Both the position numbers and the translations under genes were made by a program. Shown in pieces: positions 1 to 64,000 of a stretch of 64,000 nt of DNA. The stretch covers positions 5,540,151 to 5,604,150 of the forward strand of contig NC_135257.1 in NCBI RefSeq assembly GCF_964204865.1. The letters run 5' to 3'. The notes under the pieces are model-generated. The model was not told the origin of the DNA. It saw nothing but the letters and a program-made list of their open reading frames with translations, and ran no database searches. This stretch comes from Styela clava. Lineage: Eukaryota > Chordata > Ascidiacea > Stolidobranchia > Styelidae. Numbering within the stretch: the stretch's first letter is position 1; each line of letters begins with the position of its first letter.

Positions 1-3000
1 TGAACATTGCTTGGTTTCCAAGAGAAGATTTTTTATAAACTTGGAGCTGGATTTTAGTATATGTACTTTTCAGTGATGGCCATTGTATGAATGGAGCAAC
101 AGATCCGTCTGCAAGCGTCACCGTTTGAGTCTGAAGCAAATAAATACCAATATAATAAATCAATATTTAGGATTTCGATGAATATACAGTAGACTCACGG
201 AATAGAGACTATACCTAAACGAAAAGCTGTAGATGCGACAAATCCAAGTTACAAAATTTTTTCTAGTAAAAATATTGCTTAGACTAACGTAAGATTTTTT
301 ACATACAAAAGGCCGAAAACCTAAAAAACGCGTGTAGTGATAATTGTTTATTTTAGGTTAATTAAATGCAGGGATGTTCGATTCAAATTAATATTCGAAT
401 ATCGCGACCTCCGAATATCGTTTTTTAGTGTTTATAAGAATACTTGATATGGTGCATATATATCCTAGCGCCGCCGTCCACGATTTGATACAATTAAAAA
501 CATTTCACAATTATATCATTTTTATTACCATCGAAAGCAGTCGTGTGCGACGCTGCAATAAATTACAGTCGGCATTGAATAATTTTCAATATGCGCCGAC
601 TTGAAGTGTTTATAAGACGTCGAGGAAGTTTTTCATTGAAAATATTTTACAATTATTATCGTAAATATTAATTTAGTCGAGATAGTTTGTGCAACCTCGG
701 CGATAAATTTCAAAGCAAATTGTGTCGTAATTAATTGCTTACCCTCGATAGTAATAGAACATAACACGATTTTTTTTTCATTTCTTGCAATTTAGAGGGT
801 ATAAAATAGCTTCTATATACTATTTAGTATTTATCGCGGGTTTTATCAATATTACAACGTCATTGATGACTATGCCATGTAGTTTAAGTTGACAAAAATA
901 ATTATATCAGCCCACATGAAAGATTTAAATCAGCGCCGATTCAAAAAATAAATCACGTTTTTTGGTATTATTTCTCCATCATTTGCGTACAAGGAAATTC
1001 GGGAATCGGGTTCACTCATTTGATTATGACGATGTTACCCAAATGTACATAAACATACCATTCTTAGTTTTTTTCGTTATTTTTCTGTACTTTTAATGTG
1101 TACCTTTTCTATTTATTATGCAGTAATCTAATTCTAACATGTATTTGTTAGGGGTTTTGACTGTTATTACTAATTATACAAATTTCATGTAGTTTTGTGT
1201 GGGCTTGGAACGAATTAAGGTTTTGGGGATATTACGGCCCGCGGGTTGGATTGGCCCACCGGAGTATTTCATTCAACTCACCTGTGCCTGCTAAAATTAT
1301 GAGTATAGTTTTTATAGATATATATTTCTGTTGAAAATATTAATGAAAATTAATTTGACATGGATTTGTAGTTCATTGGCAGGATGCTATATTTTTATAT
1401 GCAGTACATAAATTGATTTTAAATTGATATTGATTTTGAAATTTAGCATATTTTGTCAATTTGGACGATTTTTGTTCCCTAACTTTCAGATATCCGGCTA
1501 TTTTTCAAATTTACTTGCAAAAAACTTACTTCTCAGTGTTGTGTTGTTGCCACAAGCAGTATATAAAAAAACGGTTAAACGGTAAGTTCTTATTTAGATC
1601 TACTAAGCCTGAAAACTAAAGTTATAAAGTGGCTTATTTATTATAGATTTACTGAGAAACACGAGCATCGGACCTTAAATATTTATTAAAGTTCAAAAGC
1701 TCAGCTGGTATAGCTGATTGAACAGCTGTTTGCTTTATCATTGAATGAGTGATTTATTTCTTCAAGTCGCTTGGCTCAATATCTGAAATCTGCACACACA
1801 TTAAATTGGCGTGGATTCGAAATTCAGTTATTTAAAACAGATTGATGCAAATTAGATTAGAATCAGTATTACTATTAAATAAATCCCCGTTTTCTAAAAA
1901 TACCAGAACTCTCCAATAAGTGTCTTAAACTTAAAATAAAATACTTAGGATAATGGCATGTGGAACGATCTCGTCCAATATTCATCGAGACTTTTAGTTT
2001 AACGATCACTAAATGCACATACTTCGTCCGCCCGACAAGATAAACTTACTGTGGGGTTTATGGTCATTCCAAGCCAGACGTGTACCCAGCTTTGCGACGA
2101 AGGAACTAGCGATCGAACGTACGTATTGATTTGTTCAAAATGTTGTGAGTCCTGTATGGTGGCCCATCGTTGTCACGCGTAAAATTGAAAATAAAAATAA
2201 AAAATAAAATAAAAAACCGATAATAAAAAAAATTTTGTGAAAAAACATAAAAATAATTGGAAAAAAATGAAAAAAAAAAAATTAAAATTAAAAAAAAATA
2301 AATAAATGAAAACGAAAAAAAAAAAAAAAAAAAAAAAAAAAATTAAAAAAAAAAAATTAAAAAAAAAAAATTGAATAAAAAGAAAATAAAAAGGTTGACA
2401 ACGATGGTCCGCCTCGTGGCCCATCGTTGTCACGCGTTTTTATTTTTAGAAAATTTGCTTCTGCTTGGGACCAACGTTGTCAGGCATAATCCTACGCGCA
2501 CAAATGTGTTCCCTGGGTTTCAAACTCACTACTGATTTTCTTGAGCAATATTCAATATGAAAATGTTCTATAAATTCTCCATGCTACAAGTTCAACAAGA
2601 AGTAATATATTTATAATAATGATAAGAGAATATAGAATTGAATACGAAAATTCGGAAAATTTGTTTTTACGTGTATAAGGTAATTTGGAGAATGCTGCTT
2701 AACTACTCAGTTGTCTGGACACTCGCGATGCCGGTACCGTACCGTCTTACCAAATACCGGTAGTCGGTTATAGTCGCTTTGCGTCTGACCGTACCGGTAG
2801 CCATACATTCACTCATCATCTCCCATTCTTTCACGAGTGATTGCATGGGTACCGGTACGGTCAGACGATACCGTACCGGCATCGCACGAGTGTCTGAGCA
2901 GTTAAGCAGCATTTTCCAATTAAATTACCTTCTACACGTAAAAACAAATTTTCGTATCCAATTCTATATTCTCTTATCCTTATTATAAATATATTGCTTG

Positions 3001-4934
3001 TGGTTGAACTTGTAGCATGGAGAATTTGTAGAACATTTTCATGTTGAATTTATTGGATATTGGTCATGAAAATCAGTAGTGAGTTAGAAACCCAGGAAAC
3101 ACATTTGTGCGTGTAGGATTAAGTCTGACAACGTTGGTCCCAAGCAGCATCAAATTTTCTAAAAATAAAAACGCGTGACAACGATGGGCCACGAGGCGGA
3201 CCATCGTTGTCAACCTTTTTATTTTCTTTTTATCCAATTTTTTTTTTTCAAATTTTTTTTTTTTTTTAATTTTTTTTTTTTAATTTTAATTTTTTTTTTA
3301 ATTTTTCTTGTTTGTTTTATTTTTCAATTTTTTTTTTTAATTTAAATTTTTTTTTATTTCTTTTTTTTTCAATTATTTTTATGTTTTTTCACAACTATTT
3401 TTTTATTTTCGCTTTTTCATTTTATTTTTTCATTTTTTTTTTAAATTTTACACGTGACAACGATGGGCCACCATAGTCCTGGATGAACGCCAGCTTTCCT
3501 TGCCTTTGTGCGCATATTGCAGATGCTCCGTCCCAGTTTACATTTCTAGAAGAACGTAATACAGTCCAATAGCAAGTTTTCCTGTAAGCAATACCATTAC
3601 AAATTGGTTCCACGTCACCGCGCTTGGAATCTACAGAATGAAAAGTGCAAAAAACTCTTTGAAAATTATTTTGGAAGCATTTTGATTTTTTCAATTATAC
3701 GTAAAGAAAAAGTTTAATAAAACCTTAGCGTTCAAAAAAATTATTGATTAATTAAAACAGCCATTATGATTTATAAAGAATAATATGACCTACCTTTCAA
3801 ATAATTCTTATTTAGTTCAAGAACTAATTCTTCTAGCTGTTCTACTCGTCTGGTTAAATTTCCATTAGCTGTTTACAAAACAAGTATCAAATCATTATTA
3901 ATATAAATCAACTGGTTCTAGTTTTATACAACGGTATCAATGTATTTGACCAGTTAATGAATGGAATAGGCCTTGTATGTGTGGCTCTTGCAAAGGGCAC
4001 ATTACTTGAAATATATAGTGCTTTCCTAAGCATTATTAACTTACTGATGCTCAGACATTCTGTAAGCGTCGACCCGAATTTATAATTTTAGTTTCATTGT
4101 ACTTATAACATCGGGATACGTTTCTGCGATTACGTTTTTGTGAGGTTTGTGTTTTTCTACAGTGATGGAAAATCATTCCCAAAAAATCTTACAAATAATT
4201 ATTTCTGTAACCGGCTTCATTATTGAAGAACATCATGGTAATTTGGAAATGATAAAGTTACACCGACAGACACAATATGCCTTTTCAATACATTGCAGCA
4301 GAATCTATATCAAACGAACATGTATAAAATTGGATGTTTTATGAGGAAATCATTTTTATGATTTGTCTAAACTTCTGATGTACGAGTTTAAAAAATTACA
4401 TTATGATTCAATACACATTATAATTTTAATTTTTGTTCTCAATCCTAAAAAAACAATGTTTCGCAAATTCACACATTATTGATCAGTTCAATCATATATT
4501 TATATTATTTACAATGTCACAATTACGTTAATTTTATAATTAAATAATATTTCAAGGTTTAATTCAGATATCTAGTATCATTTACAAATAGCCTGAACAC
4601 TAAAAAGCAATCTCGGCTATTGAGTTAAATAAATAAACCCAAACATACCTTGTTCGATTGTTTCCTCAATTTTTTCATTTACCCTGTTGTAGTTGAAAAC
4701 CCCTGGATCACCTTTTTCACCCTTACTACCAGGTATTCCGCGTTCCCCTTTAAAACCTTGTGGTCCCCGTTTACCGGGCAGTCCATGGTGTCGCTGTGAG
4801 GTTGTTGGTATGTCATGATCTGCTTTTCCTGTAAAAACGTCTTTGACTGTTTTACAAATCATATGCTTCGAGTTTCCGTGCACAATGTTTGTCATATAAC
4901 ACATGAGCATGATAAAAATATGTAGGTTCTGCAT
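1..4934 (-). pseudogene. Collectin-like lectin gene A, 3' end off window, lectin exon broken by insertion
   Basis: This is a paralogue of the intact lectin gene at 11768-14528. Exon 1 (4934-4649) encodes a signal peptide starting MQNLHIF and nine Gly-X-Y collagen triplets. Exon 2 (3868-3794, 75 bp) encodes a Leu-rich coiled coil (TRRVEQLEELVLEL). Exon 3 carries the first half of a C-type lectin domain in two pieces, 3630-3476 and 2154-2050, separated by a 1321-bp palindrome. Exon 4 (130-1) is cut by the window edge. Removing the palindrome and one copy of the 6-bp duplication leaves 254 bp for exon 3, exactly the length in the intact paralogue, and phases then agree throughout. The insertion plus duplication is 1327 bp, so it also shifts the frame. 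The last exon lacks 12 bp (4 residues) relative to the paralogue. I read it as a recently inactivated gene or a null allele; splicing out of the palindrome cannot be excluded. Confidence 0.85.
2155..3475. mobile_element. Palindromic foldback element in lectin exon
   Basis: The 1321-bp element reads almost identically on both strands about a centre near 2815. Termini start TATGGTGGCCCATCG and are perfectly inverted. Each arm has an outer terminal block, a homopolymer-rich A or T tract (about 2175-2395 and 3220-3445), and a second inner copy of the CCATCGTTGTCACGCG motif, followed by about 250 bp of unique arm. The central loop is rich in CCGGTAC/GTACCGG motifs. It is flanked by GTCCTG at 2149-2154 and 3476-3481, a 6-bp target duplication (7 bp if the adjoining A is counted). 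It encodes no plausible protein, since the apparent ORFs are poly-Phe/Lys from the homopolymer tracts. It is therefore non-autonomous. The superfamily is not recognised. Confidence 0.9.
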
Positions 4935-7318
4935 TGTTTTAAGCCTAGATTTCAACAAACAAACAAAAGTGGTATCTTTCTGAATGCAAGTAACTCTTTT
5001 CTTCTTTGTGCGTTGGGGGCGGGAAAAATAAGAGTTAATATTCCCATTGTACACAGAAGTACGAATTTTTCAATGTTATCAAGACATTTGTTCATAGTAT
5101 TACGTGCTTACAACAGTTGAATTACATATTAAAGGCTGAATTTCGATGAATAATGTCTTAGCTAATATGGGTTTTATGTTTCACAATAAGGAAGAAAACG
5201 CTTGTTATAGCATTATATGGCAAAAAGTTTTTATATTTCTAATTAATCTTCAATTTATTAAAATAGAAACTAGGAGTAAAATTGATTTTAAACTAGTATT
5301 TTTTTATTTATTTAAGCTGGAGAAGAACGATGCTGTTCTTCTGATGATCTTTTCCTGTACATAATTCAATAGTCAACTTACTCATAGGTGGAAAAACCTA
5401 TGAAATAGTATATTTGCAAATAAACAGTCACGTGCAAGAAACAGAAAGAAACTTATAAAATATATATTTGTCAAAGCGTCCTTAAGTACCCTTTTGCCTA
5501 AAGCTAGTTTAAAGAGAGTTACCTATGCCCCATATAGTGAACGCGTCTGAAGCACTTCCCAGTGGTAAATCTGATAAAATAGCATTTTGGATTTGACATA
5601 AAAAAATACTTGATCAAATTACCTCTATGCTGTTTTTGTGAAGTTTCGTGAATATCTTGATGAAACACATATTCGGAATTTGTTCTGTTATCTTATGGTC
5701 TTCCCAGAACTTAGTCGAGTATTTTAATTCGCTATCATTTTTGTATGTGGAATGCTGGTATATGTCTTCATTGACGTCAAGCAAGCTTTGCAGATCATCG
5801 GTTGTTGAGAGAAGATCATGATGTATCGCCGCCGTTGTAATTTAAGAATACAGAGTTAGCACAGCTGTGGCAGTTTCTTTGAAGGCTGCCGCGATAAAAT
5901 AATAATAATTCGAAACCTGATTAATATCATCTTCTGAATATGATTTTGTTTGCCAGGGCTTGGAATTTTCGGAATGTTAAACATTAATGTTTAGAAATCG
6001 AACTAAGGAATAATTATTGTGTAGAGATTTTATATATTATTTATCGAATGGCAAACCAAGCCCGATGAAGTTTTGAAATTCTAATTTTTGCACACGATGC
6101 TCACTCCCCTCTTTCGAGTCGCACAAGCGCTGACCTATATCCTGCGGTCTAGGTCCGACATTGTATTACGGATGAAAATATGGATACATGTTTAAGAGTA
6201 TTTTCTCTGTTTGACGCTTGATTTAGGAGTTTATAATCAATATTTTATTCTAAAATATTTAACCAACTGTCATTTAGTAATATCGATGGATAATATTTTG
6301 ACCCAGACTATTGCATTTATTTGGGACTAAATTTTGAAAACTGCAACTAAACTAAATTTTGTAGGAGAACTGGTATTAGGAGTTATAAATAGAAACAGCT
6401 ATAAAAGTTGGATACGAGCAATCCAGTTTTCTAAAAAGTACGTAAAAAATTCATTAAAAAATTGTATTGCGATCACAGCGTCATATTAATAGCCAACCTT
6501 CAATTCATTATGTCTGACATAATACACCTTGCTTTTTCGATTCAGGTAAATATTTATACGTTGCTTGGTATTCACGAAAAGATCACATCCATTTAATGAA
6601 CGATGTTCATCAGATAAGACACGGACATAATAAAAATACGTAGGTACATGTTCGAACATATGCACCTGTATTTCAATAACTAAATTAGGAAATATTTTTT
6701 CAGTTAGATAGTTTACATTATAATGCACATTGTGCCTTGAATATACATTTTTAAATAATCTTCGGCATAGTCAATACGATTTAGATGTAAAATCGCATTG
6801 AAACTATTTTCCTTATTTATCTATGATTCAGTTTAAATTAGGTTGCGCGACTTTTTACTCCCATTTATCTTTACCGGTACATTAATTATTAATAGACTTG
6901 GAACTTAAAAAATCGGCGCTCCGGGAGTACCAAAAAATCATGTGCAGTGGTTTCACGCTCGAAATTTTGTATTTTTCGAAGCGTCTTTAAAAACTTATTT
7001 GCCAAAAGCTGATTTATGGAAAGTTAGCTATGGCCCATAAGAGGAATGTGTCTGTAAATGCTTCCTACGGCAGTACATCTGATAAAATGTCAGTTCACAT
7101 TTGACATTAAGAAGTACTTCATCAAATTACCTCTATGCTATTTTGGGAAGTTTCGAGAGCATCTTGATCAAAACCAGATTCGGAATTTGTTCGTTATCTT
7201 ATTGTCTTCACAGAACTCAAAGCAGTATTTGAAGACGCTGTCATTTTGGCACGTGGAATGCTGGTATATGTGTTCATTGACGATAAGCTTTATAGGCAGG
7301 CTATCTATCGGTCGTTTG
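4935..7318. other. Intergenic sequence upstream of lectin A with old repeats
   Basis: No gene is recognised here. Two diverged direct copies of a roughly 300-bp dispersed sequence lie at about 5475-5790 and 6970-7290, sharing blocks such as TCAAATTACCTCTATGCT. A third partial copy is at 15230-15500. Short open frames in this interval have no recognisable domain and do not stay open between copies. Confidence 0.5.
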
Positions 7319-7326
7319 GAGTAGAC

Positions 7327-8995
7327 CAGTGTTTCCCAACCTTTTTTGATCGCGGACTATTTTCTCACTGGCGAAAACCTTTGCGGACTCAACATGAGTT
7401 TATTGCAACCGTACTCTGTGTGAAGAAGTAATAAAAACAAACACAACAGAATTTTACCGAATTTCAAAATCGGAAATGCTACGCAATTACGCCTTTGTTA
7501 AAAGGACCAACTTCTCTAGTGCATAAATGGCCTTTTCTGTTGCACAATATTCAATCCTTGACAACGACAAGAATTTGAAATGTGTTCTTATTTTAATTTA
7601 ATTGTGTTCATGATCACTCGCGGTTGCGTTGACTTATGGCAAGATGAAAGCATTACTTCTTTTAAATGTCACGGCAATCTGCGAACATAATAATGTGAGA
7701 ATATATTGCCGGTTATATTTAGTTTTGATATTAATTATTTGCGAATTTGTTATCGCCGTTGTACAACTTGATTTAGTAGACTACTTACTAAAAATATAAT
7801 TAGTACATTAGTAAATAAAAATAAAAAATATTCATCGCCTTGCTTTAATTATAATTTAATTGTGATCATTTTAATCTGCGGTTGTGTTGACGAAATAAAA
7901 GCAATACTATTCAGAAAATATCATGACAATCCGTGGACACAAAAATTCGTAGTAAAGTGTCCGATTATATTTTGTTCGATTCGTATTTTTGTGAATGCGA
8001 CAAATATGAGCTGTTCGTACAACAGTAAAGCCAGAAGTCGGCAACATTTTGTCGCTCGCAGGCCAAAATTAAAGGTTGCAAGTCATTGGTTGGCCGCGCA
8101 TATTTTTAGAAAGTAAAAAGCCGGACGTATGGCCAATGAATCACATTTTTTCACACAAATCAGAAGTTAAATTTTAAGCAGCGCCCGAAGACTGACCATT
8201 TGAATATTGAACCAATTGCACTTAGCGTTCGACTTTTCTGCGTTTTGTTGCCATGGAATGCCTAATTATAATTAATTTCTAGGCTCATTCAACGAGTAAT
8301 TGTGAATTATATACTTGTTCGGTTATGATTTAATTTAGTCTAAACGTGCCGCAAAATAAATTCTGTCACGTAAAGAATATAATCGTAAAAACAGCTGTTT
8401 TGTTACTATAATTCAGAGAATCGTCGCGGGCCTGATTATATTGCTCCGCGGGCCGTAGGTTGCGGACCCTGCCGTAAAGCAAAGAATTCTGAGGGAAATG
8501 CCCTGATACGAATACTACGGTAGCACCCGAAATTTTGCATTTGCAACATGTCTAAAAAAACGTTTTTTAAAAACTTGTTTTATTTTCAGTATTTTGTATT
8601 GCCGCTTTTCAATTTAGAAAATTTAGGTTGCCACCAGAAAAATTATTCCTCGAACAACAACGACTAAATCCAATCGTTTGATTAAACGACGCGCAAGTGA
8701 CCTGTGGCGTCACCTGTTACCAAATTTTCGAATAATAAATTGCTATTCTAATAGTTTAATATTCGAATACATGCCAAGCCCTACTCATTCAGTATCCAAA
8801 AATTATTGACTCGATCAATGCTATATGAAAAAAACTTGCTTTTTATGTTTTATGTAAATTCTATCGTAAATTGTGGCTGATGGTTAAGATTCGCAAAAAC
8901 GTTTGCGGCCCGCAGTGAGTTTCTGGCTCGTTGCGGACTCATTCAAACGCTCCGCGGACTCATTTGAGACCGCGGACTCGGGTTGGGAAATACTG
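7327..8995. mobile_element. Non-autonomous hAT-type DNA transposon
   Basis: The left end begins CAGTGTTTCCCAACC and the right end is the inverted GGGTTGGGAAATACTG, both typical hAT termini. It is flanked by the 8-bp direct repeat GAGTAGAC at 7319-7326 and 8996-9003, the target-site length of hAT elements. Subterminal GCGGACTC motifs recur near both ends. Inside, a stretch at about 7600-7760 is repeated in diverged form at 7855-8010. No hAT transposase domain is seen; an 84-codon frame at 7862-8116 lies over one internal repeat and is probably meaningless. The element is 1669 bp and inserted into one of the older dispersed repeats. Confidence 0.88.
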
Positions 8996-9003
8996 GAGTA
9001 GAC

Positions 9004-11767
9004 CATGAAATAAACAGCAACGAAACTGATCTTCCGAAAAACATTGAGTAAAGCAATTGTTTACGATATTATAAGACTGATGGTATTTGCATTATCAGTA
9101 CCTGAATCTAACGCAAATATGTAGTGCAGAGCGAAAATTGATGTGATGATTACCACCTAAAACTCTTTTCTTTAGCTCTTTTGTAAGCAGAAGCTTAAAG
9201 TTTTCTGTTGTGTTGAAGATTCGGAAAATGACGATGATTATTTGGTGAATCACTTTACACTTGCAAAATGTCATATATTCGTTCTATCCCACATGGAACG
9301 TTCTATCCCAGGCTCTCTCGCTTCGAGGGGTCTTTTCAAGAAGTTAAAAACCGATGTCATTAACACGAATGACAAGGTAGCGACAAAAACAAACGCCTAT
9401 GCAAAATTTCCCATAATCGTTTCGGTGTTTATGAACTATAAATTAATTCTTATAATGAGTTTTAGCATGAATGTTTATTAATTTTGCTATTTTCATTACT
9501 TATATCCATAATTGCTCTGTTCTGCACGTGGTTTTTCACGCATACCTTAAGGCTTTGCTTTATACAAACGCTATTAAAAAAAATTGAGTTTGAAAATTTT
9601 CTGAATGAATAAATTTCTATACTTGAAAAAATTAAAAAAAAAAAAATGTGGCTTATAATTTCAATTTATCGCAGTCGATACGCGGGCCTCAGCAATTAAC
9701 CTTAAATAAGTGGTAAATCTTACATATATATAGCTCAAACGTAGTTAGGCTGAAGTCAAACCGATGAATTTTGATAAGTAATTATAACATGTCTCCTGAT
9801 ATCCGTTGAGAATTATTTTATGAACGACATCTGGACAAGTTAAGTAAAACCAGATACTAAAACTAAAAACTACGCAGCGACCAAACCAGGTATTGGTGCC
9901 TTTCCTAATGTTAAACCTGACCGAGAAGAGAATGGAGATCTAGATCTTTGTTGTTATCTGCTTCACACGTGTGCATTCAAATCCCGTTGCCAGAATTTTT
10001 TAAATTCCTTCCTTTAGAAATCTTGCCATAATTGTTCAATAGTCTTGTCCATCAACTGTCGCTGTCGCCCCTTTTTTTTAACATAACTTTCATTTGATTA
10101 GTGTTGCGCTCGATTCTATGTAGCCTGGTTACTTCTCACGCACATTAAGAGATTGGAGACTTCAAAAACGCGTCCCAATACCCCAGTCCTGACCCCAAAC
10201 CTATATCGGTTAATTGTTACAACTAGTCCGTGCTTTCAAGCAATTAAAGTCTGTAAACAGCGGTTAAAGTGCCCCCAGATTCTTCTGTGCCTTTCAAATG
10301 CTGCCCCAATATAATTCAACTTGAAATCGGTGAATATCTTTAATAACAATCAACAGACACTTCAAATCAAATCTCGAACATGAATCAGGAAAATAGAACT
10401 TGTCGGGTACCGGAAACGGAACGTTGTTAATGGAACGTAACGTAACGTTGTTAAAGGAACGGTTTTCTGCCAAAATAATAGATAAAACTAAATAGCTTAT
10501 ATGGCACAATTAATCGAATATAACAGTATTACCATTTTACAAGCAATAACAATTCACATTAATTAGCAGATAACCATATGTCACAATTATGTACAGATTA
10601 AATCACATAGGATAAAATAGTATTCACAATACTAAAATACAGAATGAATCATACAAGATAAAACAATATTTACATACCGAATGTTTAGGATCTCCAGGCA
10701 ACTCAATTCAACAATTTATAATCCAAAGTAAATACAACTTAACTTATGTGACTAAATACAAGAAACAGCATTTATCATTCTATTTGGACTATATTACAAC
10801 CCTAACCTGTATCCCTACATTATATTACAACTCCAGTATAAACCGTTGATTTTAAACCCAATTACTAATTTCAATTCGAATCGTTTATCCTAACCGCGAA
10901 TAGTAAATCCAATATTAAACACGATAAACAACTCCTAGCGCAATAGATTACACTGGATACAAGACAGAAGGTGCCAACTCATCGAAGCAGCGTGGCGATA
11001 ATTTAGAATTCCCGGGATTAATCGAGAAACAGAACTCTGTCGCAATAATGCTGCGTCGATACGTTTGCAACGTCTGCGTAACAACGTAAAACGTCATCAA
11101 ATTAGAAACACGTTATGATTCTCGCTAACAATTAGCAATTTAATATCATACAAATTTTGAAACATTAGCATCAGAACGATTTATATTAAATAAGTTGTGA
11201 GCGTTTCAATAGACTTAATCGCGTATGTAGGATACTTCAAAAAGTATAAATGCAAAAGATGTATACGTGTCCGTTTCCTATAATGTACTTGGTAGATCTA
11301 TCAAAAATAGGCGAACCATATTATATTAAAAAAAAGCGGGAAAGTGCAGATTTAGCAAGCCAACTGTAATTCGATTCCGAGTCTAATATAAGTAATATTT
11401 TAACATTATCATTGTGGGTAGATTACGAGCATGAAAATTAGCTGTATATCCTATAAAATATCCTCTATTGGCCTTTGCTTCAAATAATGAAAATCCGACT
11501 TCAATTTTTCTATCTATACTATTGAAATGAGTTAGAATCAAAGATAAATTGGCTGCATTCGTTAAAAAAATATATTAACATCAAACAAAACAAAAAAAAA
11601 TTATGGCTGTGATCTGCCTAACCGGGACATATATTGGCCGGGACAACTTGATAAAATAGGTACTGTCCCGGCTGAAACGGGGCGTATGGTGAGTCTAATC
11701 AAAAATTAGTTGGCCTATCAGGTGGTGAAAGTATGCACCCGACATTTTACAACAAGCAGTCACCTAA
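9004..11767. other. Intergenic sequence between lectin genes A and B
   Basis: No gene is recognised. The stretch contains AT-rich sequence, a short imperfect repeat of GGAACGTTGTTAA near 10420-10465, and at 11610-11690 a GGGACA/TGTCCC-containing fragment that looks like a small inverted-repeat element. The last part holds the untranslated 3' end of lectin gene B. Confidence 0.4.
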
Positions 11768-14528
11768 TTATTTTTGACACAGAACACCGTGCTCTTTCGA
11801 TTCCGGAGAAAGATTGTACATTCCTTGGGGTTCTTTAGAAGATTCGTTGTAAACTTGGAGCTGGATATTAGATAATGTACTGCTCGGATTTGGATACCCA
11901 GAAATCCATTGTGTGAATGGAGCAACAGATCCGTCTGCAAGCCTCACCGTTAGAAACTGAAACAGAAGAATTCCAATATAATAAATTAATATTTAGTATT
12001 AATATTTATTCTCTATATATATATATGCAAGATTGGATTTCAAAAATAAATAGCCTATAAATCCAAAAAAAAAGTTTTTTTTTGACTGCTTTCTGATTTT
12101 GCTTTACTAATTATTATATGTTATTACTAAAAAAATATGTAATACATTTTGAAATGAACGTAATGTCACATGAATTTTAAGTTTATTGGCAGGATGCTAT
12201 ACTTTCATATATATTTATATAAATTATTTTCGAACTGATGTTGATTTTGAAGTTTAGCATGTTTTGTTTATTTGATCGATTATGGGGCTCTAACTGTCAG
12301 GTGTCCAACTATTTTTCAAATATACTTGTAAAAAACCTTCTCTTTGTTGTCGAAGCAGTATACAAAAGTAAGTTAAACGGTACGTTCTTCTTTAGATGTA
12401 CTGAGCCTGAAACTTAATTACTAAACTGGTTTATTTACTGTGGATTCACTCAGAAACATGAGCAATTTTCGGACCTTACTTATTTATATCTCAAAAGCTC
12501 AGCTGGCACAGCCGACTAAACAGCCGTCTGTTTTATCATCATCGAATGATTGATTTATTTTTTCAAGTCGCTTGGCTTAATATTTGAAATCTGCACTCGC
12601 ATTAAATCAGTGTGGATTCGAAATTCAGTTATTTAAAACAGATTGATACAAATTAGATTAGAATCAGTATTACTACTAAATATTTTTCTAAAAATATCGA
12701 AACTCTCTAACAAGTGCCTTAAACTCAAAATAAAATACCTGAAATTTATGCCGTTAGGATACTGGCAGCTGAAGCGATCTTTTCAAATATTTATCAAGAA
12801 TTTTAATTCAAAACGGTTATGAACTGGACATATTTCGTCCCCCTGATAAAACAAGAGAGCTACGCCCAAATATATGGACACGTCTGTTCGCAGTACAGTA
12901 CGGTTTACCGTACCGTCAGATCACAGTTTAAAAATATATTCACACCAAGCGGAGCAGTACAGTAGGATAAAAAATGGCGTCAGATGTCCGCAGAACGTTC
13001 GGAGACGTCATAGCAAACAAAAATAAATCTTACAGAGCTAACAGAAACATTTGAAATAAATAAAAGTAATGTCCTTCTGGAGAAAAATCACATCTTTAAC
13101 CACTATAAATTTCAAAGCAATTGGTCCAGTGATCAAAGAGAAAAGCGGTTTTTTAATATTTCCACTAGGTGTACAAAAAGTGTCAAAGAACAACAAGAAC
13201 AAGAACAACATAAAAACAAAACGATCGTTATGTCCACTAAACGTGTCCAATAAGAAACTTACCTTGGGGCTTATGGTCATTCCAAGCCAGACGTGTACCC
13301 AGCTTTGCGAAGGAGGAATCAATGCTCGAATGTACTTCATAATTTGTTTAAAATGTTGTGAATCCTGGAAGAACGCTATCTTCCCTTCTTTCCGTGTGCA
13401 TATTACAGATGCTTCGTCGAAGTTTACATTTCTAGAAGAATGTAAAACAGTCCAATAGCAAGTTTTCCCGTATGTAACACCAACGCAAATCGATTCTTGG
13501 GCATCAGTCTCGAGAGCTTTAAAAATAAATGTGAACTTGTTTCAAAAAATATAACTTGTAAATAATTTAATTAGTTATGACTGTTATGTAAATATAAATT
13601 CATTACGTGTAGAACTGTATTGTGTATCAAATGTGTGTTTGATGTGAGAAACTATTGTTATTTAGGAAAGAGAATTTGACTTACATTTCGAAGCATTTCT
13701 TTGTAATTTGAGAACTTGCTCTTCCAGCTTTTCTACTCGTCTGGTTAATGAACCAGTAGCTGTTTATAAAACACATTGTAACTAATTTTGATCAATGGAT
13801 TCGTTGTTATCGAGCTCTAATTTTATCATCGCATCCAACCGACCTCTTTCCAGATAATATATATATATATTATGAATCGAATAGAACTCGCAAATCTATC
13901 GTTCCAGCAAAAGATATCTTATTTGAAATATAGGATGCTTTCTAGACAATTCCTTTTGTTTACTGAACACTGCGATTGGACATCTATATAAATGCAAGAC
14001 AAATACCTTGACTGTAATTTTATTCTCTTGAAAAATTTATTTTATCAATTATAGTCGGGAATTATAAAATCCTGCAACGGCTTAGCTGAATATTACCATT
14101 CAGTATTTCTATGGAAGCTGCAAAAATATTTTGAAATTAAAAAATGTAATTTTAAATTAGTAAAAATATCATAAGCCAAGAAAAAAAACTTGAAAACAAT
14201 TGCAATGATTAAGTAGTGGTAGAATAATATACAAAACTCTTCACAAATTCCGTTAAAATAGTAATTTATCATTGGGTCAAATAAACACAAACTTACTTTG
14301 TTCAATGATTTCTTCAATTTTCTCATCCACCATTTTGTAGTTGACAACACCTGGCTCACCTTTTTCACCCGATAGCCCGCGTTCTCCTTTAAATCCTTGT
14401 GGCCCTCGTTGTAAAGTTGTTGGTATGTCATTAACTTCGATTGTTTTGCAGATCATATGCTTGGTGTTTCCGTAAACAATGTTTATCAGATAACACATGA
14501 ACATAATAAAAACACGTAGGTTCTGCAT
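11768..14528 (-). CDS. Collectin-like secreted lectin, gene B (intact, 249 aa)
   Basis: Four exons: 14528-14297, 13759-13685, 13516-13263 and 11956-11768 (232+75+254+189 bp = 249 codons plus stop). All junctions are GT-AG with consistent phase. In order the protein has a signal peptide (MQNLRVFIMF, about 20 aa), a short linker with Cys, six Gly-X-Y triplets (GPQGFKGERGLSG), a heptad-type coiled coil (LTRRVEKLEEQVLKLQ) and a C-type lectin domain (CYWTV, FDEASVIC, WVHVWLGM, a final HGVLC). This is the collectin plan: collagen stalk, trimerising coil, carbohydrate-recognition domain. The canonical calcium/sugar motifs EPN or QPD and WND are not present (GYPN is the nearest), so ordinary Ca-dependent mannose binding is doubtful. 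The start is the Met shared with gene A. A probable role is secreted recognition or agglutination, inferred from architecture only. Confidence 0.88.
12851..13249. mobile_element. Dispersed repeat R1 in the third intron of lectin B
   Basis: The sequence from ACAAGAGAGC to ACGTGTCCA is present here but missing at the matching point in lectin gene A (near 2035-2042), where the intron runs straight from the shared CGTCC stretch into the splice donor. ATAA flanks both ends (12847-12850 and 13250-13253), a candidate short target duplication. A related copy lies at 37992-38370 and a partial one starts at 40372. TGGACACGT near the left and ACGTGTCCA at the right end are inverted. No protein is encoded. 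Its class is uncertain (SINE-like or small DNA element). Confidence 0.65.
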
Positions 14529-16080
14529 TGTATTAGGCCTAGATTTCACTAAAAAAGGTTATGGATTATTTTCTAGGTTGGAAGATAACATTGTGAAATT
14601 ACATTTTTCAAATTCAGCTAATTATGCAATAGCAATACTAAAAACTACAAACATTTTTGATTATTCTTCAACCTAGTAAATGTATTTGTATACAAATAGA
14701 TTTAAAATCGATTTTGAACCATTTTCAATTATGTTATTAAGTTATGCTTCAGTATTGTAAGAGGTACGTTACTTTACTATCAGGGTTTACCGGTAAATAT
14801 ATATATAACATGAAAATATGATGTACAGTGGCATAAAGAGCCCAAATAATTTCTGTTATAAATTCCAAATATCATGCTATTAGTATAAAAACATTTATTA
14901 AAAGAATTACTCGAAAATAAAAAAATGACTTTGAAGCATCCCGGGGCAAAAAAACTCTCCTATTTCATTTTAAGCTAATTTAAAATGTGGAAAGTTTTTT
15001 GGGTTCACGCTGTAAAATAAGTAAATAGTTAATGTGCCCAAAGCTAAGTATTTTTTCTTTGTCTCTTTTGTAAACTAATTATGGAATGTCTGCTCACGTT
15101 TGTTATTTGCATTCAGTCTGATTTGGGAGAATATTGAAAAAAAAAATTAGAAACATATACAAAGCCAAATAACGTTCAATGTTGTTTTGAAGTGGAAGTC
15201 TTTGTCTCGTCTGAAGATGATTAGATATTCCAATAGATAAACGTGCCTGTAAACGCTTCCCTTGCTCGTACATCAGATAAATTGTCATTTTTAATTTGAT
15301 ATTAAAAGTATTATTGAGGGTGGAGTGGGAGGGGGGCACCCTGTACATGCCAAGATTCTGGAAATTGCGCTTTCTTTTGCTATTGTTTTCGTCTTCCTCA
15401 AATCAGAATTAGGTGTAGGCTATATGGTATTTTTGGCACATATATAATTATGGTATTTCTGGCATTTTTGGTACGTGAGCTGCTTGTATAGAATGTCTTC
15501 ATTGACTTCATTGTCTTTGTGGATGAAAGCTCATGAGAATAAACCGTGGGTGCATCAATCAACGTCTTTCCAAATAAAATTTGAGTTTTAAGGATTCGCA
15601 GTATTTTTGCAAATTTGTCCTAAATAAATACAATTTTCCATGGAAAATGACCCATAAATGACTGGTATTTTTGGAATTTTGAAATGATGTGTGTTTAAGA
15701 ACAAATTTCTATTTTTTATTCACAAATTGTTTTGTAAAATTTTATATATATACCACTTATTCAAAAAAGAAGCCCGATTTTCACTCCCGAAAATACGTCA
15801 TCTATTTCTGCATTGGGAATTATCAGACCGATAGTTTTTGCATTAATCGATACATACTTTTTGGCGAATGTACTGCGTGGAATTTGAACGGAATTACTTA
15901 GAATTTTCTCAAACTTCGCCTTACCTTCCAATATATATAAATAGCAATTCGATGACGGGTATTTTCAATTCTGGCAAAAAAAGCAGTTTTAAAACACATT
16001 GCGCATTAACAGTTTAAGATGCCTAATAAGTATACTTTGTTCTAGTTGTTTTGTTGCAATGACATGAAAATTGCATGAAG
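14529..16080. other. Intergenic sequence upstream of lectin B
   Basis: This contains the presumed promoter of lectin gene B on the minus strand, with no clear TATA box identified. It also holds a third, degenerate copy of the dispersed sequence seen at 5475 and 6970 (about 15230-15320 and 15460-15510). No coding region is supported. Confidence 0.4.
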
Positions 16081-17393
16081 GAAAATCCTGTATTTTTACA
16101 TTTCCCGCCACCGCTGATGCATTGATGTCATGAGGTTTGCAGGTTGAAATTTTTCTCCTAATGAAAAACGTGGTATCCCTTCATTATTCCCAATATATAT
16201 AGTTTGCCGATTGTGGTTTATCGACATCGTTAACGTCGTTTATTACTTCCCGATTAATGCTTTTCGTTTTATAAAGTTAAAATAAAAATAAAATATATCG
16301 TGAATATTGCAGACTTTGTATGTCGTCTGTACGGCGTTGTTATTGTCCCTCATCGCGAATAAAATGTGGACAAATAAGAGCAGATAAACTCATTAGCATA
16401 CGTCGCAAAGCACCAGTTGATAAGGCAGTAAGCGATATTGCAGGTTGAATTGGAAATAAAAACAAGATTTTGTAAAACGAATACTCAAACTGTGCATGTA
16501 AAGTCTTTCCAGTAGAAGATGATAATTCTTAAGATATTTGTATTTGTTGTTGTTTTTTACTCTACCCACTCGAGGTTTAACAGGGACGTTCAGATCTCCT
16601 TCTTCTGATTGTACCCCAACATGAATTAGAAAAATAAATGTCTTTTCGTCTAGACCAGGGCTACTCAACTGGCGGACCTCGGTCCGAATCCGTGCCTTTC
16701 GAGTATTATATTTGGACCTCAGCTGCTTTGAACGCATCATTTAATTTTATTTTGTAATAACGATGTAATGCATTTTTCGCTAAACCACTATTTTGATACC
16801 AATATAAGGTTTTCAGAGCATCGACTCACCTGTTTACTCTCTTAGCATTTTCTAATCAGCAAGATGTCAACGGTGGCGTGACAACTGAAGTTTTAACGGC
16901 TGCTTGGATATCTTCCACAGATTTTTAGACATGGCGTATTGAAGAGTCTGTAACTCAATGTTTGCTTGCAACTATTAATTTTTTTTAAAACAAATTTCTG
17001 ACAAATTCGAATGTTATGAGTACGATCATCAGATCGAGTTTATGATGCGATACGGGATCGTGGCAATGGGGAAGACGGTACAAGCTGTGTGCACTGCACT
17101 TTCACCAAAGGTAGATCAATTTATTAAAATTCATACAGGGATTAATAGGCCATATTCACTTCATTCAACCATGAAGCTGTAAGCATTAGGTGAAAACCCA
17201 TGAAATTAATACAACCGTGATTGATAATGTCATTACATTAGAGTCATAAAAAATCGAAAGTTCGTGATTGGAAATACTTGTAATGTCGGTTGAATCAAGA
17301 AATTACATAAATATGAGAAGGAAAATGATCGTGTTTTTGCTCATCACCATCTACACATCAACAGCATATGGACGCTATTTTGGTCTATTCTGG
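16081..17393 (+). pseudogene. 5' remnant of a third LDLa-array gene
   Basis: The stretch aligns with the promoter, exon 1, intron 1 and exon 2 region of the LDLa gene at 29118. The signal-peptide exon begins at ATG 16522 (MIILKIFVFVVVF) but has lost 13 bp just after the hydrophobic core, shifting the frame. The first LDLa exon is recognisable near 17000-17110 (FECYEYDHQI) but has internal deletions and lost its Cys pattern. A hAT-like fragment beginning CAGGGCTACTCAACTGG at about 16657 interrupts the first intron. The 5' flank from 16081 also matches 28650-29060. This is a dead 5' portion of a duplicate gene. Confidence 0.8.
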
Positions 17394-17988
17394 TTGGTAA
17401 CGTTATATGCAAATACAACCAAAAATATGCATACACAGCCAACATAAAAAAACATAACATATATAGTCAATCCCATATGATATACAGCAATTCACGTTAT
17501 ACCTATACGCAGTCAATGTCACATGCATATTTCATGTACAACCAATTATATTTAATGTGCATTTGTCAAGGTCATGTACATACACAGCATACATACCTAA
17601 CTCAGTATACATAAACAGCCATTTAAGTATCTAAATGGCATATTCAATAATTTTTTCGTATTTTCGAATCATTCATTATTACTGTTCATTTTTTTGTGTA
17701 GGTGACATTTGGATTTATGACACATTAGTTTGTTTATTTCTACAACTATAATGATTAAATTGTAATATTATTATTAATGATTTGCGATTGATTAACCGAT
17801 AGGTGTTCATTTGACGTATGGAAGTTTCGAGGTTCATTTAAGACAGCAGAATGTACGTACTTTATTTAAACTTCAACCAAAAAGATTTGCGTCTCAGCCA
17901 CGAGTCTTACAAACATATTTTGAAAATATATACATTTTGTTTTTCTATTGGTTGTTAACATTGCTTGCTCTATCCATAAGCTAGGCGA

Positions 17989-18144
17989 CAGCGGCTCCCA
18001 ACCTTTTTTTCAAGCCACTCAAATTTTTCTAAAAAATAAAGTTTGTGAAAACTTTCAACGTTTTTGTTAAAACAAGCAATCCAGGAGTAGCCTAATTTCT
18101 GGCGACCCAGTTTTGGGCAGGGATTGATAGGCTAGGAAACACTG
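17989..18144. mobile_element. Short hAT-like miniature element
   Basis: The ends CAGCGGCTCCCAACC and GGCTAGGAAACACTG are inverted in hAT fashion. Flanks AGCTAGGC (17979-17986, two bases before the left end) and AGCTAGGG (18145-18152) match at seven of eight positions. The duplicated segment at about 26330 lacks this element and reads straight through, which acts as an empty site. Confidence 0.7.
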
Positions 18145-19399
18145 AGCTAGGGGTTTGTAAGAGACTGAGAAATGCCTTCACTTCTGATTAGTTAGGTTAA
18201 TTATGCCCCATCCAATAAATGGCGCAAAATAAGTGGATAAAAAGTTAAAAAAACGAGCTCATTGTATGGAAAACGTTCAAAACAGAAACTTGCCCTAAAT
18301 CGAACCGATTTAAGTGAAGTATTGTTGCCAATGCGCGCTATACATCTCTGGCAGCAGCTCTGGGTCGCCTTGAGTCGGTATTGTCGCAATATATTTAAGC
18401 TTTTCAAATGAAATTATGTTTTTATTATTATTAAACTACTGTAAGAGAATATAAACATCATTTCATATGTTAAAAATATATGCTAAAACCTTCATGGATA
18501 ATATAGATCTATTTGCTTCAAAAAGCGATGGAGGTGGTAACGTGACATACATATACTGCCACGAATATGCATATACCGCCAACATATATGCATATACAGC
18601 CAACCAAATTATATACTGCCGAGTCATGTGCATAATATAGCCAAGTCAATATACAAATACAGTCATTAAGGTAATGTGGGGGCAAGTTGGGAAGGTTGGG
18701 ACAATTTTTTTGCATATTTTGAAACGTTTATTGTGCATAATTATTTCACTCTGCGGGACTAGTGCTGAGAGGAATAAATTTAGTTTTCATCCAGCGACTA
18801 CGAAATTACCTTGTGACTCACATCTTACCCCCAAAATGCTTTGAAAAACGTTTGTCAAGTGTCCCACTATACGTACTTCCCTTAGGGGCACATTCGGACT
18901 GACCCTGGGCAAAATGGGGCATTCTGTTAAAGTATTCCCTTAAAAATAAGCAAAGAATCAGCATCATCATCTAAGGAAAGGGGGGACTTGAAATTTAATA
19001 TTTTTATAATCAGTGTTCAACCAAAATATTTCAGATATTCTTTCAAAAAAATATTCAAAGAAATTCCGGATACAGTATGAGTGTGAGAACTGATTTTCCA
19101 CTGTCCCCCATGTAACACCGTGGCCCACTTTCCCCTACCAATACATAATACATCTCATAATACCGTACCAAGTTACATATATGAAAATATAGCCAACTCA
19201 ATATACAAATACATTCATTTAAGGTGATGTACAAATACTGCCAGATCATTTCATAAGAAACCAATTTTTGTATATGCGGTTGCATCTATGAATTACATGC
19301 ACATTGCGCGTCGTTTCTAAAATTAGCGCAACAAAAAGCGTAAAAAACTCCAAAGCTGTTAGTGATCGATACGGTATTATTATAGAGGGGGTAAGGCTA

Positions 19400-19800
19400 T
19401 ACATACATGTTGATTGCGCACAAAAAGACATGGAACTACCAGTATTCGTAGTTCATGATAACTGTACAATAGGTACTAACCTATAATATCATAATACTCC
19501 ACAACAGCTGGTTTGTTGTTAACATGAAAAATGTGCTGGCTGAAAATCTCTTTTCAGATGACTATTCTTTGGCTACTAGAAATAAACTGTCCCAGACTAA
19601 TCGAATTAACCCTAATCAGAAAATAAAAAAACATAAAACTACCGGGGCGCGTATAGTCATTGATAAATGTCCAATAGGCGCCAATATACGATGTAATAAT
19701 ACCACAACAGCTGATCGTTGATAACACGAGAAATGTGCTGGCTGAAAATCTGTTTTTAAAGAACTATTATTTTAATTACACTAAACTAAATGATACTGAT
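19400..19800. repeat. Two-copy tandem duplication of about 220 bp
   Basis: The block around 19405-19590 recurs around 19626-19800. Shared stretches include CCACAACAGCTG and AATGTGCTGGCTGAAAATCT. Copies differ by substitutions and small indels, and neither contains a credible gene. Confidence 0.7.
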
Positions 19801-20418
19801 TAATTTTTTACATATACTTCATACTAAGTGTAAGAAACTTCCATCAATAGCCGTTTTGGAGTTTTTGAGAGTCATTTTTAACGCAGTCATTATATTAATA
19901 TGACTTCCAAGATACGTCTTGAAAATGCAACTGCATCGGTACATAATATACAGTAAGTGCAAGTATGTGAAATAAATTGCCTATGATGTTGCATGACATC
20001 GCTTATTAAATACCTTCATATATACATGAGATTCACTATACATACATATGACATTGGCCGATTGAGTACATTACTTGAGAGGCCGTATAAGTATATTGCA
20101 TAGTCCATATACATGAGCATATTGCATTGATTGCGAATAAACACTACTCGATTGACCGTATATGTATATTAATTTGACTACATATGCGTATGATATTGAC
20201 TTTTGTATGTGCATTATTTCGACTTGCTGTCTTTATGTGACTATTGTCTGATCTAATTGGCTGTATATATATATATATATATGACATTGGATGTGTAAGT
20301 ACATCACCAAAATGTCGATATTTGTATATTAATTGGCATGCATATGAAATTGGCTCTATATGCATATTTAGTTGGTGCTATTTGTATATTTTTGACTGTA
20401 TATAACGTTACCAACCCC

Positions 20419-22282
20419 ACTGATTGATTAAGACCTGATTAACTTTACAAATTCTAAGAATGGCAACGATATTTCAACGGAATGACGCAAATATATACCA
20501 TTTCACAGCACGCAAGAACCAAGTAGGAGTTCAACTGGACGTATTGAGAAGAACGTACATAAGAGATAGAACGTCAGATACTATGAAGCAAACAGGAAAC
20601 TGAATGATATATGGAAAATGGAAGTCAATTAAGGATGAAGACGGGTTTACCAGATCGTTTCTTTTTTTAACGATAATGCAATAATTTGTTTGAATTTGAT
20701 ATTTGAAAACTCACGATGTAACAAATCGAGTAAAATGCCTTGTAAATATGAGCAAAAATCCTACAATCGAATTAGCTTCAGAACAGTCACAGCTTGAAAT
20801 TATTCAGCACAGCAAGTGCATTGTTTACATCGGGATCATGTGAATCACATATGAAAGTAGTGCAACACGACTGGTGTATTATTTAGACCAGGCATTACAT
20901 TATGTACTAATGGAACAAATGTGTCCTTGACGTAAGCGTGAGGGTCATATTAATTTCCGCATATGAACAATTCCCACATTACAATTCAAATAATGACGCA
21001 GTGGCAACTCATTTTCCATGGTAATTACAACAAACAATAGGCAGGCACGTTCGGCAAGTAAACGACAACCAACAGCCGTGTGCTTCCTCTTACGCTAATG
21101 AATACATAAACGCCGTACAACAATTTTTGTCTCGTGCATTGAAAGTGAGGTTCTACGAGGGCCACAAAACATTGTTTGCGAGCTGTATTCGGTCCACGGA
21201 CCGAAGTTTGCTGACGACTGAAACAGATCATGAAGAACCGATCTCGACACCTTCATGGCGTATAAAAAAAAGTGTGTTCCACTTGTTCCCATTTGTGTCT
21301 CATGTCCCATACATCAATTTGCACCACGCTTGCTCAAAAACTCGGCCCTCACTATATGCACGATGTGAATATATGAACATACATTTTCAGTGAAACAAAT
21401 ACGCAAATATATACACAAGAGCACATATTATCTATAAAGCTTGAACGAACAATAGAATCACGACCTGCTTCCAGTAATTTAATTGAATTTGTTTGAATTT
21501 TTTGTCCAATTGTAATAGAAAGCATGAATATCCACTTTATAGTGTTAAAATTTTTAGTCAAATTTGACCAAAATGGTATGTAAATTGATGCAAATAGCCA
21601 GCTTCAATAATTTGGCATAGTATGGTAGTTTCAAACTGCTCGTAGTTTCTATCAATAGCGGCAAGTACTTTTCCTTGTTTGTTTTACAAATTAGAATTTA
21701 CAGCTGATCCATTTTTAATGTATCTTCACTAATAATAGCATGAATTAGCAAACAAACGTATTGTACACGGGGTGCCGTTTAACTAAATGTCCTTTCAAAT
21801 AACTGGAGTTTGAATAATGTATTTCAAAAACTTTTCCAGAAAAATAGTATATATCGTGCAATGAGTCGTCTAAACCGATTTTAAACATGCGGTTGGATGG
21901 CCCCTCCTTGTATATAGAATAAACCAGGAAATACTACGTCACACGGAAGCCCAATATATTAGTTCAAAATTAAGGAAACAGGCTTGAATATGATATAGGT
22001 GGCTTGATAGCAAGATATACTACTATATGTAGATAGCTCGAATAGATGAAAGGTGAAATATTTATGTATATTATAATGTAAAAGTGTATGAAGGTATAAA
22101 GTTATAGCACGTAATGGTCTTTCACATTTAGTAATGATGGTTTTCTGCCCCAATAATTTTTTTTATCAGGTATACACTGTTTTATTTTAACACAAAATAA
22201 GAGTTATAGTAAAGATAAGTAAAACTGAATTACACTTAAATCCGGGTATCCGATTTCGACGACTCATTTATTACCGAAGAAA
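20419..22282. other. Intergenic sequence before the secreted peptide gene
   Basis: No gene is supported. A piece near 21170-21225 (CGGTCCACGGACCGAAG) looks like a decayed hAT end. Short frames on both strands around 21025-21560 overlap each other and show no domain. Confidence 0.35.
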
Positions 22283-23236
22283 ATGATGAAGTTAATTCTA
22301 TCAGCGATTCTCGTCCTCTATGCCGAGTTAGCCAGAGGTACGTAGCATTTTAAGTTGAAATAACTCAAATATGTACATATTTCGAACAACAGAACTGAGT
22401 TCTGTCAAAAAGAAAAAAAAGTCAATACATATGTATGAAAGTATTTGATTCTGAGAGCATACATAATTTATTCATACGAAAACGGTTACGCTATTTTTGG
22501 TGTATTATAGCAGTCAAATAATTCACGGTGCCTATATTTCCTTTTGTGTTCAACAATTATGCACCAAAAACAAGCACCCAATCTAAGCTTAATTAATCTT
22601 ATGTGTCAATTGATAAATATTTTGGAAGATAAATTTACCAGCTTTGCATTTAACAAAGTTATTGTTTTAGGTCTCGAAAAGTGCATGATTCCAGCTTTAT
22701 GCAATAACAGGCAAATACCAGCTTGGATACCTTTTCAGGTACTTTTGGGTGCGTGTGACTCAGAGTAGGTTTACCCTATATCAAATCTAAACTACTGTTT
22801 TAAACACTGATATGAGCATAAAATGATGTGTTGTGAATTTTATGTACCGCTATATGAATTCACATTTGTATTACATACAATATCACATTTGTGTTACATA
22901 CACGGTTTTGTCAACGTTGAGCTATTTTCAAAAAAAGTATATTTTAAAATAAAAACAGTAATTTCTTTGGCTCAATCAGCAGTATTTCTGATATTCGTTT
23001 CATGCAAATACAGTTTTCAGCTTACATAATGTATTTTGAAAACATCACGCAATTTGAACTAAACGCCCAATGCCCCACCATATATGATATAAAATAATGA
23101 TTGCATTGAATATATGTGCAGAAATTCAATATAATTTGACAAATTTTTTTTCCAGCCGCAACAATTCAACGATGACTGTGATCGAAGACTAAAAGATTTG
23201 CAAGGTTGTCAAGGTTCCGGTTGTCTTGCCTCGTAG
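22283..23236 (+). CDS. Small secreted cysteine-rich peptide (67 aa)
   Basis: Three exons, too short to be called automatically: 22283-22337, 22671-22738 and 23156-23236 (55+68+81 bp). Each junction has good GT-AG signals; the third has a pyrimidine-rich acceptor. Phases are 1 and 0, and the reading ends at TAG. Exon 1 is a classic signal peptide (MMKLILSAILVLYAELARG). The mature part has five Cys (EKCMIPALC, DDCDRR, QGCQGSGC) and a PAWIPF segment. An AATAAA signal lies at 23330-23335, about 95 bp after the stop. I do not recognise the family. An odd number of cysteines suggests either one free Cys or dimerisation. A short secreted immune or venom-type peptide or a hormone-like factor would fit, but no function is assigned. 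Exon 1 is also in phase with the exon at 23743 of the pentraxin-like gene, so it may serve both. Confidence 0.6.
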
Positions 23237-23742
23237 ATTTATGTTTGACTGTTTATGATTACAGCTTATTCAAATCTCCGAAAAAATTAATGTATATATA
23301 ATTGCAAGTGCGAGCCCCGTTTATCAGACAATAAATGAATCTACGTTATTCAGACTACAATCACTTGTATTGACGACGGAACAAATTGCGACTGATCGCC
23401 TTGGAGATGGTGAAGAATAGTGCGACAATCGCATTTTATTTGTAGTCAATGTTCAAAATATTATAACGCTTTTTGCAAAATGTTTTTATTTTATTTTATA
23501 TAATTTGACTTTGATCCAGTGGTCCGTCAGTCGAATGTTACTGATTTTAAAAAACTGCTTCACCATATGATTATTTTACCTTCAAATATAATATTAATGA
23601 GTATTCTTTTCTTGTCTTATGCCAGACACCTTTAAATCAGAAAAAGAAAATAATTATCCGTGTGTTTAACCATTGAAAAAGGTAAAATATATACTCTATT
23701 TTGAAAACCATTTTTATTATGTAAATGCTTTCATTTTCTTAG

Positions 23743-25645
23743 ACCGTCACGATTTATTGAAGAATCAACTCTCGATGTTCTCTAAACAGCCACATTTTTC
23801 TGAAAAAATTGCACTTACCGCAGCAAATGCACAACCAACAACTGATGTAATGAACACCATTCAGTCATTTGATGCAACAAAAAACAATTCACATTACATT
23901 AACAACTATTCAAACAGGACCTGATAAACAATTGACAACTGCCATGCAAACAACTGAGATGCAACGAACAGTAAAACCAGGTGCGTGCGCGTGCTTATAA
24001 TTTGTTCGAAATATTGTTCAGCAAAATGGTATTTTCGCACAAAAATTGATTCTTTGATTCAGAATTTATAATAAAATAACTTGATAGCAATGCTCAAATA
24101 TATGAACACATAGGTTAAATGTCATTGAAAAAGTTTGTGCAATTTAACAACAATTTTTTTTTTTTCACAAACTTATTTTGATAACACGATAGTTGGAGGG
24201 TCTCCCTAAAACCAGGCACTTGCGAATTCAGGCACTTTGATATATTTTATTTTTACCGTACGTCATTAGGGTTTCCAATTTACCTGACAAGATAATTAGA
24301 CTTTAACATTGATTACAAAATATAGAAATCAGGCAGTTGTGAAATTTCAGGCTCTATTTTACTATGTATCTGATTACTCTAAAGCAGAAATTTAAATATA
24401 TACACTTTGTATGGTTAAATTTACAACATTTTGGTAAAATACAATACCGGTTGTGACTGATGGAGACGTGTCATATTTCGCAAGTGCCTGATTTTTCATT
24501 TTTCTTGGTGACAGTTGCCATATTTTTTCGCAATTATTTTCTTAAATTATTTGCGTCAGAACTTACTATTCTTTGCTTTCTAACGCAAATTCATTGTTCC
24601 ACAACAATTTGAGCGTTTTTATTAATGCAATGAGCAATACCATTTGACAACATATGGTCAACCATCGTACTTTCTGGATTTATTTGAAATTGAATATGAA
24701 TGATAAAATCTGGCAACCTCAAGCACAAAATGCTAAAATCAGGCAAAACCTTGGTCAGACGAAACGTTACAGAAATATATTTGTGTTAGTGTGCAGCAAG
24801 ACTCTTAATAGTCTTAAATCACTTAGGATAGTTATCTTTACTCTTGCTACAGCATTCTCGCAATATATATGCATACGGATCCGCCGGCACAAAAGCATAG
24901 AAGAAGGATAAGTAGTTAGTCTCGCAGAAACCAAATCATTAACGACTAGTACTAGTTCATCTCGTAAAATAAAATCACAGTGTTTGACTAGTCTCAAATT
25001 GCTTTTAATATTTTGTCGTCTTTTTCAGCTTGTCCACGGTCTGTTTTCAACTTTACTAGTCCTTCCCAAAAAACTGATTATGTGAGAATCAAAGTGCCAG
25101 TACCGGAATTCACTGACATATCAATATGCTCATGGGTTGAAGTATCCAAAACTTCTTATAAACATATCCATACCTTGCTAAGTTATGCAACAATAAATTC
25201 TTCTAACACGATATTAATCGAGTTCATCAAGACGGCTAAAATAAAAGTAACGGTTAACGGTATAATATTGATGACCCACAACATTGATGTCAGCTTCAGA
25301 ACCTTTTTATGCTTCATTATGGCCACTGATACAAAGATCTTTGTGAATGGATCTTTGAAGGCGGAATCAGAGATACACAGTAAGCCAATTCCAGGAAACG
25401 GTTTGCTCGTCATTGGCCAGGATCAAGATAGAATTGGAGGAGGATTTCGCGCTCACCAGTCATTTTTTGGAATAATTGAGAACATATTCATTTGGAATCG
25501 CGCACTTACTGACGAGGAAATGCATGAAATGCATGAGCATAAATGCAAGTGTCCTAATGATTACGTCATTTCCGCCAATCAAACTGTTTCCGTTACTAAA
25601 GGAAATGTGATAGCAACATATACGCAAGATTGTGTAGCTCCCTGA
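23743..25645 (+). CDS. Pentraxin/LamG-domain secreted protein, probable 1-base frameshift
   Basis: Exon 23743-23980 encodes a Thr/Gln-rich stalk, and exon 25029-25645 encodes a roughly 205-aa pentraxin-like concanavalin-fold domain. Diagnostic parts are ISICSWVEV (pentraxin CxW core), NGSLKAES, PGNGLLVIGQDQD, and AHQSFFGIIENIFIWNRALT, the usual F-x-G-x-I-x-x-x-x-x-W-x-x-x-L block. The stop is followed by AATAAA at 25733-25738. The stalk exon's acceptor (TTTTCTTAG) needs a preceding phase-1 exon; the signal-peptide exon at 22283-22337 fits and would give ARDRHDLL. Inside the stalk exon the frame breaks at an A6 run (about 23879-23884). With five A residues the frame would stay open to the donor and match phase 1 of the next exon. 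This may be a sequencing or allelic homopolymer error or a real lesion. Pentraxins are secreted pattern-recognition proteins. Confidence 0.72.
24208..24500. mobile_element. Miniature inverted-repeat element in the pentraxin gene intron
   Basis: AGGCACTTGCGA at the left and CGCAAGTGCCTG at the right are inverted, enclosing about 290 bp. TCAGGCA motifs recur inside and again near 24735. No coding capacity and no target duplication is certain. Confidence 0.5.
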
Positions 25646-25989
25646 TCACAAATTGTGAACATTTGCTTAATCTACATTTTCTTATCAGACCAATGCTTTC
25701 AATACCAGATTCTTCTTCTTCACCCATTTGGCAATAAACGAGGGAAAAGCTTCCACCTCCACGGCCATTGCAGCCCATCTTGAAAGTGATTATTTTTTAT
25801 CAGTCCTGGCTGACGAATATACTGAATGTGATTAATTTTTAAATCTTTTATGATTGCACACAATTTTACGACACTGTACAGAGTTTTGTACTACAGTTTA
25901 AAGATATGGATTTTTAACCAACTTTATTTCTAATTCTAATATTTCTAATTTTAAAATTGCGTAAATTATATATTAAATATCAAGTAAGT

Positions 25990-26530
25990 GGATGGTATAT
26001 TCAATTATTTTCGGATTTCAATTTAGTCAAATCATGCATTATTACTATTCATTTTCATGTGTAGCTGACATTTGGTTATGTCACATTTGTTTTCTTCTTC
26101 GTATCATTATTATGATTAAATTGTATTATTATTTTGAATGATTTACACTATCAGTAGATGTTCAATGACGTATGGAAGTTCATTTATTTCGGTGGAATGT
26201 ACATATTTTTTGTTAACTCCATACAAACGAGTCGGGTTTTAGATAAGTTAATTCTTACAAACATATTTTAAAATTGCGATGTATTATTAAATTTTGTGTC
26301 TCCAAGATTGTCAATATTAATTGCTCGCGTAAGCAAGGAGTTTGCAAGAAACTGAGAAAAGTCTCATTTTTTGAATAGTTAGGTTGAGTGTGCATCATAC
26401 TTGAATGGCATTGATTGGTTCTGCAGTACTATTGAATTCAATATGAGCTGTAAATTTCCGGCAGCATTTGGATCGCCTTGAGTTGGTGTTGTCGCGATCT
26501 ATTCACCTTATTTCAAAAGAAAACTATACT
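25990..26530. repeat. Second copy of the 17640-18420 segment
   Basis: Diverged direct duplicate of the sequence inside the 17.4-20.4 kb element. Shared blocks include TTCATTATTACT/GCATTATTACTATTC, GACGTATGGAAGTT and TCTTACAAACATATTTT. It lacks the small hAT-like insertion present in the other copy. It sits just upstream of the LDLa 3' remnant. Confidence 0.7.
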
Positions 26531-26839
26531 ATAAACTACCACAAGACAATGTTTTATTTCATGTGTACGAACGACATCTATGCGCTTCATTGCCGATGTC
26601 ATCTTGAATAGTGAAGAATAAATAAGACTATAGGATTCTACAGGCAACTAAAATACGATGTCAATATTTCTAAGGCTCTCCAAGAATAGTAGTAAACCCT
26701 CTAAATTTCACAGAAGACATGAACCACACACCAGTCAATCAATTTGTATGTTTTTCCAAATTATACTAGCGTGTTACCAGTACAGGTCAGACATGTGAAT
26801 GATAACCATGTGGAGATTAGATCAAGCTACGCTATTTTT

Positions 26840-28290
26840 CTACAGTGCGATTCATTTCTTTGCAACATTTTGGAGTGTAATGAACAAGTTTGTGGGTGAT
26901 TTAATACAATGTTCAAAAGAAACGAATGAAAAGAGTTGCATGAAAGTTTTTAGATCATATTCAAAACTTACGGTCTAGTTTGACACTTCATCAATAGGTT
27001 ATTTTATATCTTTAATTTTGAGATTAAAATTAGGAAAAAAATGTTAAAAAATTGGGAAATCTAAATGACAAGAACGACCTTTATTGAAATTGGATCTCGA
27101 CTTCAGTTTGTATCTCCTAAAATACAATGAGGATTTCTTGAAACGAACAACCTAGTATATATTGTAGGCTACGTTATATCATAGGAAAATTATGAACTGA
27201 GAATTGAACTAAGAATTCTCCTTAGAGATGATGATGATAAATATTAATTATGTTTAAACAATATGCAATATTGCTTTGTAGAAAGATTCAAATATTTTGG
27301 CCATTCTTATATGTCGTCTCGAATATTAATTAATTGATGTTGGTAACTATGTAAAATGTTCCGAAATCAAATTTATTACTCAAAGTATAGGATAGGATAG
27401 GATTTACATATTCATCACGGGGAGAGGAAAGCCGGTAAGACGGCTTAATCATATCGCGAACCACGGCTTCTCGTCCGGTTACCAGTCCCAGGTATGGTAT
27501 GGGATTAGGTATTTGTTTTCGGAAGCATGGACTTGATTTAAATATGGCATAAAAAGTATACGACTTACTTACAATATTATATTATTTGTCACTCAATTAC
27601 CTCTAATATGTTAGACTAGAGCATTAGTCCTCAATGTGCTCCATACGGAGGCCCAGGACTCCGTGAGAGAAACTTAGCGGCCTGTCCGCAAGCTATTCAT
27701 TTACTTATAAAAATTCCGATTTGGTTAATTTTGTGACTGTCCAAAGAAGCAATAACGACATCAATTTAATTTGGCAATAGTAGTGTCGAAATGTGGCAAA
27801 GAAGCTGTAATTCAAATAGGACATTATCTGAGTTCCAACAGACGATTTCAATTACCGCCTTGTTGCCACATTTCGACACTACTATATTAAAATGATTGAC
27901 ATATGTATTTCTCAAATACAAAGCAGCAAATACATCCGAGTAGTTAAATGAAGTAATTTCTATTTACTCAGAAACATTAATCGTGAGTAGCAATTTTTTT
28001 GTTTTTATAATTTCATTGTGTGGCTCTGTATATACCAGTCAACCTCTTCATGGGTTCTCTTCATAACCTCTTCATAACACAAAAAAGAACCTTTGTGTTG
28101 GAAGATGAATCAGTTGAAGTTGATTGCGCATATTACGGGAATTGATATACATGGCAAGGCTCAACTTCAGTAGCTAATTTCAATTATCATTTAATCTCAT
28201 CATTCATACATTGTTTCGTAATTCCTGTGGTAGGTTATAATTTCATGGAATATGAAACTACCACCGAGTATCTTATACCACGTTCACAGA
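26840..28290 (+). pseudogene. 3' remnant of an LDLa-array gene
   Basis: Near 26885-26945 lies a decayed copy of the penultimate LDLa exon (CAATGTTCAAAAGAAACGAA against CAATGTTCAGATGGAACGGA in the intact gene). The following intron aligns with 38505-38867. The start of the last exon is seen at about 27605-27617; it is then interrupted by about 470 bp of foreign sequence, and the exon end resumes at about 28093-28145 encoding DESVEVDCAYYGN and a stop, matching the C-terminus of the intact gene ([13 protein letters not shown]). The 3' flank to about 28290 also matches the flank at 39010-39200. Together with the 16.1-kb remnant this may be one gene split by rearrangement, or two partial copies. 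Confidence 0.78.
27388..27545 (+). repeat. SINE-like repeat, copy 1
   Basis: The sequence starts GGATAGGATTTACATATTCAT and continues through AAGCCGGTAAGACGGCTTAA and CTCGTCCGGTTACCAG to GGAAGCATGGACTTGAT. Two more copies are at 51576-51770 (minus) and 51905-52105 (plus). The wording resembles a repeat I associate with Ciona genomes, from memory and unverified. No internal Pol III boxes were confirmed. Confidence 0.65.
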
Positions 28291-29117
28291 GTGTTTCATT
28301 TCATATTTTACCTTCAACTGCCGAAATGTGAAACGAAAATCCAGTATCAAATTTCCTGTTTTAGTTGCAGGCTCGATTGTGAATAAACTGCTATTACTTT
28401 ATATATATTAATAAAAAATTTTGAGCTCACATAGTTAGCAAATTGAACAAAGTGGAATGGAAATACTCAGAATGTTTCTCAAACCTAGCCATTCAAAATA
28501 GGTTATTTTTAATTCTGGCAAGAGAAGCAGTTTTTTATCTTCAATTGCTCACTTCGAAAAAGTAGATTAGTTTCAAGAAAGATTGTACAATAATAAAAGT
28601 TTACGATGCCTAATAAGATTTTTTATTCTTTTTTGTTTGACGCAATAACATGATCATTGCTTGAACGACAATCATGTAAAGAGGTATTTCCCGCCATCGC
28701 CCACACATTATGTCATAAGGCTTGCGGGTTGAAATTTTTCTACTTAGTGCAAAACGTGATATCCCTTGAAGGATCTCAATATAGGTCACCGATTGCGATT
28801 TACCGACGTCGACAACGTCGTTTAATCGAAAATATTACTTCCCGATTACTTGTTTTGTTTCTGAATCAAAATAAAATTCTACGATTTGGTATAAATCAAG
28901 CACATCGTGAATTTTGCAGACTTTTATATTTCGCCTACGGCGTTGGTAATTTTCCACACCTCGACAAAATTTATCCAAACAGAGCAAATAAATTATGAGA
29001 ATACGATGTCAGTGAACCGGTTGACAAGGCAAGGCATGCAAGCAATATTGCAAGTTGAAACTTTTCAAAAAGAATAACCAATCTTTTTATTTAAAGTATT
29101 TCGTTGGCAGAAAGAAG
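28291..29117 (+). promoter_or_regulatory. Conserved 5' flank of the 9-module LDLa gene
   Basis: No gene. From about 28650 to 29117 the sequence aligns with 16081-16521, the flank of the dead 5' copy, sharing GTTGAAATTTTTCT, ACGTCGTTTA and TTACTTCCCGATTA. It therefore probably contains the promoter and 5' untranslated region that were duplicated with the gene. The transcription start cannot be located from sequence alone. Confidence 0.45.
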
Positions 29118-32100
29118 ATGATAATTCTTAAGATATTTATATTTGTCGTTGTTTTTATAAACAAGTGTTTTACTCTACCTGCACCAGGTTCAACAGGTAC
29201 GTTCAGAAATCTGTCTACTACTAATCGTAATTTTAATATGAATTAGAAATCTAAATATCTTTTTCCATCATTGGCGTGGTCTCGGACAAATTATAAAAGT
29301 TTCTGTAATTCAATGTTCGCTTACAACTCTCCAATTTTTTTGAATACAATTTCAGACACATTCGAATGTTATGCTTACGGTAGTCAGATTGAATTATTTC
29401 ATACCAGAGTTTGTGATGGGATACGGGATTGTGACATGGGAGAAGATGAAACAAACTGCCGCACTTCGCCAAACGTAAGCCAACTTTTTTTTAAATTAAT
29501 ACTGAAACTAATAAACCACAATTACTGCATTTAGCAAAGTAGCTTCAAGGATTGAGATAAAAACCCATGAAATTAGTACAAATGTGGTAGATAATGTCAT
29601 TACATTAGTCCAAATTATAGAAATATCGCATTTTGAAATGATAGTTATGTCAATTGAATCCAGAAATTACGTAAATAAAGGAAGAAAAAATGTTTGTGTT
29701 TTTGCTTATCACCACAATTACATCTACAGCTTATGGGTAATATATAGATCTATTCGAAGTAAGTCTTGGCGGAATACATTTTTGAACTTGGTATTATTAT
29801 TAATATCATTATTATTCATTGCCGCTTATAACTGGCGAACTTTTGTGCACCAAATCTATGATATTTCTCGTTAGATGTCCAAATGCTCCTTCCCATTATG
29901 AGGACTTAAAACTACCAACTGTGCTTTCCACGTAGCTTCAAATACGTGAATATTTTGTTAAAGCAAGTATGCTATGGGGTTAATCAGATTTCTGCAGATG
30001 TTAGCTAAGCTTGTTTGGACATGTATGTATATAATTATAGGCGCTGCCGTAGTATGTGAATCAAGATGGCGGACACCGGAACGTAGTATGTGTACCAGGT
30101 TAGGGTCAGGACATAATTTTATTCCAATTTTCCTTATTTCAGTTCTACTAAGAGTTCGTGGACTGGCCGACTCCCGTAGTATTTGTACTAAAATTATGGC
30201 CTAACCCTAACCTGGTACACATACTACGTTCCTGTGCCCGCCATCTTGGTTCACATACTACATGAGTACTTGATTATATACTAAAAAACATTTATGCAAT
30301 TCATGTGTATAAAAAGTTCAATCATGTGACAAAATTTCCGTCTATCCTTAAAAAGTTTAGGTGCTTATAACATTTCTCGGAAACTTCCATGAAGTTGTTC
30401 ATATGTGATGTAAAAAACATTTTGAGTTTTACGGTATGCATTTATTTTTATCGCCTTGCCACCCACACCAAAACCTAAGACCTTCCCTTTAGACTTGTGA
30501 AATAGCGCAGTTTCAGTGTGAAAATAGACGATGTTTGCCAAAGACTTGGGTTTGTGATGGAACTGATGACTGCCGTGATGGAAGCGATGAAGCGAATTGT
30601 GAAGGAGTCAGTAATTTTTATATGCTTTCTGTTGTGAGCTATTCGATTAGTCTGCAGATTACTGTTTTTGTTCATCAGAGCAAAAATTGCCTTCTACGTT
30701 ATCTGTGGAGACAACTGTTTTTCTTTATTGGTATTTTTCCTGTTTTTCTTTATTGAGAAATTATACCGCTTTACTTCGATGACCCGATTTGGTCAAAATT
30801 CACGTGCAAAGATCAACATTGACTTACAGCAGGTTTCAATAAATCACACATCCTGAAATAATGTCAACTGATTCCAGTGTGAATTGTGATGATAACATAT
30901 CCGCATCGCCTCAGTTTTGAAAATAGAGCTCGATATCATTAATTAACTAAGATGAAAATTTCATTGATTAAAGGTTACATGCACCAGTGACTACTTCAGT
31001 TGTGGAAATGGAATTTGCATGCCATCCACATGGCGATGCGACGGCCAGAACGATTGCCATAACGGTAATGACGAACTTGACTGTCCTGATGACAATGAAA
31101 AGGTAAGTTATGCATTCGTGTATTCAATTTCATATCAAGGTTTATGAAATGTTATTGTACCTAACTATCCTGAACTAACAGACAGATGAAGTTAGGGGTA
31201 TGAATCGGCTTATAATTTTCAATATATCACATTCTTTGCAAGGTAGTGTGAATGAGTTGAGAACCAAACCGGTGTCTCCAAAATGTCGTGTCCCACTTGT
31301 CCCACATTATCATATTTTTCAATTTCTAATTTTGAATATAGCGCTCCAACACCGTTTTCGTAAATTTAGAATTGTCGAACCAGATAAGTACGACTAGTAA
31401 ATTTTGTATTCTATGGGAATTTTCCAAGATATTGGGGACGGGGTGAAATATTATTTTGACCACGTAGAAATGCCATTATTGCCGATTTATTCAAGTATTT
31501 AGTATCAGTGTTTTATTCCAAAGCTGAGTTACGTGAATTCTCAACACTGAGTATTAGAGAGATTACTAATTTGCGAAATTTTTAATTATTATTATTTAAT
31601 ACGAATGTAACACGGACACGCTAAAAAATTAAAAGCCTAAAAATGACAACTATCAGCTAATATTTACTGCGGCCTTGGATTATGACAAGTCCCACTTGGG
31701 AAGTCGCCATTAGGAAATAAAAATCGCTGTATTGTTGCGAAGTTTTCAGTCTTCAAGTAAATTTCGAAAAATAAAATTGTCACGGCGATCGTTTCGACGG
31801 CCGACATCCCAAATACGGTTGTTTGAAATAACGATACTCATTATTCGGTGTTGTGTTCGTTGAAAATATTCGAATAATTCGACTAAACAAACTATTTGCC
31901 CACCACTAATCACGACGCATGTTAATTAGCATTGAATGGCGTTATAGTGAATAAGTAATAGTTTCACATTTAATGCAATTGATCGGCGCTACATGCGAGC
32001 GTGTTTTTGTACTTACTGTACTATAAACGATTTTGACGCTACTGACATCCGCAAGTTACACTTCTCTCAAAATTTATTTTCACGATTTCTAATGTTCTAT

Positions 32101-35100
32101 TTTCAAATGCGGGTACTGCTGACTACGGATTCATGGTCGATATTTGAAATAGGACTTGCAAAATATTCCCCATAAACCGCCAGGCACATAAGAGGCGGGC
32201 TACACGTAACTGTGGAATTTCGCTGTGAACGACCCATTTTTTTCAGTTTATTGAACGCCTTACGTCGTCGTGAATTGCATTTTGGGTGCTCTGTTTTAAT
32301 TTCACCGAAAATTTTGCGCCCATGTAGGTAACTATCCTATATCAACCCGGCTATATTCCGGCACTGATAAACCAAGTCATAATTTGTCACCCATGTCATC
32401 AATAACCAAAACTTTTGTGATTGCTATTACCAGAAAGCCTATGTTGAATGAAAGTGCGACCTGCGGTTTTACTCAGTTATCTTTATCTGGTCCTCCTGTA
32501 TTAAATGTTGCACACCCTTGATTTTAACTACTTAAATTGAGAATAATTCAGGTAGTCTGTAGACTAATATGATATCGTCAGGCTAATAACCGTCATTTTT
32601 TACGGTTTTGAGTTTTTTGTAAAATGTAATAGGTAAGGTATTTATGTAATTCTGTGCTGCAATTGTTTCGTCAAAATGAAGTATCCTCGTTACCGCATGA
32701 CTATTGTGACCACACAAAGGCAAAATAACCTCGGCGACCGATTTTCAAGTTTTTGCATCTCAGATTCTTGCTTAGCGCTTATAAATTTGAATATTTACTA
32801 CAGTATAGGAAGGCGTGCACTTGTGATATTCACTGTCTGAGTCCAATTCACCTTATAGTTGGCTTTTATATAGGGGGACATTGCTGATTTATTCTTTATA
32901 TTTATTTTTAGTCTTATTTCGGTGGGTGTGCAGAGCGTGTTATATTGATGAAACATATATTCTTAAACATAAAAAATAATGTATTTGAAACAGATTAGCT
33001 ATTTTGGAGATTACACATCTTAGATACTGAGAAATACATTCGTTTTTGGATTGTTTGGTTTTCAGGACTGGTGCATATAGTCAAGTTGCAAAATTGCGTA
33101 TGTCCCCAGTCATAGACACATTTCTGCTTAAGTCACAGTGCGCCATTATGACGTCACATAACTGCGTCATACAAATTAAGTTAAATCTGGCTACGATCAA
33201 AAAATTGAAGCATGGCAAAATATTGACTCACAATGGCATAACAATATCATTAGGAAGTTTTTTACGTTTTTCTAAAAACTGCTAAAATTGACTTACGCAA
33301 TTCGGTTATTAGCGTGACGATATGTAAAAGTTAATAATGTCCCGAGCAGATGTTGACATTATCTATCGAACCAAGAAATTATTGCCCCAACTAACATGAA
33401 TACTACCATATTATTTTATGATATTTTTACCATTCTATTGCATTTTTCTCTCTGATTTTATATGTAACTGCAATACCTTATATTTTTTCTGCCAAGATGT
33501 TTGTTACTTTAGTGCAAGAATCAATTGCTTTTACTATTTTATGCCAATTTCTTTTTATTTCTATGTTAAGTTCCATTATTTTTTTCATCTTCGAGTCAAT
33601 TCGTATTTAATGATACTAGCCCAATTGAAAAAATACTACAGTCACAATTTCTCAAATCACTGTAATCATATATTTTTGGTGCATTCACTACAAAGACATA
33701 AAGTCATGTTTTTGGTGAAATTAGTCTGCTTTACGAATGTGTCTTTCTAACAAAAATTAACGAATTGCTTCAATCGTTCATTAAAAAATTGAGCATATAC
33801 TATATGTAAACATAGGCTTATTCGTCACGTATATTTTCTACAAATATCTCATTCTTCGAAGACACGTTTTCCAAACCGGGAAAAAATTCATCCCTGGCGA
33901 ATAACTTTGTCGTTTTGGCGAGGAATCGGCTTTGTATTTGCTGTAGTATTACTGATTTTACAAAGTTCGTTATGCTTATTATAATATAAACCACACATTC
34001 AATTAGAAAATACTGGAACTGTACAAAATCGGTTTTTCAACTAGCGCACAGACAAGTTTTTATGCATAGTGAGGGAAGAATATAAGGTTCAAAAATTTGA
34101 GAAGGGAGAAGTTTAACGAAAAAGGTTGGGAATCACATGACTTGTACACCTACATCTTATTCATCAGATGTTTTGTCCACATGTATCCCATTTACCATAC
34201 ATACCATTTAACAAATGTTTTGTCTACCAACAGCTCATTCGCAAAGTGTTTTCTCTTCATACATGTTGTTCAGCAGATATTTTTACTACATACATCTCAT
34301 TCACGTGATACATCTCCTATTTTGTCCACATACATCTCGTTTCCATAATGAATCAACAGCTCATTCGTGAAGTGTTTTCTCTTTATATATTTTGTGCAGA
34401 AGTTTTGTCTATGTATATCTCATTCGCCAGATAATTTGTCCACATGAATCCCATTTATCACACTTCTCATTCACTAGATATATTTTGTCCATATATGTCT
34501 CGTTTTCCTCATGAAACAGTCGCGGTGATTATTCGCTTGTTAAAAAAAACGACTTTTTCAGCGAGATTTTTCTGTTGCGTAAAATATTCAACCCATGGCA
34601 ATTAACTTAATTGTGTTTAATGTAACTCACGGTGGCTTCTATTCAATACATTATTACTCTAAAAAACAAATTGAATATGTGGACATAAACACATGAGATA
34701 AACTGCCTGGTTAGTTCTGATAGGTATGTTTGCAATCTTGCTAATGCGTTATCGCCGTTAGGAATCCGTATTTTGCCATTTTGGAAATTATAAAATTTTG
34801 TACTCGTAACACCGAACCGCACTATCGCAATGCTGTCACTAAGATTATTTTTAAGATATAACCGTTATTTCTCACGAAGTAAAATATAATTTAGCACCAT
34901 AAAACTTGATTGGATTAATTAATTTATCATCACAATCCGCGTCGCGTTTACAACTTTGTATATTGTTGGGACAAGTGGTACACGTGCTACACGTGGGACA
35001 AGTGGGAAAAGTGGGACACGACATTTTGGAGACACCAGAACCAAACAAATTTGAAGTCGGTGTCACCTACTTACAAAGTTCGCCATGGCGTGATATAACA

Positions 35101-38100
35101 ACAAACTGAGAAAGACATAAAATAAATTAATGTGAACAATTTAAAATCGTATTTATTTTTATTTTGGAGTGCATCTCAAAAAACGAATTAATTCTATACT
35201 ATAAGCATAAATCCACATATTCCCCACTGGTATTCAACATGAAATTTATTTCAGCTACGAGTATGTGAAGTAACGGAATTTCGTTGTGGAAGTGGAAGTT
35301 GTATTTCTAAACATTGGGTCTGCGATTTCCATAACGATTGCGGAGATAACTCTGACGAATACAATTGTACTTCATCACCTGTGAGTAATTGGTTACAATT
35401 TTTTTTTGGCTACTGACCGTCAAGGCCTCGAGTCTTCATAATACTAACCCTCGAGGTAGGTTTCGGCCAGGGCTTGAATCAGTTTAAGTTAATTTGGTCA
35501 GAAGCACTCTATCGCCCATCTTACCGCAATGGCCTTTAGTAGCAAAAATAAAAGTTGGAATTGCCAACCTCCAGCTCTTTCAATTTCTAGTGTTTTTTTT
35601 CGTTATCAGACTTCTACCTGTAGTTTTATAATTTATTCTCGTAACATTTATGCTGAATATTGTATAAAATCATAGATGGTTTGATAATCGAAAAAAACCT
35701 TATCTTCACTGATATCACTGAAAACTGATGCTTTTCTTTATTGAACGAGAATTCGGGGTTATCTTCACGTGTCCGACTTGTTCAAAATTCACTTGTAACA
35801 CTTGACGTCGACTTTGCAGCATGTTTCAGTAAATTATCTTTTTTATAACATTATTAAAATTAAACGATTCCAATCTGAACTTTGATAATTTGTCATATTG
35901 CAACAAAATAAGGATATTGGGTATATCCGATTTCTATTCAATCGTTTCAATGTATCTTATAGTTATTACAAAAACATTGATGTTGGCTTTGAAAAATAGA
36001 GAGTTTATTAATAAGATGTGAATCTTATTGACTGTAGGTTACTTGCATCGGTAGCTACTTTAGTTGTGGAAATGGCAAGTGCGTACCACGCAAATGGCGA
36101 TGCGACGGCGAGAACGATTGTCATGACGGTGAAGACGAAGTTGGCTGTCCTGATATCAATGACAAAGTGAGTTATACTATTTACCATGCGTTTTCAAACT
36201 CATATGAAGTGTTAGTATAGTTACAAACTCAAATCCATGTCCTTGGACACACGTAGTTGGGTTATTTAGAAGGTTTATAATAATCCAGCTTGTCCGATTT
36301 ATTTCTCATTTTTTATACTATTTGCGGGCTGGTGTATCGGAAATGCAAACTGACCAAGTTCAAACGTGAAGTCAAGAGCACCAACTTATAACGCCAGCCA
36401 TGACACGGATGTTTATAGCAATGATGTATTCCCTTGTAAACTCTAAAACGTAAGATGTATTCTAAACGTCAATTCATTTTATACATTGTACTATAGACTT
36501 GCAATAAACATCAGTTCCAATGTGGAAATGAGGACTGTTTTTCTAAGAATAGCACTTGTGATGGCAAGAAAGACTGCTCAGATGGCTCAGACGAAAGTAA
36601 CTGTGAGGTAAGGATAAAATCAGCCATATCATTTGAACAAGACAGCAATGCTCATATCTAACCGCAGCAGTAATCTATGCTGGGGATGCAACGAAAACTA
36701 CTCAGCGGCTTTTTCAAATGCTTCAAATCCTTATTACGAAGCAAGACCCATCACTGCGATAGCAATTTATTTCCGTACCCGTGAGGCAGAGGTAGGCAGA
36801 AGGTTTCCGTAGTGCGGTGTGCGAGATATTTTCAAAAATACAAAAGGAATTCATTTTCATTGAATTTTCCACATAGAGAAATGTATTAATGTGAATTTGA
36901 TTATAGTTATTTGGTCATTTGTAACGCGCAAGATTTTTTACGATAAGTGTGGTCGGTTCTTCAGTTTTTCCATCAGTATAAATACGGTCGCTTGTGCCTC
37001 ATAAATATTTAATCGGAGTTTGGTGAAATATTTTGTTTGTTTATGTACTTGTGAAAAATGATGTTTGCTTAAGTGTATTCACTCATTGGGAGTTCGTTCA
37101 CCAGTGTTTTATTTGATATGTTCTTGTTAATCCTTTAGACCAGTTCTTTTCTGCTTATATGGACAAAATAATTGTCAAAGTTAATTCTTATTCAGCTACA
37201 GAAAACATTCATTTGTAGTACGCAAAAATAAAATATTGCAAACCCTTGACGCGGGGCCTTTTCTGGGCATTCGGTTTGTCAAAACGATCGGCGGACCAGT
37301 CCATATGGTAGCTTGATATACGCAAAACCAGGGAAATTTGGGATGGCATAGTGAGCCCTATGAGATCATGACTCCTTCCATGACTTATAGTTTTGCTTTT
37401 GAAATCGATTCGATCCATTCATATTACTCATTAATAATTTTCCACAACAACCAGAATCGCCCCAACAAAAACATACCAATTCAGAAAAACCCATGAGTTC
37501 AAGTAGAATGATACACATTATCTGCAGTAGGTTCAATTATGACTTGTTTCTCTAATTAAAAATAACACCTATTTTGAATTTAATTCTAGATTCGAAATAA
37601 CTGCGCATTATATAATTTTGAACTACATTTTTGTGTTTCAAATCTATTGTTTTCAATTTTGCCTATTCTTGTAGTAAAATAACTCTAATTTCATTCAGAA
37701 ATGTAAATCAGGAGCATTCAAGTGTTGGGATGACAGTAACTGTATTTCTGATTTTTCGAAATGTGATGCAATCGAAGATTGTGATGATGGTTCAGATGAA
37801 ATGTTCTGCCCGGAGGTAAATATATTTTTGAAACTAACTTGAAAAAGATTCCATTAAATTCCAAGCAACGTTTTCGTCACAATATCAAATGTTCAGCTCA
37901 CTCCGGAACGAGCATTTAATAATGCCACAATTCGTTTTCATGCTCATTCATTTCGAAATAATGATTTCGTGTTTTACCAAACTGTGTAGAAACAAGAGAG
38001 CTGTGCTCAAATATATGGACACGTTAACTAGAGCGAAGCAGTATTTACCTTTGACGCCACCGGTACCCACAAAAAACTCCGAGTTCCGCGTAGAAATAAT

Positions 38101-39002
38101 TTACAGAATCAAACCGGACAGCCAGTATTCTCATGGATAAAATAATACAGCGAAATTTTAGACGAAATATCAGATTTCATGCGAAATTTAGAAATGAATA
38201 AAAGTAATAGCCTTCTGGCAAAAAAATCAATCTTCACTCACTGAAAATTTGGTCAAGCAATTGGTCAAGTATTCGAAGAGAAAAGCGGTTTTTTTAAAAT
38301 GATAGAGACAACTAATAATGAAAATAACAATAAAAATTTTGAAACGATCGTTATGTCCACTACGTGTCCAATAAAGAAAACTTCGTCATTATCTTTCTGC
38401 AGTGCGAAGAATTCCTTTGCAACACCAGAGAGTGTATTCCTAATGAACAAGCATGCGATGGTATTCAACAATGTTCAGATGGAACGGATGAAAAAGATTG
38501 TGAAGTTTGTAGATGATATTTAAATCTTACAGTATATATATATATGTGTGTGTGTGTATGGCTAATAACACCACGATCCTGTTTGACACTTTATTATTAA
38601 GTTATATTATACCTTTAATTTTAAGAAACAGCAAAACGTTAGGTATGCTGAGATCCTGAATGCCGCGAATGACGTCATTTGCAATGACATCCCGACTTCA
38701 GTATACTTCAGTATACATTAACGCAAAATTGTTACCATAACGTGTATTGAAAAACGTTATGGCATAGGCATGGTTTGAACTTTTGGAATTGGAATTCTAC
38801 TCAGAGATGATGATAAATATTTATCGTGTTTAAATAATTTGTAATTTTCACTCAATTACCTCTATAGTATGTTCGAGGATGTCCACCAAATCACTTTCAA
38901 TGTGACAATGGACAATGCAGACCAAATAAATGGAAATGTGATGGAATTGATGACTGCGGGGATGAATCGGATGAAATCGATTGCACATATTACGGGAATT
39001 GA
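29118..39002 (+). CDS. Secreted protein of nine LDLa modules (386 aa)
   Basis: Ten exons: 29118-29196, 29356-29474, 30493-30606, 30974-31102, 35255-35380, 36038-36166, 36497-36607, 37699-37815, 38403-38504 and 38868-39002; the total of 1161 bp closes in frame. Exon 1 is a signal peptide ([13 protein letters not shown]) and ends in phase 1; every later intron is phase 0, and each later exon encodes exactly one LDL-receptor class A module. Modules show the six-Cys pattern with the acidic calcium box, for example [16 protein letters not shown] and [16 protein letters not shown]. There is no membrane segment, EGF or beta-propeller, so this is a soluble LDLa array rather than an LDL receptor. LDLa modules bind Ca2+ and protein ligands, but the ligand here is unknown. 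Two donors (GTCAGT after exon 3, GTTTGT after exon 9) are weak. The 4.15-kb intron 31103-35254 holds a large transposon. Tandem paralogue at 40133. Confidence 0.87.
30046..30262. mobile_element. Foldback miniature element, GTATGTGTACC family, copy 1
   Basis: The left arm GTAGTATGTGAATCAAGATGG followed by ACCAGGTTAGGG is inverted on the right as CCCTAACCTGGT and CCATCTTGGTTCACATACTAC. It lies in the second intron of the 9-module LDLa gene. Related, shorter copies are at about 50797-50885 and 56284-56395. No protein is encoded. Confidence 0.78.
31270..35036. mobile_element. 3.77-kb DNA transposon with 10-bp target duplication
   Basis: The left end GGTGTCTCCAAAATGTCGTG and right end CACGACATTTTGGAGACACC are perfectly inverted, and the inversion continues into GTGGGACAAGTGGG-type repeats. 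AGAACCAAAC flanks the element on both sides (31260-31269 and 35037-35046). A 9-11 bp duplication with inverted ends fits Mutator-like elements, but I find no transposase, so the superfamily is inferred. The interior includes other decayed repeats, such as a hAT-like end at about 31895-31910 (TTTGCCCACCACT). It lies wholly inside the fourth intron of the 9-module LDLa gene, which keeps good splice sites on both sides. Confidence 0.85.
37992..38370. mobile_element. Dispersed repeat R1, copy in LDLa gene intron
   Basis: It begins ACAAGAGAGC, shares CAAATATATGGACACG, AGAGAAAAGCGGTTTTTT and ACGATCGTTATGTCCACT with the copy in lectin B, and ends ACGTGTCCA. As in lectin B it stops very close to an exon (32 bp before the acceptor of the ninth exon). 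The middle parts are diverged. Confidence 0.6.
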
Positions 39003-40132
39003 TATATATATATATATATAATCTATGAACTTGACTATGGGAGCTTATTCCGATTATCATTCATACATTTTTTTTATGATTCTTATTGGAATAACCTAAC
39101 TGATTTCTTGTAAGGTGATATCACCACCCTATAAACATCACATTCATCGAGTGTTTTGCGTCCATATTTTATCTTCGGTCGATGAAATACATAATGGAAC
39201 GTACGTATAACATTTCTCATTTTATCAACAGACTAAGTTGAACTGGTTGACTAGCAAAAATTTATGTCTATATTAACATAGTTATGGACTAACCTGGTCA
39301 ACAAGTTGAGCCGATTACGTCTGCGCTTTAAACAGTAATAAACTGAGTATATGTTCCAAATATATGATTTCATATATTGGGCACACTCAATGGCAATCGC
39401 ATGGTTCTCAAACCTGAATGAATTTGAGAAATAAATATTTACTGTTGAAAATTCTGCATTAAGAAGATAGCTACGATCTACTACTCTAGGTTGGAAATTT
39501 TTCTCCAAGAACATTGAGTTCTGTGAAATTCACTACCACCTTGTTGTTTTCCTGATCATATTGCCCCTGGCATTTTAGTAATCTTGTAGCAAAATATTGT
39601 CAACCAACGAATATGCTTAAGAAATTAAGATTGAATATTAGCTACATCGTAGCAGTTCTTACAAGGCGACAAGTGTATCGGTCAAAATGAATAAATGTAT
39701 ATATATATATATTGGGTTTAATTGGACAGAATATTAAAGTGGATTGAATCTGATATTTACTATCAAGTATATACTTGAACTTGTAAATTCTTTAAATTTC
39801 TTTACGGCCGATATTGGGTACATCCAACTAAATAAGTGAGATAAATTCTGGGGCGGATTGTAAATACGTCAAAAATTGTGTATATTAAATGTAAATAATA
39901 CATATTATATAAATATTCTTCGATTACGGATTATACACAACTTCAATTTTCGAAGAAAATAAATTTGGCCGTAGGCACTAGTCGTGGTATTATACAAAGT
40001 TGTGCTTTCTCAATTCTTAGTACATACATATTTACTTGGATTATCAAGCAACAAACGAACCTACAGTTTTTTAGTCAACATAAATTTTCAGTTTAGGGCA
40101 GTTTAATTTTGTTACAGTGTAACAAAACTGCC
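39003..40132. other. Intergenic sequence between the two LDLa genes
   Basis: About 1.1 kb. The first 200 bp is the 3' flank also preserved at the pseudogene 3' end (28150-28290). TA dinucleotide runs occur at 39003-39020 and 39700-39712. The proximal promoter of the 7-module gene should lie here; no specific element was identified. Confidence 0.4.
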
Positions 40133-43100
40133 ATGATAACTCTAAGAATAATCGTGTTCATCTCGGCCTTGATAGCCAAATGTTATGGAATTCCGAAGCC
40201 GGGTATGTTTCAAATATTCTTGGTATCTTGTTTCTTGATATCTTAGGTTGGCTTGTTTTATAAGTATTTTCTTGGAGAAATGAGTGGGGAAATCTGTGAC
40301 TATGATATCTGTGATAAAGCAATATAAAACAATGTGGCATTTATTAGCAAGATTCTGCATAGTCATGTACAACAAGAGAGCAATCTCAAATATATGGACC
40401 TAGCGAACAACAACAATCTTTGACCAAAACGATCGATGGGTTCACACTATCAGCTCAATCCACAAACATATAGACACCGAGTCCGTTACCGTTTAAAACG
40501 CATGTCACCTGAAAATGCGTTGGCAATATTTTGTAAAATCTTCAACCAGACAAGGTCCAGATTGAATTTGAAGATGATAGAAATAATAATGACTTATAAG
40601 ACAATTCAATTTAACTATCAAAACCTGGAAACAATTAGTTCAGTGGATAAGATAAAAATTTTGTTACAACTACAATTGGAAAAAATGCAATAATTCTCTG
40701 TCTGAACAGTGCAAACGCGTGATACTTCTGCAAAATAAAAACGTGTTTATTACGTTTCCTATAGACGTTATTCGTTGCGTTTCTTTCGGAAGCCAAATTG
40801 CTATATCCGGTAGAAGAGTTTGTGATGGAATGCGCGATTGTGACGAAGGCGAAGACGAAGAAAATTGCGATCAATCACTCCATCCATACGTAAGTCTACA
40901 ATAAAAATGAAATGAAATTTTGAATCAACTTGTTCTCTATTTGAAATGTTGCAAGGTTTGTCCCATATAAGTTTCTGAACAATTCGCAACTATGCGTCTC
41001 GGTACTATGTTTTGCAAGAACGGTATTTTTTGTTAGTTGGTCATACCCATTTTTGTCAGTACCTAACTCAATTAAGATGATGTTTGGTTATATCACCACA
41101 TTTATGTCGTAGCGTTGAAATATTCGGACACAAAAGCGAATTTTTATCAGTAGCCTATCGGTAGTTTTTCTATCAAAAATAGTATTATTGTTAAATATCA
41201 AGTTTTTGACTGTAATTTAAATATGCCATCATGATAGTCTAAGTCACAAATTCGACTTTGCAAAATAGATGTTTCAGAATTTTTGGATTGGTTTTAATAC
41301 TCAATGTGAAAATTGCGATGTCGATTTTATTTTTTGAAACCGATGTATATTAAAAACTTTTAGAAATTCAATTTAGAGGTAACGATAGTAGAAAATTATG
41401 GAACTAATGACATAGCTATTTGTGCTTTTCCGCCCCTCATCTTTTTGTTAGGATTGTGCAAAAAGAGAGTTTCAATGTTCAAACGGCATATGCTTACCAA
41501 AATTCCTGCATTGTGATGGAATAGAAGATTGTGGAGATGGAAGCGATGAAACCAATTGTGACGTAATTAACGTAATTATTTTTTTGTGCTTTTGATTAGT
41601 TTAACTCGTTATTGTATTTTTATCTCACTCGTGACAGTATTGACCAAAACCTGTCTACAAAGTGAAGAACGTGTAAATATTTAAAGTTTCATGGTCACAC
41701 TATTTATAATCTCACAAAAAATTCAGCTCAATCCCGTCAAATACCTATAATTTAGACAAGCAAAATCAACGTCTAATAACGTTTTAAATATAGTTTAACC
41801 TTATCACGCAAACAAGAAACAAACAGTTTAAGTCGATACAGGTGAATATGTCTTTTCCTAAGGCACCTTGCGAGTTGGAGAATTTCGATTGTGGTGATGG
41901 AATGTGCATACCGGCTAGTTTTGTATGTGACGATGAAGCTGATTGCGTAGATGGTGAAGACGAAGTAAACTGCACTGCGAAAGAAGTAAGTTGACCTTGC
42001 ATTTAAGCATACAACGGTTTCAAGCAAACTCCATGATAGAAGTCATTGTATTAATTTCACAGCACATGGTTAACAAGAATGCCGATCGCATGTTGCTGTT
42101 TGCTAAGTTGAAAGTACACTTGCGTTTCGAGGTTCAAGGTTTTTCAAGGCTCTTGCGAATCAAGGTTTATTTATATTCCCGTTTATTTTTTATTCTATGA
42201 TACGGGTTTCTGTAATAACCAAACTTTAACTTGGAAAATCAGCGCAATTTGATGGCTAAACTCGATGATTTAGAGTTGATAGAGTGGATGTTGAGAATAT
42301 TTCCAAGCGTTTCGCATCCCGCTTGAGTTTTTGTGTTACAAATATCCCGATCTGTGAGATTTTCATTCAATTTCGTAATATTGAGTAGGCCTACATTCCT
42401 TTTGTAGTAATAGATTCCTAAACGGGAGATGTAATGCAAAGCGGTTCTAACTAATTACTGTTTCAGCCATGCACAGAATCAGAATTCCGTTGTGGAAATG
42501 GGGATTGCATTAACAGACTATTTGTTTGTGACCATTATGGTGATTGTAATGACGGATCAGATGAATTTAATTGCACGGTTAGTGTTCAAAAAACATTTAT
42601 ATTCAGCAGTTACCCCCGTCTAAATCTTTACATCATCTAATCCGTTTTTATTATTTCTTCTATTACTTAATTCCTTTTGTAGCCTATTCTGCTCCTCTAT
42701 TCTACCCCTGCTATAACCCAACAAATCTCAACTCATCAGAAATCTTTTCTTTTTGATAAATAACTCATGGTTACCTATTATGCCTAAGAGGGAAGGAAAC
42801 AATTGATATACTTCATCTTAATTCAGAAATGCAAATCAGGTGAATTCGAATGTTGGGGCGACGGTTCTTGTATTCCTGAGAAGTCAAAATGTAATTATAA
42901 CAGAGATTGCGATGATGGTTCGGATGAAATTTCCTGTCCTGAGGTCGATAATTCCAGTGTAAGTTTTATTAGATCCATTAGTTGAATTTTATCAGAATTT
43001 AAAATATAACTTTGTAAAAATAACGCGCCAAAAGTGTATGTACATGTCTTTTTTTCGCCAACAAAATAGATTAAAGCAACATATTTTTCCCAACATATAA

Positions 43101-46100
43101 TGAATAATTAAGCTGATTTGATACTCTGCAGAATCTAAATGTACCATTTCACGTGCTTTTCTGCAGTGTGACGAATTTCTATGCAACACTAACGAATGCA
43201 TCCCTTATGAACAAGCATGCGATGGCATACAGCAATGTTCAGATGGAACGGATGAAAAAGATTGCAAAGTTTGTTGTACAAACATGATATTTGTATAGTT
43301 TGTTAAATTGAAACCTCTTGTATGGAGCTCTGTTGAGTACGACGTCTAATATCGTTTTCCTTTATATCCGATACAACTGTCCTTAGCTATACCACTGCAT
43401 AAAAAATATGATGCAAATTATCAGAGTTAAGTTGTGGTTATTTGGACACCAATTGTCCATATGGATCGTTTTGTAAAATCGTTGTCGTAGGACTTTTTGT
43501 TGAAAAAATGGCTATTACTCGAAAATGATCAATTTCTAATTTTCAATACTTAAGAACTGAGGAAGATCGAATTGGGCTTGCAGGGACCGTACTGTTACGG
43601 AAACTCTTTGAATACGGTATAACAGTCTTAAGTTCCGAGATATTTATCAACAGTACAAAACCAAGTCACAGTCCTCTCCCTAGTTTTTTTTCTTCAAGCG
43701 GCAATTCGCCGGCTTATATATTCGACAGCACAGATGGGCCGCCAAAAGTGTCACATCATTACCACTCATTTTGTTGTCGCCTCATCTGTTTAGTCGGTCG
43801 AATCAAGGTTGACACTACAAGCTCCGCTGTCGCGGTATTCGCACGATTAAGTGAAGTTATATATATTGAACGACAATAGAGGGTGGACCACAGATACCAG
43901 CAGGCTATCACCCTTTTTTAAATTAACCGTGACCACTATTTCACCCAATGATTCCTTGGTCTATTCGCGATAGTTCTGCGATTTCATCCAAGTATCTCAT
44001 CCAAGGAGAGCATTGCTCTCCTGTTAATTTAGCCGAAGCAGCCTAAACCTTCAATCAAGAAGCGTACATTAACTCCTCAATAGACCTTATTCATTTAAAA
44101 TCCATCCTACGCGCAAAAAAAAAAGTGACGTAAAAATTTTTTTTTTAACATTAGCTCTTATGGGAAATGTGATCACCAGAGCAGAAATTTGCATTTTTTG
44201 GGATTTTCTAGCAATATCTCAGTATGAACGTGGGCAGTTTTAAAAATAGAATATTTTTTAGATAGTTTTCGATACTTTTATCACTATAAACACGGTCGAG
44301 ATTTTTTATAATCGTTCATCGAAATTTTAATGGGCGAGGTGTTTCCACTGATGTCACTCTCGCTTTACCATGACATTCGGCCATAGCATTGTGGTCTGCG
44401 ATAAAATGCGCGCCGGCTGCTCGTTCTTCTCATTCTGTAGGACCGGTAATTGATTACCGACATGTCGTCGCTTAGCATTTAGTGAAAGACCTATTTTCGC
44501 TATTGCAGTTATGCTGAAATGGCAGTCTGTTCACGTATTCAGTCAGGTTATCTTCTCGTTATTGGCTTTGCACATGTCTTACCGATAGAGTGACCTTTCT
44601 CTAGAGGCTTGCTGACATATACGGTACCTGTATCTGTACCGGTATTGACTTTACACTTTATGTAATACAGTAATATGATGGTTAGATTAATGTTTGTTTG
44701 TACCGTACCGGTATACGACTTACCGTATCCTACCTATTGTCAAAAATGCAATAAAAGTTTTAGTTTTCACTCTTTAATGCAATACTGGTGCCGGTACCGG
44801 TATGCTTAGGACTGTATGGTACGGTAATTATTATACGGTACAGTTTTAGACTTAACAGTACCTGGTATGTGACAAATCAATTATCGTGTTGGAAATGTAA
44901 TAATCAAATAATTTCTACATTAAGATCCTACTGTACGGTATATTATATAACATATCATTTACAAGATGTCAGGCCGAGTTTGCTGTGTCATCAAATGCAC
45001 CAATCATGCCTATAAACTTCAGAAGTGGAAATCATCCCACTGCCCTATTCATAATGTATCGAAAGGTGAAGAAGGCTGTATTTGTACTCCACCGTTCGAG
45101 CATCATCCTTTTCCAACGGAACTCAAAGACCCGGAAGGTCGACAGAATTGGATACATAACATGAATAGAAAAGAACCGGGCAGTAGTAAGTGTGTACTTA
45201 ATTGGCAGCCAACAAAATATTCTCGAGTATGTTCCATTCATTTCGTAGACGGGAGACCCACTTCAAGTAACCCATATCCAACTCTGTGCATGGGATATGA
45301 AACATCAATCGTATCAAATAAAAGATGCTTGCCCAGTTATAGGGCGTCTTATGCACCAAAATGTAAAAAACGTAGAACTGAAGTTTTGGCTGTTCCCACA
45401 AATTTAAATTTCGAACATAATTATTGCCTAAATGCAGATATGGGAAAACTTGCTCAAGTCATCAAAAGTCTTAAGATTGAGAATGCCAAATTACGAGGAA
45501 ATAATAGAAATTTGAGATCCGAAGTTGCCAAACTAAAATGTTCATTTCGGAAAGTTAATGCTCTACCTCCATTACATACAGACAAGTCCGTGGCATTTTA
45601 TACTGGGTTTCCTTCAAAAAAAGTTTTAGACAAAGTCACAAACCTTTTAAGAAGCAAGGCACCAAGGACAAACTTTTTAAAAGGCAACGCACCAAGAAAA
45701 CGTATTATCAGCTCCAAAATCTTAATGTCTACCCGGATGCATAAACTGAGCTTTTCTCAACAACTCATTATGACTTTAATGAGGCTAAGACTCGGATTGT
45801 TAATCACAGACCTAGCTGAAAGATTTCATGTATCCCAAGCGACTGCATCAAGGGTTATCGGAAATATGTTGAAATTTTTGTCACATCAGATGAAAAGCCT
45901 AATCAATAATCCATCACGCTATCATATCATGAATTTACCCCGAAAGTTCAGAATAAGACCATACAATAAAGTCAGGTGGATCTTAGATTGTACAGAGTTG
46001 TTCATTGCGACCCCAAAGGACTTGCATATGCAGTGTATTACTTGGAGCGACTATAAACACCACAATACTGCGAAATATCTTTTAAGTGTCCATCCAAATG

Positions 46101-49100
46101 GAATGATTAATTTTTTGTCGCGTGGGTGGGGTGGAAGAGCAAGTGACAATCATATAGTCAAGAATAGCGGTTTTTTGAATTTGCTAGAACCTGGCGATAT
46201 GGTAATGGCTGACAGAGGATTCCTCATCAGAGATGAGCTTCTCATTCGTCAAGCAGATCTATTGATACCTCCAGGAAAACAGGGCAAGGAACAAATGCCT
46301 CTAAGTGATGTGACAGCAACGAAAAACATAGCAAATAGGCGAATTGTGGTAGAGCAAGCCATAGGTCGCCTAAAAAAATTCAAAATTTTACAGTCGGAAA
46401 TACCTATCAGACTATTGCCTCAATTGGACAATATTATGGTAATCTGCGCAGGTATCAGCAATATGAAACCACCCTTCTATTCCTAGGCGACCTAATATCC
46501 TGCCCCCCAATAATAGCCCTATGCTTTTGCTCTGTATTCGTGAGCTTTAACTATAGTTAGATATCTAAATTAATATACAGGGTGTCTCAAAAGTAAGTTA
46601 CGTTTCAGGTACTTGTCTTTTCATTTCTTCAGAAAACATAGTATGGATAACTAGTAAAATTTAGGTAATGTTTGCATTTTTTAACAAACCATAAATGAAA
46701 AGGGGATTAACCTGAGAAATGAGGTGAAAATTCAAATTCTCTGAGGAAAACATTAATTAATAATTTTAAATTCTCTGTTTAATAGGCGCTAAGTTTGCCT
46801 TGCTAATCTACATGCTTTTTGCCAATCAGCAATTTTGCTCCTCATTTTTGGGGTTAATCTTATTGTCATTCTGTGGGTTGGGAAAAAGTGTAAACAATAC
46901 TTATTAAATTTTACTACTTATCCATACTATGTTTCCAGAAGAAATGAATGCTTTATCACGAGTACCTGAAAAGCAAATCAAAATTAAAAGTGTATACCGG
47001 TACTTACTTTTGAGACACATACCTACATGCATATTTGCAAAAACTACCTTTTATTTGTGGGGCTGAGCCATCACTGATTTCAATAAGTTTACTTCTTGAT
47101 ATTTCTATTTTTGAGCCCTATTTGTTTCTTGCAAAAACTGCCTTTTTTGTGAAGCAGAACCATTACTGATTTAAATAAGTTTATTTCTTGATATTTCTAT
47201 TTTTGAGCACTATTTGTGTATTTGCAAAAACTGCCTATTATTTGTGAGGCAGAACCATTACTGATTTCAATAAGTTTACTTCTTGATATTTCTATTTTTG
47301 AGCCCTATTTGTTTCTTGCAAAAACTGCCTTTTTTGTGAAGCAGAACCATTACTGATTTAAGTAAGTTTATTTCTTGATATTTCTATTTTTGAGCACTAT
47401 TTGCAAAAACTGCCTTTTGTTTGTGAGGCAGAACCATTACTGATTAAAAATAAATTTATTTCTTGATATTTCTATTTTTGAGCACTATTTGTTTATCTGC
47501 AAAAACTGCCTTTTATTTTTGAGGCTAAACTCTTGCTGATCTATTCATCTATTAAGGACTATTTGAGTGAAACCCAAATAATAGTTTATTTATATTTGCT
47601 TACTCCTCTGCTGCCTTAAATGATTTATTTCATATTCATTTTTTTTACCTAATCTGACATTGAATGGTACTTCTAGTTCTGCTGTATATCCACATCCCCA
47701 TTCATTAAACAATTCCTGTATGTAATCAGCATCATTTTGTTACTTGTACTCTTACAAATCATATGCCCACCCCAGGGATGGACCAAAAATTAAGGGTGAT
47801 AGGCTCGCAGGACATATTTGTAGAAAGTTAAAAACCTTATTGATGGCCGATAAATCACAGTTAAGAGTTTGAGCAGCGCATGAAGTGACTGCGCCAACAT
47901 GGCGTCTGACATTTAATGTGAAATTTTTGTTAAATGTTCAGATGCATATGTCTGGTCTCGTAGTAGATTATGGTGCTTGAAGTCGACTTTCTTTTGTTGT
48001 AATGGCGATTGCTTGGTCACCTTGATGTACAAATCGAACGTATTTAGTTTGATTCATCAAGTTCCTGTAAGATTTCCCAAAGGGTGCCCCCACTTGTATC
48101 AGTTTTTGGCATCTCTAAAATGCGATTTTTTGTGCAAGTTCATACTTTTATCATAGAGAAGAAATAAATGATTGTGTACTGCAAAATATTCCCATTCATT
48201 ATAATAGGCGGACTCCTCAATGCTACTTTCCACTTATATTTGTGAGTAGACAGCGCTGCTTTACTCAAACTTCAGTTTATTTTTCAATATTTTGGGGTTT
48301 TGAGCCATGCCTTTACAAGGTGGTCTTGAAATCCTGAATTTCTCAGTAATAAAAATTTTAGCTGGACCTAAGTACAGCTAAAATTTTTATTATTGGGAAA
48401 TTCAGGATTATAATGGCTCAAAGCCCCAAAATCTTGAAAAAAGATAGTTCTAAGTTCCAATATGATGGGCTTGAACATCAGAAATGAAATGTCCGAAACT
48501 TACATCTGTTCAGTGCAACTTAGGCCTAAGTCATAGGGGGGGGAAAAAGCTGAAGTGTGATTAAAAAAGGTTAATATAATCCACATTAAAATAACCAGAG
48601 CTCAGGTTTTCACCAACTGTGAATATCTAGAAAATCAAAAATAAAAAAATTCCAAATTGTTTTTTTGCGTTTTTTTCGAAATTATGACTTAGGCCTGTTC
48701 TGTTCTCATAGGGCGAGGTGTCCAAATCTGAACTTGTGTACCAGTAGTTCATTTAGCATCATTGCTTCATATACTCTTCACCTATAAAATTATTATTTTG
48801 TTTTAGAAGCTGAATCCTTGTGAGCTTTTGTGTTTACATATTGTTTATTTGCCAATACAGCTCGCCATTTGAAAAGCTGACACTCTGCTACGTCTTTGTT
48901 GACAAATAAATGATGATAGCTTATATGCGTGCGTTGGAATTATGTGTGTCAGGGATTGCCTAGGAGTTAGCTGATGGCTTGGAAATCCCATCGCATCTGT
49001 GTGTAATTACTTTAGGCCATGGAAGTACTGGCCGCCTCCATGAAAAGAGTTGATAAATGTAAAAAAAACTGGACTAATTTGGTTTTGGATAACCATAAAG

Positions 49101-52100
49101 AAAAACTCCATTAATATCAATGCTCTTTATTAATATGCAAACAATTTTTTACTCTAGTCAAAGCAACTTGGGAGCAACAAACTCATTGAAAAAATATCTC
49201 AACTTGGGCTTTATACCCATCCAAAAACTCTCATCAAACATAATTCTACATCTAATATGACCATGTACAGAGTAAACAAAAAAGTCACACCACTTAGTTT
49301 TTGAAATGGCCATTTGACCTTGAACTTGAAAATAGTATGGGTGTGTGGTTTTTAGCTTTGGTTCCCCCCCTTCATATACAATATATGGTGGCGGAGAGCA
49401 TGCAGGAGAGGTATCTCTCAAGCTGTATGGACATTTAATTTCCAAAACACCGTCACCGCAGCATTTGCAATACACCACCATGTCTGGAGATGCCCCTAGG
49501 AACAGCAAGTTTTGGTCAATGAAAAGGCCACATTCTCTAGCTGTTATCTCATGTTTTGTTTGCCTCATCAAATCCAGGTAAACTGACTTTGCAATATTTT
49601 CTGTTTTCACGCCATATTTAACTGCAGGTAAGTGACCTAAATCTTTTTGTAGGCCGAACACTTTGTCTAATATTATATTGAGCCTAACATGCTTGCCTAA
49701 ATTCAAACTATTGACCTTACACACTACCTCATGAAAATTTGAGGCAGTCAGCCTATTTTTGCGTGCCATTTTCCAATCATTATTAGTAGCCTGACCCTTT
49801 GTCCTTCTTTCTAAATCTTCAACCTCATCACTTGTAGCCGCTGTAAGACTATTTTTCCAAACCTCCTTCATACTTAAAAGCTTATCAGATTTACTCTCCT
49901 CTTTCCCTGCATATTCGAACATCAATTCTTGAGACACTGAGGCATGAGCTATGCTGAAACAACTACTCTCTCCAACATCTTTCAAACATTCCAGCCACTG
50001 CTCTGTACTTAGTGGTTTTTCACTTATAGGATCACTCTGTCGACAAATTTTTCTTTTGACTGAAATGAATATAATAGATTAAGTATATAGAAGTTCATCT
50101 CCCTCTTAATGATATTGCCCCATTATCAATCATTTCATTTCAGCAATCTGGCAGAAATAAAAACAAAAAGTAAATTAACAAACAGTGCAGTGCCTTTCAA
50201 AAATGAGTGTAGCTGCTATTCCATGTAGTGGAAGCTGGTTGTTTGAAGTTTCTGGATTCGTGGGTAATGTGAAGTTCGAGAATTGTTTCCCATTATCCTT
50301 CCATTACCTCAGTACACTATAATTTATACAAATGAGGCTCACCTGTTTCTCCGTATTTTGGCTTCTTCATTACTAAATGTCGTAGTTCACTTGGTTCAAT
50401 TTTCAATTTTTTTGAGGGAATAATCCAAGTACATGGTAAGGAAGTGCACGCCTGATTTGAAGCACGCTCCATTTTTAGCAGAAGACTTGCTACATGATTA
50501 CATGTTTGATGTATTCTAAGTATTGAAAAATAAATAATGTCACGAATAATTATATCATAAGAAGATGTTTAAGGACAGAGAAATTATTATAAATGCAGTA
50601 TCCATCTAATCTCTCACATCAGCATAGAGTTTTCAGCTGAAAACTACAACCTTAGCACTTTTATAAATTTTCATTCTAACCATAATTCTACAACCTGCAG
50701 TTTTGTCAATTTACAATAATCTACTAAAATTTCACAATCAAAAATGAATTTCAGCAAAGTTATTAACAATTAAAAATAGTACTTTATGAGGTGCTCCTGA
50801 AGTATGTGTACCAAAAGGAGGTAATTATTTTTGTTCGCCTATTTTACATTAAGGCCTAACCTGGTACTCATACTTTGGGGGTACCCTTTACGAAATACAT
50901 TCTGTAGGAATCTTACCCTGCAGTACAGGAACAAAATCCTCTAACAATCTGTCCATTATCCCGTCTGCAGCAAACCCACAACTTATGAGGCGGATCATTA
51001 ATCCGCTGAGACGGGAAACAGTTTGCTTTCAGTATGCAATAATGTTTGAAGCGAAGATAATATACTTCTTTAAGCCACATGGAAGCAAAGTAGCTGTATG
51101 GCTTGCCCAGCTTATACCCATCCAAAATCTTCTCCATCACTTCAGCTTCACCTTTACTCAAATACAGAGCAATGTCTGTAATGTGGAGGTTAGGCCAAAG
51201 AGCTACTCCATTTTTTTCCGCAATCCAGGGCAATGGATCAGATTCAGACGAATTAGGATCGGGTAACTTGATTCCATCTGGAGCAAGTAGGATATTTTGA
51301 TATTCCTGCACCACAGAAGCTGAAAGCTCCTGCGGTGACTTTTTTATCTCCAGGTTCATTGCCTGTGTTGCATATGCAAGGGCAACCAACTCAGCTTTTG
51401 TTTTTTTTGATGTCGCAAGTCCATATCTTCTCAAAAAAATCTTTAAACTGTCTACATTCCACCGCATTATGTCCTCCATAGTATATTGTGGCATTGTTGG
51501 ATGAAGATTTTAGAATATATGTGTTAATTGTAAATAATCTGATAACAACTACAGGAAGATTGGCGAGGTGAAGCTTTTAGTCCTCGCTGCCGTAAGGTGG
51601 TTCACTAACCGCTGGTCGGTTACGGCTTGCTCCACCATCAAGTCCATGCTTCCGAAAACAAATAACTGGCTAACCAATACCAGACCTGGGCTGGTAACCG
51701 GACGAGAGGCCGTTGTTCGCCATATGATTAAGCCTCTCCCCCGGGATAAATATGTAAATCCTATTGCAATATTGTATTCGCTGGACGAAAAGGAAGTTGC
51801 AGTAGCCTATACCGTTACTGGAAATATTAGGATCAGTTATGCATTTGTCTGTTAACTGAATAAAGATTAACTACCACTACCGATTTGTTCAAAAGGAATT
51901 ATTTTAAATAGGATTTACATATATATCCCGAGAAGAAGAATATAAGACGGCCTAACTATAAGGCGAAACACGTCGTCTCATCTCGTCCATGTCGGTTACC
52001 GATATGAGGCTGGTTAGTTAATTTTCTCCAAAGCATGGACTTGATGATGGAATAAGCCTTAACCGCTCAGCCGTCACTGCGTTACGGTATGTGAACCCCC

Positions 52101-52977
52101 CCAACGATGGCGATGAGTCCAACCCGAATCGTATTCCTACTTCAGTACGGTACGGTACCGTACTGTCCTAACGCTTCTGAAACAAATGTTCTAAATCAAG
52201 TTTTTTTGGCCTGTCGGTATGGTACCGGTGGTTAAAATACGGTAACCTGTTAGCTTGTCTTCAGTATATGGTATCCAGCTGTACAGGTATAGATGCGTTA
52301 AACCTTCAACGCTTCCAGTATCCACGGTTACATTACCGCCTCCGTTGACGCGCATATTTGACGTACTGAAGCAATGTTGGCCGAATGTCATGGTAAAGCG
52401 AGAGTGACGTCAGTGGAAACACCACGCCCATTAAAATTTCGATGAACGATTATAAAAAATCTCGACCGTGTTTATAGTGATAAAAGTATCGAAAACTATC
52501 TTAAAAATATTTTATCTTCGAAACTGCCCACGTCCATACTAAGATATTGCTAGAAAATCCCAAAAAATGCAAATTTCTGCTCTGGTGATCACATTTCCCA
52601 TAAGAGCTAATGTTAAAAAAAAAATTTTTACGTCACTTTTTTTTTTGCGCGTAGGATGGATTTTAAATGAATAAGGTCTATTGGACGACTTACATTATCT
52701 CCTGCTGTGTCGACCATCATGAAAAGCCGTTTAGGTAAAATCAAATAATCGAGTTTTTCGTCGTGTTGTTTGCGTCAGTGGAATAAGAAACAACGGATCA
52801 GTAAAATGCATTCAAAATAACTATATAAAAACTATGCTTTTCTTTCAGTACGCAGGAGGATGTCCACCAAATCACTTTAAGTGCAACAATACACAATGCA
52901 GACCGGACAAATGGAAATGCGACGGAATTGATGATTGTGGGGATAAATCGGACGAAATTGATTGCCCATACATATAA
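40133..52977 (+). CDS. Secreted protein of seven LDLa modules (307 aa)
   Basis: Eight exons: 40133-40202, 40765-40889, 41452-41562, 41842-41985, 42467-42577, 42827-42958, 43167-43268 and 52849-52977; the total of 924 bp closes in frame. Exon 1 is a signal peptide ([19 protein letters not shown]) ending in phase 1; all other introns are phase 0, one LDLa module per exon. Typical modules read [16 protein letters not shown] and [16 protein letters not shown]. The last three exons are clear counterparts of the last three of the upstream gene ([27 protein letters not shown]), while the middle exons differ in number and sequence, so modules were gained or lost after duplication. The last intron is 9.58 kb because it houses a complete 8.6-kb transposon; without it the intron would be about 1 kb. 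The donor GTTTGT after exon 7 is weak but shared with the paralogue. Role unknown; extracellular Ca2+-dependent binding is inferred. Confidence 0.87.
44082..44387 (+). repeat. Left terminal inverted repeat of the 8.6-kb transposon
   Basis: It matches the reverse complement of 52374-52680 with few mismatches over about 300 bp, including the TGCGCGTAGGATGG block, GGTGATCACATTTCCC and CGAGAGTGACGTCAGTGG (the left copy has ATGTCAC in this last block). Such low divergence suggests recent insertion. Confidence 0.9.
44966..46486 (+). CDS. THAP-domain DDE transposase (506 aa)
   Basis: Single intact exon. Residues 1-100 form a THAP-type C2CH zinc finger (VCCVIKC and SRVCSIHF; C89-x2-H92), the DNA-binding module of many animal transposases. 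Residues about 155-190 are coiled-coil-like ([20 protein letters not shown]). Residues about 265-320 form a helix-turn-helix ([20 protein letters not shown]). From about 335 on is a DDE_Tnp_4 nuclease: D341 in WILDCTEL, D416 in VMADRGF and E463 in [12 protein letters not shown] form the catalytic triad. All three acidic residues are present and there are no internal stops, so the enzyme may be active. It would cut the inverted ends of the surrounding element. The start is the first Met before the zinc finger. Confidence 0.92.
   Translation: MSGRVCCVIKCTNHAYKLQKWKSSHCPIHNVSKGEEGCICTPPFEHHPFPTELKDPEGRQNWIHNMNRKEPGSSKCVLNWQPTKYSRVCSIHFVDGRPTSSNPYPTLCMGYETSIVSNKRCLPSYRASYAPKCKKRRTEVLAVPTNLNFEHNYCLNADMGKLAQVIKSLKIENAKLRGNNRNLRSEVAKLKCSFRKVNALPPLHTDKSVAFYTGFPSKKVLDKVTNLLRSKAPRTNFLKGNAPRKRIISSKILMSTRMHKLSFSQQLIMTLMRLRLGLLITDLAERFHVSQATASRVIGNMLKFLSHQMKSLINNPSRYHIMNLPRKFRIRPYNKVRWILDCTELFIATPKDLHMQCITWSDYKHHNTAKYLLSVHPNGMINFLSRGWGGRASDNHIVKNSGFLNLLEPGDMVMADRGFLIRDELLIRQADLLIPPGKQGKEQMPLSDVTATKNIANRRIVVEQAIGRLKKFKILQSEIPIRLLPQLDNIMVICAGISNMKPPFYS
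46577..47026. mobile_element. Miniature inverted-repeat element nested in the transposon
   Basis: CAGGGTGTCTCAAAAGTAAG at the left is mirrored by CTTACTTTTGAGACACATAC at the right, and the inversion continues inward (ATAGTATGGATAACTAGTAA against TTACTACTTATCCATACTAT). TA flanks the left end, in keeping with a Tc1/mariner-type miniature element, which is an inference. It lies just after the transposase stop codon. Confidence 0.75.
47036..47560. repeat. Minisatellite, about six units of about 85-95 bp
   Basis: Units start GCAAAAACTGCCTTTT at about 47036, 47131, 47223, 47318, 47404 and 47499, each running through CAGAACCATTACTGATT and TTTCTTGATATTTCTATTTT. Units 1 and 3, and 2 and 4, resemble each other most (TTATTTGTGAGG against TTTTTTGTGAAGC), so part of the array arose by duplication of a two-unit block. 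It lies between the transposon's two genes, with no coding function. Confidence 0.88.
48285..48440. repeat. 150-bp hairpin (inverted repeat)
   Basis: TATTTTGGGGTTTTGAGCCA and TGGCTCAAAGCCCCAAAAT form the outer stem; CTGAATTTC...AGTAATAAAAATTTTAGCTG pairs with CAGCTAAAATTTTTATTATT...GAAATTCAG as the inner stem, with an apex near GGACCTAAGTA. It is most likely a miniature element nested within the transposon. A stem this long could also block read-through between the convergent genes, which is speculation. Confidence 0.8.
49158..51494 (-). CDS. SAP/SWIM/YqaJ-nuclease protein of the transposon (550 aa)
   Basis: Three exons: 51494-50917, 50515-50343 and 50059-49158 (578+173+902 bp) closing in frame with GT-AG junctions. 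Residues about 11-40 resemble a SAP-type DNA-binding helix pair ([20 protein letters not shown]). A SWIM zinc finger spans the first intron: C188-x-C190 and C198-x-H200 (FCSCTAG, then HQTCNHVA), the usual CxC-xn-CxH pattern. Residues about 345-500 are a YqaJ/lambda-exonuclease fold: RLTASNF entry motif, D443 in GASPDM, and E457-x-K459 in LEIKCPYS, the PD-(D/E)xK catalytic set. The second Cys-rich patch is YCKCCGDG. YqaJ proteins are 5'-3' exonucleases in phage recombination; in this transposon class the partner is presumed to help replication or repair of the element. All key residues are intact. Confidence 0.85.
50797..50885. repeat. GTATGTGTACC-family repeat, copy 2
   Basis: GCTCCTGAAGTATGTGTACC on one side and GGCCTAACCTGGTACTCATA on the other are related to the arms of the element at 30046-30262. 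It lies in the first intron of the SWIM/YqaJ gene, so it joined the transposon after or along with that gene. Confidence 0.6.
51576..51770 (-). repeat. SINE-like repeat, copy 2 (reverse)
   Basis: Reverse-oriented relative of 27388-27545: ATCAAGTCCATGCTTCCGAA, CTGGTAACCGGACGAGAGGC and ATAAATATGTAAATCCTAT are the complements of its diagnostic blocks. It faces copy 3 across about 130 bp. Confidence 0.7.
51905..52105 (+). repeat. SINE-like repeat, copy 3
   Basis: Begins ATAGGATTTACATATATATC, includes AAGACGGCCTAACTATAAGG and GTCGGTTACC, and ends near AAAGCATGGACTTGATGATG and a 40-bp tail. It is more diverged than copy 2. Both lie inside the right part of the 8.6-kb transposon, upstream of the YqaJ gene. 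Confidence 0.65.
52374..52680 (-). repeat. Right terminal inverted repeat of the 8.6-kb transposon
   Basis: Reverse complement of 44082-44387. It ends 168 bp before the final exon of the host LDLa gene, leaving that exon's TTTCTTTCAG acceptor untouched. Confidence 0.9.
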
Positions 52978-54188
52978 ACAATGATGATCAATCCCCGAAT
53001 ATCGTTGTTGATGCTAAAAAAGCTATATTCATGTAGATTTTCATACGACATTTTCATTGTATGTATATACTTATAACCCCATAATTGGTATTTAGTTGAA
53101 CTACCTTGTTTCCCCGAAAATAAGACATAGCCTGAACTTCAAAAATGATTTTATTATAATCTCTCCTCCTAATATGAGACCTAGTCAAGAGGGCAAGTTT
53201 TTATTTTCGACCTAGTCGATAACAAGAACTCGTTTTCTACTTGTTTTGATTGATTAATAATCTATGTTTAGCAGTTATTTTAAATAAAAGCGCATTATTT
53301 ATAGGAAAATGGATATCGGTTTTGTATAATTGAAAATCTCGTAATTCTCTACTTTGTAATTTCGATTTTGATAAATGAAAGTAAACGACATCAAAATGGA
53401 TGCGGTACGTTTAAAAACTTCATTATAATGATGACATATTTTCAATCATTCATTGGCAGAAACGTGATAAACAGATGGCGTTGTTTTCGGGTGAGTTCCA
53501 TGGCTTAAAGAACGGCCTTGAAAATATACAAATATAAAAACTGGGAAATCCGACAGAATGAATTCAGTTTTATTTCAAATAACAGTGTTGAATTTGATAT
53601 TTCCGAGTTCATGAGCAGACGAATTGATAATATAAAAGGTATATAGGAAACAATATGACAATACTTCAACAAAATAATAAGTTGACGAAATAGGCTGAAG
53701 AAATAGAAAAACTGTAAAAGCCGACAGACTGAATTTAGTTTTGTTTCAAACAGTGTTAAAAGTGACATTTCCGAGTTCATAGGCAGACGAATTAATACAA
53801 AAGGTATATATATAGACAACAACATGACAATATTTTAACAAAAAGTGTTGATGAATGCACAGCATACAAGAAAGTTAATGGATCGGACGTTTTGACTATA
53901 ATCATAATAATAATTACGATTTTGGGTATCTTACGAATGAGAGTATTTAAAAAAGAGGAATCACTTTAAAATTATTGCTGGTCAAAATTAATGCCACCTA
54001 TTTTTACTGCACGATCCCATTCTACTGAAACGCTAAATATTTATTAGGTATCAATTGGAATATTGTTAGAAATTAAACACAAGAGAATCAAACACATAAC
54101 ATAGTATTACTTTCTTCATTCACAAGCGTTAATAACTTAAGACAATATCATTACAGCACAAATGTTAAACCTATATATTAAACATGAA
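52978..54188. other. Intergenic region between convergent LDLa and transporter genes
   Basis: No gene. At about 53108-53225 is a fragment beginning TTTCCCCGAAAATAAGACA, a widespread type of dispersed repeat. At 53520-53850 there is a two-copy tandem duplication. The minus-strand AATAAA at 54045-54040 is a candidate polyadenylation signal for the transporter, about 145 bp past its stop codon. Confidence 0.5.
53520..53850. repeat. Two-copy tandem duplication of about 165 bp
   Basis: Blocks CCGACAGAATGAATTCAGTT and CCGACAGACTGAATTTAGTT, then ATTTCCGAGTTCATGAGCAG and ATTTCCGAGTTCATAGGCAG, then AATATGACAATACTTCAACA and AACATGACAATATTTTAACA, appear in the same order in each copy. Confidence 0.8.
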
Positions 54189-55880
54189 TCATGATTCGCT
54201 GTTGGTGTTTTCATCTAATTCGTCATTCTTCGATAGTTGTTTAAGATCGTTAGATTCTGTGCTCCGGCATTTTATCCAACAATGTTGCAGTTTCGAGCAA
54301 ACATTTTCGAACCAGTGGGGCTGAAAACGGTTTGGGTTTCGTTGGCTGAAATGATATCCATACACAAAGTAGATGACCAGACCTAATAAGAACAAATTTT
54401 GTTTGTTAACAAAAATGTTAATTTGCTTGTGATACCAATGAATAGCATTCCATTCAAACATTTATAAATAAAGATTTAGATTTTAGATTATGACAGAAAT
54501 TCACGTACGTGTAGGATCATTTGACGGATAGGCTGATTGGCATTGCGTGATTAACAAACATTAAAAAAAATGACTTCGGCCCAACATGCTAAACTTTTGT
54601 TTTTGCCAAGTCGACTTCACCGAATCGAAGTATCAAACCGGGTCGATTGATCTGCCCTTTTGTTCTTTAGGTCGAGTCAGTGTTGCGTACCATCTGGTTA
54701 AAATTCAAGGGGGCGGGGCCTTGTGATTCAGATCACTAAACTCCATGCAAATTATTGATGAAATGGTGTCGACAGTGGCAATTAAAGCAAAAGAAAATTA
54801 TAAATAACTCACCAACCGACACCCATATAATAAGTCGAATCCAAGTCAAATACTGAAGTTTAATCATGAAGAATAAATTTGTACAAATACAGAGATACGG
54901 AAGAAATGGAACTAGTGGCACCTGCGTAAATGTAAAATACAGAATGTCCATATTTGCAATATTCATTAGAATATATGTGTGTAAACATGAAAAAATGATA
55001 AAGGGCAATTCAGTTCTGGTGATATGCAAGTCACATGTGAACTATGTCACAACGACCTTTTGCTGTTTTCGCGATGTGGAGTACAAACATTAATATATTA
55101 TTTACTATATTATTAAATTTATTATGTTGAGGGGAAAATTTGAAAAGGAACAATATGAAGAAGGAACTTACTCGAAAATTCTTTTCCTGTGATGCGTCGT
55201 CTTCGTGTTGTTGATGAGCAGCGATTAATAGAAGAGAAGCAATAGTTATCAACGTGAAGATGACAAAAAGCAAAACCACCCACCACGAGCCGATGATAAA
55301 TTTTTCCCAAGTATACGACAACAAGAGCATCCCCGATAAACTAGAACAAACAGACACTAATAGCGCAAATACCACCACTTTTCCAGGCTTATATCGTCCA
55401 AAATGTAGGTCTAAGAAAGTTCCACAAAATTTGGATTTTAACATCCCGGCTTTATTTTTTCCGCTAGGCTGGGTGTTCTCGGAACTGGTTGTTGAATTGT
55501 TATCGGATTTGCTTCTCGCTGGTAATTCTTGTTTTGTAGAGTCGTCTCCATTGTGAATTGTTTTTTGATAAACCAATCTAGAAGTTTCACTTTGCTTTGG
55601 TTTTGTTGCTGGTTGTGCACCGGATGAATCCAGTCCTGTTTAAAAATGTTGATAATTACTAAAACGAGAATATCGGTCGGAGACCAAAGACTTATCGATC
55701 GAAACTGCGGTTTCGATTCATGACTCTATAGTGACACTGCGTGTCCCATCACTAATTAATTAATAACTCTCTAATTATACGACCTAATTCCGAGATATGA
55801 TGAATGCACATGCAAAATTTGGAGCAGATTCAACCTCGCCTTCGTGAGATATCGCGTTCATCTAACAGACAAACAAACAA

Positions 55881-55925
<45 letters not shown>

Positions 55926-58900
55926 TACTATTAACATACTTACCGATCTTAAGATCGATAAGTGATAACTAAATTACTTTATAGCAATATGATGAATCGC
56001 TGATGAAGTTCTCGGTCTGATCTGGATGAGTTTTTGAAGGCTAAGTAGTACAGACTTATAATAAAATAAGTAAAGTGCATTTGTCAGAAAAATACCTTAC
56101 CATTGTTTTTAGAGTCATTATGTGAAACTGCTGAAACGTTATTTTCCTCTTTGATCGAAGGTTTTTCCGACTCGCTTGGTGCTGTTATGGATTGGATTTT
56201 GCCTAATAGGAAAGAAGACGTTGCTTTATAATACTGCTTTATTTACTCAAACCTACTGTGACCTCGACCATACGATTAAATGGCACTCCAGAAGTATGTG
56301 CACCAAGATGGCGCACAGCCTGATGACCCTAACCTGGTACACATACTATTTTCAGCTTGTGCGCATTCTTGATGAACATCTTTGGGGGCACCGTTCAAGT
56401 AACTGGTCAATGCGTAATTACAAGCTTCAAGCCACCAAGCTTACTCACCTTGTTCGGTATCAGTGGAGGGGCTATCGTCTAAAGTAGTATATCCTCCACT
56501 CATTTGTCCATGAGAAGAATATCGAAGTATGATGACACATGCAGCAACAAACGAATATGCAGTCAAGGTACCGATTGACATAAACTGAACGAGAGTTTCC
56601 AGGTCAAATAACAACGCCATAAGCCCACTTAACGCACCAGAAAACATCACGGAATACACGGGAACCTAAGTGTTAATAGTTTTAATTAATATAGTAAATT
56701 AATTTATATTGCTCTGTCATTGTGATGGTATAGTAGTAACCATATTCAAAATAGTTTGCTTTTAAGTCACTGAGCAATATATTTACCAGGAATCAGAATC
56801 TAAAAGCCTTCAAGTCTTATGGTTCTCCTTTATAAGCCACTTTTAAGATACAAACAGGAATATTTATGTAGAGTAGTGCCCATCATTTCAGAGTATACCA
56901 GTATACCACAATGTGGTGAGTTTACACTTTTGCTGTTAATATACCTGATTCCTCTCATGAATAGATGATAATAGTGGACACAGCAATCCATCTTTCGAAA
57001 TAGCGTAAAGAATTCTTGGTAATACAAATAATCCTGAAAAATTTGTTAAAGAGCGTTCGTTATATTCACTTGTATGTAATTATATATCTTTAGTTTGACA
57101 CTTTTCTTAGGTTAGATCAGGTATTTAATTATAATTCACTGAAAAGTATTATTGGTGAGGCGAAGAGACAGCCAGTCAAGCTGTTTTTTTTTTTTCTGAC
57201 GAAATTGCAGGCAAAATACCAACCATAATACAATCTAGTCTAGTCAGCAATACCTGAAAACATTGCTGTTGTCATTGTGCACAACGCTCCAATAGTGACG
57301 ATAATTTGAGCCCACTTCCATCCTTCGTGTCTTCCGTATGCATCTGGAAACGCTGATTTTGGTACAATTTCATCCCTGTATAACATATGATATGTAGTTG
57401 TCATTGTTGTGGTAACTACGGTAGCATTCTAATTTTGGGGCATTGAATAAATAATTTTTGGCTAGGTTTGATTCAGTGTCAAAATAATGGGCCTGATGTC
57501 AGCTCTAATATTCAAAGAAATACGCTACATGCTTATATGGGTAGTTTGGTCCCACTGAGAGTTGAGGTCGAGTTCAGTTCGACAGTAAAATCCCCTTTTG
57601 CATTGATTTGGAAATCTTTCTCCATTAGGAATCTTTCATCGTGTTTAAGTTGACGTAATGACAGCAATTGTCAAATCCCATGGAATTATCTATGACAAAA
57701 AATCCTCTCAAAATTTTTAACACGATGTAATTGCCAAAATTTACTTTTTGCAGATTTTGATATTTTACGATGTGATAAGTGGTATTGATTTTTTATGTAA
57801 TCTTAAATCCCGGATGGCCACTGATTTTCCAGTATTCTTTGATTATGCATCTTGCACCTTAATCGATGAAGCACTATAATAACGAAACCCGACCTCCAAT
57901 ATGGATTTTGAGTAAAAAAATAAAATTTAGCATAAAAATGAGATCAAAGGGGAAAGATAGCCTATTCATATATAGGGTCAAGTAAAACATATTCGCTAGC
58001 GTCATGATCGAAACTCGTCTTGCAGTAATGATCATCATCACCCCATATTTGCTAGGCATAGGAACTTAATTTCCACGCTTTTTATTGAATTAAAATCCTC
58101 ATCGTTTCACTTACCATGGAACCATTAACGTTAACATTGACGAAATCCCAAAATAGGCGATCGTTACTATGATTAGACTGACGCCGAGAGCGATCGGAAT
58201 ATCACGTCGAGGATTTCTCGCTTCTTCGCAAGATGACGCAACAACGTCAAATCTGTGAGAACGTAAAATTAGTATGCTAAGTCGAGTTATATTACTCTGC
58301 TTGTATGGTCTGATAATTTTCAATCCACGGCCGGCGATGTTTGATAAATAAAATAGGATTGAATCACCTGGCGAAAAATCAATATCTAATTCCATTATCG
58401 GACTCTGATGTCAATAAAACAGCGGCTATGAGATAATATGTCTACTGTAATATTAATATCATCATGCCATGACAAAGACACGTACTCTTCTTTCTAGAAA
58501 TTTTTAGCTTAAAACGAGATTATAAGTCAGGAAGACTCGTTTTAAACATAACTACGGCAATGTCACCTTTTCATCGATTCTAACCCATTGTCCAAAGAGG
58601 CTCTAATTCTCATTCATACATTATTTTAATACAAAGATTTTGATTGGCTTACTGTCTAACTAATAGGTAAAATTCATAGCAGGAATATGAACGCATACTT
58701 TCAAAAAAATAGAAACGTTAGTGTCTTTCATCTTTTCAAAAATGAGGATTGTTTACTATAAAAACAAAATCACCGACACCGTAAACTGACCGATAAACCT
58801 ACCCCGCATAAGCATAAAAACATCTTGAAGCTCCAGCTACAATTCCAGCAAATCCAAACGGTGCAAAACCACCGTTTACAGAGGTCCAGTTATGAATGTC

Positions 58901-61900
58901 TGCAAGGAAGAAGCCTAGAATGTTCAAGAAAAAGTATAATATGTTTATTCACGACGGTATTATCAGAATGGCATCAAAAAGCCAGTGATGATCTGCATAT
59001 CAAGTTATTGGTAAAGGTAAATTTTTACAGGCAATCTGATTCTACAATTCAGTAGTCATTGGATCTGTGCAAAACATTTCGTTGCAGTTCCAACTGTTAA
59101 TGTTAAAACTGCGGTATTATATATGTGCAAGTTGTGCATATCATTGTGAATTATAGATATGATAGTTCGATTACTCAACTACTAAATTGTTGCTTCGTTT
59201 GAAAAACTGGCTGTTGAAATCAAAAATTAATTTTTATAGTCTACACTGATTGTTAACCATGCATGCACTGGGCGTAGGATTCGCTATGACGAACACCCTT
59301 TGATTTTTGGTTTCCCAATTAGCCCATCTACACGGTCAGCTAAAAAGCGTAGAAGAAATATTCATTGCGCACTATCGATCGTGAAGTGTTAAATCATTTA
59401 AATGCAGAAAGGGGGCATTCCTTTGACTGCAACTGACAAATATTCGCCAATTTGTCAAAAATTAAAATCCGGATGAATATTCTAATTGGAATTGATTTGC
59501 ATTTAATTTTCACCCTAATTCAATTTTATTCGATCAAACAACGTCTGGTTTTGATTCCTAGAATTCATTTCCCAAAACCGCATAGATGCGGCCACAATGC
59601 TCCTTTGTGACTTCACACCAAAATTGTCATCCGTAACCTCATACTTACAATAAAATTTCACGGCATCTACGACGGCAGTATTCGACAGTATTTGTACAGA
59701 CTTAATCTATAGTTCAACACTGAATTTTTTATTATGTGTTTGTGTCTCAGACAACGAACTCGAATTTTCATTTTATTCGGTTGTCCTGGTTATAAAACTT
59801 CAGAATTGGGATTTGATAACCTGACCAGTGAACTCACTCACTCACATGCTTGATACAAAATTTTCAAGATCAGTCACACGAAACGTAGCAGATAACGAAG
59901 TCATTCATTTCTATTGGAATGGCTGTGACACTAAGTCTACTATAACAACGCATTCAAATTCACATTCAAATTCTATATCATAGACTTCAAAGTGAAGCGA
60001 TTTCGGAAGCTTTGAAGGGATGCGGCACAGACAAAATTTATTTTCAATGTATTGTTTGATATTTATAATTAGTATGTTTACATTTCGATAAAACGTAGTT
60101 TAGTAAAATATTGCCGGTGATCGCTGTGATTTGAATATACGACATCATAGATTACCATACTTAATCACATGGCGTGTGTATGACAAATTGGGTATGGATA
60201 ACGGACCTCAGCATTGCCATACTTCCAATGGTCTTCTATGCAGAATCTCGTTTGGAAAGCTGGTAATTACACAACTCTCACAAGTATCGACAGTAAAGGA
60301 CGGTAATTAATAATTATAATAGGGAATTTTGTATTTGAATTATAGTTATTGACAGAATGTACAGAGCATTCAAGACACCTGTTTAAAGAATGGCAAATAG
60401 AGAGTGACCCAGTCAATATTTCACCATGGTTTTGTTTGCTTCAAAATGACTCGATGACTGAAAATCGAAATGAAAGCCATGCCTTGGCTTCTACTGTATT
60501 TACATTTTACCGTAAACAAAGAAAACCAGCGTCGAGAAATCAATACCGTGAGATGTGCGAAATTTCCAAAAACATGTTATTGACATTTCCATTGGATAAT
60601 TGAATCCAAACTCAAGATTGATCGAGTATGATACAAATTACAGTTTATGAATAAAATAATAGCTTGCCTGTTATTATAATAAATCCCACGACTGCTACAT
60701 TGATCAATGCGAACGTGATGTTAAATTTGTTCGATGAATTGACTCCACATGCCACCAACACACATAACAAGACAATTATTCCCAATGCCAGAAAATCTGG
60801 ATACGAAGCCAGAATGACGCCATCACCCATCGTAACATGATGTTGAAAATATGTCTAAAATAAATAAAAATTTGACAAAATAGATTTTCTCTTCGACTTG
60901 TGACAATGTCCTACTTGAGTAATTTTTCATTAAATCTCAGTTTTTTCAAGGTTTGTCATAAACACGTTTTCTATGGCATTGGAAACCAATCTTTTTACAT
61001 CCTTACCAATTCCGCTTCCTTGGCCTAAATTTATCTCTGATGGATTTCGTGTCAATATAAGTCATATTAACCTTTTTGTTACTCTCTCTATAACTGACAT
61101 TATTGTACAAAATATTCAGTCGAAATAAGTTTGTTTCAATTCAAGATTGCATTACTCTTTTTCATTTCAGATTTTCATTTGCGTGAAACTGCCTGATATC
61201 TCCATCATCGTACACTACACTAAACTATACACAAATCAAAACACCAATATTATCAGAAAAATTAATTTTTTTGATGTCGACTTCGATGGGTAATTAGATC
61301 TTTGAATTGGATCTTTGCTAGTAAATTCTGCACGTTTTCGATACTTAATGCAATTGAATTTATCCACTTTGTTTACGAATTTCAAAATTTTGTAGATTGA
61401 ACAGTTGTAGATAGCGCAAACATAAAAAAGGATGTCAACAGAAACATTAAATGTTGGTGGGCCGAATCATCAAGTATCATTGAGATACGCTTTTGAGTTA
61501 AGATTTCGATTTCAGGGCGCAATCCTATATAAATTGTGTTTCAAGTGTCCAATAAATAGAGAGCGTAAACTAGTTTTGAAAAACATCGAATTCTTTACGC
61601 TTCAGCAGGATGGGCTGACCCTTCATTTCATATCCACATCATCATGATTATTGGGCGAACGTATTGTTTACCACTTTGCGCTGCAATAAACTTAACTAAT
61701 GTTTTGTACATATACAAGTAACGATATTTGTTAAATTCGGGATGCTAATATATATATTTTAAGTAGTGCTATAGAAGCATTAAATGATTGCCCAAATCGA
61801 TTACCTTCATAGGATAACCCATCACAGAATCAAGATATCCGCTCCAAGCTTTGGCAACAGATGCCGAGCCGACTCCATGTTCGAGTATCATATTCCAGCC

Positions 61901-63821
61901 CATCAGAAAACCCCACAGTTCCCCCATCGTGACATACGTAAATATATATGAAGATCCTAAAAAAAACAAAAAGCGAAGGATTTTGATATATGCCATATTT
62001 CGCATAGGTTTATACCTCAGAGAGAAAAGAAATGGATTAATTCAATTTCACAGCTTGTTTCTTTGACAAACAGATGTCAAAACGTTTTACTGACCAGGTT
62101 AATATAGAAAAAGGGAACAAATTTATATTAACTAGATTAACAGTAACAACAATGCCAAATATTTGACTATTTCCTAGTTGTACATTCAGAAAGAAGGACA
62201 CAAATATTGAAGATTACTTAATGTCAGTCATCTCAGTTTTAAATTGTTGTTCACCATTCGCAATTGATGTTTAATTGTCTACGTGTAGAAATACTTTGCA
62301 AAATAATATTAAGATGATGCACTCTTAAAAAACCTGTGGTTGGTATTCTCGCTCCAAATTCAGCGTAACATAAAGCCGATAAAAATGCTGCAAATGCTGC
62401 CAGTAAATAACTTATAGGAACTGCTGGCCCACTTGTATTTTTTGCCACTGCTCCTGTCAGAACGTATATACCAGCACCCAACATTCCGCTGATCTAGAGT
62501 GAAAAAATCACTGTGAGTCTTCAAATAGAAAATCGTTAGTTAAAAAATAAAATATGATATATGTGAATTAAATAACAGGGAATTTGTACTGTAGAAAAAA
62601 CGTTAGAATTGGCTTTAATCGGTGTTTTCAAAAAGTATTGAACCAGACCAGACAGATCACCGACCGACGTCAGGGAACAATCGTCAGTTTACGGCTTCCT
62701 TTTTGCAATTTTAAAAAATTCTAAATAACGGGACGAGCGCGATTTCCATCAACTATACAACAAACTAGCAAATATAATAGTAACACAGAGTAAAATTGAT
62801 CTTACCATTCGTGGTTTAATGAATAATAAATGCTGGCATATTGCCCGAACAATACCTATGGTGCGGTTTAAGTGTAATAATAATTAAGCATAAGCCGCAA
62901 ACACTCGTTTCCACCCTTTCATTATTTTCGCTATTTAGAAATTTCCAGAATATTTTGTCCAAACGCGGGCAAAGGATAAATAAAGTTTTATATACACGTT
63001 ACCACTCTTCCCACACTGTCTCAACTTAACAGTTTTGCGAAAGAACCGGAATATGTATTATTCATGTGAAAGGTACAATCGTTAAACTGTTTTATATATA
63101 TATAAATATATATATATATATTCTTAGTTTATTTTTTGCATCGCCGACCAAACCTGGAAGAATGATAATCTGACAAACTATCTTACACACAAACGTACAA
63201 ACAATAGAATTTTCGTTATGATAACATATGTTAATAATTTGACATTTTACTTTTAAAAATCGGAAATGGATATCAGCGTTACGTCAGTTATTCAATGAAT
63301 GTATGTAAGTATTTTAGTACGGTTGACGCCTAACATTCTTACATGATGAAATCAAAATATCTGAAAGTCTGTGCCTTTTCTTACTTGTTACTGTTTTGAT
63401 ATGGGGCAATTGTTTTTAGCGTATTTAGGCTTGAATCCATTTACTTTATCTCTAAACAGCTCTCTGTTGGAGTATCGCTGGTTGCAGTCTCCAAATGTGT
63501 TTAGGTTTGGGACGATGGTGTTACGACGGTCGGTGTCAATTCTTAATAAATCCAACAAATTTCAAAAACTTGCTTTTAAAATATTGGGAGATCTTGTAAA
63601 TCGATCAAGCATATGACATTTCAAATTTTACGTAATTTTCAACGTTTTTAGAAAGATGTGTAGCACGGCTGCTTTCTACGATTAAATATAGATAATAAAA
63701 AACTAACGCCAAGTAATGTTAAGTCCAATATTCCAAGACATCTTCTTAATTCAGTTGTCAGAAGATTTTCATCCAGAGATTTCCTTCGATTGATGTTTCG
63801 GCAAAATACTTTCAACCACAT
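54189..63821 (-). CDS. SLC7A4-like: CAT-type SLC7 amino-acid transporter, SLC7A4-like (714 aa)
   Basis: Thirteen exons on the minus strand: 63821-63708, 62493-62334, 61956-61805, 60854-60668, 58899-58803, 58252-58115, 57375-57254, 57033-56945, 56665-56449, 56202-56101, 55635-55172, 54921-54813 and 54382-54189; the total of 2145 bp closes in frame. The N-terminus [14 protein letters not shown] followed by [13 protein letters not shown] and [11 protein letters not shown] is typical of cationic amino-acid transporters; [46 protein letters not shown] and [20 protein letters not shown] follow in family order, then three C-terminal membrane segments ending [19 protein letters not shown]. About 14 membrane segments are expected at the plasma membrane. 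A Ser/Asn/Lys-rich loop of about 120 residues (exons 9-11) makes it longer than the roughly 635-aa vertebrate SLC7A4. The fourth intron uses a GC donor (CAG/GCAAGC). Human SLC7A4 has shown little transport activity, so the substrate here is uncertain. Confidence 0.9.
55640..55965. repeat. Repeat fragment with (ACAG)n microsatellite in transporter intron
   Basis: ACTTATCGATC near 55689 is mirrored by GATCGATAAGT at 55952-55962, and the enclosed sequence ends in an AAACAAAC then CAGACAGA run (55864-55925). It may be a small inverted-repeat element that carries or seeded the microsatellite. It lies between exons 10 and 11 of the transporter. Confidence 0.55.
56284..56395. repeat. GTATGTGTACC-family repeat, copy 3
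   Basis: CACTCCAGAAGTATGTGCAC and CAAGATGGCG, then CCCTAACCTGGTACACATAC, match the arms of the element at 30046-30262. It lies in the transporter intron between exons 9 and 10. Confidence 0.65.
58900..60667. other. Longest central intron of the transporter gene
   Basis: This 1.8-kb intron shows no recognised repeat or gene. An 84-codon plus-strand frame at 60349-60603 has no recognisable domain and no supporting context, so I do not call it. Confidence 0.4.
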
Positions 63822-64000
63822 TGTAACTTGTGACGATTTCTACAAATATTACCTGTTGTAACTTTAAATGAAATTATAAAAACCCGTACTCAAACTAATA
63901 ACACGACAGGTTCGAAGACCAACTGCCAAAGTTTGTTTTCTGCTGATAAATACTAGTCAATAAGAATAAAAGACCCCAGTACCAATAACATTATGCTTGA
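63822..64000 (-). promoter_or_regulatory. 5' flank of the transporter gene
   Basis: Sequence upstream of the inferred start codon. It should hold the 5' untranslated region or promoter, or an upstream non-coding exon, but no specific motif is recognised and the window ends here. Confidence 0.35.

Follow-up and report, generated by a model that had tools for sequence, protein, structure and literature searches.

The window analysed here, a 64,000-nucleotide stretch of Styela clava DNA, almost certainly holds a complete, autonomous-looking and recently mobile ISL2EU element, whose second gene appears to encode a nuclease related to lambda exonuclease. This DNA transposon spans positions 44082-52679 (8,598 bp), and the window copy lies on contig C9 of a 376.6-Mb assembly. 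The two-gene layout with a YqaJ exonuclease and the AT target have already been published for the ISL2EU group of the PHIS superfamily (Han et al. 2015, PMC4482050); in the accessible part of that paper, the function of the second gene of ISL2EU-type elements is called unknown. As far as our searches reach, some anatomical detail is unreported in the literature searched. The SAP-SWIM part of the nuclease and its conserved 5'-phosphate pocket were not found described in the open-access literature searched, and the portion of Han et al. 2015 available to us holds no mention of SWIM. The “SWIM” in the available text of PMC7826175 is an institute's acronym, and PMC10225492 mentions YqaJ, in the excerpt at hand, in a list of domain-containing genes. 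With one copy open in both genes and others broken in either gene, this young family is good material for asking whether, and why, an end-resection enzyme is encoded by a DNA transposon itself.

Extent, ends and gene content of the element

The ends and genes are placed as follows in the window.

44080-44081, unstranded: left copy of the AT target-site duplication, with A before it
44082-44383, plus strand: left terminal inverted repeat, 302 bp, starting AGACCTTA
44966-46486, plus strand: transposase gene, one exon, 506 amino acids, with THAP, HTH_Tnp_4 and DDE_Tnp_4 (Pfam matches) and D341, D416 and E463
49158-50059, minus strand: nuclease exon 3 with stop, lambda-exonuclease-type YqaJ domain (Pfam, profile, AlphaFold model)
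50343-50515, minus strand: nuclease exon 2, CxH half of the SWIM-type motif, GT/AG sites, open in all three copies that hold this exon
50917-51494, minus strand: nuclease exon 1, SAP-like region, middle region without a domain match, CxC half of the SWIM-type motif
52378-52679, minus strand: right terminal inverted repeat, 302 bp
52680-52681, unstranded: right copy of the AT duplication, with T after it

The target context of the window copy is thus A/AT/T. A sequence-only reading of this DNA had described inverted ends of about 300 bp that are nearly identical, and the two arms (44078-44383 and 52378-52683, a span that counts four bases outside the element) indeed agree at 297 of 306 positions without gaps. 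That reading located the left end correctly; its right end, 52680, falls one base into the AT duplication, the true end being 52679. Ends were examined at 21 loci, 17 of them two-ended and four with one end only. AT is found on both sides at 16 of the 17, including all four copies with coding sequence, and the exception, L020, has AT and AA and is perhaps not one element.

The transposase gene is intact, and its product matches DDE_Tnp_4 (2e-45), HTH_Tnp_4 (2.2e-15) and THAP (2.9e-5). The catalytic residues D341, D416 and E463 named in the initial reading are found exactly there, and are invariant in 11 of 11 aligned transposases, namely its own and 10 of the 120 relatives among the matches listed. 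The closest transposase among the matches listed is a Styela clava protein, P0001, with 97% identity over 67% of the query. This 340-residue protein is identical to none of the four copies described below: it shares 329 identities with the C9 copy and 330 each with the C2 and C6 copies, and its 21 + 308 identities with the C4 copy are split over two frames. A transposase pattern search of viral contigs returned 66 pattern matches, of which none was confirmed.

The nuclease gene is convergent to the transposase gene and consists of three exons with GT/AG borders. Once these are joined, the frame is open for 550 amino acids, so that both genes are open, as had been proposed. The C-terminal half of the product matches the Pfam families YqaJ (2.4e-17) and Viral_alk_exo (2.8e-13). 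The other open reading frames of at least 90 codons in the element (93 and 95 amino acids) have no Pfam match above the cut-off.

Comparison with the published description supports an ISL2EU assignment by gene content, target and host, as the sequence-only reading had suggested. The element resembles ISL2EU, as described in the accessible part of PMC4482050, in its THAP, HTH and DDE transposase, in its YqaJ second gene, in the AT duplication within A/AT/T, and in its animal host. In three respects it differs from what that part reports: its terminal inverted repeats are 302 bp long, against 6-259 bp (a described range, not a criterion); its first bases are AG, against usually GG (a tendency, likewise not a criterion); and its length is 8.6 kb, against an average of about 4.84 kb. 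KolobokE, in the available text of PMC9587614, is also a DDE transposon with a lambda-exonuclease-like nuclease. However, it makes 4-bp TTAA duplications rather than AT, and in it the transposase domain is followed downstream by the nuclease, whereas the window element has a separate, convergent gene. PIF/Harbinger elements share a related DDE transposase and two genes, but their duplication is a 3-bp TWA (PMC4482050 and PMC9179366, each in part). Myb/SANT, the second-gene type of PIF/Harbinger, has no match in either gene or in the 93- and 95-residue frames. The remark of the sequence-only reading that few cut-and-paste elements bring a phage-type exonuclease is right, yet the accessible passages of PMC4482050 and PMC9587614 already report one for ISL2EU as a group and for KolobokE, respectively.

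Several further parts lie inside the element.

44622-44841, unstranded: left subterminal cluster of CGGTAC (either strand), candidate binding region; the 582 bp of subterminal sequence on this side hold 7 sites
46620-46948, unstranded: inverted-repeat stretch with 44-nt arms, possibly a small nested element
47032-47525, unstranded: tandem array with a unit of about 92 bp, 5.3 copies
48330-48409, unstranded: intergenic hairpin with 38-nt arms
51603-52079, unstranded: inverted-repeat stretch with 56-nt arms; related DNA occurs in the flank of the C6 copy
52148-52227, unstranded: right subterminal cluster of CGGTAC; the 883 bp of subterminal sequence on this side hold 4 sites

The CGGTAC motif, which was picked after inspection of the sequence, occurs 11 times in the 1,465 bp inside both ends (44384-44965 and 51495-52377), compared with 19 times in the 55,402 bp outside the element. 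This density possibly marks transposase binding sites, or else simple-sequence drift. The tandem array has 2.1 units in the C6 copy, and TRF reports none in the C2 and C4 copies.

Copies, age and insertion sites

A left-end query of 919 bases gives at least 43 matches in the assembly (40 of 402 candidates were scored). Besides the window copy, three others retain both ends together with coding sequence: C6 (8,366 bp), C4 (8,312 bp) and C2 (5,526 bp). Substitutions between the four, compared part by part, amount to 0-1.4%; this figure leaves out insertions and deletions, which are sizeable between the two genes and in C2. The search for copies more than 95% identical, proposed as a check by the sequence-only reading, has therefore found three others. 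The window copy is the only one of the four with both genes open. In C6 and C4 the nuclease is open and retains the ten checked sites, and the transposase is frameshifted. In C2 the transposase is intact, and a deletion equivalent to window positions 48189-50996 takes away the last two nuclease exons and some of the first; no clear microhomology is seen by eye at its joint, and the AT duplication is present. The AT-flanked loci also comprise 12 shorter elements (12 of 16) measuring 1.1-2.5 kb, with ends 83-93% similar to those of the window element.

The family is young, since substitution between copies is so low. The expectation that the element may be young and mobile is borne out as to its youth, while the argument first offered for it, the similarity of the inverted ends, fails. 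Among the four copies, left arms diverge by no more than 1.0% and right arms by no more than 0.7%, whereas within the window copy the left arm and the right arm disagree at 9 of 306 positions. Because the arms vary less between copies than within the window copy, the left-right difference is older than the insertions. Dating the insertion by the likeness of its two inverted ends was thus ruled out.

Empty sites had also been proposed as a check, and paralogous ones were found for two insertions. The joined flanks of 16 loci were compared with the retrieved loci and the window; related DNA bridges them at two, and the other 14 have no bridge among the sequences compared. The C6 copy is bridged by L044 and L051; for L028, a short element, the bridging DNA is that of L020 and of window positions 55747-55885. 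The joined flanks with a single AT align without gaps at the join, where the empty site reads AATT in L020 and in the window and has one base different in L044 and in L051, fitting a 2-bp duplication.

The window copy itself probably sits inside an intron of a host gene with LDLa repeats, upstream of the terminal exon, as its flanks suggest. The stretches 43158-43274 (a putative exon) and 52856-52970, on either side of the element, show 85-86% similarity to 38394-38510 and 38875-38989, a pair separated by 364 bp with no insert, and the terminal-exon stretch 52849-52974 matches LDLa at 1.1e-11. Elsewhere in the window, the open frame 24992-25642 encodes a pentraxin domain (2.2e-19).

The nuclease and its pairing with the transposase

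A profile was built from 22 nucleases, the element's own and 21 hand-picked from the 120 listed out of 247 matches. Over the catalytic core it hits LHK-Exo (2e-25) and lambda exonuclease (1.1e-13). For exon 3, AlphaFold gives a model (pLDDT 88.9, pTM 0.84) with the same two proteins as its best PDB matches (E values of 2.1e-9 and 2.5e-8), with TM-scores by query length of 0.49-0.57 over the best nine. Lambda residues W24, R28, E85, D119, E129 and K131 have their counterparts in W346, R350, E404, D443, E457 and K459, the last three of which stand, after exon joining, at the positions that the sequence-only reading had given. Of these, only R350 varies in the 22 sequences (21 of 22), the other five being kept in all. 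In a second set of 40 (its own exon 3 and 39 of the 120 among the matches listed), the counterparts of lambda W24, R28, E85, D119 and K131 are all invariant, and the catalytic D, E and K are invariant in both sets. The functions of lambda Trp24, Arg28, Glu85, Asp119 and Lys131 are described in PMC7496540, in the part accessible to us. We infer that the product of the second gene is a nuclease of the lambda exonuclease kind, which would enter at a 5'-phosphorylated duplex end and degrade the 5' strand. It is like lambda exonuclease and LHK-Exo in catalytic core, in modelled fold and in 5'-phosphate pocket residues, but identity in the structural matches is 18-25%, and the window nuclease has an additional N-terminal half with SAP-like and SWIM-type parts.

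This N-terminal half is less uniformly recognised. A CxC..CxH motif (C188, C190, C198 and H200) is invariant in all 22 nucleases, and Pfam SWIM matches two of them, its own protein not being among these. SAP scores E 0.1 on its own exon, under the Pfam cut-off; at E up to 0.5 it is found in 14 of the 22 (best 1.1e-10), again not including its own spliced protein, and the family profile gives a weak match to the SAP of THO1 (0.0096). The domain assignments first proposed, a DDE transposase and a YqaJ nuclease with SWIM and SAP-like parts, have fared unequally: Pfam places THAP, DDE_Tnp_4 and YqaJ in the element's own proteins, while SWIM, which has no Pfam match there, and SAP, which stays under the cut-off, are supported by relatives and by the motif. 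A fold search of the PDB with the N-terminal exon model (pLDDT 85.8) gave 271 matches up to E 10, none of them at E ≤0.001. A PHD finger is matched at E up to 0.5 by eight of the 22 nucleases. The Styela element has none, unlike such relatives as P0139, P0146 and P0148, a hint that the aiming part varies by lineage. The SWIM-like CxC..CxH is also seen by eye at L059, a locus of a sister family discussed below.

The closest nuclease among the matches listed is a Styela clava protein, P0121 (99% over 78%), whose three differences from the window nuclease are those of the C4 copy. In both protein searches, all named species among the matches listed are animals, and many matches carry no species name. 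Phage, herpesvirus and mimivirus nucleases are among the profile and fold relatives of the nuclease.

Across the assembly, 35 transposase matches were reduced to 31 loci (four were further fragments of a locus already counted), and 25 nuclease matches to 24 (one merged). A YqaJ gene lies within 8 kb of the transposase at 14 of the 31 loci, in 13 cases convergent and in one divergent. Three of the pairs, all among the convergent ones, are copies of the window family; the remaining 11 are not, and no fewer than three of those form part of a single sister family. The idea that the nuclease is a hitchhiker peculiar to the window element was ruled out, because the pair recurs at these 11 loci. No YqaJ was detected within 8 kb at 17 of the 31 transposase loci, nor a transposase at 10 of the 24 YqaJ loci. 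Pairing may be underestimated, as many unpaired loci are short or weak matches; loss is equally possible. The divergent pair (L063, C2:6906000-6911500) stands head to head, as opposed to tail to tail in the other 13. At L062 (C13:21932500-21940500), YqaJ fragments are arranged in tandem 4.8-4.9 kb apart with no transposase match within 8 kb, which could be a decayed element or a duplicated remnant.

In the sister family (L059-L061), 465-717 bp separate the matches of the two genes, and the matching pieces are 92-97% alike; no clear terminal inverted repeats appeared in the stretches examined. The dN/dS values, from pairs that are not independent, with gap and stop codons dropped and part of the nuclease gene covered, are 0.43, 0.27 and 0.31 for the nuclease (p 0.16, 0.0002 and 0.0008, by Fisher tests with rounded counts) and 0.39, 0.54 and 0.58 for the transposase (p 0.07-0.09). 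By this measure, two of the three comparisons show purifying selection on the sister-family nuclease, which is more conserved than the transposase in two of the three pairs. In the window family, substitution counts are too small to judge selection.

Possible roles of the nuclease

Tentatively, resection of the donor break is the most likely of the roles considered for the nuclease. A lambda-type enzyme starts from duplex ends that carry a 5' phosphate, and the break at the donor site would suit it. By analogy with established DDE biochemistry, the transposase would bind the ends through its THAP and HTH parts, make cuts staggered by 2 nt at A/AT/T in both element and target, and then join the two. 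The nuclease would load at a 5'-phosphorylated duplex end and degrade the 5' strand, so that the resected donor break would go to homologous repair and the element would be copied back from the sister chromatid. The SAP and SWIM parts, and PHD in some relatives, might hold the nuclease on DNA or chromatin. Host proteins would have to replace the missing annealing partner, since none is recognisable in the element, and this absence counts against resection. So does the self-complementarity of the AT overhangs expected from excision, which could be sealed without it. A need for the nuclease is also called into question by the C2 copy, which lacks most of the gene yet is AT-flanked (loss after insertion is possible), and by the loci at which either gene is found without the other (17 of 31 and 10 of 24). 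A more specific version, in which a lambda-type resection nuclease aimed at chromatin by SAP and SWIM, elsewhere by PHD, forces the donor break into homologous repair and gains a copy per jump, is speculative. If true, it would place a built-in resection engine in a cut-and-paste element, a eukaryotic counterpart of phage recombination nucleases.

It is also conceivable, if doubtful, that the nuclease acts inside the cutting and joining reaction itself, as an essential enzyme that trims 5' ends, either on the excised element or on the target, ahead of gap filling. That it accompanies the transposase at 14 of 31 loci, that two of three comparisons show purifying selection and that the 5'-phosphate pocket residues are retained would all agree with this. 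However, the ends of the copies are precise and 2 bp are duplicated, leaving little trace of resection at the element's own ends. Moreover, a single gene is usual in Spy elements, which belong to the same superfamily (PMC9179366, in part), and Spy transposases are active according to the available text of PMC11304231.

The second protein is unlikely to serve mainly as a partner for DNA binding or nuclear import, with catalysis secondary. Such a role would recall the two-gene layout of Harbinger, whose Myb-like partner is required (PMC9179366, accessible part), and would suit the SAP and PHD matches (14 and eight of 22, at E up to 0.5), but the invariance of the catalytic D, E and K in all 22 and all 40 sequences would be unexpected if catalysis were dispensable. 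Some role outside those set out here is likewise improbable. We give little credence to a nuclease directed at competitors or invading DNA (other elements, viruses), or at survival of the excised form, rather than at transposition: its phage, herpesvirus and mimivirus relatives would be in keeping with this, but the sequence holds no pointer to it, and a joint role explains the pairing with the transposase more simply. That the locus is old, dead or chimeric, two unrelated genes amid chance inverted repeats, can be dismissed with near certainty despite the broken transposase frame in two of the four coding copies, given four copies with shared ends, distinct flanks, AT duplications and 0-1.4% substitution, and a window copy with both genes open.

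The double Pfam match of the nuclease, to YqaJ and to the viral alkaline exonuclease family, also matters for annotation. In the accessible part of a clam genome paper (PMC7826175), expansions of YqaJ and herpesvirus alkaline exonuclease domains are listed as endogenous viral elements; some of these may instead be ISL2EU second genes.
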